Of a stretch of 56,977 bases of DNA, positions 1 through 56,977 are shown piece by piece. The notes below the pieces were generated by a model that was given only the letters and a program-made list of their open reading frames with translations, was not told the origin of the DNA and made no database searches. Within the stretch, counting starts at the first letter, position 1. The number at the start of each line of letters is the position of its first letter. The stretch lies in the IMG/VR virus record IMGVR_UViG_3300027906_004537, positions 1 to 56,977 of that record, one strand, 5' to 3'. A program made the position numbers and the translations under genes. The stretch comes from a virus.

Positions 1-306
1 TCAATTCTCCCTGGCTGACTCGAGCAGCCGGCGACCAGAATCAGGCAGCACACAGTCACGATAGATAGTTTCACGCAGCACCTCCGTGCGGCCTTGCTGG
101 TAAATGGTTTTGTTCTCGATGCGAATGCCGGCGATCTGATCAAGTGTCTTGCCGGATATCTCACGCACCAGGGCGTCGGCGGCTTTCTGCGCAATTCGGT
201 CACGCTCGAGGTCATACGCCACCTTCCAGGCGTGCAACTGCCAGCCGGTACCAAGGGACATGGCGGCCACTGCCGCATAGGCCACCAGTCGCGCTTTATC
301 AATCAT
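1..306 (-). CDS. Small membrane-anchored lysis protein (Rz/spanin-like)
   Basis: A 101-residue protein with one N-terminal membrane segment (about residues 7-25) followed by a charged, probably helical, periplasmic part. This is the shape of an inner-membrane spanin subunit, which with an outer-membrane partner fuses the two membranes at the end of lysis. The C-terminus (YRDCVLPDSGRRLLE) is a signature I associate with small proteins beside endolysins in Pseudomonas prophages. It overlaps the upstream amidase by 8 bp, so the two are probably translated together. No embedded lipoprotein partner was found. It could also be an endolysin regulator. The function is inferred from shape and neighbour. 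Confidence 0.6.
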   Translation of the reverse strand: MIDKARLVAYAAVAAMSLGTGWQLHAWKVAYDLERDRIAQKAADALVREISGKTLDQIAGIRIENKTIYQQGRTEVLRETIYRDCVLPDSGRRLLESAREN

Positions 307-832
307 GGCTCACCTCTTCAGCCAGCAGATCGGCCAGCACCTCGGCCAACTGCAGCTTCCAACGCTGGTACTTGGCCACGTCATCCAGGTTGCTGATAAA
401 AAACAGCTCAACGATGATGCCGCCGCCCCGGCTCACGAACGCCAAGCGACTGTGCTGGCCGCTCGCCTCGCCCTTCGCCCCGCGGTTGTTGATGCCCAGG
501 GTCTCGCTGATGGTTTTGCACAAGCGCAAACCCAGATCCATATCGCCCGGCCAGCTCAGCGTCTCCACGCCCGTGGCCGCTGGCTTGTGGAATGCGTTGC
601 AGTGGAACTCCAGGGCAATGTCGTGCTCTGCCGCCGCCTTGCACGCCTTCGCCAGCGGCAGGTTCTGGCCCTGCTCACCGTCTCTGCTGAACTCAACCCC
701 CCGCGCGCGTAATGCTTCGGCCAGGAGGTCGCGGAACTCCAGCACAATGCTGGCCTCGGTATGGCCGTTACCCACGGCGCCGGGGTCAGCGTCCGAGTGG
801 CCGGCGCTGATGAATAGGGTCTTTGATTGCAT
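299..832 (-). CDS. N-acetylmuramoyl-L-alanine amidase (endolysin)
   Basis: A zinc amidase of the Amidase_3 family that cuts the bond between N-acetylmuramic acid and L-alanine in peptidoglycan. Visible family features in order: the first metal histidine in ISAGHSDADPG near the N-terminus, the second in ALEFHCNAF, and the catalytic glutamate in IIVELFFISN near the C-terminus. There is no signal peptide, so a holin would have to release it. I chose the ATG at 832 (protein starting MQSKTLF) because AGGAGT lies just upstream; a longer frame to 895 runs through a terminator hairpin. With the membrane protein at 1-306 it forms a second lysis module, separate from the one at 33602-34739. Confidence 0.9.
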   Translation of the reverse strand: MQSKTLFISAGHSDADPGAVGNGHTEASIVLEFRDLLAEALRARGVEFSRDGEQGQNLPLAKACKAAAEHDIALEFHCNAFHKPAATGVETLSWPGDMDLGLRLCKTISETLGINNRGAKGEASGQHSRLAFVSRGGGIIVELFFISNLDDVAKYQRWKLQLAEVLADLLAEEVSHD

Positions 833-854
833 GGGTACTCCTGAAATGCAGGCA

Positions 855-877
855 CAAAAAAACCGCCCAGGGGCGGT
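855..877 (-). terminator. Rho-independent terminator after the tail genes
   Basis: Read leftward, ACCGCCCCTGGGCGGT folds into a GC-rich hairpin followed at once by seven T residues. It lies between the tail gene ending at 1020 and the amidase, so tail transcripts probably stop here. Confidence 0.8.
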
Positions 878-1019
878 ATGTGAAATGGGCAGCACTTTTG
901 ATTGGTTACCGGTGACAGCTCAGGCCGGTGCCGGCAGTATCACTTTGCTCCGCACGGATGCGGGCATGTTCCGCTCTTCAGACCGCCGGTGATGTTTGCA
1001 GTACCGGCAAACCATCTGA

Positions 1020-1682
1020 TCAAATCGTTCCCCCCATGAACTCAAGCACACGACTGTATCTGGCCATGCAGAATATGCCGACCTGCGTATTCCCCTCCCC
1101 AAGCTCCGCAGTAACATGCGAAATGCGATGTTCGCCGTCTACATAGACGTCGATATTTTCACCATCCGCCACTGCTCGCAGTGAATGCACGTCGCCGGGA
1201 TTGGTAGGCAGGGGCGCCGTTGCTACAGTCGTATATGTCGCGCCGTTTCGCCGAGAGAGCGCAACAAGCTGCGACTGGGTTGATATTCTCGCAATGAATC
1301 CTGTACCCGCTGACTCCGCGCTGTCGCGGAATATTACGCCCAACGATTCGCCTGAGCCGCCAGCGACGTGCTCTACTGTGCAACCCCACTCGCCATCTGC
1401 AGCGTCTTCTCCGGTATCGAAAACCGCCCTACTGGGCAGAAAGCTAGTGGCCGAGTTGTTGCCGACCACGTAGCCTCCGGGCATAACGAGTATGTTCGAT
1501 CCAGCCCACGCTAGCGCGGTTCCTTGGATCACCCGTCCGGTAATAGCCCCCCCAGCCCCCCCGTCGAACGTGTCGACAATCGTCCGCCTGTCTGGATGAA
1601 CAAGCGATGGGAACACTTCGTTGAATAACGGTGCATAGGTATCGCGCGGCACCACACCACGCAAGATAGCAAGATGCTTCAT
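1020..1682 (-). CDS. Putative tail protein with concanavalin/LamG-like fold
   Basis: A 220-residue protein. From about residue 35 onward it alternates short beta-rich segments, with TIVDTFDGG opening the domain and DGENIDVYVDGEHRISH near the end. The phrase 'V.ADGENIDVYVDG' is typical of laminin-G/concanavalin-like sugar-binding domains. The start at 1682 has AGGA upstream and sits 11 bp after the esterase stop; the longer frame to 1826 would overlap the esterase deeply. It is the last gene of the tail-fibre unit and would be expected to help bind surface polysaccharide. The family is not firmly identified. Confidence 0.6.
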   Translation of the reverse strand: MKHLAILRGVVPRDTYAPLFNEVFPSLVHPDRRTIVDTFDGGAGGAITGRVIQGTALAWAGSNILVMPGGYVVGNNSATSFLPSRAVFDTGEDAADGEWGCTVEHVAGGSGESLGVIFRDSAESAGTGFIARISTQSQLVALSRRNGATYTTVATAPLPTNPGDVHSLRAVADGENIDVYVDGEHRISHVTAELGEGNTQVGIFCMARYSRVLEFMGGTI

Positions 1683-1692
1683 GCCTGAGTCC

Positions 1693-3006
1693 TCATGCAG
1701 AACCAATTGAGACGGATGCGGCAACCACAGCCATCGCTTTGCCCATTTCGTTATAACCCTGCTGCGAGTAGTGCGACCGATTCTGACTAGAAGTCCCGCC
1801 AGGGAAGTCTTTGTCCCGCATTTCATCGCGAGCGATCAAATTGTAAGCCCCTGTCCAGCCAAAATATAAATTGGGCTGGGTTTGCACCATCTGACGCTGC
1901 AACTCTCGCATATCAGCCAGGCCCGCGGCGTCGATACCTTCTGCGTCCCCGCCGGTTTGCGACATAATCCACGGCCATTTACTACCGCCGAAAGCAGAGT
2001 CAAAGTAAGCGCGCAGCAGCTGGTACTCGTCGATATAATCTTGCTCCGTTATTTGCCCGCCGGCCGATGGCAGGCATCTAGCGTCCCGCTCGCCTTGAGA
2101 CCACAGAACCCCGCCGAAGCGGTACGCCAAGCCGGCGGACTCCGCCGCCGCTATTGCTGCATTTACGTTATCTACAGCGATTCCGCGTAGCGTCCCGGTC
2201 GAACTCCAGTTCAACCCATTACCTCCCGCCGCAGGAGCCGACGCGGCCGCTGTTAGGCCGGCACTACCTACCGCCGAAGGAACAAAGATCACGCCCAAGC
2301 CGGTTCGACGGTAGAACTCAAGGGCGAATGCCGGCAAGCATGACCCGGTAGAAGCATTGCCTACCGGGTCCCCGAGAACAGCGTCCAACTCTCCAGAGTA
2401 ATACTGATAGGCAACCCCGCTTGGCACAGATACCGAAAGAGCGGAGCTTCCAACGCCCTGCATGTTGGATTGGCCGCCCGTGAGAAACAGAATAAATTCA
2501 GTTGGACCGGGCGACACTAACGGCGCTTCCGCGCCGTAATACACTGTGCCGGAATGGCCGATGACCTTCATAACTCGAAGCTCGCCATCGGCGTCTCTAG
2601 CAGCTTCGATCCTGTCAGGGTCCAGCTCCCCAGCTAGGATCTTGATTTCATCTATCCCAGCAACATCAAATATTTTCACATCCACAGCACTATTCGTCGG
2701 CAACTGGTCATCACCCGCACCAACATCAGAAGCCGAGGCGGTACCCAGTTGCTCAAACGCCCCGGTCACTTCACTGGCAAAGCTGTCGAGTGTGGACTGG
2801 TCCACCTTCTGCCCCACCTCATCCTGCAGATCAACAAACGCCTCATTGATCCCGCCATCGACAGTCGAGCCGTCATCCAGCGTCATGATCAGCCGGCCGT
2901 CTTCGTCGTAGGTAGAGCCGATTACCTTCGCACCGACGCGACCTCTAAAGCCGACCTTGACCACCTGCTTCTTGGGGCCGTTACGAACAACCGGAATGCC
3001 GCTCAT
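1693..3006 (-). CDS. Tail fibre/spike with sialate O-acetylesterase-like domain
   Basis: A 437-residue protein. Residues 1-165 look like a virion-attachment and stem region (repeated VD.Q.E..QKVDQ phrases). The rest is an SGNH-type acetylesterase of the SASA/DUF303 family: GGQSNMQG near residue 178 carries the nucleophile serine, LWSQGERDA near 303 is the conserved WxQGE block, and SHYSQQGYNEMG near 412 carries the catalytic histidine. Such domains remove O-acetyl groups from surface polysaccharides and help a phage dock on a modified O-antigen or capsule. It overlaps the preceding gene by an ATGA. No trimerisation or chaperone domain was recognised. Confidence 0.85.
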   Translation of the reverse strand: MSGIPVVRNGPKKQVVKVGFRGRVGAKVIGSTYDEDGRLIMTLDDGSTVDGGINEAFVDLQDEVGQKVDQSTLDSFASEVTGAFEQLGTASASDVGAGDDQLPTNSAVDVKIFDVAGIDEIKILAGELDPDRIEAARDADGELRVMKVIGHSGTVYYGAEAPLVSPGPTEFILFLTGGQSNMQGVGSSALSVSVPSGVAYQYYSGELDAVLGDPVGNASTGSCLPAFALEFYRRTGLGVIFVPSAVGSAGLTAAASAPAAGGNGLNWSSTGTLRGIAVDNVNAAIAAAESAGLAYRFGGVLWSQGERDARCLPSAGGQITEQDYIDEYQLLRAYFDSAFGGSKWPWIMSQTGGDAEGIDAAGLADMRELQRQMVQTQPNLYFGWTGAYNLIARDEMRDKDFPGGTSSQNRSHYSQQGYNEMGKAMAVVAASVSIGSA

Positions 3007-3605
3007 CGTGTTGCCTCGTCGGTAATTTCAAAGGGGCTTAAACCAACCAGCGCGTACACCGCGCCATTAGGATCAATAACCTCAGCGTCCCAAACGCCGC
3101 ACATTGGCTTTAGGCTCTTGGACACAGACTCGGGTAATAGCAGAGTGAAACTGTGCTCTGATGGATCGACGACGAACTGCCCGTCAGGATTTTCGCCGCC
3201 ATCAGAGTGAAAGGTAAGCACCGGGCTATTGTCGTGAATGTTTCGACGGAACATCGCACGCGCAGACCAGCCGGTAATGTCCTGCGGGATCAGGTACTTC
3301 ACGACTCCGCCGGCCGACCACATATGACGCCAGCTGCTGCCGACCAGGTCATTAATCTCCACCGTGTCGTCATCAATCACGGTCGCAATATAGTTTTCAC
3401 CATTGAGGTCGCTGGGCTTTTTCACGGACTCGACGTCAAACGGCCAGCCGTCGGGCAAACCATGACCAACAACGGTCAGCCGAACCGGCGCCAGGGAGGG
3501 CACACCAGTGATTGGCACGTAGGCGAACTTCTCGCTGGCATACTGAAGCGCGAAGTCGAGGGTTTTGCCCTTTTGGAAACAAAGGTCGATAATCGGGGCG
3601 TCCAT
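3003..3605 (-). CDS. Tail-fibre-associated protein, BppU-like N-terminus
   Basis: A 200-residue protein. Its opening (DLCFQKGKTLDFALQYA) and the later ITGWSARAMFRR resemble the N-terminal region of baseplate/fibre attachment proteins in which a supplied range is converted into a beta-structured domain (BppU_N-like). The resemblance is weak and pattern-based. The start at 3605 (MDAPIID) is preferred; an ATG at 3620 gives five more residues. It is translationally coupled to the esterase fibre (ATGA) and would be the adaptor fixing that fibre to the particle. A copy of the late-promoter element lies 26 bp upstream. Confidence 0.5.
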   Translation of the reverse strand: MDAPIIDLCFQKGKTLDFALQYASEKFAYVPITGVPSLAPVRLTVVGHGLPDGWPFDVESVKKPSDLNGENYIATVIDDDTVEINDLVGSSWRHMWSAGGVVKYLIPQDITGWSARAMFRRNIHDNSPVLTFHSDGGENPDGQFVVDPSEHSFTLLLPESVSKSLKPMCGVWDAEVIDPNGAVYALVGLSPFEITDEATR

Positions 3606-3630
3606 AGCATGCTCCTGCAATTTCCCTGCA

Positions 3631-3657
3631 CGCTATGTGACTGGATGCCGCCGTCAA
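3631..3657 (-). promoter_or_regulatory. Late promoter-like element, copy a
   Basis: Leftward copy of TTG-N11-CAGTCACATAGCG, all 13 bases of the right block conserved and TTGACG as left box. It stands 26 bp before the tail-fibre unit beginning at 3605. Confidence 0.6.
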
Positions 3658-3683
3658 CCTGGCGGAAGCTTGCCATCTAAACG

Positions 3684-3705
3684 CAAAAACCCGCGCTTGG
3701 CGGGC
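3684..3705 (-). terminator. Terminator of the HARE-HTH nuclease gene
   Basis: Read leftward, CCCGCCAAGCGCGGG is followed by TTTTTGCG. It lies 25 bp beyond the stop of the gene at 3730-4527 and gives that gene its own transcription unit. Confidence 0.75.
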
Positions 3706-3729
3706 TTCTTGGTTCTAGCCTGCGTCAAT

Positions 3730-4527
3730 TCAGAGCAGTTGGTTGAAGGCGTTCACGAACATGGAGCAGTCGGTGTTATTAAACCGCCATGACTTGGCCT
3801 TAGCATCCCGGGTAATACGGATAGACAATGCAGAAGAGTCGCCCTTAATCGACCGGCTTTTTAATAAAGTATCTATGTGTGTGGATGGCACAACGACGTA
3901 GGTATTGCGTGTTTCGGTCGCGCTGCGCAAGACAAAAATGTAATACATCATGCTGCTGTGGTTGGCATCAAAGCTTGTCCGCTTAATAGCAAACTTCCAT
4001 GCCCCATCGTTCTCGCAAGCCGCCTTAACTTGAAGATAGAAGTATTTGTTGTCCTTCTCGGCAACAACATCGATGCCTTGATCGACAATCATAGGCGAAG
4101 CATTAAAGCCCCAATATAAAAGCTCAGATATAACTGCATACTCACCAAACTTTCCGAAGTAGATGCTGTTCGTCTGAACCGGCGGCAGGGCCGCCACTGT
4201 CCTCGAAGACGGCACGCTTTTAATTCGGTACCATCCGCGCTTGGCTACAGTTCTGCCGGCCTTCTTGTAATTCACCTTTGAGAAAAGGGCGCCTTTGCGC
4301 TTCGACTCAGCAGCAAGGGCGTTATTCACCTTTTGCTTAAACTCTTCCTGCGTCAGCCCCAGATTCATGTTCTTCGCAATAGCTTGCGCTGCGATGTCAT
4401 CAACATGAGCTGATCGGCCGGGTGTCTCCTGCAGAATATCCTCAGCGATCATGCAAAGCCTGGCAGCCATGCTTAGCTCTATCCGGTGACCGCGTGCGGC
4501 AAATAATGGAGAGATGCGTGAGTCCAT
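3730..4527 (-). CDS. HARE-HTH plus PD-(D/E)XK nuclease-like protein (moron)
   Basis: A 265-residue two-domain protein. Residues about 18-100 fit a HARE-HTH winged-helix DNA-binding domain (SMAARLCMIAEDIL through FSKV...GWYRI). Residues about 122-200 fit a restriction-endonuclease fold: GKFGEYAVISELL (E near 128), GIDVVAE (D near 150) and YLQVKAA (Q-V-K near 165). Together these suggest a DNA-targeting nuclease; substrate and trigger are unknown. It has its own terminator and looks more AT-rich than its neighbours, both signs of a moron. It sits where P22 carries sieA, between the tail gene and the immI repressors, so a role in excluding other phages is a reasonable inference. It could instead be a replication or repair nuclease. 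Confidence 0.7.
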   Translation of the reverse strand: MDSRISPLFAARGHRIELSMAARLCMIAEDILQETPGRSAHVDDIAAQAIAKNMNLGLTQEEFKQKVNNALAAESKRKGALFSKVNYKKAGRTVAKRGWYRIKSVPSSRTVAALPPVQTNSIYFGKFGEYAVISELLYWGFNASPMIVDQGIDVVAEKDNKYFYLQVKAACENDGAWKFAIKRTSFDANHSSMMYYIFVLRSATETRNTYVVVPSTHIDTLLKSRSIKGDSSALSIRITRDAKAKSWRFNNTDCSMFVNAFNQLL

Positions 4528-4566
4528 TCGTAAATCCCTTTTTGTTTTTAACCTCTGTAACTGGCG

Positions 4567-4935
4567 CTACTTCCCAACCCTTGCCAACATTTCAGTAATC
4601 ACTTTAACTGCGCCGTCCATTTTCGCGCCCAACTCACCCTGAACCCGCTCAAGCTGCTCCAGGTGCACAGCTAGACCTTCAGTGTGGTATGTGCCTCGCA
4701 CCTCCGCACGCAAATCCTCTACTTCCTCCACCAGTTCACCCAGCCATGCGCCCACGCCTGAAAGGCTTGAGCCTGGCGCGATAGATTCGAGCTCGCGCTC
4801 AATCTCAAAGGTCTCTTCGAGGCGGTCAACGAGCTCGGCTGTAATTGAACGCTTATTGATTGCGGCGGCGGCCTCTAGCCTGGCCTTCAGCTCTGCCGGG
4901 ATGCGGAAATTTACTTGGGGGTCTGATCTGCTCAT
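4567..4935 (-). CDS. Mnt-like ribbon-helix-helix repressor
   Basis: A 122-residue protein. Residues 1-45 are an Arc/Mnt ribbon-helix-helix domain (PQVNFRIPAELKARLEAAA then a second helix SITAELVDRLEETF). The rest is a long, charged, probably coiled-coil helix, as in P22 Mnt, where it makes tetramers. It is divergent from the Arc-like gene at 5029, with palindromic operators between, exactly as P22 mnt is to arc-ant. Its expected job is to keep the antirepressor promoter silent in the lysogen. The start MSRSDPQ is used; no ribosome binding site precedes it, and a possible promoter would start the RNA at the A of the ATG. Confidence 0.82.
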   Translation of the reverse strand: MSRSDPQVNFRIPAELKARLEAAAAINKRSITAELVDRLEETFEIERELESIAPGSSLSGVGAWLGELVEEVEDLRAEVRGTYHTEGLAVHLEQLERVQGELGAKMDGAVKVITEMLARVGK

Positions 4936-4941
4936 GTGCGA

Positions 4942-4970
4942 ATAATGCAGCACGGTGATGTTGACAGCAA
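4942..4970 (-). promoter_or_regulatory. Possible leftward promoter of the Mnt-like gene
   Basis: Leftward TTGCTG (4970-4965), 17-bp spacer, CATTAT (4947-4942). The seventh base after the -10 is the A of the ATG at 4935, which has no Shine-Dalgarno, so a leaderless transcript is possible. Confidence 0.4.
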
Positions 4971-4989
4971 TAAAGCGCGGTGCTTAAAT
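4961..4989 (+). promoter_or_regulatory. Pant-like promoter of the arc-ant operon
   Basis: A consensus -35 TTGACA (4961-4966), 17-bp spacer and -10 TTAAAT (4984-4989) point at the Arc-like gene. An operator lies across the spacer and -10, as in P22, where Arc and Mnt repress Pant. Confidence 0.7.
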
Positions 4990-5009
4990 AAATCAAAGCA
5001 CGGTGCTTT
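4972..5009. promoter_or_regulatory. Paired operators for Arc/Mnt-like repressors
   Basis: A perfect inverted repeat AAAGCAC-G-GTGCTTT lies at 4995-5009, and a near copy AAAGCGCGGTGCTTA at 4972-4986, 23 bp earlier. The core GCACGGTG recurs at 4950-4957. The pair covers the -10 and start region of the rightward promoter and would bind a ribbon-helix-helix protein as a dimer of dimers. Confidence 0.65.
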
Positions 5010-5028
5010 GTTTACACGAGGAGGCGTT

Positions 5029-5190
5029 ATGAGAGTGCGCGACATGAGTCAACTGGTGCTGCGGGTTGACCCAGCTATCAAGCAATGGCTTGAGAGCAAA
5101 GCAAAGAAAGAAGAGCGCAGCCAGAACTGGCTGATTTCCAAGACCCTGAAAGAGGCGATGGAAAGAGATAAGCAAGCCAAACACGCATAA
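5029..5190 (+). CDS. Arc-like ribbon-helix-helix repressor
   Basis: A 53-residue protein, the same length as P22 Arc. The ribbon SQLVLRVDP is followed by helix A (AIKQWLESKAKKEERS) and helix B (NWLISKTLKEAMER). The ATG at 5029 follows a strong GAGGAGG; the longer frame from 4936 would run through the promoter. It is the first gene of an operon with the antirepressor at 5254, the P22 arc-ant order. By analogy Arc shuts down its own promoter after infection to limit the antirepressor. Family membership is clear; the specific role is inferred from context. Confidence 0.85.
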   Translation: MRVRDMSQLVLRVDPAIKQWLESKAKKEERSQNWLISKTLKEAMERDKQAKHA

Positions 5191-5255
5191 AAAAGCCCCA
5201 AGCGCTGGAACGCTTAGGGCTTTCAAAACGAAACGTTCGCGGAGAACAATTTCAT
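5189..5255 (-). ncRNA. Sar-like antisense RNA over the antirepressor start
   Basis: A leftward promoter inside the antirepressor gene would start near 5255, opposite its ATG, and a strong hairpin with six T residues would end the RNA near 5189. The roughly 67-nt product is complementary to the antirepressor ribosome binding site (GGAGAAC) and start codon. P22 makes a sar RNA of about the same length at the same place to block ant translation. Here it is predicted only from signals. Confidence 0.55.
5192..5223 (-). terminator. Terminator hairpin between arc-like and ant-like genes
   Basis: AAAGCCC(C)AAGCG, loop CTGGAA, CGCTT(A)GGGCTTT. Leftward it ends in six T residues; rightward only three T then C, so it should stop antisense RNA well and arc-ant read-through poorly. 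Confidence 0.75.
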
Positions 5256-6180
5256 GAGAAAGAATAGCACAGCCGTATCTAATGTCATCCCCTTCAGTTT
5301 TGAAGAGCGCGAAGTGCGCACCCTGTTAATCGACGACCAGCCTTGGTTTGTCGCTGCGGATGTTGCAAGCGCTCTGAATTATCGTATGGCAGCTGACATG
5401 TCTCGTAATCTGGACGATGACGAGAGGGGTACGCAGATTGTGCGTACCCCCTCTGGAGATCAGGAAATGACTACCATCAACGAGTCAGGCCTTTACTCGG
5501 CAATCCTGCGCAGTCGCAAAGCCGAAGCAAAGCGCTTCAAAAAGTGGGTAACTGCCGAAGTCCTGCCAGCCATCCGCAAGCACGGCCGCTATGAGGATCG
5601 CAGCAACCAGATGTTTACTCTGGTAGGCCAGACTATCGGCACCGACGGTTTTCACTGCCTGGGCGCGATCCTGAATGGGAAAGTTCGCCATCTGCCGGCA
5701 CCAGCACGCAAACGCGCCACCATGCATGTTTGGTCCCAGGTGCATAAGGCTTTCAGCGTGGTATCGGCTCAGGATATCCCGGCAGAGCAAATGGACAGCG
5801 CGCGCAACTTCATTGCAGCTTATGCGATTGAAGGCGAATGGCTCGGCAAGGAAAAGCCAGCGGCGCCGAAACCTCCGCTGAACATTCACTACCCGCTGGA
5901 TGCGCTGACTTGTCGCCGCCCTGGGATGTTGTCGCCGTACAACGACAATCACGAGACCCTGAAAGTCACGCTGGAGGATTTGAGCAGCCCGCGCAGCTCC
6001 TTCTGTGAGCTGATCTTGTCAGAGCTGAGCCGCAACGGATACGCAGTAGAGGCCGCATGGTGGGAGTTCCGCACCTATCGCAACAAGTTTGAAGCGTTCA
6101 GAGGTTTGGTGCACAACCTTGGCAACACGATTGAAGAGCCGCAAAACTACGTAGTGAACCGCAGCCCGCTTCCAGCCTGA
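5254..6180 (+). CDS. Phage antirepressor (Bro-N plus P22_AR_C-like)
   Basis: A 308-residue protein. Residues about 12-115 are a Bro-N domain (PWFVAADVASALNY, then TTINESGLYSAILRSRKAEAKRFKKWVTAEVLPAIRKHG). Residues about 125-195 resemble the P22 antirepressor C-terminal domain (HVWSQVHKAFSVVSAQDIPA). P22 Ant, 300 residues, binds and inactivates CI-type repressors and so induces or unlocks lysogens. It follows the Arc-like gene after a 63-bp gap holding the antisense-RNA terminator, and has GGAGAAC before its ATG. A rightward terminator follows. Its target here would be CI at 39447 or the repressors of other prophages. Confidence 0.85.
   Translation: MRKNSTAVSNVIPFSFEEREVRTLLIDDQPWFVAADVASALNYRMAADMSRNLDDDERGTQIVRTPSGDQEMTTINESGLYSAILRSRKAEAKRFKKWVTAEVLPAIRKHGRYEDRSNQMFTLVGQTIGTDGFHCLGAILNGKVRHLPAPARKRATMHVWSQVHKAFSVVSAQDIPAEQMDSARNFIAAYAIEGEWLGKEKPAAPKPPLNIHYPLDALTCRRPGMLSPYNDNHETLKVTLEDLSSPRSSFCELILSELSRNGYAVEAAWWEFRTYRNKFEAFRGLVHNLGNTIEEPQNYVVNRSPLPA
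5261..5288 (-). promoter_or_regulatory. Psar-like antisense promoter
   Basis: Leftward ATGACA (5288-5283), 16-bp spacer, TATTCT (5266-5261): five of six and four of six matches to the sigma-70 consensus. It lies within the first codons of the antirepressor gene. Confidence 0.5.
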
Positions 6181-6188
6181 CTAGATCG

Positions 6189-6213
6189 CCCCGCCCTGCG
6201 CGGGGTTTTCTTT
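6189..6213 (+). terminator. Terminator of the arc-ant operon
   Basis: CCCCGC, short loop, GCGGGG followed by TTTTCTTT, directly after the antirepressor stop codon. It separates this operon from the convergent ejection-protein gene. Confidence 0.85.
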
Positions 6214-6221
6214 GCCCATCG

Positions 6222-9200
6222 TTACAAAGTCCTCGCCTCTCTGAACCGGCTGGCCACCACTCTTGATTGCTCTGCGCCTTGGTTGACTCGCGCCTGACGA
6301 ACAGCCCTGCTTTGCGCCTGCGGAGTAATGGTCATGGCAGGTGGCGACCCGCGCAGCAATGCAAAGGCGTTCTTGCGAGATACACCGCCCAGTGTCAATG
6401 TCTGCAACAGTTCACGCCGCGTCATGCCGGCGTTTTCTGCCGCGCTCACTAGCTTTGCCATATCGTTGAAGGCTTTGGCGTACTGGCGGTCAGCGCCCTC
6501 CTTCGCCTTACGGATATCATCACTGCTCACATTATTTGCGCTGCGCAACACTCGCGACAATGACCCGCGTGCGTCGGTGAGCGCCTCATTGAAGTCGAAG
6601 CTGCGGTAATAGAGTCCGGTTCGGGCGTCGAGAGTAGATGCGCGCCACCCCAGCAGCGCTGACACTTCGTCTCTCACGCTGTATGGCTGGCCGGTCGATT
6701 CTCGCCTCTGCCCTCTGGCGGCTTGCACAAAACGCTCTGCGTTGCTTACAAATCCGGGCTGAATGGTCTTGCGAATGTGATTAGTGATGTCGGCCAGCTG
6801 GTCTAGCGGTTCGCCATTCTCTTTGTAAACCTGTCCGCCAGAAGACTTCTTGTTCGACATCACCTCAAAAATAGACTGAGCAGTAATGTCGCCACCTAGG
6901 AACGGCGTCAGCAAATCCGCCACGCCGCTCTTTGCAGAATCCTCCCAAGACTGGTTGCGCATCATCGCGGTAACAGGGCGTTTCCAAAATCCGTAGGGAT
7001 CAAGAAAGCTCAGGTCAACATAACGCAACTTCCCGTCAGGGTCGCGCCCCAGGTACATAAAGGTAGAGTTGTCCTGCCAAGGTGGTCCAAGGTCACGAAT
7101 GGCCTCCTCTTCATCATCATCCACGCCCAAGGCCGCCGCCGTCATGGCTGACAATGCGTAGAAACCGGCAGACACCATGGCCATGCCAGCTGCGCGCTTG
7201 CGCCCCAAAGCCCGTATTTTTGGGTTTTCGCTCTTCAAGTCAGAAGCTGTGGTTCGCATCATATTAGCGCTGGTGCGCACAATCTCTGACGGGAAGCTTA
7301 CAAAGGTACCCGCCAGCGGGAAGCGTGATAACCACCGCATGCCTCGGCCCACCATTGAATACGTGGGGTAGGTGTTGCGGATACGCTCAGCGGCCATTTT
7401 CTCTGCATCGGCTTCAGCAATGCCCGCATCTATCAGGCTAGCCTTCTCGTTCTCAAAACCAATAATCTTCCAGAAGTCATCACCAAAGGTATAGAAGCCT
7501 TGGGCAGCCTGGTTCGCTTTGCGAAAGATATCCATGGCCTTGCCCTTCTTACCCGACAACAGCTCATCCATGCGAGCATCTTCTAGCAAACGCATCATTT
7601 CACCCGCATAAGGGCTGTCGTAGACCACGCCAAGCTGCTTCAGCTTTCGCAGATACGCCAAGTCCTGCCCAGTCGCGCTCTGCGATACCTGTTCGCGAAA
7701 GGCGGCCATACTCTTGCGCATGTGCTTCATATTGAAATGGCCGTTCGCCAAGCTGAAGAACATAGCCGACTGCCAGTTACGCATCGCTGTGGTCGGACTA
7801 AGAACCGTTTTGCCGTACTTAACCAGCCCGTTTGCTCTAACGACGGTCCGGTATAAGTCGCCCATTTGCTGCTTGCCAAGTGCATCTTTGAATGACTGCG
7901 CCACTTCCGGAAATGTCCAAAGCCCGTTAAGTGGTGAATAGGTATCAGACTGCTCGCCAGCGATCTGGGTTGTGGCATCAGCCGGCCGGTTCTTGCCCTC
8001 AAACAGAAAGCTGCCCATACCCACTTCACGCACGCGATCGAGAAATCGCTGGTTCCAAATCAACCGTCCCATCTTTGTGGCGGACTTGGCAAAGTTCACA
8101 CGTGGGTCAGCGTACTCGCCCAGCAGTGCACGGATCTGCGGCGCCACATCCTTGCGCTTCATCATTACACTTAGGTCTTTGGCGCCCAGCTTGCCCTCGG
8201 CAATGAAGCTCTCCATCGAATCGTAGGCGGTGCCGCTCTTCAGAATCTCATTGATTGCCACATCAGCTAGGCGCGCTGCCTCTGCGCTACTCTCCCCGCT
8301 CCGTCGGTAACCTGCAGCCAGATAGTTTCGCGCACTATTCAGCACCGGCACCGGCACCTGTTTGAACCACTTCGGGTCGTCATATGCCTGGTAGGAGCGG
8401 TGCACGTACCTGCCCAGGTTGCCAGTGATCTTGTCGATCAAGCCCTGGTCGGCGCCCTTCAGGCGGTCAGCCGTTTGTTGCTTGAGGATGCTGATATATT
8501 CAGACGACAGGGAATCGATGTATTGCCGCATGGCCACGATGCCGGCCCTGGTGTTGGTCGGCAGTGAATCGTCCACCTTGCCAGCCAGCGCCTCACTCAG
8601 GCTGCGCATTTGTTCCTCAGTCAGCTTGTTCGCGGCCAGACCATAGTCGCCCTGCACAGCCTTTTCCAGCGCGCCCACCATGTGCCGCACGTCGAATTCA
8701 ACGGCCTCAAACTCGCTGTCGCGCTTGATCTTCTCTGAGAAAACATCGCCCGGCAGCAGGCCACCAGGCGCAAACTGCCTGGCGAATATCTTCTTGGCTT
8801 TATCCCAGATCGGCCGATCCTCTTCGCGCAGGCGGCGATTCTCCGCAGCAAAGGGGTCGGTGGGGTCCAGCTTGGCGCGGCCAAGAGCCCGATCAAGCGC
8901 TTCGCGCGCCTGTGCAGCACCTTGAGCAGTTGATGCCATACGGAAGGCCGGCAGGTCGGCGTCTTCGGCACGCACGTCAGTCGTCAGGTTGCGAGCCCGG
9001 GCACGGCGCCCTTTGGCGAAGGCGTCGGCGATATATTCAACAGCTTTGATCAGCTCGGCAGGCCCATCGGTATGCTTGATCAGCCCCACCCTGACGGCCA
9101 GGCGCTTCAGCGCGCGCAGTATCCGGTTCCAGCCCTTCGTGGCCCAGTTGATCTTGCGCTGCGCCAGGGTGCCAAGCATCTCTTCTGCATAGAGGCGGTC

Positions 9201-12125
9201 AGCTTGGGCCGGGGTCAGCTTGGCCGTTTTTGCAATGTCGCGGTACTCGGCAACAGTCTGATCCCATAGCTTTTTAATTGCCGGGTTTTCGGTGGATGCC
9301 TTTTTGATCTGCGCATACAGCTGTCGGCGCGCTACCGGCGAAAGAAGCCCAAGACCCTTGTGAACCAGGATCTCTTCTCGGAGCGTTTCCTCGATATTCT
9401 GCCGCGCACTTTTGCCATTTCGTGCACCAAGGCTTGCTCCCACAAGATGGACTGTTCCAGTTCGGAAGTCGTATTCACCTTGGATGGATGCTCCGGAATC
9501 TCTATCTGCGCGGTATCCGGGGAGGGTTTCAGCGCTATCGTGGATTTCAACTCGGACATCATCGGCGCCTTTATAGCGTTTAAGGAATGCGTCAACGGTA
9601 GCCTGCACTTTCTTCCTGGGCAAGGTGCTTGCGGCCTTCTTGCCTTTGCGGCTGAATGCTGGCACCTCGGCCTGCAGCTGCTCCCATGCCTGGCGGTTCA
9701 CCGACTCGGGTGATTCGGAATTGAGCTTGTTGTACTGCTCAAACGGCAGCTTGGCCGAGGCCGCGTCCAGCTCGGCATCGTACTCCTGCTGTAACCTTGC
9801 CATGGCGTCAGCGTAGCCAGGCGACCCTTTCTTGATGCCCGCCTTCTTTGCCATGGCAGCAAGGTAGGCTTTGCGGGGCTTGGTGAGGATTGCGGGGGCC
9901 TGTTTCACGCCTGCTGCAAACGTCGCCGGCGCTGCGACAGGTGTAGCAGCTGGTATCTTGGGGCGGCGTACCTTTTTTTCAGCGGTCCTCGCTTTAGCTT
10001 GTGCTGGAGATCTGGCCTCAGGCGCCTGTTCGCCCGCCTCGGCCTGAGCGCTTGGGAACTCTTTTACTGCCGGTAACAGTTCGCTAATCGGCGCTCCCAG
10101 CTGAATGATATTGACCGACTCGCCCGCCTCCAGCTTAGCCAACCATTGATGGTGCCCATCCAATACGTACCCGTCGCTCGATACCAATATTGACCGGTCT
10201 CCACCAGTGTACTTCTGTGCCTTGGCCACCTTTGTGCGAGAGAACTCTGCCTGGGTTGGCTTCAGGTCCGCTGCCGGCACCTCCTTCGACTCATGGCTTA
10301 TCCCCTTCCCCTTGAGAAAGTTCACCATTGCACCGCGGTGCTCCGCTTTGATCTGAGGCATGTCAGAGCGCGGCACTTTCATCGTGCCCGACTCAGGAGA
10401 GAAGCGAGCCCAATCGCCGTCAATGTCTTCGCCTACGATGGACGGCGACTGAGCGGCGACCACACGTTGCAACCGCCACTCCCTGTTCGCAGTCTTCACC
10501 ACCTCATATGCATCAGGGTTTGGCAACGCGCGCTTAGCTCGGTTCGCGCCTGGTACCGTTTTATAGGAGGTGCCCAATGCTTGGTTTTCCTGAGCCGCTA
10601 GGCGCAAGGCGCGCGCAGCCTGTATGCGGGTCGCACCAGTAGCCTCGGCCAGCGCCACTGCATTCATACCGCCGTTCTCGCGAGCACGCTCCAACACCCG
10701 CTCGAACCGAGGGCGCTGGCGTGGCACGGCCTGGCGAGTCATACCATCCTCCGGCTCTATCGGCTCAGGCTCTGCTAGTGTCGCCACCCGCGCTGTGGTG
10801 GCACCGCCCTGCTTATCGACCACAAAGGCTTCAGGCCGCAAGTCTGGAATGCCTAGCGGCTCGGTTACCACTGCCGCTTCAGGGCTGGCCGGCTCGACCG
10901 GCAAGGCTTCTCGGCCTCGCGGGGTTGGTTGGTCCATGCCTCGGCCACCCGACAATCCTGCTGGTGCAGAAGCCGGCACACGGCCTTGCGGTTCCGCTCG
11001 CATCTCGCCGTCCACGTTCCGTACTGGGCCAATGTTCTGTGCATTGCCAGCACCATCTACATAAGTGACCGGTTCCGGCGGTGGCAATCGCAACACGGGT
11101 TCAGGCGCAGGCAACTGAGCGGCCGCCCGGGATAACACCCCACCTGCAGGGTCCGGTCGATCAACTGGGAATGGTGCCGGGTTTTGCTCCGAAGGTTGCG
11201 GCTGCACGCTACCGACCACGTTTGCGCCGGCACCCATCGCCATACCGGCTAGGGTCCCCATCACAGCAGCATCTTCAATGCCTTCCGACCAGTCGCGGTC
11301 GAGCGCTAGGTTCTGGATGATCTGCTCAGATACGGACTGCGGTAGCTCCTCCAGCAAACCTTCGGTGATGGCGCCCTCGATCACCTTGCGCGGGATACTC
11401 TTCGCCGGCATTGCGGCCAGCTCACCGGCTACTTCTCGCGGTGTCACGCCACCGGCCAGCATGGTATCAACGTCGCCAATACCCATCTTCTGCGCCAGCC
11501 TGCCACCGGCAAAACCAAACAACGCACCAGCAGCACCAGTGCCGATAGCAGCGCCAGCCTGCCCCGCGGTCAGCAGGCCATCATCCGTTTGCTGTCTGAT
11601 CTGCTCGGCCTGGGCGCCGGCCATAACGGTGCCTTCGCCGGCTGCGCCTGCCAGTGCGGCGCCAACCTTGGGTGCAGCACGCCGGATGCCCTGGGCGACC
11701 ACGCCACCGCCAAGCATGGAGGGGGCCGATTCGGTTACGACATTCGCGATCAGCGAGGGGTTGCTCAGTGCTACCCCCGCTTTGTCGATGACACCATCGG
11801 CCTCTTGGAACTCCTGCTGCTGGGCTTTGAACTGGTCTGTGTGCAGGTCACTGAGAATGCCCTTGGCTTCTGCCGGCCTGAAGCCTGCCTTTTCGGCCAA
11901 CTTACCCGCGGCGCCAAAGGTGGGAATGTTCGCCAGGCCCACGGCCGCCTCTGGTATTGCGATGGCGCCTTTCAGCAGAGATAGGCCTGTGTCGCGCAGG
12001 TGGCCAGTGAGGCCTTTTTCCGTGGTCACCGGCTTGACGTCATCAAGGCCGCCGGTAAACGGCTTCACGCGCCGTGGCGCTTCAGCGGCCTCATCTAGCT
12101 CGCCATCGAAAGGTTTGAGAGCCAT
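6222..12125 (-). CDS. Giant polyvalent virion/ejection protein (LPD-type)
   Basis: A 1967-residue protein, the largest in the window. Residues about 40-320 hold Gly/Ala-rich hydrophobic stretches suited to membrane insertion; 320-560 are Pro/Ala-rich linker. Around 600-690 is a ParB/sulfiredoxin-like module (LVSSDGYVLDGHHQWLAKL). Near 915, TLREEILVHKGLG looks like a degenerate zincin motif of polyvalent proteins. Around 1480-1760 is a region like LPD38 (DDFWKIIGFENEKASLIDAG to DPYGFWKRPV). Such proteins are packaged and injected with the DNA, forming a channel in short-tailed phages and carrying enzymes into the cell. The ATG at 12125 has GGGGTG upstream. In P22 the ejection gene 16 has the same place beside immI. 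Confidence 0.75.
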   Translation of the reverse strand: MALKPFDGELDEAAEAPRRVKPFTGGLDDVKPVTTEKGLTGHLRDTGLSLLKGAIAIPEAAVGLANIPTFGAAGKLAEKAGFRPAEAKGILSDLHTDQFKAQQQEFQEADGVIDKAGVALSNPSLIANVVTESAPSMLGGGVVAQGIRRAAPKVGAALAGAAGEGTVMAGAQAEQIRQQTDDGLLTAGQAGAAIGTGAAGALFGFAGGRLAQKMGIGDVDTMLAGGVTPREVAGELAAMPAKSIPRKVIEGAITEGLLEELPQSVSEQIIQNLALDRDWSEGIEDAAVMGTLAGMAMGAGANVVGSVQPQPSEQNPAPFPVDRPDPAGGVLSRAAAQLPAPEPVLRLPPPEPVTYVDGAGNAQNIGPVRNVDGEMRAEPQGRVPASAPAGLSGGRGMDQPTPRGREALPVEPASPEAAVVTEPLGIPDLRPEAFVVDKQGGATTARVATLAEPEPIEPEDGMTRQAVPRQRPRFERVLERARENGGMNAVALAEATGATRIQAARALRLAAQENQALGTSYKTVPGANRAKRALPNPDAYEVVKTANREWRLQRVVAAQSPSIVGEDIDGDWARFSPESGTMKVPRSDMPQIKAEHRGAMVNFLKGKGISHESKEVPAADLKPTQAEFSRTKVAKAQKYTGGDRSILVSSDGYVLDGHHQWLAKLEAGESVNIIQLGAPISELLPAVKEFPSAQAEAGEQAPEARSPAQAKARTAEKKVRRPKIPAATPVAAPATFAAGVKQAPAILTKPRKAYLAAMAKKAGIKKGSPGYADAMARLQQEYDAELDAASAKLPFEQYNKLNSESPESVNRQAWEQLQAEVPAFSRKGKKAASTLPRKKVQATVDAFLKRYKGADDVRVEIHDSAETLPGYRADRDSGASIQGEYDFRTGTVHLVGASLGARNGKSARQNIEETLREEILVHKGLGLLSPVARRQLYAQIKKASTENPAIKKLWDQTVAEYRDIAKTAKLTPAQADRLYAEEMLGTLAQRKINWATKGWNRILRALKRLAVRVGLIKHTDGPAELIKAVEYIADAFAKGRRARARNLTTDVRAEDADLPAFRMASTAQGAAQAREALDRALGRAKLDPTDPFAAENRRLREEDRPIWDKAKKIFARQFAPGGLLPGDVFSEKIKRDSEFEAVEFDVRHMVGALEKAVQGDYGLAANKLTEEQMRSLSEALAGKVDDSLPTNTRAGIVAMRQYIDSLSSEYISILKQQTADRLKGADQGLIDKITGNLGRYVHRSYQAYDDPKWFKQVPVPVLNSARNYLAAGYRRSGESSAEAARLADVAINEILKSGTAYDSMESFIAEGKLGAKDLSVMMKRKDVAPQIRALLGEYADPRVNFAKSATKMGRLIWNQRFLDRVREVGMGSFLFEGKNRPADATTQIAGEQSDTYSPLNGLWTFPEVAQSFKDALGKQQMGDLYRTVVRANGLVKYGKTVLSPTTAMRNWQSAMFFSLANGHFNMKHMRKSMAAFREQVSQSATGQDLAYLRKLKQLGVVYDSPYAGEMMRLLEDARMDELLSGKKGKAMDIFRKANQAAQGFYTFGDDFWKIIGFENEKASLIDAGIAEADAEKMAAERIRNTYPTYSMVGRGMRWLSRFPLAGTFVSFPSEIVRTSANMMRTTASDLKSENPKIRALGRKRAAGMAMVSAGFYALSAMTAAALGVDDDEEEAIRDLGPPWQDNSTFMYLGRDPDGKLRYVDLSFLDPYGFWKRPVTAMMRNQSWEDSAKSGVADLLTPFLGGDITAQSIFEVMSNKKSSGGQVYKENGEPLDQLADITNHIRKTIQPGFVSNAERFVQAARGQRRESTGQPYSVRDEVSALLGWRASTLDARTGLYYRSFDFNEALTDARGSLSRVLRSANNVSSDDIRKAKEGADRQYAKAFNDMAKLVSAAENAGMTRRELLQTLTLGGVSRKNAFALLRGSPPAMTITPQAQSRAVRQARVNQGAEQSRVVASRFREARTL

Positions 12126-12157
12126 CACACACCCCAGAGATTGGAAATTCCCTCAAA

Positions 12158-12184
12158 GGCTATGTGACTGGATGGGGCTTGCAA
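12158..12184 (-). promoter_or_regulatory. Late promoter-like element, copy b
   Basis: Leftward TTG-N11-CAGTCACATAGCC, differing from the common block in the last base only; left box TTGCAA. It stands 33 bp before the giant ejection gene. Confidence 0.6.
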
Positions 12185-12193
12185 CGCGGGCAT

Positions 12194-12217
12194 AAAAAAG
12201 CCCGCGCAGGGCGGGCT
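12194..12217 (-). terminator. Terminator of the toxin-antitoxin-like operon
   Basis: Read leftward, AGCCCGCCCTGCGCGGGCT followed by TTTTTT. It closes the two-gene operon at 12235-13002 before the late element at 12158. Confidence 0.85.
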
Positions 12218-12234
12218 ATAGCAAGATAAAAAAT

Positions 12235-12678
12235 TCATGCTGCATGAGGTTCGGCTTCTTTCCAGCCACCTTCATCCTCTTGCAAGCTGAGGGTATATAA
12301 ATCGTGATCAATCTCATTGAGACGCTTAATACCCTCCATCAAGCCGGCTTCACCGGTCTTTGCTTCCAAGTACAGCCCGCGTAAAAAACGCTCGGAGGAT
12401 AGCGGAATCTTGCCACCTTTCTCCCATTTGGCAATAGCCTGGTCAGTGTTACCCAGAATGCGTGCCAGGCTATCTTGGGATAAGCCAAGTTCTTTGCGAA
12501 GAAATCGGAATTCCGCGCCGGTCAGTTTGCTTGCTTTCTCGGCCAGCATTACGCCGATAGCAAGATGTAAGCCCTCAACGTCATGAATGGCCACAGCTTC
12601 GCCGTACGGAGTCTCCTTAACTACGAAGCCGTTGCGCAGCCGAACATTGTCGAGTCCGCATTCAACGTAGTGGTACAT
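12235..12678 (-). CDS. HTH antitoxin (MqsA-like C-terminal helix-turn-helix)
   Basis: A 147-residue protein. An N-terminal CGLDNVRLRNGFVV segment is followed by an XRE-type helix-turn-helix at about residues 55-100 (TGAEFRFLRKELGLSQDSLARILGNTDQAIAKWEKG). This matches the DNA-binding half of MqsA/YgiT-type antitoxins, but the CxxC zinc finger of MqsA is missing. The ATG at 12678 follows GGAG; the frame opens at a TTG directly after the toxin stop. It lies second in a toxin-first operon, and would neutralise the toxin and repress the shared promoter. Pairing with a DUF4258 gene is common for this family. Confidence 0.75.
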   Translation of the reverse strand: MYHYVECGLDNVRLRNGFVVKETPYGEAVAIHDVEGLHLAIGVMLAEKASKLTGAEFRFLRKELGLSQDSLARILGNTDQAIAKWEKGGKIPLSSERFLRGLYLEAKTGEAGLMEGIKRLNEIDHDLYTLSLQEDEGGWKEAEPHAA

Positions 12679-12690
12679 GCTTTTCTCCAA

Positions 12691-13002
12691 TCAGTAGGTG
12701 GTTACAACTAAGACGAAATTCCCTTCGTCGTCAAAATCTATGACGGCAACGACCGTTAGCGGTGAACCGGCTCTAAACCAGTTCACTGTACAACGCCAAC
12801 TGCCATTCGCTTCTTGAGCCGGACCCTCTGTGATCTGCCCATTTTCCAGGCAGCACATGACATCTGGTCGGGATATGCAGCGCTCCAGCATTCGCTCACT
12901 GGCGTGCTTGGTGATAAACACCTTTCCAGAGTCCGAGCTCACATCCCTGAGTATCTCTAGCGCCTTCTTCTTCGACAGAGGAAAAGGTAAAGGGTTCGTC
13001 AT
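12691..13002 (-). CDS. DUF4258 toxin-like protein
   Basis: A 103-residue protein with the DUF4258 pattern: FITKHASERMLERCIS, then a short strand, GSWRCTVNWFRAGSPLTVVAVID and a C-terminal strand ending VLVVTTY. DUF4258 proteins have a small RelE/MqsR-like look and are often toxins beside helix-turn-helix antitoxins; ribonuclease activity is plausible but not shown. The operon order is toxin then antitoxin, with the antitoxin Shine-Dalgarno next to this stop codon. No clear ribosome binding site precedes its ATG. The operon has its own promoter and terminator inside the late region, so it should be expressed in the lysogen. Confidence 0.72.
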   Translation of the reverse strand: MTNPLPFPLSKKKALEILRDVSSDSGKVFITKHASERMLERCISRPDVMCCLENGQITEGPAQEANGSWRCTVNWFRAGSPLTVVAVIDFDDEGNFVLVVTTY

Positions 13003-13029
13003 TTATCTATACTTTTTATAGGTTGCGCG

Positions 13030-13100
13030 ACTTTACTTTACTAATTGTTTTTGTCAATACATTTGATAAACGCTGATAGTAAAAATTGCTGTCAATTTTT
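13030..13100 (-). promoter_or_regulatory. Promoter and palindrome upstream of the TA-like pair
   Basis: Leftward TTGACA (13057-13052), 16-bp spacer, TAAAGT (13035-13030). Just upstream is a perfect palindrome AAAAATTG-CTGT-CAATTTTT (13081-13100), a likely operator, containing a second TTGACA. The rest of the 378-bp gap to 13380 is AT-rich and shows no further gene. Confidence 0.5.
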
Positions 13101-13380
13101 CGCCAATTAGGGCGGTCCGTTGTTTTCTTCATGCCTAAGCACCTGTTTTATCGTTGGTTGCGCTACGCGCTGGATTCCCAAGAATCTTCTATAAGTTTTT
13201 CTCAGAATAGCAATGCGCCACTAACTTCGCCATCCCATGCGTATCCCGGGTAAAAGAAACGTCACAACCTCTTCATTTCAATCGATGCTTTATCGAGAAG
13301 CGTCGGTACACGCTTGCGTGCTTGCCCTAGGCAGCAGGTACATGCATCCTAACCGAAGAGCCACGAACCGGACCCAGCCA

Positions 13381-13806
13381 GTGAAGCGCACCACCACCTT
13401 ACTATTCCTTACCCTGCTGTCTCCCCTGGCGCTGGCAGACAATTACGCTACCTGCCTGCTGGATAAGTTGGAGGGGGTGCAGAATGATCAGGCGGCGCGC
13501 TCGGCCATCCGTCTGTGCTTGCGCGCGCATCCGGGCGGCCTTAAAACGGTAGAGCAAGGCTCCGGGCGCGGCTTCTTCAGCTATGACTCCGGGGACGAGT
13601 GTGCCCTCGATAAAGCCAGTGACACTCGGAGTAACGTTGCGGGCTATCAAACTCGAATAGCTTGCTATCGCTTATACGATACTTCGGCGGATGTTGCTGC
13701 GAGAATGGGATTGAAGCCGTTCAATGGTCCGTACACGCCAGCTCAACGGGTAGCTCCGTTCAGTGGCGAGTACGAACCATTGCCTCAGTCATCCACGAAC
13801 AACTGA
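13381..13806 (+). CDS. Small secreted protein with signal peptide (moron)
   Basis: From the GTG at 13381 the protein has a textbook signal peptide (KRTTTLLFLTLLSPLALA, cut before DNYATC) and a mature part of about 122 residues with four cysteines that could form two disulfides. An ATG at 13342 with AGGT upstream is an alternative start giving 13 extra residues. It is rightward among leftward genes and its end overlaps the convergent virion gene by 22 bp. I know similar proteins from pseudomonad genomes only as hypothetical. A periplasmic role such as surface change in the lysogen is possible. Confidence 0.6.
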   Translation: MKRTTTLLFLTLLSPLALADNYATCLLDKLEGVQNDQAARSAIRLCLRAHPGGLKTVEQGSGRGFFSYDSGDECALDKASDTRSNVAGYQTRIACYRLYDTSADVAARMGLKPFNGPYTPAQRVAPFSGEYEPLPQSSTNN

Positions 13807-15224
13807 CCATTCGCGTCGCGGTACACCTTTTTACCTTGGTACGTACCAGCAAGCATCATGCCTTGGGATGTCAGGTTCGTTCCTGCTTGGCGCGCCTCTT
13901 GCCCTACTAGATTACCGCTCAGAACATCCAGGGCAGTGCGGCCAACAATAGGCTTACCTTCTGGGTCGTAGTCGAGAATAGTGTCTTGCGGCACGTACCG
14001 ATCCTTCGCTGAGACCGTAAGCGATCCCATAGTCCGCTCCAGCTGCGCCCGCCGCTCTGCCGGCAAATTCGGATTGGCCAACGCACTGCTCAGATCATCC
14101 AAACGGCCCGCGCTGCGGTTATTGCGCTCATTGGCAATACGCGCCTGCACGTTCTGGTCGAGCTGGGATTGCAGGCCGGTCAGCAGGCCTTTGCCTTCAT
14201 CAATGCGAGCCAACCCTTGCGCCCGCCGCTCACCAAATTGTTGCGCCGCGCTTTCGTTCTTCTCTCGATTGATGATGCCCTTTACGCCGCTGGCGTTGGA
14301 GTCACGCACCACATTCAGGTAATTAGAGTTGCCCTGCTCGCGTCGAGCCTGCTGCATGTACGCCACGGACAAGTCATTGCGCGCGCGGGCCTCACCACCA
14401 CCGGATACAACTGACAGACCGCCGACGCCGTTACCGATACCGCCGGCCTGGGTTTTGCGCCCTGAAGCCACGCCGAGCGCGCCAGGCGAATCAGTGAACT
14501 CCATCACCCCGCCCTCTCCCCGGCGCGCTGCAATGCCAGGCGCTGCCATGCCGTATTCGCTCGCATCAGCTTTACGGGGCAGGACGTCATCCAGACCTTG
14601 TAACGCGGATGGTTGCACGCTGCTACCAGCAGGATTGCTTGCCGGTGCGGCAGGCTGCCCAGCCGGTTGACGAGGTTGTGCTAGCGGCGTGAGCGCTCCG
14701 CTAGGTAATTCAGCCTCACCCATATCCAGCGGTGTTGCTAATCGCTCCTGGATGCGCCCAACAGCCCGCCCTGCTGCGCCTGCTGCAAACTCGTTGGCGC
14801 TCGCCGCCTGCCGGGGGTTGTTTGTGACAAATTTCTGCGCCGCCCGCTGACGCTCACCTGCGCCATAGTCAGGCAGGTTGCTATCAATGCCAATCTTCGT
14901 TTCGCCCGTCGCCAGCCCGAGTGCAGTTCTCGGCACCACCGAGGCGGCAGTCATCAGGCCCGTCGCGGCCCCTTTGTAGAAGTCGCCAACCTTCCCAGCA
15001 ACATCGCCAAGGGCCTGACGGTTCTGCTGTACGTTTTGCTGGTAGCCCGCTACAGGGTTTGTAGGCTTTGGTAGCGCACCCTGAGAAAGAGAGGCTGCAG
15101 GTTTGACTGGTGCGATTGCCCCCCCGGCAGCAGGGGCTGAAGTCATATCATCAAGCCGCAATGGCGTGCCGGACGTCCGGCGCCGCGCTTGCTGCATGTT
15201 TCCAAATTCGGTGAGGCTGGCCAT
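13785..15224 (-). CDS. Putative internal virion/ejection protein
   Basis: A 479-residue protein, Ala/Gly/Gln-rich, with long helical stretches (RQALGDVAGKVGDFYKGAATG; QARIANERNNRSAGRLDDL) and no recognised enzyme domain. A start at 15224 with GGAG upstream is chosen. Its composition and its place between the giant ejection gene and other virion genes suggest one of the proteins injected with DNA, as P22 gp7, gp20 and gp16 are. A late-promoter element lies 34 bp upstream. The family was not identified. Confidence 0.5.
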   Translation of the reverse strand: MASLTEFGNMQQARRRTSGTPLRLDDMTSAPAAGGAIAPVKPAASLSQGALPKPTNPVAGYQQNVQQNRQALGDVAGKVGDFYKGAATGLMTAASVVPRTALGLATGETKIGIDSNLPDYGAGERQRAAQKFVTNNPRQAASANEFAAGAAGRAVGRIQERLATPLDMGEAELPSGALTPLAQPRQPAGQPAAPASNPAGSSVQPSALQGLDDVLPRKADASEYGMAAPGIAARRGEGGVMEFTDSPGALGVASGRKTQAGGIGNGVGGLSVVSGGGEARARNDLSVAYMQQARREQGNSNYLNVVRDSNASGVKGIINREKNESAAQQFGERRAQGLARIDEGKGLLTGLQSQLDQNVQARIANERNNRSAGRLDDLSSALANPNLPAERRAQLERTMGSLTVSAKDRYVPQDTILDYDPEGKPIVGRTALDVLSGNLVGQEARQAGTNLTSQGMMLAGTYQGKKVYRDANGQLFVDD

Positions 15225-15257
15225 AGGGTGCTCCGCAAGAATGCATAACACCCATGA

Positions 15258-15284
15258 CCTTATGTGACTGAATTAAACCATCAA
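15258..15284 (-). promoter_or_regulatory. Late promoter-like element, copy c
   Basis: Leftward TTG-N11-CAGTCACATAAGG; the left box TTGATG overlaps the stop codon of the gene at 15281. It faces the gene starting at 15224. Confidence 0.55.
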
Positions 15285-16228
15285 GACGGTATCTGTCCTG
15301 TGTAAAGGTCTGCCTGTAGCGAACCTTGAGCATTGGCAGCCGCACTTGAAGCATCAGCAAATGCCGAAGCCGCACGAGCCAGCGCCTGGTTAAGCGCAGC
15401 GCGCACATCGCCTTCCTGCATCTTCGTTTTGTTGGTGGCATCCTGCGCGTCAGCCTTGCCGGCGGCAGCCTTCAAGCGCAGCTCTTCAAAGCCCAGTTCG
15501 ACACTGTAGTAGCTGGAGAGCGCGGCTGTCAGCGATGAATACGCCTGCGCCTTTGCTCTGGCTAGATCTGTATCACGATTAAGAACACCCACCCACTGAT
15601 TGTAGAAATTGGCCAGCACCTGCAGCATGCCGGTTTTCAACTGCGCGGCGGTCGAAGCTGCAAACTTAACCAGGTCCAGCTTGATCTCGGCATCGCGCAC
15701 AGTCTGTGTGCGATTGATCTCCGCAATAGCCTCGCTTGCACGAATCTCTGCGTTATTCGATGCCGCAATCATAGCGCCTGGCGGCAGAGCGAAACCGCGG
15801 CGCGAATACTCCGCCCGGATCTGCGCCTGCTCGGTGTTCGCTTGACGCAGCGCTCGGTCACGCCCTTCATGCCATACGGCTTCAAATACCTCACGGCTCA
15901 GGCCGAACGGCTGCTGACCAGTAAGAATGCCGCACGCCCACTCTTCCGGCTGATACTTGCCGCAGCTGGCGAAGTTCGGGAAGTATTCTTCCATCCACTT
16001 CTCGGTCGCATCATTCAGGAACGCGATCGATGCGCCGCTGGTATCGCCGGTCAGTAGGTCCCCAATGTTGGGCGGAGGCTGAATGCTGGGCTTTGCCGGA
16101 TCGTAATTAAAGCTAACCGTCGAAGAGCCTGGCACGAAGCTGCCTATACGGTTTGACAGAGCCTGCGCGCGCGAAAGCGCATCGTTGGCAAAATCCTGCA
16201 GGAAATCTTGGCTGGTATCGATAGTCAT
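15281..16228 (-). CDS. Putative internal virion protein
   Basis: A 315-residue, Ala-rich, largely helical protein. The middle (about 110-260) is a run of long helices (EVFEAVWHEGRDRALRQANTE; TVRDAEIKLDLVKFAAS); the C-terminus is Ala/Ser-rich. No catalytic motif is visible. It has the look of injected or core proteins of short-tailed phages and is adjacent to two such genes. Only three bases separate it from the gene upstream. Confidence 0.45.
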   Translation of the reverse strand: MTIDTSQDFLQDFANDALSRAQALSNRIGSFVPGSSTVSFNYDPAKPSIQPPPNIGDLLTGDTSGASIAFLNDATEKWMEEYFPNFASCGKYQPEEWACGILTGQQPFGLSREVFEAVWHEGRDRALRQANTEQAQIRAEYSRRGFALPPGAMIAASNNAEIRASEAIAEINRTQTVRDAEIKLDLVKFAASTAAQLKTGMLQVLANFYNQWVGVLNRDTDLARAKAQAYSSLTAALSSYYSVELGFEELRLKAAAGKADAQDATNKTKMQEGDVRAALNQALARAASAFADASSAAANAQGSLQADLYTGQIPS

Positions 16229-16231
16229 GCG

Positions 16232-17233
16232 CTATTCCTCGCCTATCACTTCAGTGGCTTGTTTAAAGTCGGTCCAGAACGCTGTTGGCACATAGGGCTC
16301 TGGCGGAGCGTACTGCCCATAGAACGTGCGGCCCACGGCATTGAACCAGCCTATATCGTCGATCAGCACCATCATTTCATCTGGCACGCCTAGCGCCGTA
16401 GATGCCCCACTGGAAAAAGACATCAAGGTGTAGCCGGGAACGCTGGCGTTGTCGGCAGTGTAGGTCGCATCATTCCTGACCACGCCTTTTGGTGTTGCAT
16501 AGGAATCAAAACCGTACAGCGACACGCCGTAAGCTCCGTCATTCCTGAACGCTGCTCCGCTGTCACCTGAGCTGGTGATTGCCCCTATCATCATCACTGC
16601 ATCACCAGGGTCTCGCGTATCCGCGGCCGCAAAGTCGCGCGTCTGAGAGCCAGCCACCCCGCCAGCCGCCATGCCAGGGTGCGTGTATTTTGCTGGCGTT
16701 GCCCCATCAGTAGGCGCGAAATACTCCGTCACGCCGACAAGGTTGCGAAAGCCGCCGACTACGTTGGAGCTTTTGATGGCAATGGATATGGCCCCATCAG
16801 AAAGCCGATACCCAACATAAGAAAGGGATGATCTGTTGCTGCCCGTTACCAGCGAGAAGCCCATTGCTGGCAGCGTGATTGCCTGCACCGGCTGCCCGCG
16901 CACAAAGCGGTAAGCCTCCAGTGTCGCTGCGCGATACACCACGCACGAGTTGTCAGGCAGTACTGACAGGCTGTCGCCAAAGGCCGTTCTTGCGAGCGAG
17001 CCCACCAGTAAAGATGCACCTGTAATGATGTCCTTGAACTGAATGCTCCCATCCGCGAGCCACTCCCATGATCCTAGAGAGCCCATCACCCATGGGTTTG
17101 AGAAGTTTTCCGCGTAAAGCAGATTACTCGGCGCCTCGTAGATGTAAGTGCTTTCTTCATCGTGGTTGAGGTAGCCGACGTTACCGGATGAACCGCTGTT
17201 GTCGTAGACCAGAAACCCATTCATGAATCTCAT
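16232..17233 (-). CDS. Hypothetical virion protein
   Basis: A 333-residue, beta-rich protein with many short polar loops and no recognised family. It overlaps the upstream gene by an ATGA, as do its neighbours, so it belongs to the same virion operon. Composition (Gly, Ser, Thr, aromatic) fits a tail or surface component. Phrases such as AATLEAYRFVRGQPVQ repeat nowhere else. Confidence 0.45.
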   Translation of the reverse strand: MRFMNGFLVYDNSGSSGNVGYLNHDEESTYIYEAPSNLLYAENFSNPWVMGSLGSWEWLADGSIQFKDIITGASLLVGSLARTAFGDSLSVLPDNSCVVYRAATLEAYRFVRGQPVQAITLPAMGFSLVTGSNRSSLSYVGYRLSDGAISIAIKSSNVVGGFRNLVGVTEYFAPTDGATPAKYTHPGMAAGGVAGSQTRDFAAADTRDPGDAVMMIGAITSSGDSGAAFRNDGAYGVSLYGFDSYATPKGVVRNDATYTADNASVPGYTLMSFSSGASTALGVPDEMMVLIDDIGWFNAVGRTFYGQYAPPEPYVPTAFWTDFKQATEVIGEE

Positions 17234-18990
17234 CCGTACATCCTTCCGTATCCTGGCTGATAGCCGGCCAGCGGATTACCTATGTAAAAGGAGCCTTGCG
17301 CGCCAAAGCTGGGCGCCGGCACGAACTCTGGCGTCGATACGCTGCCAGCCATAACCGCACCGTAGGCTTGCGCACCATCAAACCCGCTTATGTATGCAGC
17401 CCATGGCGTGACCACTTCGCCCTGATCGTCGCGCACCTCGCGCTGGTAAACGCCAACCTGCAGGACAATGGTTTCAGCAGCGGCCGGCGCAGGAATAGAC
17501 AAGCCTGCCGCTGACAGCATGCCGATTGGTCGCGGGCTGTTGTCTGACAAGGGTAAGAACAGGTGCAAAGCCTGATCCTGCGATACCGGGTAAGCCTGCC
17601 GCGCTACCTGCGTCGTTGTGCCGCTTAACCACTCGCCGTAGTAGCTCTGCCCGGCCAGCACGAATACCGTCCGCCAGCCAAGGCCTGAAGCGGTCTGCAC
17701 CACCTCGGCGCCGTCGTGCAGCGTGACCATCTGCTGAATGGATGACGAAACAACCGCTGCGTTGTCGGTTTCGCTGCCACTCGCCCGGGCGCCAGTAACC
17801 AGACTGATATGCTCGAGCAGTCCATCAGGTGTCGGCAATAGAACGTCAGGCGTTGAATGACGCATCAAAACAGTTGCCGGGTCGCTGATAGCGCCGGCAG
17901 GTACGCCAGCAGCAGCGCCCGCCAGCGTGTCGACATAACCGTAAGACAGGTTCACAGCGGCTCCGGCAATCTCCACCTTCACCCTGGCTGACAAAACCCA
18001 ACGCCGCACTGGCGACACGGCAGGCGCGGTATGCAGCGTGTTACGCAGCCTGCCAGTAACTGTGATGCGCGGCGGATCGGTTGCCTCAACTGCAAGGGCA
18101 AGACCTGAAATATTGGCGCCGCCCTTCTCGCTGGTGTTTGGATCCAGTTCAAACAGTGGCTCACCAAAATCTTCAGGCTCCACCAGGCGGAAAAACCCGA
18201 CAGCCGCTGATTCCGTGGTGTCGTCATAGTCGATGCGCAAGATCAGCAGCGCGCCAATGCACCGGCCGTCCCCATCGCCAGGCTTTTGCACGGCAACTGC
18301 AACGTAAAGTGAGTCATCGTGCACATAACACTCAGGAAAAGGGGATGTTCCTCTGGTCAGAGCGCTGGTCACGTCAATATCGCGGCGTACAAGGTCATAG
18401 CCGGGGGCCAGGCTGCGAATAGTCGCATCGTCAATGCTGACACTGCGCACCGGTAATGCCTTGGCGCCGGCAAACGTGAAGCGAAACACCAGCCACAGCG
18501 TATTGCTGGCAGGAATGCCAGACCAGTTCGGGTACAAGCCCGATCTGGGTACAGCCGCCTCTGCCATGATGAAAGGCAGGACTATGCCGCCGACATATTC
18601 GTGGGGTCGGGCGCTAGCCACAAAGCTGGTGCCCGTGAGCGGCGCGCCTATGGCCCTCATGGAGCCCACGTCAACTTGTTGCTGCTGCTGGGAAAGCGCT
18701 AGCACGCCTACTGGATCAGCCGGCGCAAAACGATCCCTTATCGGCCCCTCATACTCCATGAACAAGCCCGGCTGACCGATTACGTTTTCCCCAAATGACA
18801 GAATGCGGCCAGGTATATCCATCACGCTGGCCCGTAGGTTCCCACCACACACGCTGCCGGTTACCTTGAATCCATCAAGCCATTGCGTGTTTGACTGGAA
18901 TCGACCCCGCAGAGACCGCGCCATGCGCTCGGCCTGCTTCAGCCATGTTGCTGAGCTCGTTGAGTCGATGTGCTTGCTGCAGGGTTTCAT
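17230..18990 (-). CDS. Hypothetical virion/tail protein
   Basis: A 586-residue beta-rich protein with no recognised motif. It starts MKPCSKHIDSTSSATWLKQ and overlaps the next gene upstream by an ATGA. Size, composition and place between adaptor genes and ejection proteins suggest a tail hub or tail-tip component. Confidence 0.45.
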   Translation of the reverse strand: MKPCSKHIDSTSSATWLKQAERMARSLRGRFQSNTQWLDGFKVTGSVCGGNLRASVMDIPGRILSFGENVIGQPGLFMEYEGPIRDRFAPADPVGVLALSQQQQQVDVGSMRAIGAPLTGTSFVASARPHEYVGGIVLPFIMAEAAVPRSGLYPNWSGIPASNTLWLVFRFTFAGAKALPVRSVSIDDATIRSLAPGYDLVRRDIDVTSALTRGTSPFPECYVHDDSLYVAVAVQKPGDGDGRCIGALLILRIDYDDTTESAAVGFFRLVEPEDFGEPLFELDPNTSEKGGANISGLALAVEATDPPRITVTGRLRNTLHTAPAVSPVRRWVLSARVKVEIAGAAVNLSYGYVDTLAGAAAGVPAGAISDPATVLMRHSTPDVLLPTPDGLLEHISLVTGARASGSETDNAAVVSSSIQQMVTLHDGAEVVQTASGLGWRTVFVLAGQSYYGEWLSGTTTQVARQAYPVSQDQALHLFLPLSDNSPRPIGMLSAAGLSIPAPAAAETIVLQVGVYQREVRDDQGEVVTPWAAYISGFDGAQAYGAVMAGSVSTPEFVPAPSFGAQGSFYIGNPLAGYQPGYGRMYG

Positions 18991-20933
18991 CGACGAATCC
19001 TGCGCTGGGATACGCCAATCTCGATCTCGATGTTATCGAGGTCTGCATAGCTCGCATCAACCAGTTCCAGGCGCACACGCCAATGACGGGCGGCAATACC
19101 CTTGGCCGTGCGGACTCGTTGCTCCATTGCTCCGCCTGTCGCGCGATATACCTGCTCTTCGCCGTCGTCGCCGGTAACCCGCAGATACACCTCGCCATCC
19201 GTTGCGATACCGGCATAGACGCTGCTCATCCGTTTGGCTTGAGCAGTGCCGTAGTCAGACGCGCCGAAGTCGATCACCGCATTCAGGGCCGCACCATCGT
19301 CATCCTGGCCGCATAGCCGATAAAGCGCTCCATCGTTGATGGCGTAGGTGTCACCACCGGCGCGAGCGTACTGCTTGAATCCGAAGTTCTGATAGGTGCT
19401 CAACGCCCCCGTTATCGCATTCACCGCGTACTGGATTGCCTCGCGACGCGCACTGATCCCCTGATCGCTGGCAGCAATGCGCTCACTTGTCATCAGCTCC
19501 ACAACGCTTGCCAGGCTAAGACCTTCATCAATGCGCAGAGACTCCAAGGTCTCAAGGCTAATCAGCAGGTATATATCGGCGACTTCTTCCAGCTCAATGC
19601 TTTCCATGCTGACGAACAGCACGGCATTGTCCATGCGGGCGAAGTCGAACGCATACGCCAGATCCGGACCATCCGCCACGTCCGCAGGCAAGTACGCCTC
19701 CCAGGATGTGATCTGATAGCGAATGCCGGCCACGCCGGAAGCGCCGGCAAACTCTCCCTCTGAGGCCTTTCCATCAATACCAAGGACGCCTGAAGCCTGA
19801 CCAAGAACGCCAACCAAACCCCGCGCACTTCCAATCGGCAGCGGCAAGACGCCTGCAGCCTGCGCAGCGGTCGCTTCGGCGGCGCCACCTCTCGCCTCCA
19901 GCGTCCACCCACCCAGTCTGCCGACCGCTCTTGCGGTAGAACTTTGACTTGCGAAACCCTGGACGCCAAGCAGGCCATGAGCACCCGATGCATTGCCCGC
20001 AGCGTGACCAGGGGCAAACATGCCGACCCTCTCACCTACTCCGGCAGCACCGACCGTGGCAATACCTAGCGAGGCGTAAAGAGTCGAAGCGGACGCAGCC
20101 AGATCAACACCAACACGCGCAGTGCCGCGGGTGAGATAAACGCCATCAATGCTTGCAACGCCATATAGCTCAGCACCAACAACAGCAGAACCACGCGCTC
20201 GTTCGTCCATCGTGGCTGTAACGCCGACGTCACACACTCCTGACGCTTGATGAAACGCCCCAATAACCGGGCTCTCCACGTAATCGCTCAGCGCATACAG
20301 CGCGGCATCGACGAAGGCGGTACCAGTGATTGGAACGGCGGATTCATACACGAGCACCCCGTCGACGAACGCTTTAACGCCGGTGTCGGTGCGCACCATT
20401 CGGATTATGTCGCCGCCCGCTACTGGTGCGGACTGGGGCTCTCCCCGCTCTACTGGCGTAATGCCGCCTGGTCGTGCGACCAGGGCATGCGACGCCTTAC
20501 TGTAGGCATAGCTCAGGCCACCATCTGAAAAACCGACCATGACACCGACCGGGTTGTCCGGCAGCCTTATATCGAAATAGCTGTTCACCGGTACCGGTGA
20601 AATACTATGTGCGCCGCCATTCCATCCATTGTTGGCGAAGTAGTTGACCGCCGATGGCACAGCCGGCGACCCGATGACCTCCTCATAGCAGCGGATCTCG
20701 GTGCGATAAACAGGTACGTTCTCATTACGGTAGCCCAGCGGCGCCGTATCGTAGCGAACGAACTCGCCATAAGGACCGTATACCGCGATCACCTGCGAGC
20801 CGAACGGCACAACCCTGGAGCTGTACCCGGTAAGAACCTGCTCTTCTTGGCAGAAGGCCGCGCGCCCAGGCACCGCGGGCACGGCGGGCACATAGGAGAC
20901 AACCGCCTGCTTCTGCAGTCGGTTCATGCCCAT
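18987..20933 (-). CDS. Hypothetical large tail-associated protein
   Basis: A 648-residue protein with three parts: an N-terminal beta-rich head (a VPAVPAVPGRAAF linker near residue 20, a lectin-like stretch with YAYSKASHALVA near 150), a Gly/Ala-rich low-complexity middle (about 250-410), and a C-terminal part with helices. The lectin-like region (FVDGVLVYESAVP) resembles concanavalin-type domains. It is probably a structural tail protein. The ATG at 20933 is weakly supported, with another two codons later. Confidence 0.45.
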   Translation of the reverse strand: MGMNRLQKQAVVSYVPAVPAVPGRAAFCQEEQVLTGYSSRVVPFGSQVIAVYGPYGEFVRYDTAPLGYRNENVPVYRTEIRCYEEVIGSPAVPSAVNYFANNGWNGGAHSISPVPVNSYFDIRLPDNPVGVMVGFSDGGLSYAYSKASHALVARPGGITPVERGEPQSAPVAGGDIIRMVRTDTGVKAFVDGVLVYESAVPITGTAFVDAALYALSDYVESPVIGAFHQASGVCDVGVTATMDERARGSAVVGAELYGVASIDGVYLTRGTARVGVDLAASASTLYASLGIATVGAAGVGERVGMFAPGHAAGNASGAHGLLGVQGFASQSSTARAVGRLGGWTLEARGGAAEATAAQAAGVLPLPIGSARGLVGVLGQASGVLGIDGKASEGEFAGASGVAGIRYQITSWEAYLPADVADGPDLAYAFDFARMDNAVLFVSMESIELEEVADIYLLISLETLESLRIDEGLSLASVVELMTSERIAASDQGISARREAIQYAVNAITGALSTYQNFGFKQYARAGGDTYAINDGALYRLCGQDDDGAALNAVIDFGASDYGTAQAKRMSSVYAGIATDGEVYLRVTGDDGEEQVYRATGGAMEQRVRTAKGIAARHWRVRLELVDASYADLDNIEIEIGVSQRRIRR

Positions 20934-20935
20934 AA

Positions 20936-21376
20936 TCAGGTCGCCTCTGGCAGGGACATCGCAAAGTAATCGAGCGTAAACGTCGCACCCAGCACAAAGG
21001 TAGGCGTGCTCAGCGTCATGTCATCGCTTGGTCCGCCGGTTGTGCCCTGCACACGAACCTCGCCCGTAGAGGCTCCGCCTGTATCTGCCGGCTTCACATA
21101 GCGGAAGAAGGACGGGGTGCCGTTTGCCGCATTGACGCCTGACCACGTTTCGCCTGTAGCCTTTGTCAACAGACCGGCCGGCGCTGCAGCATTGAAAGTC
21201 AGGTTCGCGCCCGAAGCTGACACTTCACACAGCAGCGTGTTGCCGCTCAGCGCCGAGTCGGGACCGCTGGGCACAGGCCCGGAATAAACCCGAATAAGGC
21301 CGCCGTCGAGGATACCTTTCAACGAGCCAGAGACGCACAGCTGACGGCGCAGCTCTGTCGAGAATTTGAAGGCCAT
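20936..21376 (-). CDS. Virion protein of the 'KFSTELRRQL' family
   Basis: A 146-residue protein starting MAFKFSTELRRQLCVSGSLKGIL and then DGGLIRVYSGPVPSGPDSAL, a pattern I recognise from small structural genes of many phages that always lie with tail genes. The second half is beta-rich. It shares one base with its upstream neighbour. Role in the particle unknown. Confidence 0.5.
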   Translation of the reverse strand: MAFKFSTELRRQLCVSGSLKGILDGGLIRVYSGPVPSGPDSALSGNTLLCEVSASGANLTFNAAAPAGLLTKATGETWSGVNAANGTPSFFRYVKPADTGGASTGEVRVQGTTGGPSDDMTLSTPTFVLGATFTLDYFAMSLPEAT

Positions 21377-21777
21377 TACACGTTACCTCGCACTTTCAGG
21401 TCGCCAGCAGCAAAGGACACAACGCCGCTTTCGACAACAGGAATGGGAACCGGCAGTTGGCCAATGGCCAAGCAGGCGTCTGTCGCGCTATCGCGAACAG
21501 TGAAGTGGGTTACGGTATAGCTCGCCCCAACCCCTGCCGCCGGGAACGTCACATCTGCTTCGTTTGCCGCCTCCCAGTAGTCGCCGGCATCACTGGACGC
21601 AAAGGTAGCAGCCACTTGGGCATACGCGCCTTCAGTGACCTCGTTGTCATCGCCGGCGCCGGGATTGCCGGCGTGCAGCGCCACTTTCCAGGCTGCAGGC
21701 CGGGTGGCCGATGCCTCGTCGGTGAAGAAATACTTGATGAGCTGTTCGCTCAGGTGCTCAGGTACGCTCATATCCAT
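21376..21777 (-). CDS. Small tail protein ('LHAGNPG' family)
   Basis: A 133-residue protein. WKVALHAGNPGAGDDNEVTEGAYAQ and the later VTHFTVRDSATDACLAIGQL match a family of small phage structural proteins annotated as tail fibre or minor tail. It overlaps the gene at 20936 by one base and starts at an ATG with another ATG two codons later. Confidence 0.5.
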   Translation of the reverse strand: MDMSVPEHLSEQLIKYFFTDEASATRPAAWKVALHAGNPGAGDDNEVTEGAYAQVAATFASSDAGDYWEAANEADVTFPAAGVGASYTVTHFTVRDSATDACLAIGQLPVPIPVVESGVVSFAAGDLKVRGNV

Positions 21778-21781
21778 GCCC

Positions 21782-22294
21782 TCAGAGTGCGCTGGTCGGG
21801 ACGTAAGTCAGCCCGGTTTGCAGGTTGATGGTCTGCCCAGCACTTACTTGCTTGGCCGTGGAAAAGCGGCAGCAGGACAGGAGCAGTCCGGTATTTCCGC
21901 CCTTGGTGGAATCAGACACGATGAAGGATCCGTACAGCGTGCGATCCTGAGTCACTGTGTAGCTGGCCCGATTCAGCACGTTATCCATCGTGGCCGCATT
22001 ATCGAAAGCGCGCTGCCAGGTTGGGCGTACCGACTCTGAGTAATCGACGAACTCAATCATGTTCGATGGGATATCCGCTGCAGCTGTAGCGCCCGAAGGT
22101 ATGTAGTTGCCACGGAATAGGCCGCAGTAGAAGGTGCTCACCGCAGATACATCACCAAACGGCGCCTGCATCAAGAACGCCAGAGAGTCGTCTGGAATCT
22201 TGTTGGTCTCCCGCGAGCGGCTTGCAATCGTGCCATCTGCATTCACGATTTCCAGATCAACGTAAAAGCCTTTGACGGCCAGAAAGTCACCCAT
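21782..22294 (-). CDS. Hypothetical structural protein
   Basis: A 170-residue protein without a recognised family. It has several beta-strand-like segments (VKGFYVDLEIVNADG at the start, TINLQTGLTYVPTSAL at the end). It overlaps the beta-propeller-like gene by 8 bp and lies in the tail/adaptor block. Confidence 0.45.
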   Translation of the reverse strand: MGDFLAVKGFYVDLEIVNADGTIASRSRETNKIPDDSLAFLMQAPFGDVSAVSTFYCGLFRGNYIPSGATAAADIPSNMIEFVDYSESVRPTWQRAFDNAATMDNVLNRASYTVTQDRTLYGSFIVSDSTKGGNTGLLLSCCRFSTAKQVSAGQTINLQTGLTYVPTSAL

Positions 22295-23456
22295 TGTCTA
22301 TTACCTCCAGTTCGCTGAAGTCGCCTGCCCGCAGGTGGCTTTCATCAACTTGGCCGCGCATTGAAGTGACAACCATCTGGTTGCCGTTGTGTTCGAGATA
22401 ACCCGCCGCGCCCAGCTCCGCGGTATCAGGTGAATATGTGGTTTGGTTCAGTAGCTCGATGCTGCCGTCCTTACGTCCGATCACCTGGCCATACTGGGTA
22501 AACCACGCTGCCGACCCGTCGGGCAGCATGACGCTTGATCCTTCAATGGCCCCAAATTCCAGCAACGTGCGCTGAACAATCTCCGCAGACCCAAGGCCGC
22601 TGACGAAATACGTGTGGTCCGCACACACGAAAACACCGCCCTCAACCGCAGCGAGCAGCGTGATAGGCGCCGGGAAGACAACAAAATCGGATTCAGGATT
22701 CGTCAGGTGCGGCCACATGGGCTGCGAGTGATACAGGTACCGGCCATGGGCGCCAACGATCAATGCTTGATGACTCACCAGATAGGTGCAGAACGGCAAG
22801 CTATACAGGCCAGCCGTCACGAGCCGAGCTGTATCATCTACAGGGCGCGGCAGCAGGTTGGTGCTGTAGGCAACTCCCTGATGGTAAAGGGTGGAGCCGT
22901 TTGCCACGCTGCAGTACAAGCGGCAATCACGGTCGTCGTCGACGTTTACGCGGATAGCCTGCCCTTCGCCCAAGGTCACAATCATGGGCAAGCAGCCAGA
23001 CTCAACGCTGCCGTCTACCGCAGTCACGGCGACCTGATACACCCCAGCGGGGAAACTGCCCGTGGTAATTACGATGTCGAATGCGGGAGCGGGCACAGCC
23101 CAAGGGCGGACCTCTGCACCAATACGCATGCTGTCGGCTACGGTATTAAGGAAAAGCTCTCCTGCATGCCATACCGCGGCGACCGGCCCCTGGGCAAGCG
23201 TAGCCAGCTCTGTGTCACCCTGGGGCGTCACGCGAATCAGCTTGTCGCCGGCAATCAACGCCAGATCAGCACCCATTTCAAAGATTGCCCGGGTGTCCTC
23301 CTGTTCTCGCACCAACTCAAACCCGGTGCGCAGCTCTGCCTTGCCTCCGACGGTGAAATCCACGTTCACAGCCTCGACTACAGCGCCTTTAGGCAGGCGT
23401 TCTGCCTTGGCGATATTGTTGCTGCCGATAAACTGGTCGCGCCGAATGATATTCAT
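22287..23456 (-). CDS. Tail hub/DNA stabilisation protein, P22 gp10-like
   Basis: A 389-residue protein built of repeated beta blades (ALIAGDKLIRVT; LIVGAHGRYLYHSQP; VVTSMRGQVDE), with the opening EAVNVDFTVGGKAELRTGFELV typical of phage beta-propeller tail proteins. In P22, gp10 has such a fold, attaches to the gp4 adaptor and plugs the particle after DNA packaging. The gene lies directly after the putative adaptor, in the P22 order. Assignment is by pattern and context. Confidence 0.5.
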   Translation of the reverse strand: MNIIRRDQFIGSNNIAKAERLPKGAVVEAVNVDFTVGGKAELRTGFELVREQEDTRAIFEMGADLALIAGDKLIRVTPQGDTELATLAQGPVAAVWHAGELFLNTVADSMRIGAEVRPWAVPAPAFDIVITTGSFPAGVYQVAVTAVDGSVESGCLPMIVTLGEGQAIRVNVDDDRDCRLYCSVANGSTLYHQGVAYSTNLLPRPVDDTARLVTAGLYSLPFCTYLVSHQALIVGAHGRYLYHSQPMWPHLTNPESDFVVFPAPITLLAAVEGGVFVCADHTYFVSGLGSAEIVQRTLLEFGAIEGSSVMLPDGSAAWFTQYGQVIGRKDGSIELLNQTTYSPDTAELGAAGYLEHNGNQMVVTSMRGQVDESHLRAGDFSELEVIDNG

Positions 23457-23460
23457 GCTG

Positions 23461-24099
23461 TCACCAGTCAGACTTTATGCGTCCAGGGCGTCGTGCTGCC
23501 TGGGCGGTTTCGTAATGGGTCTGGCACTCCCCCTCAAACTCGGCAAGGAAGTTGGCAGACTTGGCGGGATCGAACATTTCCGCATCGTTCACGCGGTAGG
23601 CCCGGTGCTTCATGTACAGCAGCAGCGTTTCGCGAGCATGGCGCGGTACATCGTCAAGGCGGCTTTCAATCTCAAGCGTGCGCAATGAACGGCGAATCAC
23701 CTGCATCTGCAAGGTGCAGTCGGTGGCGGCCGGCGGATAGAGGCGCAACGTCTTGGTGTCAACAACGAGAAGCTTGGTCATGCCCGAGGTGGGCAGGCAG
23801 CTGAACGGCGTCTGGCCGGGCGCCTCGATATTCAAATCGCGCTTGTTCGGCGGTAGGATCGAGGCCGACACAATGTCGATGATGCTGTCATGCCGGCAGA
23901 ACTCGCTGTCACCGGCATTGACCGAAAGAGTGGTAAAGGAACTGGAGCTGTCGTAAACGCTGCGTGTGATCTCGCAGTAGCGATCAACCGCCTGGTTCGC
24001 CCAGCGCACGAGCTGACCTTCAGACCAGAAGCTGCCATCACCTGCAGCATCCTTCTCGTCGTCGCGGAAAGCATCGACCAGGTCCTGTACCGTTTTCAT
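23461..24099 (-). CDS. Head-tail adaptor, P22 gp4/T7 gp11-like
   Basis: A 212-residue protein with helices at the N-terminus (VQDLVDAFRDDEKDA, FWSEGQLVRWANQAVDRYCEITR), a beta domain in the middle and a helical C-terminus (ARETLLLYMKHRAYRVNDAEMF). This is the plan of podovirus connector proteins that bind the portal and hold the tail. It shares one base with its upstream neighbour. The assignment is probable but not proven. Confidence 0.6.
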   Translation of the reverse strand: MKTVQDLVDAFRDDEKDAAGDGSFWSEGQLVRWANQAVDRYCEITRSVYDSSSSFTTLSVNAGDSEFCRHDSIIDIVSASILPPNKRDLNIEAPGQTPFSCLPTSGMTKLLVVDTKTLRLYPPAATDCTLQMQVIRRSLRTLEIESRLDDVPRHARETLLLYMKHRAYRVNDAEMFDPAKSANFLAEFEGECQTHYETAQAARRPGRIKSDW

Positions 24100-24545
24100 T
24101 ACTCGTCGTCGCCCGCAGCAGCAGGGTCAAACTCCTGTTCGTCTTCCTCTTCCAGCTCCGCCACGAACTTGTTCCAAACCTTGGTGAACTGAGCCTTGGT
24201 GACGTTGAAGCCGGCCTTCTCCGAAACTGCTTTCAGAGTCGGGCGACCGTCGCCTTCCAGCTTGCCTTGAATGCCCTCGTCGATGACTTGGGTAATGGCC
24301 CGCTTGATCAGGTCGGCCTGCGTCTCGGCCGGCTTTTGGGCGGCTGGCTCATCAACGCCGACGATGCCGCAGCCAATGGCAATCGCCTGGCGACGGAAGC
24401 TCTCAGGGATGACAGTGCCTGCTTTGCCGTCCACCGGGCTGATTGCATGTACTCGGCATGCATGCCCGCTGGTCAGCGCGATATGGGTGCCCTCTTCATC
24501 CGATCCAGGCGCGGGAAGAAAGCGAATCTCTTGTTTCTTGGTCAT
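24099..24545 (-). CDS. Hypothetical head protein
   Basis: A 148-residue protein. The first half is beta-rich (ALTSGHACRVHAISPV); the second half is helical, with a DNA-binding-like segment (GDGRPTLKAVSEKAGFNVTKAQFTKVWNKF), ending in an acidic tail (EEEDEQEFD). Similar small proteins often lie between capsid and adaptor genes. AAGGGG precedes the ATG at 24545. Function unknown. Confidence 0.5.
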   Translation of the reverse strand: MTKKQEIRFLPAPGSDEEGTHIALTSGHACRVHAISPVDGKAGTVIPESFRRQAIAIGCGIVGVDEPAAQKPAETQADLIKRAITQVIDEGIQGKLEGDGRPTLKAVSEKAGFNVTKAQFTKVWNKFVAELEEEDEQEFDPAAAGDDE

Positions 24546-24569
24546 GAGTGAAGCCCCTTTATTGCGATA

Positions 24570-24597
24570 GAAAGAAAGGGCCGAGTTACCCCGGCCC
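24570..24597 (-). terminator. Terminator or attenuator after the capsid genes
   Basis: Read leftward, GGGCCG, loop, CGGCCC followed by TTTCTTTC. It lies directly after the 132-residue head gene and may lower transcription of the genes beyond relative to the capsid gene. Confidence 0.65.
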
Positions 24598-24605
24598 GAT
24601 CAGGT

Positions 24606-25004
24606 TTAACCCTGGGTCCAGTCGGACTTGCCGACGTCGATGTACTCGACAACCAGGATCAGCTCGCCTTCCGTGGCGGCAGCGCCGGTGCTTGCATAGG
24701 TCACGATCAGATCGCCAATGGCGGGCATTTCGTAACCGGTGGGCACCAGCGGCTTGCCGCCGGCAGTCTTGATGTTCAGCGCAGTGGCCGTGTAGCGGTC
24801 GTCATCAACCGAGTCGCCAACCTTCAGGGTCGCAGTGGTCTCGGCATCAAACGGGGTCGTCACATAGGCACTGCCGCCGACAACAATGGCGCCGCCGGGC
24901 AGTTCGATTGCAGGCTGCACCGCGCCATCGGCGAAGGCAGCCAAGCTGATTGAAACCATGGCAACGGCCAGGGCTTGGCGGTTGTAGTTCTTGGTAATAG
25001 CCAT
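24606..25004 (-). CDS. Putative capsid decoration/head protein
   Basis: A 132-residue protein of mostly beta-strand character (GGAIVVGGSAYVTTPFDAETT; GELILVVEYIDVG) with AGGAGATAT before the ATG. It is directly downstream of the major capsid gene and followed by a terminator, so it is likely made in high amounts. This place and size fit a capsid decoration or stabilising protein. Confidence 0.55.
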   Translation of the reverse strand: MAITKNYNRQALAVAMVSISLAAFADGAVQPAIELPGGAIVVGGSAYVTTPFDAETTATLKVGDSVDDDRYTATALNIKTAGGKPLVPTGYEMPAIGDLIVTYASTGAAATEGELILVVEYIDVGKSDWTQG

Positions 25005-25030
25005 TCGGATATCTCCTGTGTTACCTGGAC

Positions 25031-26137
25031 TTAGAAGCCCAGGTAGTGGTCGATGGCCAGCACGCCGAAGTCTTCAACCGAACGGTCGTAGATGCTGTAG
25101 AACTTGGGCTTGAGGAAGCCCAGCATCTTGTCGATTGAAATACCGGGCTTGCTGTCGTAGTCGAATTTCTTCTCGACCCACTCAGGGGTGCCAAGGTCGG
25201 CCATGCCGAGTGCTTGGGCGCCACACAGCAGCGTGCGAGTGCCGTTGATGAGACCGCCAGCGCCCCACTTGCTACCGTCAGCAGCACCAGCAGTGCTGTA
25301 CACCAGGCGGTGCTCGTGGATGATGGCGCCGTCGATGGTCACGGTGCCGCCAGTGAACCAGGGCGACTTCTGTCCATCCTTGGTGGCAACAGCGACAACG
25401 GCGCGCTGGTAGTCAGCGTCCTTCTTCAGCTGCGCCAGAGTGCCCGGCTGCACCAGCAGCACGTAATACTCTTTGCCACCAGCCATCAGAGGCTTGATGT
25501 AGTGGGTTTTGGCATAAGCCACGGCGTCCACAATCATCTTGTAGCTGGCGGTGTAGCCAGTGGTGATGGTGGTGGTATCGCCAGGCACCAGAGAGGTGCC
25601 GTTCCACGAACGATGACGCTTGGACGAGGGGGCAGACACGTCGGCGGCAAAGGACAAATTCGGGAACGGCGAACCGATACGCGGACGACCATCGCACTGG
25701 AATGCGTAGGACACGCCCGACAGAGTGAGCATTGCCAGCTGGTCGCAGCGGTTGCTGAGCCAGTAGGACAAGGTGCGCTTGGCCATTTCGCGGAAGTTGA
25801 TAACCGTCTTCTGCTCGGCCATCTTGCCCTTGGATTTGACCTGGTGGCTGATCTGGTCAATGTTGATGATCTGCTCGTAAGCAGTCATTTCTTCTTCATT
25901 GCCTTCGCGCTGGTCATCACCGATGACGCCATCCTCAACGAGGTCAGCGACCAGTTGCATGATTACCTGCTCACCCTTTTCAGTCTTGGTGAGTTCGGTA
26001 ATGCGCTGGATCATGGCGGACTCGCCCTTACCCAGGAATTTCTTGATGAACATCCCGTCGCGGGCGGCTTGCCATACGTCACGCGACCAGACGATTTTTT
26101 GCGAGCTGTTAAGCTTCGCGAAGTTGGTAACAGCCAT
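25031..26137 (-). CDS. Major capsid protein, N4-gp56 (DUF4043) family
   Basis: A 368-residue protein. The openings VWSRDVWQAARDGMFIKKFLGKGESAMIQ and ITELTKTEKGEQVIMQLVADL, and the C-terminal AQALGMADLGTPEWVEKKFDYDSKPGISIDKMLGF, are hallmarks of the N4-gp56-type capsid family with HK97 fold. AAGGAG lies before the ATG. The scaffold gene is immediately upstream and a late-promoter element lies about 200 bp before this gene, so it can be transcribed separately at high level. No N-terminal protease-processed region is obvious. Confidence 0.88.
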   Translation of the reverse strand: MAVTNFAKLNSSQKIVWSRDVWQAARDGMFIKKFLGKGESAMIQRITELTKTEKGEQVIMQLVADLVEDGVIGDDQREGNEEEMTAYEQIINIDQISHQVKSKGKMAEQKTVINFREMAKRTLSYWLSNRCDQLAMLTLSGVSYAFQCDGRPRIGSPFPNLSFAADVSAPSSKRHRSWNGTSLVPGDTTTITTGYTASYKMIVDAVAYAKTHYIKPLMAGGKEYYVLLVQPGTLAQLKKDADYQRAVVAVATKDGQKSPWFTGGTVTIDGAIIHEHRLVYSTAGAADGSKWGAGGLINGTRTLLCGAQALGMADLGTPEWVEKKFDYDSKPGISIDKMLGFLKPKFYSIYDRSVEDFGVLAIDHYLGF

Positions 26138-26297
26138 TGCTGTTCTCCTTTCGTCAATTGATATCGATGCGTGGGATGTATCGCCACCCGAGCGAAAACG
26201 GACGTTGAGGCGTGTCCGAAACGCTGCAGATTTACGCCCTGCCGGCGAGGAACGCTGTGACTCAGCGAGCGAGCATCAGAAGATGCGGGGTAAAACT

Positions 26298-26315
26298 GGT
26301 GGCCCGAAGGCCACC
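26298..26315 (-). promoter_or_regulatory. GC-rich hairpin in the capsid leader
   Basis: GGTGGCC-TTCG-GGCCACC read leftward, a 7-bp stem with an UUCG tetraloop, then AGTTTTAC. It lies in the 224-bp gap between scaffold and capsid, downstream of late element d, so it would be near the 5' end of the capsid mRNA, as a stabilising hairpin or weak terminator. Confidence 0.5.
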
Positions 26316-26338
26316 TAACTCATGGCTTACGTGAATGA

Positions 26339-26365
26339 GTGGATGTGACTGAACGCAGCTGTCAA
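26339..26365 (-). promoter_or_regulatory. Late promoter-like element, copy d
   Basis: Leftward TTG-N11-CAGTCACATCCAC with a consensus left box TTGACA that overlaps the scaffold stop codon. It faces the major capsid gene, giving it a promoter of its own. The last four bases of the block differ from most copies but match the rightward copy g. Confidence 0.6.
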
Positions 26366-27384
26366 CCCACGTAATCGCCGCGCGCTTTCTTTTTGTCAGC
26401 CTCGGACAGGTTGTCGTATTCATCTTCCGTCAAGGCGGCGAAGTCCGTCTTGGTTGCGCGCTCACCGGTACCACCATCACGCGGCGGGATCTTCTCGCGG
26501 CGCTCGTCGTTGCGCTTTAACTGCTCAAGACTGGGCTTGCCCTTCGACTTGTCGATCTTCTCGACCTCTGGCTCGGCATAGCGTGGCCCAATCTTGGCGG
26601 CCGCCTGCTCGATCGCCTTGTCCGGGCTGACGCCTTTGTTGATGTAGTAGTCGCGCCAGGCCACCACCTCTTCCAGCGCTTCAGGGTCATGGTCTGCGCC
26701 CTCTGGATTAAGAAATGGGTATGCCTCATAGGCCTTGGCTGCTGCAGTGCCGACAGCATCCTGTGCGCGCTGTGCCTCGGCTTCCGCTTCACGATCTGCT
26801 CGCTCCTTCTCGCGTTTGTTGAACAGCGCTTCAGCGCGCTCTTCGGCTTTGCGCTCAAGCTCGGCCTCCTTGGCCGCGTCAATCTCTTCCTGCAGGGCAT
26901 CAGCCTTATCGTCATCGCCCTCGTAAAGTGCTGCACGCATTTCCTTGCGCTTGGCCTTGAAGTCGAACGCCGGCGCTTCAGGCTCGGTCGGCTTTTCGGT
27001 ATCCGGCTTCACGCGCCCATTGGCACGGGCAAGCTCTTCTTCCAGCTTCAGCCGAGCAGCACGCTCTTGCTTAAGGCTTTCGTTCACTTCATTGAAGCGG
27101 GCGTGAGGCACCGACTTGGAGCGCTTGTCGTCATCACCGGCAAGCTCGGCCAGGGCGTCAGGGTCCAGGTCTTCTTCGGGCTCTGCTTCCGCGTCAGGCT
27201 CTTCCTCTTCGTCTTGCTCGTCGTCGTCATCGTCCGGCAGGTCGGGATCAACGTCATCGCCCCGATCTTCTTCCTCGTCGAACTCTTCGTCCTCTTCCTC
27301 TTCTTCCTCTTCCTCAATGTCCAGCTCGTCCAGCAGCAGGGATTCCAGCTCTTCGTCGATCATTTCCTGAGTTTTCTTGCTCAT
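26362..27384 (-). CDS. Scaffolding protein
   Basis: A 340-residue, highly charged protein: residues 8-80 are nearly all Asp/Glu, followed by long coiled-coil helices (NESLKQERAARLKLEEELAR; KADALQEEIDAAKEAELERKAEERAEALF) and a basic C-terminus (KGKPSLEQLKRNDERREK). Scaffolds of podoviruses have this acidic, helical make-up with a basic capsid-binding tail. It lies between portal and capsid genes, the usual place. The start MSKKTQEM at 27384 is used; the frame to 27540 has no support and would overlap the 57-residue gene. Confidence 0.75.
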   Translation of the reverse strand: MSKKTQEMIDEELESLLLDELDIEEEEEEEEDEEFDEEEDRGDDVDPDLPDDDDDEQDEEEEPDAEAEPEEDLDPDALAELAGDDDKRSKSVPHARFNEVNESLKQERAARLKLEEELARANGRVKPDTEKPTEPEAPAFDFKAKRKEMRAALYEGDDDKADALQEEIDAAKEAELERKAEERAEALFNKREKERADREAEAEAQRAQDAVGTAAAKAYEAYPFLNPEGADHDPEALEEVVAWRDYYINKGVSPDKAIEQAAAKIGPRYAEPEVEKIDKSKGKPSLEQLKRNDERREKIPPRDGGTGERATKTDFAALTEDEYDNLSEADKKKARGDYVG

Positions 27385-27407
27385 TGGGTCTGCCCCCTCG
27401 GTTGTGA

Positions 27408-27581
27408 TTACTTCTCGGCCAACGACTTCATGTCGGCCATCTTCTGTTTCGCCAAGGTGCGAACAGCAGCCATGCGCTTGGCATCGCCCTGGATCTTCCT
27501 GGCTTCCATCAACGTGCGCAGGTCGTCCTGTGCACGCCATTCCTTTTCTTCGCTCATCGCGGCTACGGCTCGGCTTTTCAT
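27408..27581 (-). CDS. Small helical protein between portal and scaffold
   Basis: A 57-residue, almost wholly helical, charged protein (starts MKSRAVAAMSEEKEWRAQDD, ends ADMKSLAEK). Its ATG overlaps the portal stop codon as ATGA, so it is translationally coupled. It was found by translating the gap by hand. Similar small genes occur at this spot in related phages. Role unknown; an assembly cofactor is possible. Confidence 0.65.
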   Translation of the reverse strand: MKSRAVAAMSEEKEWRAQDDLRTLMEARKIQGDAKRMAAVRTLAKQKMADMKSLAEK

Positions 27582-29707
27582 TGCATGACTTCCTCTATCT
27601 CGGGTGTGCGGATACCTTCGTTCAGCCCAACGCCCGGATTGGCGGGCGTGAGCGGATCAGTGTTGGTCGGTGCGAACTCGGCATTTGGCGCTGCGGCTGC
27701 CGGTGCGTCGTAGGTCGGCACGATGGGCGCGGCGTCTTTGTCTTGGTAGCCGGCAGACCGGAGCATGCTGTCGGCCAGCGGCGCGGTGGCCGGGTTCTGT
27801 GCAACCACGCTGGCGGACTGCATAGCGCTGTACTGGCTTTCCACTGCTTTGTTCACGCCCTCGTTCTCGGTCTTGATGCGCTTGGCCTGTTCGGTCAACG
27901 CCTGAGCCTGCAGCAGCATTACCCGAGCCTCGGTCATCGGGTCCGGCTTCTCCTGCATCTGCTTCTCCATGGCGTCGATCATTTCCTGCTTGTGCGCCAA
28001 GTTGGAGTAACGCAGCACGAACGACCACGGAATCGGGGCGCCCTTCTCCATCATTTCCATGACCTGCACGAATTGGCTGTTCTCGAACGTCACCTGCATG
28101 GGCTGCTCGGTCACCACCACGTCGTACTCGCCCAAGGTCAGGTTGTTCAGCACGCCTGAGCCGGTCGGGTAGTTGATGGGCATATCTTCGGTCACCTTGC
28201 GACCACGCTCGTCTGCCTTGGTGATGCGGAGAATGCGCGGCTCGTCATAGAACCGCTGGATGATTGAAAGCATGCGGCCGGCTAGCAGGTGGCGAGTGCG
28301 GGCCAGGTTGTCCAGCGGGACGGATAGCTGCTGCTGGGCGGCAAACTGACGGGACTGGATCGCGATACCTGATGTCTCTGCACCACTGTTGCCCTGCATG
28401 GCGTCGTTCACGCCAGTAGCCTGCTCCAGCAGCACGGCGCTACGCTCGACGATGCGGTCAAGGCCGGTCGGCACTTGGTTCGGCTGAATCTTGCGGGGCA
28501 TCTTGTCGGTTGGCGTGTCCTGCTTCAGCTCCAGGTGCAACCCAGTTTCTGCGCCGCGATCTTCAATCTCATCCGGCCGCATGTTGCTGATCGTGTTGGC
28601 CCAGGTGATCCAGCCGCTGTTACTGGTCGTGTTGACCGTGTGCAGGAACTGGTTCAGCGACTTATTTAGCATTTGCTGCGGGCCGATGGCGTTATCGACC
28701 AGACCACGGGTCACGCCGCGGCGGAAAAATGGGAAATACGGGATGATCGTAAAGTGGCTAAAGGGACTCCAGTCGTCGTGCAATAAGTGGTCCCGAGTAG
28801 TTACCGTCCAGCGCACGCGGTTAATACGTCGCTTGGTGCGGAAACCACCTGACGCCAGAATTTGAGCGATCTGATCTTCGCTCATACCTTCAATCATGCG
28901 AACGTCACCGGTGTCCGTCACGATGCAGTCGGCTTCTTCCTTGCGCCAGTATTGGCGGTCGATGATCCGGACACGCTTCACGCCGTCTTCCAGGGTGATC
29001 TCGCTCAGCCGGTTGCTATAACCGCTGTCGTCGTTACCGAACTTGTTGCGCTCTTCCTCGTCTTCATCATCACCAAAGTCGGCATCATCCTCGTTCGAGA
29101 CCTCCAGCTTGCGCCGCGCCTCGGTGCCGTAGTCGTCCTCCACTTCGTCCAGGGTCTTCCAGCGGGTGATCGTGACATCAGCCCACTTGTCAGGGTCGTA
29201 GGACTTGGCGTCTGGATCCGGGATAACGTCGAGCGGGTCCAGCGACTCAATGGCGATCTCGCCAAGCAGCGAGTCTTCATAGTTGACGGTAATCTCGAAG
29301 TAACCACGCTGCTGGATCAGACCATCCGCGTAAACGCCGGTCTCTTTCCAGTGCAGGTCGCAGTTGTCCGCAACCTGCATCGCCACCTTGGAAAGCGTCT
29401 CTGCCACTTCATCGGTCGCAGTTCCATTGCGCGGCTGAAACGCGATATCCATGCGGTTAGCAATCTGGTAACCAACGGCTGCGTTGATCTTGGGCAGTAT
29501 CTGGTTGAACTCGAAGCACGGCTTGCCCGCCTCAAGCAGGGCCTGACGGTCTTCTTCTGACCATTGCAGGCCGCCACCCAGGTACATGCCTTCGTTGACG
29601 CGCGCCTGGTGGCAGTAGTCCCGATGACCACGCTCGCGCCCGTACTCATATCGCTGCCAGTTCCGCTTGGCGATCTGGTGTTCGTCTGGCTTAGGGGTAT
29701 CGGTCAT
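27578..29707 (-). CDS. Portal protein, P22 gp1-like
   Basis: A 709-residue protein, close to the 725 residues of P22 gp1. The N-terminal NEGMYLGGGLQWSEEDRQALLEAG, FNQILPKINAAVGYQIANR and SLDPLDVIPDPDAKSYDPDKWADV are features of P22-type portals. The C-terminal third has the long barrel-like helices (VMLLQAQALTEQAKRIKTENEG). It forms the dodecameric ring through which DNA is packaged and ejected. The ATG at 29707 is taken, two bases after the terminase stop; a GTG at 29716 is an alternative. Acidic run (DDADFGDDEDEE) near residue 210. Confidence 0.9.
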   Translation of the reverse strand: MTDTPKPDEHQIAKRNWQRYEYGRERGHRDYCHQARVNEGMYLGGGLQWSEEDRQALLEAGKPCFEFNQILPKINAAVGYQIANRMDIAFQPRNGTATDEVAETLSKVAMQVADNCDLHWKETGVYADGLIQQRGYFEITVNYEDSLLGEIAIESLDPLDVIPDPDAKSYDPDKWADVTITRWKTLDEVEDDYGTEARRKLEVSNEDDADFGDDEDEEERNKFGNDDSGYSNRLSEITLEDGVKRVRIIDRQYWRKEEADCIVTDTGDVRMIEGMSEDQIAQILASGGFRTKRRINRVRWTVTTRDHLLHDDWSPFSHFTIIPYFPFFRRGVTRGLVDNAIGPQQMLNKSLNQFLHTVNTTSNSGWITWANTISNMRPDEIEDRGAETGLHLELKQDTPTDKMPRKIQPNQVPTGLDRIVERSAVLLEQATGVNDAMQGNSGAETSGIAIQSRQFAAQQQLSVPLDNLARTRHLLAGRMLSIIQRFYDEPRILRITKADERGRKVTEDMPINYPTGSGVLNNLTLGEYDVVVTEQPMQVTFENSQFVQVMEMMEKGAPIPWSFVLRYSNLAHKQEMIDAMEKQMQEKPDPMTEARVMLLQAQALTEQAKRIKTENEGVNKAVESQYSAMQSASVVAQNPATAPLADSMLRSAGYQDKDAAPIVPTYDAPAAAAPNAEFAPTNTDPLTPANPGVGLNEGIRTPEIEEVMQ

Positions 29708-29708
29708 A

Positions 29709-31247
29709 TCAGGCACTCATCGCTGATTTGCGGCGACGACTGCGCAGCAGCTTGGCGCGCCAGTCCTCGATGTGTTGGTCGTCTGCTGCTACTGGTGCGG
29801 CAAATGTCAGGGCCAGCGCATCACCGTCATCAGGTGAGCGGCCTAGCTCCTCCTTGATTTTTTCCTTCTCGATCAGCTTCAGCTGGCCGTTCGAGCTGTA
29901 CTTGTCGCGACTGGCGGAGGTCAGGTCGCCGTGCAGCTGGTCGTCGTCTGGAATGCTGGGAGTGATGTCGTCGCAGACCCACTCCCCCATATCGCCCCAC
30001 ATTTCGGCGCGCTTGTTGAAGTACTTGCGGTCATCGCTAGCACGGCCACCAAAGTTCACAGCGGTTACACGGTCGCCATAGCCGAGCTCTACAAGCCGGT
30101 CATAGATGCCAGCACCCAAGCCGCCGATGTCGATAAACATCATGCGGATCGTCTTGTCGTCGGTGAGCATCCGGGCTGCATGACCTGCAACGGCCATTGT
30201 GTCGCGCACGTCGATACGCTCAATGCCCCAGGCAACGCGGCCCTGGCGGTGGATGAACGTCGAGGTGTCCCCGCCGCGCGCCGGGTCGAGACCGACGACG
30301 TGGGCACCAATGCGCTGCATGTGCGCGGCGTTCTGCTTGCGGGCTTTCTGGACCTTGAGGGTATTGATCAGCGCTTTGTGGCCGACCTTGAGAAATGCCA
30401 TGTCAGGCGTGGCGGGATATTCCTGATTGAACCAGTCTTCATCGCCGGTGAAGTCGGAGGCGATCTTGGCCTGCCGCCAAGCCATCTGCTCCAGGCTTAG
30501 GTCGAAGGCTTCCATGTACTCACGGTCTTCTTCGCTCAGCTCGAAGTCGGCTGGCACCTCACGGCGGTACCCGGCCTCAACGAACCAGGGGATGAACACT
30601 GGCATGTAGTCGGTCTTGCCCGCGACGGCCATGGTCCACATGGAATGGAACATATTGCCCAGGCCATTAGCCGTGGTCTCCATGATCCCTTCAGTGCCAG
30701 GCTCAAGCGGTAGCGTCTGGCCCAGGCCAGCCATGATCTTCTCGGCGTTTGGCCAGAACGCGGCTTCAGATCCGTGCAGCAGCTGCACGGTGTCAGACCG
30801 ACCGGCATTCTTTGATCCAGCGGTGGCCACCCGGTAGTCGCTGCGCAGCCCGCCAAAGCTCAGGCTGTTGGCGCTATCGCTTTTCGACTTAGGCTTTAGG
30901 GTGGAATCAGCCAGCTCGTGGTACGTCTTCACCATGCCGAACAGGTTCTGCGTGGCGGCATCCATGTGCGTGATGATTTGGCAGCGCGTGCCGAAGGTGG
31001 TTGTCACCCGCTTATAGAAGCGCGCAGCAATGTAGGTCGAACAGCCTTGTTGGCGTCCCTTGAGCACCAGTGCACGCACCCAGCCCTTTGTGGCCTTCTG
31101 CTTTTCCAGTGCTGCGTGCAGGATGCGCTGTGTATCGTTCCACTCGAAGGCGACGATCTTGCCGGCCTTGGTCCTGATCTTCAGGTTGACGCGGCAATAC
31201 AGCTCGTCATCGTCGAGCAGCTTGGACAGCATGGCGTCAGCACTCAC
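29709..31247 (-). CDS. Terminase large subunit
   Basis: A 512-residue packaging motor, close to P22 gp2 (499). The N-terminal ATPase has an unusual Walker A region (VLKGRQQGCST near residue 55) and a Walker B-like LLHGSEAAFW region. The nuclease half shows the acidic metal sites: GLDPARGGD near 315, FIDIGGLGAGIYDRL near 370 and RSPDDGDALALTF near 475. The GTG at 31247 is chosen because AGGAG lies 8 bp upstream and it overlaps the stop of the 52-residue gene as GTGA; the frame to 31301 lacks support. Confidence 0.9.
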   Translation of the reverse strand: MSADAMLSKLLDDDELYCRVNLKIRTKAGKIVAFEWNDTQRILHAALEKQKATKGWVRALVLKGRQQGCSTYIAARFYKRVTTTFGTRCQIITHMDAATQNLFGMVKTYHELADSTLKPKSKSDSANSLSFGGLRSDYRVATAGSKNAGRSDTVQLLHGSEAAFWPNAEKIMAGLGQTLPLEPGTEGIMETTANGLGNMFHSMWTMAVAGKTDYMPVFIPWFVEAGYRREVPADFELSEEDREYMEAFDLSLEQMAWRQAKIASDFTGDEDWFNQEYPATPDMAFLKVGHKALINTLKVQKARKQNAAHMQRIGAHVVGLDPARGGDTSTFIHRQGRVAWGIERIDVRDTMAVAGHAARMLTDDKTIRMMFIDIGGLGAGIYDRLVELGYGDRVTAVNFGGRASDDRKYFNKRAEMWGDMGEWVCDDITPSIPDDDQLHGDLTSASRDKYSSNGQLKLIEKEKIKEELGRSPDDGDALALTFAAPVAADDQHIEDWRAKLLRSRRRKSAMSA

Positions 31248-31402
31248 GGCTGCAGCTCCTGCACGTACCAGTTCACCCGAGCGATGGCACTGACAACGCA
31301 ATCATGGCTACGCAGCGCATGCATACGGAAAGTCGCCCGGCGCCAAGTGGCTTCGAGCGTACAAGTACCGTCAGGGTTAGGTGTGCAATGCCAGTGAATC
31401 AT
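31244..31402 (-). CDS. Small protein upstream of the large terminase
   Basis: A 52-residue protein (MIHWHCTPNPDGTCTLEATW at the start, NWYVQELQP at the end). Its stop overlaps the terminase GTG. It is too short for routine detection but in frame, coupled and behind a late-promoter element (e). A clear Shine-Dalgarno is lacking. Function unknown. Confidence 0.55.
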   Translation of the reverse strand: MIHWHCTPNPDGTCTLEATWRRATFRMHALRSHDCVVSAIARVNWYVQELQP

Positions 31403-31432
31403 AGCGGCCCATCGCTGAATTGATGGTCATGA

Positions 31433-31459
31433 CGCTATGTGACTGAATTGGGGGTGCAA
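31433..31459 (-). promoter_or_regulatory. Late promoter-like element, copy e
   Basis: Leftward TTG-N11-CAGTCACATAGCG, full match in the 13-base block; left box TTGCAC. It lies 31 bp before the 52-residue gene and so before the large terminase, portal and scaffold. Confidence 0.65.
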
Positions 31460-31478
31460 GGCTGCGCTGTGCTATAAA
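31448..31478 (+). promoter_or_regulatory. Extended -10 promoter for the rightward moron
   Basis: TGC-TATAAA (31470-31478), an extended -10 element, with TTGGGG 19 bp upstream as a weak -35. It points at the gene starting at 31505 and overlaps late element e on the other strand. Confidence 0.5.
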
Positions 31479-31504
31479 TCTGAGCAGACATGGGAGCGCG
31501 CGCA

Positions 31505-32059
31505 ATGGAATTCAATACCACAGACGAGATACAGGCCTGGCTGAAGGAAATGGCCAAGTGCACGATTCTGACTTTTTCCCTACTAAGCAGCGGGGCGGCC
31601 CTCTACTCCAATATGCCGATGACGCCGGATCAGATGGGTACGACAATCAGCAGGCAAGATATGGTTTTCGGTGACGGCCCGTATCGCGTTGAGATATCCA
31701 CCCAGCCGACCGATGACACGCTAAACATCGAACTATCGCTCGAGAACAAGATGGTGATCTGGTGGGCGAACGCGAAGCTCCGGCGGAGCAAGGAAGTTAT
31801 TGGCGGGCATCCCGAGCTAATCAATGCTCTTGCGGACTTTGACTATGTAATGCGTGAGAACAAAGCGGATGGGATTCACACCGGCACATTCATCGTGCCG
31901 CTTCCTTCCGACCCTCTGCAGCTTCAAGAGCTATGCAAGATCGCCAACGCTCACGGCATCAGCTGGGCAGTTGAGGACGGTTCAGGTGTCATGCATGAGG
32001 GCAACTTCTTCATGGGCGGCGGAGCTCAACCCAGTTCCAAGCGTAAAGCGAACACTTAA
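31505..32059 (+). CDS. Rightward hypothetical moron
   Basis: A 184-residue protein with no recognised domain; starts MEFNTTDEIQAWLKEMAKCT and ends with a basic tail (PSSKRKANT). GAGCGCGCGCA precedes the ATG; a GTG/ATG frame to 31490 is less likely. It is the only rightward gene inside the packaging block, has its own extended -10 promoter and is convergent with the gene ending at 32056 (stop codons overlap). Such features fit a gene expressed in the lysogen. It shows alpha/beta character with no membrane segment. Confidence 0.6.
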   Translation: MEFNTTDEIQAWLKEMAKCTILTFSLLSSGAALYSNMPMTPDQMGTTISRQDMVFGDGPYRVEISTQPTDDTLNIELSLENKMVIWWANAKLRRSKEVIGGHPELINALADFDYVMRENKADGIHTGTFIVPLPSDPLQLQELCKIANAHGISWAVEDGSGVMHEGNFFMGGGAQPSSKRKANT

Positions 32060-32352
32060 GTCGACGTTAAGGTAAATATCTGCTCGCCATTCTCAGCCAG
32101 CACGCATATACGCATGTCATGGCACAACATCGACTGCAGATCCTCGATAAGCTGCTCCATGATGTGAAGTTCTTCGCCCTGATAGCTTCCGCCCAGCTTG
32201 CCCGCGATAATCGGCAGTGCCTCGCCCTCAACCCGAGAGGGAATGACAGAGCTGCAAAGACCGCTCTGCCTTCCGAGCAGCACTGACTTGGCGGCCTCCA
32301 GACACTTGTCGCAGTAAATATATTCGGTAACGAAAGATCCGCGCTCACTCAT
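32056..32352 (-). CDS. Small hypothetical protein with CxxC motif
   Basis: A 98-residue protein with YIYCDKCLEAAK near the N-terminus and four more cysteines; a zinc-binding knuckle is possible. The ATG at 32352 overlaps the small-terminase stop as TGATG, so translation is coupled. I have seen this type beside terminase genes in pseudomonad prophages. Function unknown. Confidence 0.6.
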   Translation of the reverse strand: MSERGSFVTEYIYCDKCLEAAKSVLLGRQSGLCSSVIPSRVEGEALPIIAGKLGGSYQGEELHIMEQLIEDLQSMLCHDMRICVLAENGEQIFTLTST

Positions 32353-32927
32353 CACTTATCCTCCATCAGCCGCTTCAACCGCTCTTCATAGGTCTCTTCG
32401 GCGTTCGTCTCGTCAAGGTTGTAGGCCTGGCGCTCCAGGGTGACAAGGTTCTTGGCCGCCGTGGTCAGGTCTCGGATGGTCGCCGCATGCGTGGGGAGCG
32501 AGACCGCCTTGTACAGCTTGTTGCGCCGCTGGTTGTTCTCATCCTCTTTGGTCTCTTCCTCGATAATGTTCTCAAGGTCTTCCCTGCCCTGCGCCGCCTC
32601 GATCAATTGCCCCATCAGCAGGCTAACTAGATCAGCAGCCGTTCGGATGTCTTTTCGGTGCGTTCGTACCACTGTAGCGCCCGTTACACCGGCCTGTTCG
32701 ACGACTTCACGGTCCTTCGTGTTGGGCTCTCGTACCTGCCCTCGTACCAACTCGTCTCGTACCTTGGCGCGGACAGCAGCGGTAAGGTCTTTCGTCCACC
32801 CTTCCGCCTTGGCTTTCTTGCGAATAGCACCCTCGGACACACCGTGCTTTTTCCCCAGCATCACATTGGAAAGCTGGTTGGCTCGATACTCGCACTCTAT
32901 AGCGTCCCAGTCTGTCGCATCAGCCAT
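32352..32927 (-). CDS. Terminase small subunit
   Basis: A 191-residue protein. The N-terminus holds a helix-turn-helix (DAIECEYRANQLSNVMLGKKHGVSEGAIRKKAKAEGW) for recognising the packaging site. The rest is helical, with charged coils (NIIEEETKEDENNQRRNKLYKAV and LERQAYNLDE) that can form the oligomer. It is separated from the large terminase by two genes, one of them rightward, which is unusual but fits an insertion. Assignment rests on the DNA-binding pattern and C-terminal family features. Confidence 0.75.
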   Translation of the reverse strand: MADATDWDAIECEYRANQLSNVMLGKKHGVSEGAIRKKAKAEGWTKDLTAAVRAKVRDELVRGQVREPNTKDREVVEQAGVTGATVVRTHRKDIRTAADLVSLLMGQLIEAAQGREDLENIIEEETKEDENNQRRNKLYKAVSLPTHAATIRDLTTAAKNLVTLERQAYNLDETNAEETYEERLKRLMEDK

Positions 32928-32930
32928 GGT

Positions 32931-33290
32931 TTACACCACCCTCATTCCAGCCCGACGCCCCTGAATAACCAGGCCACGCTGCTGCTCGATCAGGGCATCC
33001 ATGACCTTCAGGCCTTCGGCAACGATTTCGTCCATCACGTTCCATGGAGCGCTGGCCTTGCCCGACATCAGGGTTTCTTCGCTGCCGCCAGGGCGTGTTG
33101 CCACGATATTGATGGGCCAACGGGGGTGCTTGCCACCTACGCCTTTGAGCGGCTTCGACACATACAGACGATAGCTGCCCAGCATCTTCACCTCTTCCTC
33201 GTGGATCAGCAGGCGTTGCTGGGCGAATGTCTCGGGCACACTGGCGTTGAGGTATTTGGCCGCAATCGCTTCGATCTGGTCGAGTGTCAT
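32931..33290 (-). CDS. Hypothetical protein
   Basis: A 119-residue alpha/beta protein (starts MTLDQIEAIAAKYLNASV). No family recognised. It overlaps the upstream gene by an ATGA and lies 3 bp before the small terminase. It could be an accessory packaging protein. Confidence 0.55.
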   Translation of the reverse strand: MTLDQIEAIAAKYLNASVPETFAQQRLLIHEEEVKMLGSYRLYVSKPLKGVGGKHPRWPINIVATRPGGSEETLMSGKASAPWNVMDEIVAEGLKVMDALIEQQRGLVIQGRRAGMRVV

Positions 33291-33583
33291 GATGCCCCCC
33301 GCGCCGCTCTAGCGATTTCAATGACCTGCCGACGGTCTGCCTCAGCTTGTGCTGCTCGACGGGTGCGCCACAAATCTGTTTGTGTCCCAGCATACCCAGC
33401 GATCAGCGGGTGCATGCGATACGGGTGAACCATGCCAGGCTCTGGCTGGGGCTCTCGTTTGCTGCCTACCAGGTAAACCGACACCCCGTATGAGTTCATG
33501 GCAGTGCCACTCACTCGAGTAACGATGAATAGCGTGTGGCCGGCGCGAATCTCATCCGGCCGGTAAGTCTTGCGTTTCGACAT
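33287..33583 (-). CDS. Hypothetical basic protein
   Basis: A 98-residue basic protein (starts MSKRKTYRPDEIRAGHTLFIV; C-terminal RRAAQAEADRRQVIEIARAA). No family recognised. GGGGGCAGACC precedes the ATG. It follows the Rz gene in the lysis-packaging operon. Confidence 0.55.
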   Translation of the reverse strand: MSKRKTYRPDEIRAGHTLFIVTRVSGTAMNSYGVSVYLVGSKREPQPEPGMVHPYRMHPLIAGYAGTQTDLWRTRRAAQAEADRRQVIEIARAARGAS

Positions 33584-33601
33584 GGTCTGCCCCCTTGTCG
33601 G

Positions 33602-34084
33602 TTATTGATTGCCTGGCGTAGCCAGACATACTGCTCTCACGTAATCCTGGAGCCCCGCCAATGCCAGTTCGGTATCGATCAATTGGCGTCGGAGGGCGAA
33701 ATAAGCTGTTCGAGAAGAGGCAGCGAGCTCGGCTGTGCCTTCATCAGTGCTGCTGGCGGTGGCGGCGGTGGCGGGCACTCCTGCTGGACATACCGCACTG
33801 ACTCGCAACCGCTTAGTGCCAGCATCAACGTCAGTGCGAAGGGTCTCGTTTTGTTCTTGGGCATCTGCCTGTCCCTCGGTGTGGTTCTGGTCGATCATGC
33901 CAACCTCTGTGGTCAGTTGGCGTTGAATGCGCAGAGTGCTGGTCAAACTTTCTGCGCGAGCCTGGCTCTGCTCCAATCCTTTGCCCAGCTCGCCAACCTT
34001 CTCGGCCTTCAGCGAGTACTGCCACCAGAGGGCGCCGCAAGCGACGGCCAGCCCGGCGATGATCGACAGCAGCACCCTTGTCAC
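33602..34084 (-). CDS. Rz: Inner-membrane spanin (Rz-like)
   Basis: A 160-residue protein with an N-terminal membrane helix (VLLSIIAGLAVACGALWW) and long periplasmic helices (KVGELGKGLEQSQARAESL), ending in a conserved C-terminal part (YFALRRQLIDTELALAGLQDYVRAVC). It links the inner membrane to the lipoprotein Rz1 and disrupts the outer membrane. The GTG at 34084 overlaps the endolysin stop as GTGA; an ATG at 34105 is possible. The Rz1 gene is fully embedded in another frame. Confidence 0.85.
   Translation of the reverse strand: MTRVLLSIIAGLAVACGALWWQYSLKAEKVGELGKGLEQSQARAESLTSTLRIQRQLTTEVGMIDQNHTEGQADAQEQNETLRTDVDAGTKRLRVSAVCPAGVPATAATASSTDEGTAELAASSRTAYFALRRQLIDTELALAGLQDYVRAVCLATPGNQ
33679..33864 (-). 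CDS. Rz1: Outer-membrane spanin lipoprotein (Rz1-like), nested in Rz
   Basis: A 61-residue protein in another frame inside Rz. It has a lipoprotein signal MPKNKTRPFALTLMLALSGC with the lipobox ALSGC, giving a 42-residue mature lipoprotein, and a proline run (CPPPPPPPAAL), the hallmark of Rz1. It sits in the outer membrane and binds the Rz C-terminus. Full nesting is the lambda-type arrangement. It is a real gene although it overlaps another throughout. Confidence 0.85.
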   Translation of the reverse strand: MPKNKTRPFALTLMLALSGCESVRYVQQECPPPPPPPAALMKAQPSSLPLLEQLISPSDAN

Positions 34085-34542
34085 TGACCTAGCCCTTGCA
34101 AGCACAGGTCACGCTCCGCTTCACGCCGAGCAACCAGCCCTGCCAGTTTCTTGCCCTTGGCATACACCCAGCGTGGCAACTCGTTGCAGGCGCCCGCCAG
34201 GTCACCCGCCTTTGCCTTGCGCAGCAACGTGGATGAGCTGAAGTTGCCCGGCCCAGCGTTGTAAACGAACGACCCGAGGGCGGCGCGGGTCAGTAGCGGC
34301 AGGCCCGGCAACTGCTTATCTACTGCTGCCAGAGCCTCGCCCAGGTCATTGGCCAACAGCTGCTCGCACTCTTCGGCACTGCGGCTCTGGCCAACTATGG
34401 CGGTGCGGGTGTGTCCATAGCACACGGTGGGAATGCCGACCGGGTCCAGGTAACCGACCAGCTCACGGCCCTCGAAGTAGCCCACGAGTGCGACCGCAGC
34501 TGAAACCGACCCCGCAACAATGGACTTCTGTACGATATTCAT
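34081..34542 (-). CDS. SAR endolysin, GH24 lysozyme (R21-like)
   Basis: A 153-residue muramidase. The catalytic set E-x8-D-x5-T is seen in EGRELVGYLDPVGIPT near residues 24-39, followed by VCYGHT. The N-terminus (KSIVAGSVSAAVALVGYF) is a weakly hydrophobic, Gly/Ala/Ser-rich segment as in signal-arrest-release endolysins, which reach the periplasm through Sec and stay tethered until the membrane is depolarised. The ATG at 34542 overlaps the holin stop as ATGA. A pinholin partner would be expected. Confidence 0.9.
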   Translation of the reverse strand: MNIVQKSIVAGSVSAAVALVGYFEGRELVGYLDPVGIPTVCYGHTRTAIVGQSRSAEECEQLLANDLGEALAAVDKQLPGLPLLTRAALGSFVYNAGPGNFSSSTLLRKAKAGDLAGACNELPRWVYAKGKKLAGLVARREAERDLCLQGLGQ

Positions 34543-34739
34543 GATTTGCGCCACTCTTTAAACATCGTTCTGTATTTAGGGATCAGCAGAACTATCTGGA
34601 GAAGCATGTAGGCGGCTGTCAGCCCATACGCAACATCAGACCAATTGATAGCCCCTGTGGCCCCGGTCGCTATTACGCCGAGGGCAGGCGCAGCCTTTGC
34701 GGCGCCTATCGCCAAGTCGTTCGCTACCTGCTGACTCAT
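34539..34739 (-). CDS. Small holin/pinholin
   Basis: A 66-residue protein with two hydrophobic segments: a Gly/Ala-rich one (GAAKAAPALGVIATGATGA) and a stronger one (GLTAAYMLLQIVLLIPKY), then a basic tail (MFKEWRKS). This is the class II holin plan; the weak first segment with small residues fits a pinholin, the usual partner of SAR endolysins. GGAG lies before the ATG at 34739. It is first in the lysis unit behind late element f. Confidence 0.8.
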   Translation of the reverse strand: MSQQVANDLAIGAAKAAPALGVIATGATGAINWSDVAYGLTAAYMLLQIVLLIPKYRTMFKEWRKS

Positions 34740-34781
34740 ATTTTGTTTCTCCACGCCCGCGCCCTCTGATGATGTGGGAAA

Positions 34782-34808
34782 CGCTATGTGACTGAATCTC
34801 TCTTGCAA
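34782..34808 (-). promoter_or_regulatory. Late promoter-like element, copy f
   Basis: Leftward TTG-N11-CAGTCACATAGCG, full match; left box TTGCAA shared as a palindrome with copy g on the other strand. It lies 43 bp before the holin gene and drives lysis and small-terminase genes. Confidence 0.65.
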
Positions 34809-34829
34809 GCTTGAGCCAGTCACATCCAC
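34803..34829 (+). promoter_or_regulatory. Late promoter-like element, copy g (rightward)
   Basis: TTG-N11-CAGTCACATCCAC on the + strand, with the same spacing as the six leftward copies. It shares TTGCAA (34803-34808) with copy f and points at the gene starting at 34861. Confidence 0.6.
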
Positions 34830-34834
34830 TGGAA

Positions 34835-34851
34835 CCTTCAATCACTGAAGG
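34835..34851 (+). promoter_or_regulatory. Hairpin covering the ribosome binding site of the 84-residue gene
   Basis: CCTTCA-ATCAC-TGAAGG. The right arm forms part of the Shine-Dalgarno GAAGGGG for the ATG at 34861, so the hairpin could hold back translation. Confidence 0.4.
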
Positions 34852-34860
34852 GGCACCACC

Positions 34861-35115
34861 ATGGCGAGCATCGACAGCATCACCGACGAGCATTTCATGC
34901 ATGTAGCAGAGGTAATGGCGCTAGCTGCTGACGCTACAAGCGACCACCAACCTGAAACCCTGCTAGTTATCAGCCTGGCCGAGGAAGGCAACAACGCCAT
35001 TATGGGCGGCGACGTTTCTCCTGATGCCATTACCAAGCTTGAGAACCTGCTGGCTGAATTGCGGGAGCGCGCAGTCGGCTCGACTCTCGACGCGCTAAGC
35101 ATCGAGTCTGCTTAG
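34861..35115 (+). CDS. Small rightward acidic protein
   Basis: An 84-residue, acidic helical protein (HFMHVAEVMALAADATSDHQPETLL; ITKLENLLAELRERAVG). No family recognised. GAAGGGG precedes the ATG. It is divergent from the lysis genes and convergent with the gene ending at 35112, with a 4-bp overlap. It is the only rightward gene behind a late-type element; its transcript, if it reads on, would be antisense to the end of the early leftward operon. Confidence 0.6.
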   Translation: MASIDSITDEHFMHVAEVMALAADATSDHQPETLLVISLAEEGNNAIMGGDVSPDAITKLENLLAELRERAVGSTLDALSIESA

Positions 35116-35369
35116 TGCATACTCCAGCGCTGCATATAGGTGTTGTGCTTCATCCCCGGCTGCAGGGCTTCGCGCCAGTTATCGCCCCGTAGCCGGCGCA
35201 TCTTCACCGTTTGCCATTTAAGGCCGCGCTCAGTAGCCCATGTAAACGCTGGTTTAGTAATGCCATCCAGTGTGACCAAGGTCGCTGCAGCGCAAGTTGT
35301 CTCGCGCTTTGGCATTCTCGGTAGCTTGTCAAAACACAGAACTATCTGTGACATTGCGATCATCCCCAT
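35112..35369 (-). CDS. Small HTH-like protein, last gene of the early operon
   Basis: An 85-residue basic protein. Residues about 35-70 (TKPAFTWATERGLKWQTVKMRRLRGDNWREAL) look like a helix-turn-helix of the small phage type in which W-A-x-E-R-G is followed by a second helix. The ATG at 35369 overlaps the RusA stop (TGATG) with a G-rich site upstream. Its place at the end of the early leftward operon, directly before the late block, is where lambdoid phages encode their late regulator. That role is an inference only. Confidence 0.5.
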   Translation of the reverse strand: MGMIAMSQIVLCFDKLPRMPKRETTCAAATLVTLDGITKPAFTWATERGLKWQTVKMRRLRGDNWREALQPGMKHNTYMQRWSMH

Positions 35370-35749
35370 CAAGCGCCCCCTTGATATGCGGATACTTCCT
35401 GTGATGCTGTCTCCGGATATATCCGAACCCGAACCATTCCGCCCCTCACAGGGTCTTTTGCCAGCTTGAACTTGGTAGAGAATCGCGAATCGTCGATGCC
35501 GAGCGCCGCAGCTATTCCATCGCGCCCCGACTTGAACGCGGCCAAGCAGTTGTCATCATCCCGGCGCTGACGACTGGGCGGTACGAACTCAATGTCTAGC
35601 ACCAGCGGCCCGCCAGGGGCCTTTAATCCTGAGTGAATCGTCAACAGGTGGCAGTCGGCCTTGTAGCGCTGTGCGATCTTGTTCTTGCGCCTCCAATGAA
35701 CGCGGGCGTTGGGGCTCAGTTCGCGCGGCGGCCATGGCAACTCGATCAT
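35369..35749 (-). CDS. rusA: RusA-type Holliday junction resolvase
   Basis: A 126-residue protein. PWPPRELSPNARVHWRRKNK at the start, and RRDDDNCLAAFKSGRDGIAAALGIDDSRF with the acidic active-site residues, are the RusA signature. It cuts four-way DNA junctions made during recombination and replication, tidying DNA for packaging. The start at 35749 overlaps the upstream gene as ATGA; the frame to 35842 is not supported. Confidence 0.9.
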   Translation of the reverse strand: MIELPWPPRELSPNARVHWRRKNKIAQRYKADCHLLTIHSGLKAPGGPLVLDIEFVPPSRQRRDDDNCLAAFKSGRDGIAAALGIDDSRFSTKFKLAKDPVRGGMVRVRIYPETASQEVSAYQGGA

Positions 35750-36042
35750 GCGGTCACCCTCCCTTCCCGAATCAACTGGTCCTGGGTGCGCATAACGCCC
35801 TCCGCGTGGTAAAGCCGCAGCTCGTCGCGGGATAAGTCGCACTTGGCGCGGCCATCTACCCGGTCATGGCAGTAGCAGTCAGCCCATGCGCCCTGCAGGT
35901 CGTTCGGCTTCATGCTGGTTCCGCAGGTGCCGGCCAGGCGGTAATGGGCAAGCACGGTGGTTTCTGTGTTGTTCGGGCAACCAGGTAGGCGGATGGTGCA
36001 ATCGCGGCCTCTGGCGGCTTTGGTGAGCTTGGTCTGTTTCAC
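35746..36042 (-). CDS. DUF1364 nuclease-domain protein (Ref/YbcO-like)
   Basis: A 98-residue protein with RGRDCTIRLPGCPNNTETTVLAHYR and then the CYCHDRVDG segment, the DUF1364 pattern with conserved Cys and His residues for a zinc-bound HNH-type nuclease. In phages it lies with NinB and RusA in the recombination block. It starts with GTG at 36042, overlapping the NinB-like stop as GTGA. Confidence 0.8.
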   Translation of the reverse strand: MKQTKLTKAARGRDCTIRLPGCPNNTETTVLAHYRLAGTCGTSMKPNDLQGAWADCYCHDRVDGRAKCDLSRDELRLYHAEGVMRTQDQLIREGRVTA

Positions 36043-36539
36043 TTGGCCGCCTCCAAAATGTCATCGAAGTACACACCCTGCGGCGCGTAGTGGTCGCATA
36101 TCCCGTCGGTGTATTGGCATCCTTGCTTGGTGCCGAACAGGCTTGTCACCGGAAAGCCCGTTGGCCCGAACAGCGGGTTTTTGCCCATCAGGAAAAGTTG
36201 CTCTTCAAACGACTTGTCGCCGAAGTAGCGATCAAAGCCCGCGGCGAAGCGCGCACAGTCCTTGCTCAAGATCGGGACGCCGATCATCAGCTTGCAGTAC
36301 GCCCACACTTCATCGTCTGTTCCCTGCCCTGTGGTTTCAGCAATGCGGATGTACATGCGGCGCCAGAGACGGTTCTGCGCCTCTGACCTGTCTTGGCCTG
36401 GGCGAACGGTAGCCAGCAGATATTTGTGTTCTCGGAACGCAACCGTCACCCGCGAAATGAAGGTCGATAGCGATGTCGGACTGTTGATCACTTCCTTGAA
36501 CGTGTCCTTGTTCGTGGTTTGTCGCGCTGCTTCACCCAC
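36039..36539 (-). CDS. NinB-like recombination protein
   Basis: A 166-residue protein. EHKYLLATVRPGQDRSEAQNRLWRRMYIRIAE resembles the N-terminal 'RSxxQNxxxW' signature of NinB/Orf proteins, which bind single-stranded DNA and help recombinases. The rest (WAYCKLMIGVPILSKD; FPVTSLFGTKQ) fits related phage proteins. It starts with GTG at 36539 after GGGGGTG. The nearby RusA and DUF1364 genes support a recombination role. Confidence 0.55.
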   Translation of the reverse strand: MGEAARQTTNKDTFKEVINSPTSLSTFISRVTVAFREHKYLLATVRPGQDRSEAQNRLWRRMYIRIAETTGQGTDDEVWAYCKLMIGVPILSKDCARFAAGFDRYFGDKSFEEQLFLMGKNPLFGPTGFPVTSLFGTKQGCQYTDGICDHYAPQGVYFDDILEAAK

Positions 36540-36678
36540 ATTTCACCCCCTTCAACCGCTTGCCGCCGAACCGACCATCCAGATCAGCCGTTACCTGCTC
36601 CAATGTCACCGGCTCCGGGTAAATCACTGTGCCGCCCTTTCCGTCGTGTAGGCGGAAGGTGAACTTGGTGTGCTTCAT
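36532..36678 (-). CDS. Small hypothetical protein
   Basis: A 48-residue protein, starting MKHTKFTFRLHDGKGGTVIY and ending LKGVKCG. Found by hand translation. Its ATG overlaps the stop of the membrane microprotein upstream, and its 3' end carries the Shine-Dalgarno of the NinB-like gene. No function known. Confidence 0.6.
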   Translation of the reverse strand: MKHTKFTFRLHDGKGGTVIYPEPVTLEQVTADLDGRFGGKRLKGVKCG

Positions 36679-36788
36679 CCCTTCATCCCCATAATCAGAA
36701 TGAACAGGAAGAACGCTATCCAGGCTGCTGCCGTGAGGGCGTTACCGGGGCTGTCCTTCTCTTCGTCTAGTGGGTATTTGGGGGTCAT
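36675..36788 (-). CDS. Membrane microprotein
   Basis: A 37-residue protein: a polar start (MTPKYPLDEEKDSPG) then one membrane helix (AAWIAFFLFILIMG). Found by hand translation; it overlaps both neighbours by ATGA junctions, so it is part of a tightly coupled chain. Function unknown. Confidence 0.6.
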   Translation of the reverse strand: MTPKYPLDEEKDSPGNALTAAAWIAFFLFILIMGMKG

Positions 36789-37060
36789 TGGGGCACCTCA
36801 CTGCACTGGTCCGGGCGCGGTGGTAACCCGGTATCAACGTGCGCAAGATTCCCGCGCTCATCGGTTACGAACTCATGCTTTGGCAGGTAAACGCGCGGAA
36901 ATACCTCGTGCCATTCGCCGATAGCAGGGTCACACGCAGAGCAAAGCGCCCACGCCTCGCTCGGCTTGCCTCGCCAGCCTCCCGCAGGCATCCGTGACCA
37001 AAAATTGCTAGTGGCTGTGTTTTCTCGGCAGCCGCACTGGTAACACTGGAATAGGCTCAT
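36785..37060 (-). CDS. Zinc-ribbon-like hypothetical protein
   Basis: A 91-residue protein with two cysteine pairs, CYQCGC near residue 6 and LCSACD near residue 41, fitting a zinc ribbon. Overlaps both neighbours by ATGA. Function unknown; a DNA- or protein-binding adaptor is possible. Confidence 0.6.
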   Translation of the reverse strand: MSLFQCYQCGCRENTATSNFWSRMPAGGWRGKPSEAWALCSACDPAIGEWHEVFPRVYLPKHEFVTDERGNLAHVDTGLPPRPDQCSEVPQ

Positions 37061-37383
37061 ACACCCTCCTTGACCGTGATGCCGGCGGCATTGAGGGCCG
37101 CATTTACGGAAGCGATGTACTTAGCCTCGTTGAAGCACCCTCCATCTACGTCAGGGAAATAATCGACGTAGGCCTCTGAGCGCGGATTGGGTAATGCTCT
37201 CACCAGTGTGGCGCGGTAAACCTGATAACCAACCCAGCATCCCTGCACATACTCGTTTTCATAGTCGGCCTCGCCCTCTGCGCGTTTGAGCCAAGGGGTA
37301 TCGATGATGCCAATCACCGGGTGATACATTTCAAGCATTTGAGCCTCAAACGCTACCCGCAATTTCTCGTTATCCACGCTCAT
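37057..37383 (-). CDS. Hypothetical early protein
   Basis: A 108-residue, acidic protein (LRVAFEAQMLEMYHP; GCWVGYQVYRATLVRAL; IASVNAALNAAGITVKEG). The pattern is like small phage proteins that carry a 'W.xGY..G' segment. Coupled to both neighbours. Function unknown. Confidence 0.6.
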   Translation of the reverse strand: MSVDNEKLRVAFEAQMLEMYHPVIGIIDTPWLKRAEGEADYENEYVQGCWVGYQVYRATLVRALPNPRSEAYVDYFPDVDGGCFNEAKYIASVNAALNAAGITVKEGV

Positions 37384-37532
37384 CCCTCCACCACGCAGCC
37401 ATGCTGCACTTTGCGGCGCATGCGGCCGCGCTCGAATGTCACCGGGTTACGGTCGGTTACCGTCCAGCCCCGAGCTATGAACTCGTTGATGGTGCGGCGT
37501 AGGTCTAGCTGGGTGCGGCGCTCTTTGGTCAT
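37380..37532 (-). CDS. Small basic hypothetical protein
   Basis: A 50-residue basic protein (MTKERRTQLDLRRTINEFIA, ending HGCVVEG), found by hand translation. It is joined to its neighbours by ATGA overlaps on both sides. Basic character suggests nucleic-acid binding. Confidence 0.6.
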   Translation of the reverse strand: MTKERRTQLDLRRTINEFIARGWTVTDRNPVTFERGRMRRKVQHGCVVEG

Positions 37533-38194
37533 GGGTGCGCACCCCCTGACAACTTGGCGCGCATCGCGGCCAAGGCTGCGTTGGCCTTCTTCGGGTCGCC
37601 CTTGCCATAGATCGTTTCCGGCAGAGCCAGCGGCGGCTCGCTCAGAACCTCACCGGCGGCCAGGCGTTGGCGAACTACCCTGTATGCGTTCTCGAACTTC
37701 TTGCGCGCCATGTCGAAAGCCAAGGTTCGTAGGCTGTGCTGACCAGCACCGATCGCAGCGTGATAAACCGCCGGATGCGTCCAACGCTCATGCCCTGCCA
37801 TGCTTGGGTGGCTGTTGCGGCACGCCTCACGGAAGGCCATTTCATCGGCGGGCAGCCCGAGGCGCTCAGCCGCTGGCGTGCACCACTCGATGAACTTGCC
37901 AGGGCCAGGCACAAAGTCGCTTGGGTCTGCCCGACAGGCTTCAAGGCCAAACTGAATCTGCTCGATTCGAGATATGCCAGCCTGCGCGAACGCCTTGACC
38001 CAGGTTCGCTTGGCACTGGCCTCCGCTTTGGCATCGCCCCAGGCATGAGCCCATGCAGGCTTGCAGGACTTTATTTGCGTGAACAGCTTGTTCACAACCG
38101 TGGCAGTGGCTTCGTCATCCGGGATGGGCGCTCTGTTTTCCGGCAGCGTTGGCATCGGCTTATCGGCATCCAGCTGAACGTGCTTCATCGTCAT
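37529..38194 (-). CDS. Replication protein P-like (helicase loader)
   Basis: A 221-residue protein. The central part (VNKLFTQIKSCKPAWAHAWGD; TWVKAFAQAGISRIEQIQFGL; FVPGPGKFIEWCTP) and C-terminal part (MARKKFENAYRVVRQRLAAGE) match the lambda P family, which brings host DnaB helicase to the origin. The ATG at 38194 has GGAG upstream and overlaps the O-like stop. It follows an O-like gene, the lambda O-P order. Confidence 0.82.
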   Translation of the reverse strand: MTMKHVQLDADKPMPTLPENRAPIPDDEATATVVNKLFTQIKSCKPAWAHAWGDAKAEASAKRTWVKAFAQAGISRIEQIQFGLEACRADPSDFVPGPGKFIEWCTPAAERLGLPADEMAFREACRNSHPSMAGHERWTHPAVYHAAIGAGQHSLRTLAFDMARKKFENAYRVVRQRLAAGEVLSEPPLALPETIYGKGDPKKANAALAAMRAKLSGGAHP

Positions 38195-39024
38195 AGTTCT
38201 CCAGTGGCTCCGTGAATCCAATCAGTGCTGTCGGGGTCGGCGGCTTGCTGCTTGTTGCGGGGGCGGCGGTTTGCGTCTTCCTGCGCCTTGAGCATCCAGG
38301 TGCGCCAGGTGGCCACCCAGTCAGCCTTGGTGCCGCCGGTGCCGCGCCAGTAGTTCACGAACTTCTCGGTTTCGAACACCAGGTCGACAGCAGGCGCTCG
38401 CTCAGTTGCCCATTCGCGCATCAGGTGAGTGACGTTGAACGGGTCGGGTAGTCGGGTTTTCCGTTTGGCCTTCGATTCAGCCGGGACTTGCTTTGGGGGA
38501 TTCCCCCCTTGGGGGGATAAAGGGGGGTTATGTTTTGAATATCCTGAACCCTGAGGTAGGTTGCTGTTCAGCAATTCGCCTGATTCTGATGCGGTTGCTG
38601 ATCCTGCCGGTGCATCCTCCAAAGCCCCGCCATTACTTGGTTCGCCTTGGCTGCTGTTCGGTTGTTCATCTGGTTGCTGATCTGGTTGTTCATCGGTTGC
38701 TGATGTTTTGGGCGCACTAATGCGCGTAGCCAGTGGAAGCTCAAACACCATCGGCCCAACCTGTACCAGAGCACCCAGGGAACCCAGCCTTGCAATCACC
38801 GACCTCACCCGCTGACGTGTTGGCGATCCAGACTCATGACGCCCGCGCAACGGGGCCACATAAAGCACCTCAGAAAGCATCTGCTCGCTGATACGCTTCA
38901 CGCGCCCCGCTATACCGGTGCGGTAGTCCATCGCACGCCTGATAGCGCAGTAGGCCAGGAAGATGTCGCCCGGCTCTTCCACGAGCGCGGCCCACTCTTC
39001 GTCGTTGATCTGGAATGCGCTCAT
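38191..39024 (-). CDS. Replication initiator O-like
   Basis: A 277-residue protein. The N-terminal winged-helix part (FLAYCAIRRAMDYRTGIAGRVKRISEQMLSEVL; RVRSVIARLGSLGAL) is DNA-binding. The middle (about 110-190) is low-complexity Gln/Pro/Ser and holds the tandem repeats that may be the origin. The C-terminal part (FVNYWRGTGGTKADWVATWRTWMLKA) is the partner-binding segment common in phage initiators. The start MSAFQIND is chosen. Together with the P-like gene it would start phage replication. Confidence 0.8.
   Translation of the reverse strand: MSAFQINDEEWAALVEEPGDIFLAYCAIRRAMDYRTGIAGRVKRISEQMLSEVLYVAPLRGRHESGSPTRQRVRSVIARLGSLGALVQVGPMVFELPLATRISAPKTSATDEQPDQQPDEQPNSSQGEPSNGGALEDAPAGSATASESGELLNSNLPQGSGYSKHNPPLSPQGGNPPKQVPAESKAKRKTRLPDPFNVTHLMREWATERAPAVDLVFETEKFVNYWRGTGGTKADWVATWRTWMLKAQEDANRRPRNKQQAADPDSTDWIHGATGEL
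38592..38704 (-). repeat. Iteron-like repeats in the initiator gene (possible origin)
   Basis: Four tandem units of 11-12 bp lie at 38659-38704: CGGTTGTTCAT, CTGGTTGCTGAT, CTGGTTGTTCAT, CGGTTGCTGAT. One more CGGTTGCTGAT stands at 38592-38602. They encode the DEQP/DQQP run of the protein. In lambda the origin is a set of iterons inside gene O. Confidence 0.5.
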
Positions 39025-39115
39025 CAGCCCCCCATCAAACCACTGGACAGCCACCCAGCACCCTCAACCGACTTTTGAGCGGTTGACGATTCGCGGATAC
39101 TTTGGGGTGTGGGAG

Positions 39116-39346
39116 TCATGCGGCGGCCAGCTCTGGCCAGATGACAGACCAGTCGTCAGGGCGCAGTTGTTTGCGCGTGACCTGGCCCCTCGTCACCAGC
39201 TCAAGGCGTGACGCCACCTCAGGCGATGCCGGACGGTTCCCATAACCGATCTGGCGCAAGTGGCCCCGCGTCGTGCCGGTCTCGGCCACCGATTTGTCAG
39301 TTGCAGACTTGAGCCAATCGAGCAGCTCGATGTGTTTTGTACGCAT
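39116..39346 (-). CDS. cro: Cro-like repressor (YdaS family)
   Basis: A 76-residue protein with a helix-turn-helix (LLDWLKSATDKSVAETGTTRGHLRQIGYGNRPASPEVASRLEL), matching the YdaS/Cro family. GGAGG precedes the ATG at 39346. It is divergent from cI with three operators between, the lambda arrangement. It would turn off cI and early transcription in the lytic path. Confidence 0.85.
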   Translation of the reverse strand: MRTKHIELLDWLKSATDKSVAETGTTRGHLRQIGYGNRPASPEVASRLELVTRGQVTRKQLRPDDWSVIWPELAAA

Positions 39347-39369
39347 TGGGTTTCCTCCGTTATGCGCAC

Positions 39370-39398
39370 AGATTAGCGTTTGCTAATGCGGCCTGCAA
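39370..39398 (-). promoter_or_regulatory. PR-like early leftward promoter
   Basis: Leftward TTGCAG (39398-39393), 17-bp spacer, TAATCT (39375-39370). The -10 is the edge of operator O1, so CI bound there would block it. It drives cro and the replication genes. Confidence 0.65.
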
Positions 39399-39427
39399 TA
39401 GCAAATTGCAATTTACCGTTTGCTAAT
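39372..39427. promoter_or_regulatory. CI/Cro operators O1-O3 (OR-like)
   Basis: O1 ATTAGCGTTTGCTAAT at 39372-39387 is a near-perfect palindrome (TTAGC-N4-GCTAA). O2 AATAGCAAATTGCAAT is at 39397-39412 and O3 TTTACCGTTTGCTAAT at 39412-39427. They are spaced 25 and 15 bp and lie between cro and cI. Confidence 0.75.
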
Positions 39428-39440
39428 AGATGGGCAATAT
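39412..39440 (+). promoter_or_regulatory. PRM-like promoter of cI
   Basis: TTTACC (39412-39417), 17-bp spacer, CAATAT (39435-39440). The start would be at or next to the A of the cI ATG at 39447, giving a leaderless mRNA, as in lambda PRM. Operator O3 covers the -35. Confidence 0.45.
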
Positions 39441-39446
39441 CAGGCC

Positions 39447-40163
39447 ATGGAAATGAAAGAGCTTCGTCGGCGCACGCTCGCCAAGCTGATTGGCGAAATG
39501 AGAACTAAGGATTTTGCAGAGCAGCACGACCTTGATGCGTCGTACCTGTCCCAAATCCTGAACGGGCATCGCGGAATGGGCGAGAAAGCTGCGCGCAAGA
39601 TGGAAATTAAGATCGGGCTGCCGGACGGCACCCTAGTAAATCCGAGCCAGGAAGGTCTTGGAGCGGAAGGGAATACCAACCAAGGAAAGGAGAGCAACGT
39701 GATAAGTGCTGATTTCTCCAGTAAGCGGAAGGATCTGATCACCATTCCCCGGCTTGATGTTGGGGCTTCAATGGGGCGCGGCTTGTCGCGGCCTGACGAC
39801 TATGAAGACGTCATCGACAACATGCGTGTCAGTACCGGATGGCTACGCCGCAACGTCGGCTCCAGCTCACCCGACAACCTGGCCGTCATCACCGGCTATG
39901 GCGATTCCATGGAAGGCACGTTCAGCGATGGCGACTTGCTCCTGGTAGATCGCGGCGTAACCGATATCAAGATTGATGCGGTCTATGTCCTATGCCTGAA
40001 GGACGAGTTGTACATCAAGCGCCTGCAGCGCCGCCCTGATGGCGTACTGCTGATGCTTTCGGATAACGAAAAGTACAAGCCCTACGAGATTAAGAACGGA
40101 GACCTTGAGCAGTTTGAGGTTTTAGGGCGGGTAATGCTGGCATGGAATGCGAAGCGGCTATAA
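39447..40163 (+). CDS. cI: CI-type repressor (HTH plus S24 peptidase)
   Basis: A 238-residue repressor. Residues about 1-60 are a helix-turn-helix (TLAKLIGEMRTKDFAEQHDLDASYLSQILNG). Residues about 90-230 are a LexA/S24 peptidase: the serine is in YGDSMEGTF and the lysine in YIKRLQRRPDG, so RecA-stimulated self-cleavage can induce the prophage. The ATG at 39447 is preferred; it lacks a good Shine-Dalgarno and fits a leaderless message. It maintains lysogeny through the operators at 39372 and 42347. An antirepressor at 5254 may counter it. Confidence 0.92.
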   Translation: MEMKELRRRTLAKLIGEMRTKDFAEQHDLDASYLSQILNGHRGMGEKAARKMEIKIGLPDGTLVNPSQEGLGAEGNTNQGKESNVISADFSSKRKDLITIPRLDVGASMGRGLSRPDDYEDVIDNMRVSTGWLRRNVGSSSPDNLAVITGYGDSMEGTFSDGDLLLVDRGVTDIKIDAVYVLCLKDELYIKRLQRRPDGVLLMLSDNEKYKPYEIKNGDLEQFEVLGRVMLAWNAKRL

Positions 40164-40193
40164 GACACGCAATCAAGGAAAGGTAAACTCTGT

Positions 40194-40730
40194 ATGGATA
40201 CAGGCACTCTTTGGGTGGTTATCGTTGGCGCTGCGGCTGCCGGTTTATTCTGGATTTACCGGAAGCAACAAGCTCAAGCGGCAGCTGATCATTTATCAGC
40301 TCTGCGTAGAGCTGAGGTCGAAAGACTAGCTTTCAAAGCGCAAGATGCATGCGCCAAGCTTTCGGAAATGAAGACAGCTACAGGCCAATCAAACCAAGCA
40401 AAGCGAGCCATTGCGATACTAGAAGAGGCGGCAGCCTATCCTGAATGCCATCAGGTGATCCGCAATTACGATGAAATGTGCCGTCGGCTGGAGGCGATTC
40501 AGAAAGTCGCCCCAGTGATAGATAAAATCGAAAAATCTTATCGCCACAAATTCAAAGGCAATGAGAAAGCAGAGCTAAACGCGCTGCTTGATGCCATGTA
40601 CGAAATAACAACTGAATACATTACAGATCAGGATCTCCTTGACGCGGAGATGTACCCGAGCGGTACCGGTGAGATTGTTTCCATAGCTGGAATCAGGAAC
40701 CGATGCCGCCAGCTGGGTTGGGAAGGCTAA
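40194..40730 (+). CDS. Membrane-anchored coiled-coil protein
   Basis: A 178-residue protein with one N-terminal membrane helix (GTLWVVIVGAAAAGLFWIY) and a long helical cytoplasmic part (RRAEVERLAFKAQDACAKLSEMK onward). AGGAAAGG precedes the ATG. It follows cI in the same direction, without a terminator between, so it is expected in the lysogen. Inner-membrane proteins in this place often exclude other phages; no family was recognised. Confidence 0.65.
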   Translation: MDTGTLWVVIVGAAAAGLFWIYRKQQAQAAADHLSALRRAEVERLAFKAQDACAKLSEMKTATGQSNQAKRAIAILEEAAAYPECHQVIRNYDEMCRRLEAIQKVAPVIDKIEKSYRHKFKGNEKAELNALLDAMYEITTEYITDQDLLDAEMYPSGTGEIVSIAGIRNRCRQLGWEG

Positions 40731-40858
40731 TGTTCGGCCCCCACTTCTGGCGGTCCCTGCTCGACGGAAAGCGCTGGGCCAGGCGTCAGCTGGTTGAGGG
40801 CCTGGTCGTGGTGGCCGTGGTGCTTTTGGCGGGGTGGCTGGTGAAGAATTATGCGTAA
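40730..40858 (+). CDS. Membrane microprotein in the cI operon
   Basis: A 42-residue protein (MFGPHFWRSLLDGKRWARRQ) with a C-terminal membrane helix (LVVVAVVLLAGWLVKNY), found by hand translation. Its ATG overlaps the stop of the previous gene (TAATG). It may work with that membrane protein. Confidence 0.55.
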   Translation: MFGPHFWRSLLDGKRWARRQLVEGLVVVAVVLLAGWLVKNYA

Positions 40859-40923
40859 CCCGCCGTGCTGGCCTGGGTGCGCGGAAGTTGTAACAAGAAA
40901 ACATAACAGGAAGGTTCTACATA

Positions 40924-42027
40924 ATGGCAGATGACAAGGATGTTAAGGCGCGCGAGATTGCGTGCTCTATCCGGAAGTGGGCCGTCAGCAAAGGCTTGAT
41001 GCAACCGCTACCAGAAGCTGTCGAGAACAATATCACGGGCGGAGTTGAGCCCTTGAAGGCCAGCACAGAAGCGGAAGCTCTGATTCGTCAAAAAGGCCTA
41101 ATGTCCATAGCGTATGACGCGGTTTCAAGAACAATATTCCTGTACACAAAAAAGAAGGTTTACCAGAAGGATTACAAAGTCCTTCCGAGACAGATAGGTG
41201 GATGCGGAATAGCGTACCCCCAAGGCGTGAACGACGATATTGGAAAGCAACCTCCCCAAGCGCAGGGAGCCGCTTTTACTACCTACCTTGCAAATGGAGC
41301 TCAACGCTACACCTGCGGCTCGTCAATTTCGCCCGGTAACAGCTGTTCCGCGGGCACTCTTGGTGCATTGGTAAAGGACGCTACGGGTAAGATGCTTGGC
41401 CTGACAAATAACCATGTCAGCGGGCAGTGCAATCACGCTTCCCCCGGCCTGCCGATTCTGGCGCCGGGCGTAATGGATGTTAATCCAAATAACATCCACC
41501 CCTTCACTATCGGCCTGCATCAACACGTCCTGAAAATGGGTATTGGCACCCAAGGTAATATTGATATTAGGGAAAACAGCGACGCAGCAACTTTCGCAAT
41601 CACCAACCCTGAATTTGTTACATCCATGCAAGGCGGCCTGTATGATACGCCGCTGTCAATTGTTGCGCCGCTGGAAGGCATGAAGGTTCAAAAGGTTGGC
41701 AGGACGACTAGCCACACAACCGGCAAAATTGTTGGCAGAGAGCTTATGCCCATAGGTATTCACTATGCAGCCCATGAATATGGGTTTTCGGGCATGATCT
41801 ATTTTGATGAAGTTTGGATAGTCCATGGGGACAATGAGTCATTCTCTGCGCCTGGCGACTCTGGCTCTTTGATCGTGACGTTGGATGGCGATTCTGCAGC
41901 AGTTGGCCTACTCTTTGCCGGTGGTTCCGATTCCTTGGCTGATGGAGGCGATAAAACTTTGTTCCTTCCCATTGGTCCAATTTTAGAGAAGCTCGATGTC
42001 AGCCTGGTTGGAGGACACAATGTATGA
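40924..42027 (+). CDS. Trypsin-like serine protease
   Basis: A 367-residue protein. Residues about 50-105 form an N-terminal alpha/beta domain (IFLYTKKKVYQKDYKVLPRQIGG) seen in front of bacterial trypsin-like domains. The protease part has all three catalytic sites: His in LGLTNNHVSG near 162, Asp in ENSDAATFAI near 219, and Ser in SAPGDSGSLIV near 311. There is no signal peptide, so it acts in the cytoplasm. AGGAAGG lies before the ATG. It is in the lysogenic operon downstream of cI and coupled to a 76-residue partner. Cytoplasmic proteases of this kind are linked to conflict systems; the target is unknown. Confidence 0.85.
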   Translation: MADDKDVKAREIACSIRKWAVSKGLMQPLPEAVENNITGGVEPLKASTEAEALIRQKGLMSIAYDAVSRTIFLYTKKKVYQKDYKVLPRQIGGCGIAYPQGVNDDIGKQPPQAQGAAFTTYLANGAQRYTCGSSISPGNSCSAGTLGALVKDATGKMLGLTNNHVSGQCNHASPGLPILAPGVMDVNPNNIHPFTIGLHQHVLKMGIGTQGNIDIRENSDAATFAITNPEFVTSMQGGLYDTPLSIVAPLEGMKVQKVGRTTSHTTGKIVGRELMPIGIHYAAHEYGFSGMIYFDEVWIVHGDNESFSAPGDSGSLIVTLDGDSAAVGLLFAGGSDSLADGGDKTLFLPIGPILEKLDVSLVGGHNV

Positions 42028-42250
42028 ATCCAAAGCAACACCAAGGGTAGCGGCTCAGCATCTGCTAGCACTGCTGGGTGTTACTGCTGGATCAGTATCG
42101 ATATCTTCTTTCAAAAAAGAAGGTAACGGTACAGCTTTGAGGGTGTTCATAACCCCAAAAATGAAGCACCTAAAATCTCGTATTCCTGACTTTTGGGAAG
42201 GATATCCTGTTACTTGCGAGATAGCCGAAGCCCCTAGGGCTCAAATTTAA
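42020..42250 (+). CDS. Small partner of the trypsin-like protease
   Basis: A 76-residue protein (starts MYESKATPRVAAQHLLALLG). Residues about 30-72 (TALRVFITPKMKHLKSRIPDFWEGYPVTCEI) resemble the 'V.V..K....IP....GYPV' alpha/beta domain that precedes bacterial trypsin-like proteases, here as a separate chain. GGAGG lies before the ATG at 42020, which overlaps the protease stop. It could be an inhibitor, a prodomain or a sensor. Two terminators follow. Confidence 0.7.
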   Translation: MYESKATPRVAAQHLLALLGVTAGSVSISSFKKEGNGTALRVFITPKMKHLKSRIPDFWEGYPVTCEIAEAPRAQI

Positions 42251-42270
42251 AAACCGCGAACTATCAATCA

Positions 42271-42293
42271 AGCCCGCCCCGAGCGGGCTTTTT
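42271..42293 (+). terminator. First terminator of the cI-protease operon
   Basis: AGCCCGCCCCGAGCGGGCT followed by TTTTG, directly after the protease partner gene. Confidence 0.88.
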
Positions 42294-42307
42294 GTGCCCT
42301 CCCCTAG

Positions 42308-42328
42308 CCCGCCTTGTGCGGGTTTTTT
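42308..42328 (+). terminator. Second terminator of the cI-protease operon
   Basis: CCCGCCTTGTGCGGG followed by six T residues. With the first it insulates the early promoter at 42361 from the cI operon. Confidence 0.88.
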
Positions 42329-42346
42329 ATTGCCTATCGAAAATAA

Positions 42347-42387
42347 TTTAGCATTTGCTATTGCGCATGAGATTACTGTTTGCTAAT
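42347..42387. promoter_or_regulatory. Second CI operator pair (OL-like)
   Basis: TTTAGCATTTGCTATT (42347-42362) and ATTACTGTTTGCTAAT (42372-42387), both like O1-O3 at 39372. The 25-bp start-to-start spacing equals that of O1 and O2. Confidence 0.75.
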
Positions 42388-42389
42388 TT
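42361..42389 (+). promoter_or_regulatory. PL-like early rightward promoter
   Basis: TTGCGC (42361-42366), 17-bp spacer, TAATTT (42384-42389). It is built like the PR-like promoter, with its -10 at the end of an operator. It should drive the operon from 42703 towards Xis and Int. Confidence 0.65.
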
Positions 42390-42702
42390 TACTCCCAAGC
42401 CAGCAACAAACGGCCCAGGGCTCGACCCGCGATCTTTTACAACTCAGACCACCCAGCTTGCGGATGTATAGCAAGCGCACCTGCCAGGCATTGGCAGGCA
42501 GTACCGGCGCATATCGTCGGGCTGGGCATAAGCAACTCAAGCGAGGCCGGGATGGTGAATCTCGGTGTGTGAGTAGCTGGTAACTCGTAATGGAGGCCGG
42601 CCAAAGCATCAGCAGGCGTGACGACTGCGGGCTTATGCAAAGACAGATTTCTATATGCACCTTGGCAACAGGGTGCATGTGGAAACAAGAGAGGAAACCC
42701 TG
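42390..42702 (+). promoter_or_regulatory. Structured leader of the early rightward operon
   Basis: A 313-bp stretch without a convincing gene, between the PL-like promoter and the first gene. It has a 7-bp hairpin CCTGCCA-GGCAT-TGGCAGG at 42480-42498 and a weaker GCACC...GGGTGC near 42658-42675. It may hold antitermination (nut- or put-like) signals; no boxB/boxA was clear. Confidence 0.4.
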
Positions 42703-42921
42703 ATGAAGAAAGCAGATTTCACGCTGGTATTGCGCCAAGTGGACGGCGCCAGAGTTAAGCGGCTCTTATCTGAAAATCCTGATTGGTCAGCGGCAGCGCA
42801 GTTTGACGTAATAGCTGAGAGGGATCGTATGGAGAGCTTTATTCGTGAGATTAGTCGCGGCCAGCACTACAACCCAGAACAAGCAGCCGAACACCTGATG
42901 CGTGAAATGCGTATCGCTTAG
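42703..42921 (+). CDS. Small early protein
   Basis: A 72-residue, charged helical protein (MKKADFTLVLRQVDGARVKR; FIREISRGQHYNPEQAAEHLM). GAGAGGAAA precedes the ATG. It is first after the long leader; a regulatory role is possible but no family was recognised. Confidence 0.6.
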   Translation: MKKADFTLVLRQVDGARVKRLLSENPDWSAAAQFDVIAERDRMESFIREISRGQHYNPEQAAEHLMREMRIA

Positions 42922-42981
42922 ATTGCTGATTTCTCATGCCGATTCACTGAGTCGGCATCGGAAACAACTGAGGACTACCAA

Positions 42982-43356
42982 ATGGAACCAATCATCAGAG
43001 GGAACTGGCAAGGTTTCCTCGGCATGGGATTAAGCGCTCGCGAGCTGGAGTTCACGCTCGAAGTAGCGGCCGGCAAGACGGACAAGCAGATGGCCAAAGA
43101 GGCCGGCATTGCCCCGGACAGCGTGCACAAGCGCGTGATGTCGGCCATGTTCAAGCTGGGCGCCAGTCGCCGGGCACAGCTCGTCGCAGAGGCCATGCGC
43201 CGGGCAATCATCACCCCGCTGCTGCTCATGCTTGCAATCTGCATGATGGCAGTACAAGCCACCCCGGATCACCAGCCAGTCACCCGTAACCGCATTGTCC
43301 GAGTAAAGGGCGGAGCGCGCAGGGATGCTGATGTGAGTGTGTTTCGGATTTGTTGA
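42982..43356 (+). CDS. LuxR-type HTH protein with membrane tail
   Basis: A 124-residue protein. Residues about 15-70 are a LuxR-family helix-turn-helix (LSARELEFTLEVAAGKTDKQMAKEAGIAPDSVHKRVMSAMFKLGASRRAQLVAEAM), directly followed by a membrane helix (AIITPLLLMLAICMMAVQA) and a short basic tail. A DNA-binding domain tethered to the membrane suggests a sensor or a regulator that localises DNA. I know such proteins from pseudomonad prophages without known function. Confidence 0.75.
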   Translation: MEPIIRGNWQGFLGMGLSARELEFTLEVAAGKTDKQMAKEAGIAPDSVHKRVMSAMFKLGASRRAQLVAEAMRRAIITPLLLMLAICMMAVQATPDHQPVTRNRIVRVKGGARRDADVSVFRIC

Positions 43357-43367
43357 AGGAGAGAGAC

Positions 43368-43607
43368 GTGGAAAAGCTAACACCTGATCAGCGTACGCAG
43401 CTGATTGACCGCCTGGATCGCTCATTTCAGGCAATGCCGCGATGGGTAAAGATCGCAACCAAGCATGCCATGGGCGCACCGAAGAACAACCCGGCCACCG
43501 GCCAGCCGTTCACCTCGTTCCGGGAGGTAATCACTGTGGCAGCAGATGAAACGCTGATTACTCTTCGTGATGACTTCGAGGATAACGACGACCTTGCACC
43601 CGAATAA
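43368..43607 (+). CDS. Hypothetical early protein
   Basis: A 79-residue protein from GTG 43368 behind GGAGAGAGAC (starts VEKLTPDQRTQLIDRLDRSF). It has a helical first half and an acidic tail (LRDDFEDNDDLAPE). No family recognised. Confidence 0.55.
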   Translation: MEKLTPDQRTQLIDRLDRSFQAMPRWVKIATKHAMGAPKNNPATGQPFTSFREVITVAADETLITLRDDFEDNDDLAPE

Positions 43608-43641
43608 TCGCTGACTTGTTGATAACGGAAGGAGAAGGGAA

Positions 43642-43944
43642 ATGGGCTGGAACGCTGGATACACAATTTTCGAATCAACGGTTATCGGCGCCTACGATCT
43701 TGGAAAGCTGGACAAAGAAATGCTCGCGGTGCTGATGGAGCCGTACCGGCACAGCGATATCGACAGCGGCGGAAGTCGCGGCATGAAATCGCATGACGGC
43801 AAAGACGTTGAGCGGTTAGTGATTGAGACTTGGGGGCTGGCTATGCCAGATGCACCCATCGGTGACGATGACGCCGCTTGGGACGATTATGGCGACGACA
43901 TTTATGAAAAGTTCAGAGAAGTCACCGAGAATTTTGGCTGGTGA
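43642..43944 (+). CDS. Hypothetical acidic early protein
   Basis: A 100-residue acidic protein (starts MGWNAGYTIFESTVIGAYDLG; ends KFREVTENFGW). I recognise the 'MGWNAGYTIFE..V..AYD.G' opening from phage proteins of unknown role. GGAAGGAGAAGGG lies before the ATG. Confidence 0.65.
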   Translation: MGWNAGYTIFESTVIGAYDLGKLDKEMLAVLMEPYRHSDIDSGGSRGMKSHDGKDVERLVIETWGLAMPDAPIGDDDAAWDDYGDDIYEKFREVTENFGW

Positions 43945-43949
43945 TATCT

Positions 43950-44400
43950 ATGCAACCCATCGCCCTTTCACTGAGAGGGCATCTGGAAGTGCTCTGAGCG
44001 CGGAGAAATGCATGGGGAAGGCTGATCTACCGTCTACCGCACCGGGAGAGCGCTTCCAGATGTAGATGCACCCCAATGGCGGGGCAATCGCCAATCGTTG
44101 CCGAGATACCAAGGCGTTAAATGATGGTCAATAACGCTCGGAGCTGGACACGCCTCCAGCCATCTACATCACAAGCGCCACCAGCTAAGAGGTGGTACAG
44201 CAAGACGGCGGTGTAAGCCCGCGCGGGAGACGTAACCCGCCCAATCACCCCGGCAGGGCCAAAGGCTGCTGTGGGGATGTATTGGAAAGGGTTTGGCAGG
44301 GGACGCCCTGAAATGTGTGAGCGCGGAGGCTCAGCGGCTAGCTCGAAAGGCAGGCATCGTGGGTTCGATTCCCACCACGCACCCCAAACCCTTTACCAAT
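43950..44400 (+). ncRNA. Candidate large structured RNA
   Basis: A gene-free stretch with many strong helices: 43980-43995 with 44047-44062 (16 pairs, one wobble); 44059-44068 with 44161-44170 (10 perfect pairs); hairpins at 44114-44137 (GCGTTA/TAACGC), 44143-44160 (GCTGG/CCAGC), 44178-44195 (CCACC/GGTGG), 44223-44240 (GCGGG/CCCGC), 44248-44276 (CCCC, GCAG / CTGC, GGGG) and 44297-44310 (CAGGG/CCCTG); and an outer helix 44281-44296 with 44384-44400. No good reading frame spans it. Direction and ends are inferred; the class was not identified. Confidence 0.45.
44281..44400 (+). other. tRNA-like element inside an inverted repeat
   Basis: A tRNA-type T arm GTGGG-TTCGATT-CCCAC (44359-44375) is followed by CACGCAC, C and an encoded CCA (44383-44385 region). 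A partial 5' acceptor partner GTGTGAG lies near 44315 (six of seven pairs), but only about 14 bases remain for the anticodon arm, so it is not a normal tRNA. An inverted repeat, ATTGGAAAGGGTTTGG at 44281 and CCAAACCCTTTACCAAT at 44384 (one bulge), encloses it. Confidence 0.45.
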
Positions 44401-44490
44401 GCATTAACCAGCACCACCCACCCCTCCCCCTTCCAGTGTCCAGAAGCATGCACGCCATGCCTGTGGGCACTCCCTTGTCTGGAGATTGAT

Positions 44491-44772
44491 ATGGATACCA
44501 GCACACCGCCCGGCATCGAGGGCGAAATCACGTATGGCGGCTGGGTGATTGCCTACCGCGCAGATATGGACGAGGACGACGGGTTTTATTGGCACGTCCT
44601 GAACCTGAAGCCTGATGGCGACAACGGCGAAAGCCTCAGCGACCTGGCGGACACGATGGTTAAGCGACACGACGACATTGACGCCCTGGTCAAAGCCGCC
44701 TTCCTCGCTGACGTGAAGGCCCACAACGACAACATGCTGATTAACAATTGGGAGCACCGCCGTCATGGATAA
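44491..44772 (+). CDS. Hypothetical early protein
   Basis: A 93-residue acidic protein (EITYGGWVIAYRADMDEDDGFYWHVLN; LADTMVKRHDDIDALVKAAF). No family recognised. GGAGATTG precedes the ATG at 44491; the longer frame from 44293 would run through the tRNA-like element and is rejected. Confidence 0.65.
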   Translation: MDTSTPPGIEGEITYGGWVIAYRADMDEDDGFYWHVLNLKPDGDNGESLSDLADTMVKRHDDIDALVKAAFLADVKAHNDNMLINNWEHRRHG

Positions 44773-45064
44773 CCCAGCAACCACCAGCAACCCGCTGTTC
44801 TGGCGCCCTGTGAAGCTGGATCGCGATCAGGCCATGAACATCATTGCCCTGCGCCGCTGCCACATCAAGCGCGCAGAGCGGGATCAGATGAACGCCTTCA
44901 TGGCTGCCGGCCGCGAAGAGCTGCGCCAGTTGGTCGACTGCGGCGCCATCAGCCAGGGCGAGCAGGATTTCTATACCCGAGAGTACACAGCGCTGTGCTC
45001 TGAACGGCTTGTTCGGTTGCTGCCTGCCAGTGTTCAGGCGCGGATGAAGTGGAGGCTGAAATGA
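44765..45064 (+). CDS. Hypothetical early protein
   Basis: A 99-residue helical, basic protein (MNIIALRRCHIKRAERDQMNAF; EELRQLVDCGAISQGEQDFY; RMKWRLK). It overlaps its neighbours on both sides. No family recognised. Confidence 0.6.
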   Translation: MDNPATTSNPLFWRPVKLDRDQAMNIIALRRCHIKRAERDQMNAFMAAGREELRQLVDCGAISQGEQDFYTREYTALCSERLVRLLPASVQARMKWRLK

Positions 45065-45318
45065 GCAAGCACACAGGCGGCCCAGCGTTTCCGGTTTCTA
45101 TTGAGTCGGCAGCGTGTGCAGGGATGAGTGTCGGCTCTGAAATGGGCATGACCCTGCGCGACTACTTCGCCGTAAGGGCTAGCGAAGAGGACATAGCGCT
45201 TTACATGCCTCATAGCGGCGGTATGCAGGGGGTTGCTATCACTGAACGCCTAGCCAAAACCAGACATCAGGCGCGCTACATGCACGCCGACGCCATGCTA
45301 GCCGAGCGTGCCAAATGA
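45061..45318 (+). CDS. Hypothetical phage protein ('GGPAFPV' family)
   Basis: An 85-residue protein. KHTGGPAFPV near the start and MTLRDYFAVRA in the middle are a pattern I recognise from many small phage and prophage proteins in early operons, all of unknown function. Overlaps the upstream gene as ATGA. Confidence 0.7.
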   Translation: MSKHTGGPAFPVSIESAACAGMSVGSEMGMTLRDYFAVRASEEDIALYMPHSGGMQGVAITERLAKTRHQARYMHADAMLAERAK

Positions 45319-45434
45319 AATACCTCAAACCCCTGTCTGCAATAGCCCTTGGTGCTGTTGCTGCTATCTACGTATCAATCGCGCTTGGCGGGCTGCTGTG
45401 TGTGGCCTGCCTGGTGCTGGGAGGTGATCAGTGA
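45315..45434 (+). CDS. Membrane microprotein
   Basis: A 39-residue, nearly all-hydrophobic protein (MKYLKPLSAIALGAVAAIYV then IALGGLLCVACLVLGGDQ), found by hand translation. Its ATG overlaps the previous stop, and its end carries a perfect GGAGGTGATC Shine-Dalgarno for the next gene. Confidence 0.6.
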   Translation: MKYLKPLSAIALGAVAAIYVSIALGGLLCVACLVLGGDQ

Positions 45435-45775
45435 GCAACTGGACGCAGCAAGAGGCGGTAAATCTTTGCGTGATCCTTGAGTCGATCGCTCCGCATTATG
45501 GTGCTCATATTGCACTTACTGGAGGCTGCCTTTACAAGCCTGGCGAACGGAAAGACTGCGACATTCTTATTTACCGGATACGCCAAGCGCCAGAGATTGA
45601 TATGGATGGACTATTTGCAGCCTTTCTCCGCGCAGGCGTTGAGGTGAGCGGCGGGTTTGGCTGGTGCTACAAAGCACGTTATCGCGGACAGGGAATTGAT
45701 CTGTTCTTTCCTGAAGAGCAAGGCGGCGAGTATATCAGCGCTGAAGATCGCGAATTGCAGGAGTCCTTGGTATGA
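45431..45775 (+). CDS. Nucleotidyltransferase-like protein
   Basis: A 114-residue protein from GTG 45431 behind GGAGGTGATC. ALTGGCLYKPGERKDCDILIYRI fits the GG...DxD core of the Pol-beta nucleotidyltransferase fold (D-C-D as metal ligands), and GIDLFF may give the third acid. It is shorter than usual enzymes. Substrate unknown; it could be a minimal NTase. Confidence 0.65.
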   Translation: MSNWTQQEAVNLCVILESIAPHYGAHIALTGGCLYKPGERKDCDILIYRIRQAPEIDMDGLFAAFLRAGVEVSGGFGWCYKARYRGQGIDLFFPEEQGGEYISAEDRELQESLV

Positions 45776-46236
45776 CCACCCCACTCGTTAAATCGACCAC
45801 GGATGAGCTGATAGAAGAGCTGGAAGCGGCGGCCCGATTAGCCTCACCAGGGCAATGGACGCTTACAGTGCACACAAACCCGGTTGACCGGTTTGATGCG
45901 CAGGCTGACGACTGGACTCTTTCGGTAGGCGGCAAGCAAGTGGTCGCCGCCGAAGACGGCATACGAAACCAGCGAGACGTTCGCTACATCGCCGCAGCCA
46001 ATCCCGCCAACGTGCAGGCCCTAATCGCCCGCATCCGCGAGCTGGAAGAGGCGCAGCGGTGGATTAACGCGCTCGAACAGTTGCCTGATGAAGACGTTGA
46101 CGTTCTGGTCTGGTGCGATGACGGTGATCATCAGTATCAATGCGTTTCCAGTCATCACAATTCGTTCTTCACTGACGAGTACCACGAGTTGATACCGGTA
46201 ACTCACTGGCGCCCGCTGCCGGAGCCACCCCAATGA
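45772..46236 (+). CDS. Ea22-like protein with DUF551-type C-terminus
   Basis: A 154-residue protein. The first part (LIEELEAAARLASPGQW; DVRYIAAANPANVQALIARIRELEEA) is typical of Ead/Ea22-type early phage proteins. The end (WINALEQLPDEDVDVLVWCDDG and HWRPLPEPPQ) matches DUF551. Such mosaic proteins are frequent in lambdoid early operons and have no known role. It overlaps the upstream stop (ATGA). Confidence 0.75.
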   Translation: MTTPLVKSTTDELIEELEAAARLASPGQWTLTVHTNPVDRFDAQADDWTLSVGGKQVVAAEDGIRNQRDVRYIAAANPANVQALIARIRELEEAQRWINALEQLPDEDVDVLVWCDDGDHQYQCVSSHHNSFFTDEYHELIPVTHWRPLPEPPQ

Positions 46237-46322
46237 CCCGCTACATCCTCTGGCAAACAGCCGAAATACTCACCTATCTGGCGGCATTCGTGATTTTGCC
46301 GCTCATGACTTCGACTTTGTAG
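46233..46322 (+). CDS. Possible membrane microprotein
   Basis: A 29-residue frame with one membrane helix (ILTYLAAFVILPLMTSTL). It is supported only by the ATGA overlap with the upstream gene and its fit to the gap before the RecE-like gene; it could be chance. Confidence 0.4.
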   Translation: MTRYILWQTAEILTYLAAFVILPLMTSTL

Positions 46323-46331
46323 GACAAGACA

Positions 46332-47144
46332 ATGCAACCCGGATACTACCGAGACCTCAGCAATGAGGATTATCACGGCGGCGAAGGCGTGTCTAAAAGC
46401 CAGCTTGACCTGCTTCACAAGTCGCCAGCCCTGCTCCCCTGGTCGCGCAATGCGCCGGAGGATGAAGAGAAAAAGACGGCGCTGAATGTCGGTGATGCCG
46501 TTCACGCCATCCTGCTGGAGCCGCACCGGTTTGACGCTGAATACGCAGTAGGCCCCAAGGACGCACCGCGTAACACCAAGGCTGGAAAAGAGGCTTGGGC
46601 GGCGTTTGAGGAAGGGCTGAACGGCCGCACGGTTCTGACCCATGAAGAGCACCGCAAGATTCAGCTGATGCGCGAAAGCGTCATGGCCCACCCGCACGCG
46701 CGCTGGCTGATCGAGGCCGAAGGCGACGCAGAGGCAAGCATTTACTGGCGCGAGCAGGAAACCGGCGAGCTGGCCCGCTGCCGGCCCGACAAGAACATCA
46801 ACGCCCACGGCTGGGTGATGGACTTGAAGACCACGGCGGATATGTCGCGCTTTGCCAAATCGGTCTACGAGTACCGCTACCACGTGCAGGACGCCATGTA
46901 TTCCGATGGCTATGCCGCGCACTACGGCGAGCCTCCAGCCGGGTTTGTGTTCCTCGTGGTCAGCACCAGCATCGAATGCGCCCGCTACCCGGTACGGCTG
47001 TTCACCCTGGACGCCGAAGCAAAGCAGATCGGGCGCGCCGAATATCAGGCCGATATGGCCACCTTCCACGAATGCAAGGCCGCCAACGAATGGCCTGGCA
47101 TCGAAACCCTCAGCCTGCCCGGATGGGCAAGGAAGCAATCATGA
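46332..47144 (+). CDS. RecE-like exonuclease (PD-(D/E)XK)
   Basis: A 270-residue protein. YYRDLSNEDYHGGEGVSKSQLDLLHKSP, then NVGDAVHAILLEPHRF, and the active-site part (CRPDKNINAHGWVMDLKTTADMSRFAKSV, with D and DLK) match the RecE/exonuclease VIII nuclease domain. It digests one strand from double-strand ends to make 3' tails for RecT. AGGACAAG lies before the ATG. It overlaps the RecT gene. Confidence 0.88.
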   Translation: MQPGYYRDLSNEDYHGGEGVSKSQLDLLHKSPALLPWSRNAPEDEEKKTALNVGDAVHAILLEPHRFDAEYAVGPKDAPRNTKAGKEAWAAFEEGLNGRTVLTHEEHRKIQLMRESVMAHPHARWLIEAEGDAEASIYWREQETGELARCRPDKNINAHGWVMDLKTTADMSRFAKSVYEYRYHVQDAMYSDGYAAHYGEPPAGFVFLVVSTSIECARYPVRLFTLDAEAKQIGRAEYQADMATFHECKAANEWPGIETLSLPGWARKQS

Positions 47145-47980
47145 CCAATACCGCAGAGAAACAGCCCTTCACTCAATCCGACATGGAAAAAACGCAGCAG
47201 GTTAAGCCGAAAAGCCCTGCCGCCGAGCTTTCACACCTGCTGGCCAGCCCGGCGATGAAGGCGCAGATCAGCGCGGCCCTGCCGAAGCACATGACCGCCG
47301 AGCGCATGGCCCGCATCGTGACTACCGAGGTACGCAAGAACCCGGCCCTGATGAAGTGCGAGCGCACCAGCTTTCTCGGCGCGGTAATCCAGTGCGCACA
47401 GCTCGGACTAGAGCCTGGCAACAGCCTCGGTCACGCCTACATCCTGCCGTTCGATAAGCGTGAGAAGGTCAATGGTAGCTGGGTGACCGTGCGCACCGAC
47501 GCTCAATTGATCATTGGCTATCGCGGCATGATCGACCTTGCCCGCCGCTCTGGTCAAATCATCAGCATATCGGCCCGCACGGTGCGCGATGGCGACCACT
47601 TTGAATACCGTTATGGCTTGGACGAGAACATCGAGCACACGCCATCTGACGACCTTGAGGGTGGTGCTATCACCCATGTGTATGCGGTTGCCCGGCTGCG
47701 CGACGGCGGCGTCCAGTTCGAGGTTATGAGTCACGCCAAGATTGAAGCAGTACGCCAACAGAGCAAGGCCAAAGATAGCGGCCCCTGGAAGGATCATTGG
47801 GAAGAAATGGCGAAGAAGACCGTTATCCGCCGCCTCTTCAAATACCTGCCGGTCTCGGTCGAGATACAGCGCGCCGTGGTCCTGGATGAAGCGGCTGATG
47901 CCGGTATTGCTCAGGGTAACGAGTACACGCTGGATGGCGACTTTGAGGTCATCGACGGCGGCGAACAGGCAGAGGCCTAA
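47141..47980 (+). CDS. recT: RecT single-strand annealing protein
   Basis: A 279-residue protein with the RecT signature: RTSFLGAVIQCAQLGLEPGNSLGHAYILPF, QLIIGYRGMIDLARRSGQI and WKDHWEEMAKKTVIRRLFKYLPVS. It binds 3' single-stranded tails and pairs them with complementary DNA. The ATG at 47141 overlaps the exonuclease stop. The pair forms the phage's own recombination system. Confidence 0.92.
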   Translation: MTNTAEKQPFTQSDMEKTQQVKPKSPAAELSHLLASPAMKAQISAALPKHMTAERMARIVTTEVRKNPALMKCERTSFLGAVIQCAQLGLEPGNSLGHAYILPFDKREKVNGSWVTVRTDAQLIIGYRGMIDLARRSGQIISISARTVRDGDHFEYRYGLDENIEHTPSDDLEGGAITHVYAVARLRDGGVQFEVMSHAKIEAVRQQSKAKDSGPWKDHWEEMAKKTVIRRLFKYLPVSVEIQRAVVLDEAADAGIAQGNEYTLDGDFEVIDGGEQAEA

Positions 47981-48015
47981 CCCACCCTCCCCGTTAAGGG
48001 GTATGGAGAAACCGT

Positions 48016-48222
48016 ATGGCAACCATGCCTGTATTTGATCCCGATCCGCTGTATGACGCAGCATTGGCGCATGTGCGAGAGACCAAGCGTGCCAGCATAT
48101 CCGGTGTTCAGCGCCACCTTTCAATAGGATATAACCGTGCAGCGTGGCTACTGGATCGCATGGAGAAGGAAGGCGTTATCACCTACCCCGACAGCCACGG
48201 CCGCCGTGAAGTAAAGAGGTAA
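48016..48222 (+). CDS. FtsK gamma-like winged-helix protein
   Basis: A 68-residue protein that is almost only an FtsK gamma domain (LYDAALAHVRETKRASISGVQRHLSIGYNRAAWLLDRMEKEGVI), the DNA-reading part of the host FtsK translocase that binds polarised chromosome sequences. Stand-alone versions occur in phages and may bind the same host sites. GGGGTATGGAG lies upstream. Confidence 0.8.
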   Translation: MATMPVFDPDPLYDAALAHVRETKRASISGVQRHLSIGYNRAAWLLDRMEKEGVITYPDSHGRREVKR

Positions 48223-48227
48223 CCCCA

Positions 48228-48647
48228 ATGCTACAGCAAACAATCCCAGCAACACGGGCGGCAGAGGCTGCCCAAATATCGGCGAGTGTTGAGCAGTTTT
48301 TGGCGGCAGGTGGCGAGATTCAGCGCCTACCGATCTTCAAGCGCGACGGATCAGCCGGGCAGACGTGGACGCGAACAGCAAAGAACCCTGAAGCGGTAGA
48401 GACGAACACGCTGAAGCACATCGCTGACAAGCACTGCAAAAAGCACCCGGGCGGCGATACCGCAATGGCGGTCAAGAAAAACTCAGAGTATCGCCGGGCG
48501 GAACGTGACGCGCTTGCGCCCCAGGTAAAGGCAATGAGCGCCAATGGCGTGACCGTCAAGGACATTGCCAAGGCCCTGGGTATCAGTGTCGGCACCGTGA
48601 CCCGCATCCGTGTTGAAAACGGCTGTGAGCGTCAGCGCCGAGAATAA
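48228..48647 (+). CDS. HTH protein (resolvase-type C-terminal HTH)
   Basis: A 139-residue protein. The C-terminus (GVTVKDIAKALGISVGTVTRIRVENG) is a helix-turn-helix like that at the end of serine resolvases. The N-terminal part (QFLAAGGEIQRLPIF) is a common phage segment. A DNA-binding regulator of early genes is likely, target unknown. Confidence 0.7.
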   Translation: MLQQTIPATRAAEAAQISASVEQFLAAGGEIQRLPIFKRDGSAGQTWTRTAKNPEAVETNTLKHIADKHCKKHPGGDTAMAVKKNSEYRRAERDALAPQVKAMSANGVTVKDIAKALGISVGTVTRIRVENGCERQRRE

Positions 48648-48672
48648 CCCCTTCAGGCCGCTGGCCAGAGGT

Positions 48673-50352
48673 ATGCCCATGAATGCAGTTACCCATGTCG
48701 GCGAGCTTGTCGACGACGTGGCGCAGTTCTTTGCGCCTGTTTCATCCGATCTCGTGGATAGCCTGGTAGGCGAGTACCGCGGCATGCGCGAGCGCATTGA
48801 AGCCCTGGCTGCAGCGGTTGAGCAGGAAGAGCACGCCGGCGCGCTGACTCACTTCATCAACGGCAACCTGCGCGACGACCGCAACGCAATCCCTCATCAC
48901 ATCGGCAACCTGTTCGATCTGCGCGGCGCTATCGGACACTTGAACGGCATGTACTGGAACAAAGCGCTGCACATGACCGATGTGCTGGACTACATGCCGC
49001 AGGCCAGGCGCTCAGAATGGAACGAACAGATCCGCAACCCGCTGGGCACCAAGGCCAACTCGCGCACCGGTGAAAAAGAGCAGCCAGCCCTGCCAGAGTT
49101 CGAGGAAGAGTCGGTGCGATCGACGCTGTCGCACTTGCTGCACAGCCGGTCGCAGTTCTTCGCCGAGCGAATCGACGGCATCTTTCGCTCGCTGAGCAAA
49201 ACGCACGTCACCAACTGCCCGGAAGGGTTCAACAAGCGGATGATTCTGGGCCGAGCGATCACCCATTACGACACGGTTGATCACGACACAGCAGGCGTCA
49301 TCAATGATCTGCGCTGCGTTATCGCCAAGTTCATGGGCCGGGATGAGCCGAAATACCATGTGACTGGTGACACGATCAGCCGCTGCCGGTACCCGAATGG
49401 CCAATGGCAAAGCATCGACGGCGGCTCACTTCGCATGCGGATCTACAACGGCGTGGGCACGGCCCACCTTGAGGTTCATCCTGACATAGCCTGGCGGCTG
49501 AATGGCGTGCTGGCGAGCATCTACCCGGCGGCGATACCCGAGAAGAACCGCACCAGGCCAAAGCGTCAGCGCAAGATCAAGGATTTTGAGCTGATGGAGC
49601 GGCCCCTGCCCTTCTCTGTGATTGGTCTGCTGTCCGGAATGCGCCCGGTAAATATACCCAGGCAGAACGACAGCTTCCGCAACGGACGCGATCGCATCCC
49701 AATGGCCCTGCAGTTTGAGTACGGAGATCACGAAAAGCATTCACTTGCCGAGGCGGAGAAGGTGCTGGAAGCCATTGGCGGTGTACGCGCTACCGAGGCG
49801 CACGCAAGGTTCTGGCAATTCGACTACGAGCCGCAAGAGGTCATCAGCCAGATTGTTGTCAGCGGCTGCATCCCGGATCAAAAGAGCCACCAGTTCTACC
49901 CAACGCCCAGCGATCTGGCGGAACAGGCTGTAGAGCTCGCAGCGATCGAGCCCCACCACGACTGCCTTGAGCCATCCGCCGGCACCGGCAGCATTGCCGA
50001 GTTAATGAGTGGTGGTCGCTCCCTGTGCTGCGTTGAAATCAGCCCGCTGCACTGCAAGGTGCTGGAAGCCAAAGGCATGAAGCCGCTGGCCAAGGACTTC
50101 ATCAAATGGAATGGCGCCACAGGCTTTGATCGCATCGTCATGAACCCCCCGTTCGACCAAGGCCGCTGGCAGGCCCACCTAGAGCGCGCGGCAACCATGC
50201 TTCGACCAGGCGGCCGACTGGTCGCCATTCTGCCGTCAGGCGCCAAGAACAAAAATCCGCTGCCAAGCATGCAATGTGAGTGGCACGGGCCTTATGACAA
50301 CCGCTTTGCAGGCGCATCAGTGTCCGTTGTGATTCTGGTGGCCACCGCATAA
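48673..50352 (+). CDS. DUF4942 protein with N6-adenine methyltransferase domain
   Basis: A 559-residue protein. Residues about 90-300 fit DUF4942 (NGNLRDDRNAIPHHIGNLFDLRGAIGHLN; MYWNKALHMTDVLDYMPQ). Residues about 410-559 are a methyltransferase: the SAM-binding LEPSAGTGSIAELM near 430 and catalytic IVMNPPFDQGRW near 485 (NPPF, the adenine-type motif). It likely methylates adenine in phage DNA against host restriction. AGAGGT lies before the ATG at 48673. Confidence 0.85.
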   Translation: MPMNAVTHVGELVDDVAQFFAPVSSDLVDSLVGEYRGMRERIEALAAAVEQEEHAGALTHFINGNLRDDRNAIPHHIGNLFDLRGAIGHLNGMYWNKALHMTDVLDYMPQARRSEWNEQIRNPLGTKANSRTGEKEQPALPEFEEESVRSTLSHLLHSRSQFFAERIDGIFRSLSKTHVTNCPEGFNKRMILGRAITHYDTVDHDTAGVINDLRCVIAKFMGRDEPKYHVTGDTISRCRYPNGQWQSIDGGSLRMRIYNGVGTAHLEVHPDIAWRLNGVLASIYPAAIPEKNRTRPKRQRKIKDFELMERPLPFSVIGLLSGMRPVNIPRQNDSFRNGRDRIPMALQFEYGDHEKHSLAEAEKVLEAIGGVRATEAHARFWQFDYEPQEVISQIVVSGCIPDQKSHQFYPTPSDLAEQAVELAAIEPHHDCLEPSAGTGSIAELMSGGRSLCCVEISPLHCKVLEAKGMKPLAKDFIKWNGATGFDRIVMNPPFDQGRWQAHLERAATMLRPGGRLVAILPSGAKNKNPLPSMQCEWHGPYDNRFAGASVSVVILVATA

Positions 50353-50367
50353 CCGAGGTAATCCCCC

Positions 50368-51507
50368 ATGGCGGCTTATTACAACGAGCACGATCCGTAT
50401 GCCGCCCAGTGGCTGCGCAACCTGATAAAAGCCGGTCACATAGCGCCGGGCGATGTCGATGAAAGGAGTATTGAAGATGTCACACCTGCAGACCTTGCCG
50501 GATACTCACAGTGTCATTTCTTCGCAGGCATTGGCGTCTGGTCACTCGCCCTACGTCGAGCGGGATGGCCAGATGACCTTCCTGTATGGACCGGCAGTTG
50601 TCCGTGCCAGCCTTTCAGCTCGGCAGGCGCTCAAGCTGGGTTTGATGACCCGCGCCACCTCTGGCCAAGTTTTGCCTGGCTCATCCAAGAGTGCCGCCCT
50701 GCAGTCGCCTTTGGAGAGCAGGTTGCAAGTAAAGCTGTCGAGCCTTGGATCGACCTTGTACAAACTGACGTGGAAGCAATGGGCTACGCCTTCGGGTGTG
50801 TGCCGTTTCCGTCTGCGGGCGTCGGTGCCCCGCACATCCGAGACCGTGCGTACTGGGTGGCAAACGCCCGTAGCACACGAAGCAAGGCTAGGCTATCAGC
50901 GGCGTCGCGGGGACACGAAAGGGAGTCAGGTTTCGTTGACAACCGAAGTAGTGAACTTTCTGGCCCCGGAGTCAGATCCGATGTTAAAGGGCTGGAATCT
51001 GTCTGCCTGGCCGACGCCGAACGCGACGAACAATGGCGCCGGGGAGGAGCCGGGGGCAAAAGCAGCGCGCGGAATGAACCCTGGGTTGAACCCGGCAGAC
51101 GCGGCGAGGCTTGCGGGCTGGCCCACAACCCGAGCGACCGACGGCACCAACAATGCTCGATCGCTGCAGGGAGCGGAGAACGAAGCGCTTCGGAAGAGCT
51201 GGAACAACGACCTTGGAGTGGCGAGCTTCTCGGTCGTGACGAACAACCCGGCCCGGTTAACGGCTTCTGGCGAACTTCTGACTGGCTGTTCTGCCGAGAT
51301 GCCAAGTGGCGGCCAGTTGAACCCGGCACATTCCCGCTGGTTGCAAGCCCTGCCGGTGGTGTGGGACGAGGCTGCACCGATTGGCATACCCCCGCCGGAC
51401 AAGAAGGCCAAGGCCACCGCGCCGGCCGGCTGAAAGGCTACGGCAACGCAATCAACGCAGAGGCCGCCACGGTCTTTATTGAATCGTTTATTGAGGTAAT
51501 CCCATGA
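50368..51507 (+). CDS. DNA (cytosine-5) methyltransferase
   Basis: A 379-residue enzyme. Motif I is FFAGIGVWSLAL near residue 53, motif IV with the catalytic cysteine is GSCPCQPFSSAG near 80, motif VI is FGEQVAS near 117, motif VIII is GAPHIRDRAYWVA near 155 and motif X is LKGYGNAINAEAATVFIES at the end. The middle (about 170-300) is a variable target-recognition region of low complexity. It transfers methyl groups to cytosine C5. A second coding frame fills this gene from 50477 to 51433. Confidence 0.9.
   Translation: MAAYYNEHDPYAAQWLRNLIKAGHIAPGDVDERSIEDVTPADLAGYSQCHFFAGIGVWSLALRRAGWPDDLPVWTGSCPCQPFSSAGAQAGFDDPRHLWPSFAWLIQECRPAVAFGEQVASKAVEPWIDLVQTDVEAMGYAFGCVPFPSAGVGAPHIRDRAYWVANARSTRSKARLSAASRGHERESGFVDNRSSELSGPGVRSDVKGLESVCLADAERDEQWRRGGAGGKSSARNEPWVEPGRRGEACGLAHNPSDRRHQQCSIAAGSGERSASEELEQRPWSGELLGRDEQPGPVNGFWRTSDWLFCRDAKWRPVEPGTFPLVASPAGGVGRGCTDWHTPAGQEGQGHRAGRLKGYGNAINAEAATVFIESFIEVIP
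50477..51433 (+). CDS. Overprinted protein inside the cytosine methyltransferase
   Basis: A 318-residue frame shifted by one base relative to the methyltransferase. Its ATG at 50477 has AAGGAG 10 bp upstream inside the methyltransferase gene. I recognise its pattern from phage proteins beside cytosine methyltransferases: STLYKLTWKQWATPSGVCRF, repeated GWQTP/WPTPNAT blocks, and SGGQLNPAHSRWLQALPVVWDE near the end. Thus both frames look real. The function is unknown; a specificity or anti-restriction partner of the methyltransferase is an inference. Confidence 0.7.
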   Translation: MSHLQTLPDTHSVISSQALASGHSPYVERDGQMTFLYGPAVVRASLSARQALKLGLMTRATSGQVLPGSSKSAALQSPLESRLQVKLSSLGSTLYKLTWKQWATPSGVCRFRLRASVPRTSETVRTGWQTPVAHEARLGYQRRRGDTKGSQVSLTTEVVNFLAPESDPMLKGWNLSAWPTPNATNNGAGEEPGAKAARGMNPGLNPADAARLAGWPTTRATDGTNNARSLQGAENEALRKSWNNDLGVASFSVVTNNPARLTASGELLTGCSAEMPSGGQLNPAHSRWLQALPVVWDEAAPIGIPPPDKKAKATAPAG

Positions 51508-51707
51508 CCCCACAACTCACAGCCCGGCACAGCCAGACGGATGCCGGGCCGATGGTAGCGCTTAACGGCCTGCCTGACCCAGGCGAGCTTATGACCTATC
51601 AGGACATTTTCAGCATGGCACGACAGCTGCGCGAGATAGCGATAGATGCGCAGCGCGAAGTGTTTGAACCTATCGGCCACGACAGCGAAGGCGGCGGCCA
51701 CGACTGA
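51504..51707 (+). CDS. Hypothetical early protein
   Basis: A 67-residue protein (MALNGLPDPGELMTYQDIFSMARQLREIA region in the second half). Its ATG overlaps the methyltransferase stop (ATGA). No family recognised. Confidence 0.6.
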   Translation: MTPQLTARHSQTDAGPMVALNGLPDPGELMTYQDIFSMARQLREIAIDAQREVFEPIGHDSEGGGHD

Positions 51708-51722
51708 TACAGGAGCACCATC

Positions 51723-51965
51723 ATGTCCAAAGTAATCGACGACATCAAAGCAGCCGAAGCCGCACGCTTCCCCTGCCCCGGCGTACTGAGTGAGCAGGCG
51801 TTGCGGGTTGGCCTGGAAGTTGAGCAGGTATATCAAGGCTACGTCCAAGCCGAAACCGAAGCCAAGCACGAGGCTGTAGAGGCGCTGCGCCGGGTAGTCG
51901 CTGGCGAGCAGTCCGACGAGCTATCAGCGCTGGTCTGCGGCATCTTGAGCAAGGAGTCAGCGTGA
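51723..51965 (+). CDS. Hypothetical early protein
   Basis: An 80-residue acidic helical protein (VIDDIKAAEAARFPCPGVL; QAETEAKHEAVEALRRVVAG). AGGAGCACCATC lies upstream of the ATG. No family recognised. Confidence 0.6.
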   Translation: MSKVIDDIKAAEAARFPCPGVLSEQALRVGLEVEQVYQGYVQAETEAKHEAVEALRRVVAGEQSDELSALVCGILSKESA

Positions 51966-52705
51966 TGAACACCCAAGCCGAATACATGGAACAGCAGCTT
52001 GCCGAGGCGCGGGCGCGGATTGCAGCGCTTGAGGTTGAGAAGGCGCGGGGGTTTGTAAGCGATGCACTGAAGGGGTGCGCCATCGTTATGCGCGGCCTAT
52101 CGGTTCTCGACAAAGAAGAAATTCAGAGCGACGACGCGGAAATATGGCTTGAGGATGAGCATGGCCGCGACGGCGGTTATTCGTTCTCGATCACCGAATA
52201 CGCTGGTAAGTGCGCAGATATTCTTGAAGCTGCGCTCGCCGCCCCTGCCCCTGCTGAGCGGGTGGAGCAGGAGGCTGTGGCTTGGCGGGTTAGCCACCCT
52301 CGGGACGGGTGGCAAACGTATGACAGTTACCCTAAGTGGGCTGAAGGCGACGACAGCTTGTCGATCCAGCCCCTATACACCGCCCCGCACCCCTCGCCAG
52401 CCCCTGCCGCCCTAGACAGTGCCCATCAACTACCAATATCCGGTGGTCAGATTGCAGGTGTTACCGGCACGCCTTTTTGCAACGCAGCCCCTGCCGCGCC
52501 GGATGAGCCGTATACCGACGAGGATTCCGCCCAGTCGCCAGAACTAGCCGAGGCTATCCGCGCTCGCGAAGAATCGGTGTGCCTGGTTCACGGTCTGACT
52601 ACTGCTCTGAAGCAGATCAAGCGTATCGCCGCGCACCCTCCGAAGGATCGGGCCATTCTTGAGATAGCAGAAGCGGCGCTTACCCACCAGCGCAAGGAGG
52701 GTTGA
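51965..52705 (+). CDS. Ea22-like mosaic protein
   Basis: A 246-residue protein with an N-terminal coiled coil (EQQLAEARARIAALEVEKARGF) and low-complexity Ala/Pro linkers around EAVAWRVSHPRDGWQTYDSYP and LSIQPLYTAP, segments repeated in many Ead/Ea22-type phage proteins. The C-terminus is helical. AAGGAG lies upstream; a GTG one codon earlier is possible. No known activity. Confidence 0.65.
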   Translation: MNTQAEYMEQQLAEARARIAALEVEKARGFVSDALKGCAIVMRGLSVLDKEEIQSDDAEIWLEDEHGRDGGYSFSITEYAGKCADILEAALAAPAPAERVEQEAVAWRVSHPRDGWQTYDSYPKWAEGDDSLSIQPLYTAPHPSPAPAALDSAHQLPISGGQIAGVTGTPFCNAAPAAPDEPYTDEDSAQSPELAEAIRAREESVCLVHGLTTALKQIKRIAAHPPKDRAILEIAEAALTHQRKEG

Positions 52706-52707
52706 GC

Positions 52708-52962
52708 ATGGCCATCCAGATTCCAAGCAAGTGCAGGGAATGTGGCAGCGCCAGCTTGTCGTGGGATATGCGCGTTGTCGGCGCTAGCGGCATCCAAGAC
52801 GGCCGGCACCGGCTAAACGAGATTAGTGCTGTCTATTGGATAGGCTGCGACCACTGCTCTGAAACCCTGCTGCAGGTCAACGAAGATCAGATGATGGGCA
52901 TGCTTAACAAGGCTTTGAGAATGCCGAGCATCGACCTCACAAAGGAGCCACGCCATGACTGA
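52708..52962 (+). CDS. Zinc-ribbon protein
   Basis: An 84-residue protein with CRECGS near residue 9 and GCDHCSE near residue 48, a two-pair zinc ribbon, ending in a helix (DQMMGMLNKALRM). AAGGAGG lies before the ATG at 52708. It may bind nucleic acid. It overlaps the next gene by 8 bp. Confidence 0.65.
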   Translation: MAIQIPSKCRECGSASLSWDMRVVGASGIQDGRHRLNEISAVYWIGCDHCSETLLQVNEDQMMGMLNKALRMPSIDLTKEPRHD

Positions 52963-53488
52963 CAAGCCGAAGATTATTGGCTACGCATTCCCGGTGAAAA
53001 GCTCGTTACTGCTGGTCAACGATGTAACCGAGCCGGAAAGGCACCGAAAACTGGCGCTTATCCGCCTCACCGACCTCGAAGCCTTCATTGACGCGCTGGA
53101 GACAGAAAACAAGCGGCTGCTGAGCGCCGGTCAGGCACTGGAGGCTGACTACTCATCACTGCGTCGAGAGGTCGAGCATAAGCAGAACGCCAGCGCAGCA
53201 GACAAGGCGCGGATTGCGGAGCTGGTGCGGGAGCGGGACGGGCTACTCAAGGATAAGGCTCGACTCGACTACCTGGATCGAATGAATGAAAGCCTAAACG
53301 CCCATTACGGTACGACCTACAAGTGGAGGCTGGTGCTCAGCCCGAACGTAACGCGGCTTATGACTGGGCGCCAAGACAACGGATATGTGGGCGATATTGA
53401 CCTGCATGACTCGGACGCGCTTGGCAAATCCTCTTGCCGCGAGGCTATCGACGCAGCCCTAGCCCAGCAGGGCAAGGAAGGTGAGTGA
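52955..53488 (+). CDS. Hypothetical early protein with coiled coil
   Basis: A 177-residue protein. The middle is a coiled coil (LEADYSSLRREVEHKQNASAADKARIAELVRERDGLLKDKARLDYLDRM) and the end (SCREAIDAALAQQGKEGE) is typical of Ea22-like proteins. The 'LDYLD' plus C-terminal 'AIDAA' arrangement is common in phages. Unknown function. Confidence 0.65.
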   Translation: MTDKPKIIGYAFPVKSSLLLVNDVTEPERHRKLALIRLTDLEAFIDALETENKRLLSAGQALEADYSSLRREVEHKQNASAADKARIAELVRERDGLLKDKARLDYLDRMNESLNAHYGTTYKWRLVLSPNVTRLMTGRQDNGYVGDIDLHDSDALGKSSCREAIDAALAQQGKEGE

Positions 53489-53685
53489 TGGCCGGAAACA
53501 TGGAGCGAACCCGGAAGTGGTACGGCGTCCCGGCTAAGCGCGGTGGCCGTGTGGCCTACACCGGCAGCGGCAAGCGCGAACTCGGAACGATCCGCAGCGC
53601 TAAGGATTGCCGCCTAAAAATCCAACTGGACGGCCACAAGCACACGATGCCGTTTCATCCAACGTGGTGCCTGGAGTATTTGTAG
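53488..53685 (+). CDS. Small basic hypothetical protein
   Basis: A 65-residue basic protein (WYGVPAKRGGRVAYTGSGKRELGTIRSAKDCRLKIQLDG), with the shape of a small SH3-like or OB-like barrel. The ATG at 53488 overlaps the previous stop. I know this as a common phage protein of unknown role. Confidence 0.65.
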   Translation: MAGNMERTRKWYGVPAKRGGRVAYTGSGKRELGTIRSAKDCRLKIQLDGHKHTMPFHPTWCLEYL

Positions 53686-53707
53686 GCGGCGCATAATATT
53701 GCGGGCT

Positions 53708-54154
53708 TTAAGACTCGGGCTGAAACAGACTAGAGCACTTAACTCTCATTTGACCTCGAAGCCGATTCAGCTTTTCTAATTCAGGCTCTAACAGCAGCAA
53801 GCCCTCCCGACACTTTGCTGCATTGTATCCGCCAACCTTTTCCTTTGTGGCGTCGGCGTATGCACATGCGTCTTTAAGGCTGTTGGCAATAAACTCGCCA
53901 TGCTGCTCCAGCCAGGTTAAGAGCTCTTGTTTTCGAACAGGGTCGATATCTGGAGATCGACGGACGCCATTAAGGTGGTCCTTGTTGTCGTCATGCAGTC
54001 CGTGCCAGGCGCTCCTGGCTTGCTCAGCTCTGTTCATCAGAGTAAGCCGCAACTGAAAGAGCGTCTCCCCCTTGGCGAGGTTCCATGCTCTCCACGCAAG
54101 AAAAAGACTGAGCAGAGAGATGAGAATAGCTGCTGCCTCTAGAGCGTATTCCAT
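53708..54154 (-). CDS. Inverted membrane protein (moron)
   Basis: A 148-residue protein with one N-terminal membrane helix (EAAAILISLLSLFLAWRAWNLA) and a helical cytoplasmic part (FQLRLTLMNRAEQARSAW). GGAGGTTT precedes the ATG at 54154. It is leftward among rightward genes; a weak promoter TTGCAG-17-TAGTTC lies upstream. The topology resembles the 'membrane helix plus helical effector' proteins of defence or exclusion, but no family was recognised. Confidence 0.65.
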   Translation of the reverse strand: MEYALEAAAILISLLSLFLAWRAWNLAKGETLFQLRLTLMNRAEQARSAWHGLHDDNKDHLNGVRRSPDIDPVRKQELLTWLEQHGEFIANSLKDACAYADATKEKVGGYNAAKCREGLLLLEPELEKLNRLRGQMRVKCSSLFQPES

Positions 54155-54238
54155 TTTTTCAAAACCTCCGCGAACTAATTTCATCATTAAACCACTGCAA
54201 ATGTGCACACACCACCCTACACGCCGGGAGGCATAGCA

Positions 54239-54895
54239 ATGTCCGAACCAACACGATCACCGCTCTGCTGGCCTGCCTGGTTCCCGCGCACGCCAGAGAG
54301 CAAACGCCAGCACGGCCGATTCGGCACCAAGAATCACGGCAGCTGGGGCAATAAGGCGCTCACGCTGCACCAGGCTTGCGGCCGAGTAATCGAAGAGCTG
54401 GGCAAGTTCACCCGAACTGGCCACAGCTGGCGATGCGACCCCAAGGAAGTGATCATCAGCACCGACCTACTGCTGCGCAATGACGGCCTGCCACGGTCCG
54501 GCCAGCGCACACCGGCAGACCCGGGCGCCGCGGTCTATTTCACCTTGGACGGCAAGCAGCGCTGCGTTCCTTGCGATATGTACCTGCGCATCGAGGACAA
54601 CATTGCAGCCATTGCGGCCACGATCCAGTCGCTGCGCACCATCGAGCGCCACGGCAGCCAGATGTTCGAGGCGGCCTTCACCGGCTTTGATGCCCTGCCC
54701 GCACCTGACCAGGTGGTCGGTCGCTCATGGCGTGACGTGCTGGATTACTACGGCGACAGCTACAGCGACGCCAAACAGGCCTACATGCGAGCCCGCAAGA
54801 CAGCGCACCCTGACCACGGCGGTGCACCGGGCCTGCTGCATGAAGTAACAGTTGCCTGGGAACAAGCGCAGAACGAACTGAGCCGGGAGGCGTAG
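54239..54895 (+). CDS. J-domain-containing phage protein
   Basis: A 218-residue protein. The C-terminal part (SYSDAKQAYMRARKTAHPDHGGAPGLLHEVTVAWEQAQNEL) contains the HPD motif and helices II-III of a DnaJ J domain, which stimulates Hsp70 (DnaK) ATPase. The N-terminal part is without known fold, with WGNKALTLHQACGRVIEEL near residue 40. CGGGAGG lies upstream of the ATG. It may recruit host DnaK to a phage process such as replication. Confidence 0.78.
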   Translation: MSEPTRSPLCWPAWFPRTPESKRQHGRFGTKNHGSWGNKALTLHQACGRVIEELGKFTRTGHSWRCDPKEVIISTDLLLRNDGLPRSGQRTPADPGAAVYFTLDGKQRCVPCDMYLRIEDNIAAIAATIQSLRTIERHGSQMFEAAFTGFDALPAPDQVVGRSWRDVLDYYGDSYSDAKQAYMRARKTAHPDHGGAPGLLHEVTVAWEQAQNELSREA

Positions 54896-54897
54896 AC

Positions 54898-55515
54898 ATG
54901 TCCGAACTCTATTACCTGCAAGACAGCCGAAGCTATACCGGCGATTGCCTTTCATTTTGGGGCCTTGGCGGCTCTGGCTATTACTCCGGATTGGAGCGTT
55001 GCCAGCAGTACACCAAGGATGCGGCTATGAGGATGCACCAGTCGCGCGAAAGCGACATCCCCCTGCCGGCGAGCTATATCGAACAGCGCTCCTTCAGGGC
55101 GGTTGATTGCCAGCTGATGAAGCCAGAAGAGGCTGAAGGCATTGCGCCGGGTTCGATGGTTTACGTCCAGCAGCCAGGAGACTGGAACGGCAATGATGTG
55201 TATTGGCTCGGCGCTGACGGCCGTTCTGTCAACCTCGACAAAGCCAAGGCCCTGCCGCTGCAACTCGCACAAGAAACCTTCGGGATCAACGACCAGTTCA
55301 AGTTCTGGCCTGTCACCTTCATCGACTCGATAACGCGACGAATAGTGCACCGCCAGGACGTTGACACCAAAGAGGCGCTGCGCGGTACCGGGATCAAGCT
55401 GATAAAGCCAAGGCCACCAGCAAAGCCAAGCTACCGTTGCGAGCCTTGCGGGCGCTTTCTTCGGCAACACGAATTTTACGGAACCTGCCCACATTGCGAT
55501 GCGCAAAACTACTGA
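54898..55515 (+). CDS. Hypothetical protein with C-terminal zinc ribbon
   Basis: A 205-residue protein. The opening (MSELYYLQDSRSYTGDCLSFWG) matches a family of phage proteins. The C-terminus has two cysteine pairs (RCEPCGRF and GTCPHCDAQ), a zinc ribbon. The middle is beta-rich. It follows the J-domain gene by 2 bp. Unknown function. Confidence 0.65.
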   Translation: MSELYYLQDSRSYTGDCLSFWGLGGSGYYSGLERCQQYTKDAAMRMHQSRESDIPLPASYIEQRSFRAVDCQLMKPEEAEGIAPGSMVYVQQPGDWNGNDVYWLGADGRSVNLDKAKALPLQLAQETFGINDQFKFWPVTFIDSITRRIVHRQDVDTKEALRGTGIKLIKPRPPAKPSYRCEPCGRFLRQHEFYGTCPHCDAQNY

Positions 55516-55532
55516 GCCGGGAGGCATGACAG

Positions 55533-55748
55533 ATGAGTGCAGCAGAAAAGATCGAGTACCACATCACCCCGGCGCTCTGGTTCCGCGTTGAGCTGCTGGT
55601 GCCTGTTTTTGGCATTACCCCTGACGCTGCCAAGAAGTACCGAGCAGATGGCAAGTGGCTGGAGGGGAAGCACTGGCGAAAAGATCCTGCCAACCGTATC
55701 GTCTACAACCGTGATGCCATTCAAAGCTGGCTGGGAGGTTCGGTGTGA
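55533..55748 (+). CDS. xis: Excisionase-like protein (Xis)
   Basis: A 71-residue protein with the excisionase winged-helix pattern: ELLVPVFGITPDAAKKYRADGKWLEGKHWRKDP then RIVYNRDAIQSWL. It would direct the integrase towards excision. It overlaps the integrase start (GTGA region), a normal xis-int order, at the end of the early operon. CGGGAGGCATGACAG lies upstream. Confidence 0.82.
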   Translation: MSAAEKIEYHITPALWFRVELLVPVFGITPDAAKKYRADGKWLEGKHWRKDPANRIVYNRDAIQSWLGGSV

Positions 55749-56977
55749 CAGAGAAAATGCCGCGTGGCGTGGAAATAAACGGCAAGCAGCTGCGGGTCAG
55801 CTTCATGCTGAACGGCCAGCGTTGCCGCGAGCCACTCCCCGGCATCGTCAAAATAAACAAGGCAAGCATCGCCTATGCCGATAACAAGCGGCGCACGATC
55901 CTGGCAGAGATAAAGGAGGGGCGCTTTGACTACGCAGCGCACTTCCCTGAATCGCCCCGCGCGTTGATTTTCTCCGGTCGCGGTGGCAAGCAAGTAAATC
56001 GCACGGTGAGCGAGGGGGTAACCCGCTGGCTGGAGGTGATGAAAGCCAAGAAGGCCGCCAGCACCAGCCGAAACTATGGCCACAAGGCCAAGCACGTCAT
56101 TGATAAGTTCGGCCGGCGCCGCATTGTCGACGTCAGCATGAGCGACCTTGAGCTGTTCCAGGCCGGTCTGCTCAAGACCCTTGCACCAAAAACCGTCAAC
56201 GACGTGTTCACGGTGGTTCGCGGAGTGTGGGGCAATGCTTTTAGTGACGGGATAATCACCAGCAACCCGATGGACCGCATCAAAAACATCGAGCAGGACG
56301 ATAGCGACGACTCAGCGGATCCGTTCAGCCGTGAAGAGATTGCCCGAATCGCCGCGGTATCGACCACCCGAGTGCACGACATCAACATGATCATGTTCTG
56401 GTGCTGGTCTGGCCTGAGTCTGTCTGAGCTGATCGGGTTGGGCTGGGATGACATCGATCTGGACGCCGGCACAGCTATGGTCAAGCGCGCCCGAGTGGAA
56501 TCGATATACAAGGTGCCCAAGGAGAAAAGCCGGGTCCGGAAAATCGACCTCATTGATCCAGCCGTCGAGCACCTGAAGCGGCAGCGCGAGGCAACCTACC
56601 TGCTGCCGCCGGTTCCCGTTGAGATTGTTCAGCGCGACAACGTGAAGCGCAAGAAGGAGGCAATCCGCTTTGTGTTCCGCAACGGATCCAGCGGAATGCC
56701 CTGGAACCCGGCCAGCGTTAATCGCTGGTTCACCGGCATACTGAAGCGAGCGAAGGTCCGGCACCGCGGGCCTAACCAATGCCGCCACACTTTCGCCAGC
56801 CAGGCTCTATCAAGTTACGTGCCGATTGAGTGGGTCGCCAGGCAGCTTGGGCACACCGACACCGGTATGGTGAAGAAGCACTACGGTCGTTGGATTCCCG
56901 AGGACACCAAGAGCATGGCGGGGATGGTTTCGCAGATGATGGGCTTTCGTGACCAGAGCGGCGCTGAAGGGTCTTGA
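55745..56977 (+). CDS. int: Tyrosine integrase
   Basis: A 410-residue site-specific recombinase. It has an N-terminal arm-binding domain (GVEINGKQLRVSFMLNGQRCREPL, DUF3596-like), a core-binding domain (TSRNYGHKAKHVIDKFG) and a catalytic domain. Catalytic parts: lysine in VPKEKSRVRKIDL, the R-H pair in NQCRHTFAS, LGHTD and the tyrosine in VKKHYGRW. In the first motif (WSGLSLSELIGLGWDDID) the usual arginine is a serine. It starts GTG at 55745, overlapping xis. It sits at the edge of the window; attP is probably just beyond. Confidence 0.92.
   Translation: MTEKMPRGVEINGKQLRVSFMLNGQRCREPLPGIVKINKASIAYADNKRRTILAEIKEGRFDYAAHFPESPRALIFSGRGGKQVNRTVSEGVTRWLEVMKAKKAASTSRNYGHKAKHVIDKFGRRRIVDVSMSDLELFQAGLLKTLAPKTVNDVFTVVRGVWGNAFSDGIITSNPMDRIKNIEQDDSDDSADPFSREEIARIAAVSTTRVHDINMIMFWCWSGLSLSELIGLGWDDIDLDAGTAMVKRARVESIYKVPKEKSRVRKIDLIDPAVEHLKRQREATYLLPPVPVEIVQRDNVKRKKEAIRFVFRNGSSGMPWNPASVNRWFTGILKRAKVRHRGPNQCRHTFASQALSSYVPIEWVARQLGHTDTGMVKKHYGRWIPEDTKSMAGMVSQMMGFRDQSGAEGS

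Follow-up and report, generated by a model that had tools for sequence, protein, structure and literature searches.

A reading frame nested within a phage C5-cytosine methyltransferase gene very probably encodes the second subunit of the same enzyme

Results

Layout of the two reading frames

The window analysed here is an entire IMG/VR virus record of 56,977 bases. On its plus strand, an outer open reading frame (ORF) of 379 codons (positions 50368-51507) encodes a cytosine-C5 methyltransferase chain of 379 amino acids, referred to below as alpha. A second ORF of 318 codons, referred to as beta, starts from the ATG at 50477, ends with a stop codon whose last base is at 51433, and encodes 318 amino acids. 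Beta is read in the +1 frame relative to alpha and lies wholly within it, with 957 bp shared. Two further in-frame ATG codons of the inner ORF occur upstream of 50477, at 50453 and 50459. A preliminary description, drawn from the sequence alone, had already reported a 318-residue gene within the methyltransferase gene, and both ORFs are indeed present at these positions. The features of the pair that are described below are likewise on the plus strand.

Alpha is a catalytic chain

Alpha matches PF00145 (E 2.7e-12) and phrog_363 (E 9.8e-85), and the catalytic motifs I, IV (PCQ), VI and VIII that go with PF00145 membership are present in the outer frame. Motif I (FFAGIGVW, 50518..50541) was assigned from the sequence; the other assignments draw on 73 homologues, among which P79, C80 and Q81 of motif IV (GSCPCQPFS, 50593..50619; C80 is the catalytic cysteine), E117 of motif VI (FGEQVA in place of ENV, 50710..50727), and R158 and R160 of motif VIII (HIRDRAYWV, 50833..50859) are invariant. 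Motif X (GYGNAI, 51436..51453), with G359 and N360 invariant, is located just past the beta stop codon and falls in a confidently folded segment. In the AlphaFold model, residues 1-170 and 357-379 of alpha are predicted with confidence and residues 171-356 are disordered; the folded part matches M.HhaI with a Z score of 15.7 over 170 residues (rmsd 2.5).

The preliminary description had located all of the C5-methyltransferase motifs in the outer frame, which does not hold, as the outer chain is devoid of motif IX and of a recognizable target-recognition domain, and both elements appear in the inner frame. The disordered stretch of alpha, residues 171-356, is where the inner frame has its putative recognition modules and motif IX.

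Beta carries a motif IX block and shuffled modules

Beta matches phrog_1008 (E 1.4e-30), so that its earlier assignment to a recurring phage family proved sound. In an alignment of 111 relatives, the invariant residues are G91 and W99, which belong to an N-terminal hairpin (GSTLYKLTWKQWATPSGVCRFRLRAS, 50747..50824; pLDDT 75-91), and L281, P283, W288 and W296, all of which fall in an 'LNPxxxxWLMGxPxxW' block. The spacing of this block agrees with that of C5-methyltransferase motif IX as in M.HhaI. The motif IX of the window (GGQLNPAHSRWLQALPVVW, 51308..51364) is off the consensus (LQALP versus LMGLP) and aligns to 'FPEWMMGWPAGWV' of a single-chain enzyme. In Paenibacillus phages, the nested frame also holds the block ('LNPDWVECLMGFPIGW'), and the outer residues over it are quite different; the block is thus conserved in its own right.

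Between the hairpin and motif IX are three modules of the W-x-T-P type, the ends of which are approximate. Module 1 (WQTP..., 50858..51007) and module 2 (WPTP..., 51008..51118) were delimited from the sequence and a module analysis, and module 3 (WPTTRATDG..., 51119..51241) from the module analysis, a similar module being found in other relatives. A census of 95 distinct proteins, made with a simple W-x-T-P pattern, showed that parsable inner proteins contain one to five modules with an internal length of ~34 residues. Similar modules fall into seventeen recurrent clusters, most of which occupy varying ordinal positions next to varying neighbours; the largest of these consists of the N-domain, which the pattern also picks up, and not of a module. 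By analogy with the tandem recognition domains of Bacillus phage C5-methyltransferases (PMC8936443), each W-x-T-P module may recognize one DNA target.

When modelled alone, beta gave a pLDDT of 62 and a pTM of 0.26, with confident prediction limited to the N-terminal hairpin, and it had no sequence match in the PDB; a target-recognition fold is therefore not seen directly. Such an outcome would not be surprising for half an enzyme, so that the beta side of the structural comparison lends no independent support. The best structural match of this model (Z 3.9) is not meaningful at the model's confidence and was set aside.

Single-chain relatives hold both parts in one frame

Actinophages possess single-chain relatives (Saroj gp68, Wachhund gp69, prophiGD91-2 gp27 and PFR1 gp45), in which catalytic motifs I-VIII, LPTPxAxD repeats, 'FxEWMMGxPxG' (motif IX) and 'GNGVVPQQA' or a close variant (motif X) follow one another in one frame. 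PF00145 covers their N-termini (the entire chain in PFR1 gp45), phrog_1008 matches their C-termini (E-values as low as 9e-73), and phrog_363 matches the same chain. Moreover, a profile comparison (hhalign) of the inner family with the single-chain C-terminal region gave a probability of 93.7 (E 1.9e-7). The W/LPTP repeats and the 'LNPxxxxWLMGxPxxW' block are on the same chain in actinophages, between motifs VIII and X, and for that reason we regard the outer and inner ORFs of the window as the alpha and beta parts of one methyltransferase. It is very probable that one C5-cytosine methyltransferase is encoded here as two polypeptides by one stretch of DNA; its assembly, activity, targets and anti-restriction role are what we infer from knowledge of the family. 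The inner ORF is a real gene, as the preliminary description had maintained in calling it overprinted, but in all likelihood it supplies the missing half of the methyltransferase and, judging from these alignments, is probably not an unrelated gene.

An unlikely alternative is that beta is a separate overprinted protein that acts outside the enzyme, e.g. in anti-restriction or regulation. This would suit a protein with no match in Pfam, NCBIfam or PADLOC and a poor model on its own. Against it, single-chain methyltransferases have the repeats and C-terminal block of beta in the interval from motif VIII to motif X, and alpha is without exactly the parts that beta has.

In other actinophages, the same enzyme is divided over staggered, partly overlapping gene pairs (Andrew gp43/gp44, Peaches gp77/gp76 and RemusLoopin gp34/gp35). 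In the window, nesting is complete, and motif X remained in the outer frame. In a few single-chain actinophage enzymes (L235 1501-1867, L236 821-1355 and L241 1145-1511), the motif VIII region of alpha is still overlain by an ORF in another frame that encodes the beta N-domain together with LPTP modules; the recognition repeats and motifs IX and X are nevertheless in the alpha frame.

A putative internal initiation site for beta

The sequence AAAGGAG (50462-50468), 8 nucleotides upstream of the ATG at 50477, is the putative Shine-Dalgarno sequence of beta and is embedded in alpha codons E32-R33-S34; an AAGGAG of its own in front of the inner ATG had been noted before, and it is there. R33 is invariant in alpha and is encoded by AGG in 30% of 111 non-redundant homologues, while AGG is used at twelve other conserved arginines in 0-15%, with nine of them below 6%. 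In the redundant set, the figures are 38% at R33 versus 7.5% overall. The excess of AGG suggests that, in part of the family, an internal ribosome site is under selection; only in roughly half of the homologues can an embedded Shine-Dalgarno sequence be clearly recognized.

An initiation site of this kind bears on whether the two frames are instead joined into one chain by programmed frameshifting, with no separate starts, which is very unlikely. Single-chain forms do exist, and in L013, L113, L217, L219, L231 and L319 an indel in the double-coding zone swaps the frames and creates alpha/beta chimeric ORFs, which may be looked upon as natural chimeras. Nonetheless, beta has an embedded Shine-Dalgarno sequence and start codon, two genes are annotated in, e.g., Paenibacillus phage Diva, and two shifts would be needed, because motif X is back in the alpha frame after the end of beta.

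The inner frame is open across the family

When synonymous codons were shuffled with the outer protein fixed, 5.4 stop codons were expected on average in the +1 frame, and every one of the 2,000 shuffles was closed by at least one stop; 19 stops occur in the third frame of the window. The same test at 57 loci gave a mean of 4.8 expected inner stops against none observed, and the third frame was again full of stops. Since this test used stop-to-stop ORF ends, which flatters the result, an unbiased sample of 80 viral loci was retrieved with the outer profile only. The inner profile was found at full length in the +1 frame at 79 of these, and the remaining locus has an indel that swaps the frames. 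In a second set of 225 sequences from viral contigs and bacterial genomes, mostly retrieved through the inner family, both frames were present in 224, in the +1 relation every time, and both proteins were full length in 214. The nested arrangement occurs in hundreds of phage and bacterial sequences.

Stop codons of the inner frame in close relatives had been named beforehand as an observation that would speak against the gene; disruptions were encountered at a few loci only, in the form of single frameshifts or one stop. At locus L117, a single stop falls in beta and alpha is complete, and at locus L206 beta is intact and alpha is interrupted; these may be natural one-subunit knock-outs or sequencing errors. 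Two plasmid matches were inspected for a restriction partner, and their surroundings were phage-like.

Constraint changes hands along the overlap

In a +1 overlap, position 1 of an outer codon is the wobble position of an inner codon. The distribution of substitutions over outer codon positions was examined in 77 disjoint homologue pairs with local identity filters; the filters and disjoint pairs were adopted because, without filters, the signal between motifs VIII and X was flat owing to misalignment of reshuffled modules. The shares at positions 1/2/3 were 0.18/0.14/0.68 before the overlap, 0.26/0.17/0.57 from the start of the overlap to motif VIII, 0.52/0.24/0.24 in the VIII-X zone, 0.34/0.21/0.45 at the IX/X end, and 0.26/0.15/0.59 past the inner stop codon. 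The bootstrap intervals of the pre-overlap zone and the VIII-X zone do not touch, and since the pairs are kin, P values overstate independence. Separately retrieved enzymes of the Paenibacillus type gave the same picture, with a share at outer position 1 of 0.22 before the zone and 0.59 within it.

Taken with the full-length inner frame at 79 of 80 loci, this shift shows that both frames are coding and that constraint passes from one to the other along the gene: over the catalytic motifs it is chiefly the outer frame that is constrained, and beyond them chiefly the inner one. Two further suggestions of the preliminary description are thereby borne out, namely that about 957 bp are coding twice and that the frames trade constraint, substitutions moving from the wobble position of the outer frame (68% ahead of the overlap) to that of the inner frame (52%) between motifs VIII and X. 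Upstream of motif VIII, the similarity of the inner frame was far above that of synonymous shuffles, and so was that of a control frame, which means that this test detects conserved synonymous sites but not the frame responsible. Long open shadow frames are common in high-G+C genes, many of them in this window, but it is extremely unlikely that the inner frame is such a non-coding by-product of outer composition and conservation, as the third frame is full of stops and the +1 frame has none, single-chain enzymes hold the same protein block in frame, and substitutions between motifs VIII and X track the inner wobble position, by which this possibility is refuted barring alignment error in both sets.

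Discussion

A two-polypeptide enzyme from one stretch of DNA

In the arrangement that we favour, one methyltransferase made of two subunits, the first frame would give rise to alpha, with the SAM-binding and catalytic motifs I-VIII, motif X, and a long disordered linker in between. An internal Shine-Dalgarno sequence and an ATG 36 codons into alpha would start beta in the +1 frame, and beta would begin with an N-terminal domain, followed by the target-recognition domain, made up of three W-x-T-P modules, and by motif IX. Together, alpha and beta would then form an active enzyme that methylates the DNA of the phage, most probably to shield it from restriction by the host. Because beta reads target recognition where alpha reads linker, each frame could dominate where the other is free to vary.

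Such a pair might have originated from a single-chain enzyme by two compensating frameshifts, one after motif VIII and the other before motif X. The recognition domain and motif IX would thereby have moved to the +1 frame, with motif X left in place and beta started inside alpha. The staggered and single-chain relatives and the frame-swapping indels fit an origin by frameshift, and would fit either direction of change.

Comparison with known systems

The small subunit of M.EcoHK31I is reportedly encoded in another frame inside the large one. According to PMC3404938 (citing Lee et al. 1995), M.EcoHK31I is a two-polypeptide C5-methyltransferase for YGGCCR that needs both subunits; the large one bears motifs I-VIII and X, and the small one bears motif IX. 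The window is similar in that a motif IX-like block is on the smaller chain and motif X (GYGNAI) on the larger. It differs in that the target-recognition domain of M.EcoHK31I is placed on the large subunit, whereas the recognition-like, shuffled modules are here on the small one, and in that the alpha linker of the window is predicted to be disordered. M.AquI, another two-polypeptide C5-methyltransferase (PMC3404938), likewise has motifs I-VIII on one chain and the rest of the recognition region with motif IX on the other; however, its beta chain also bears motif X and its alpha chain part of the recognition region, which brings it closer to the staggered actinophage pairs (Andrew and Peaches) than to the nested pair of the window. 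C5-methyltransferases of Bacillus phages contain tandem target-recognition domains and have several targets (PMC8936443). The present system may resemble them, with several recognition-like and putatively exchangeable units in the region from motif VIII to motif IX; those enzymes are single chains, whereas the putative recognition units of the window are in an overlapping frame.

Nested +1 pairs are already annotated in Paenibacillus phage Diva (gp49/gp50, 'g49 internal gene'), Escherichia phage K1ind2 (ORF29/ORF28) and Xanthomonas phage PhiXhv-28; the nesting is the same, both genes are called DNA methyltransferase, and the records give no mechanism. Thus, given these pairs and the plan of M.EcoHK31I, the principle has precedent and the pair itself is in the records. 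A literature search for a description of this overlap in phages found none, and we likewise found no account of the breadth of the overlap, the recognition modules in the inner frame, the switch in constraint or the modular shuffling.

It is unusual for double coding of ~1 kb to be kept over hundreds of loci in phages and bacteria, and the reason for it can be read in the anatomy of the pair, in which constraint on one frame coincides with linker in the other. We tentatively suggest, though with some doubt, that the nested W-x-T-P modules are exchangeable units with one DNA target each, that phages swap them over the unconstrained alpha linker to reprogramme specificity, and that the overlap is ancient and common to phages of Proteobacteria, Firmicutes and (in staggered form) Actinobacteria. 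The arrangement also has practical consequences. Many records annotate only one frame of the nested pair, giving a single subunit or labelling it hypothetical; in PMG1, the catalytic frame has no annotation and the inner frame bears the label 'DNA methyltransferase', and in Pseudomonas phage Riah neither frame is annotated on its strand. Recoding alpha for cloning would abolish beta, and specificity should be sought in the overlooked frame. The pair offers a natural split methyltransferase with modular, putative recognition units.

Other features of the window

Directly upstream of alpha, a second DNA methyltransferase gene (48610-50352) ends 16 nucleotides before the alpha start; it contains DUF4942 and a small methyltransferase domain and matches phrog_6263 (E 2.8e-200), so the phage seems to have two modification enzymes in tandem. 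The other neighbours are recombination genes, among which exonuclease VIII-like (46332-47144) and RecT-like (46976-47980) ORFs overlap by ~170 nucleotides as listed, the ORF starts being approximate. Portal, terminase and head proteins occupy the other half of the window. On the minus strand, a 1968-residue ORF (6222-12128), both ends of which match several very long phage families, is probably a multidomain virion or polyvalent protein.
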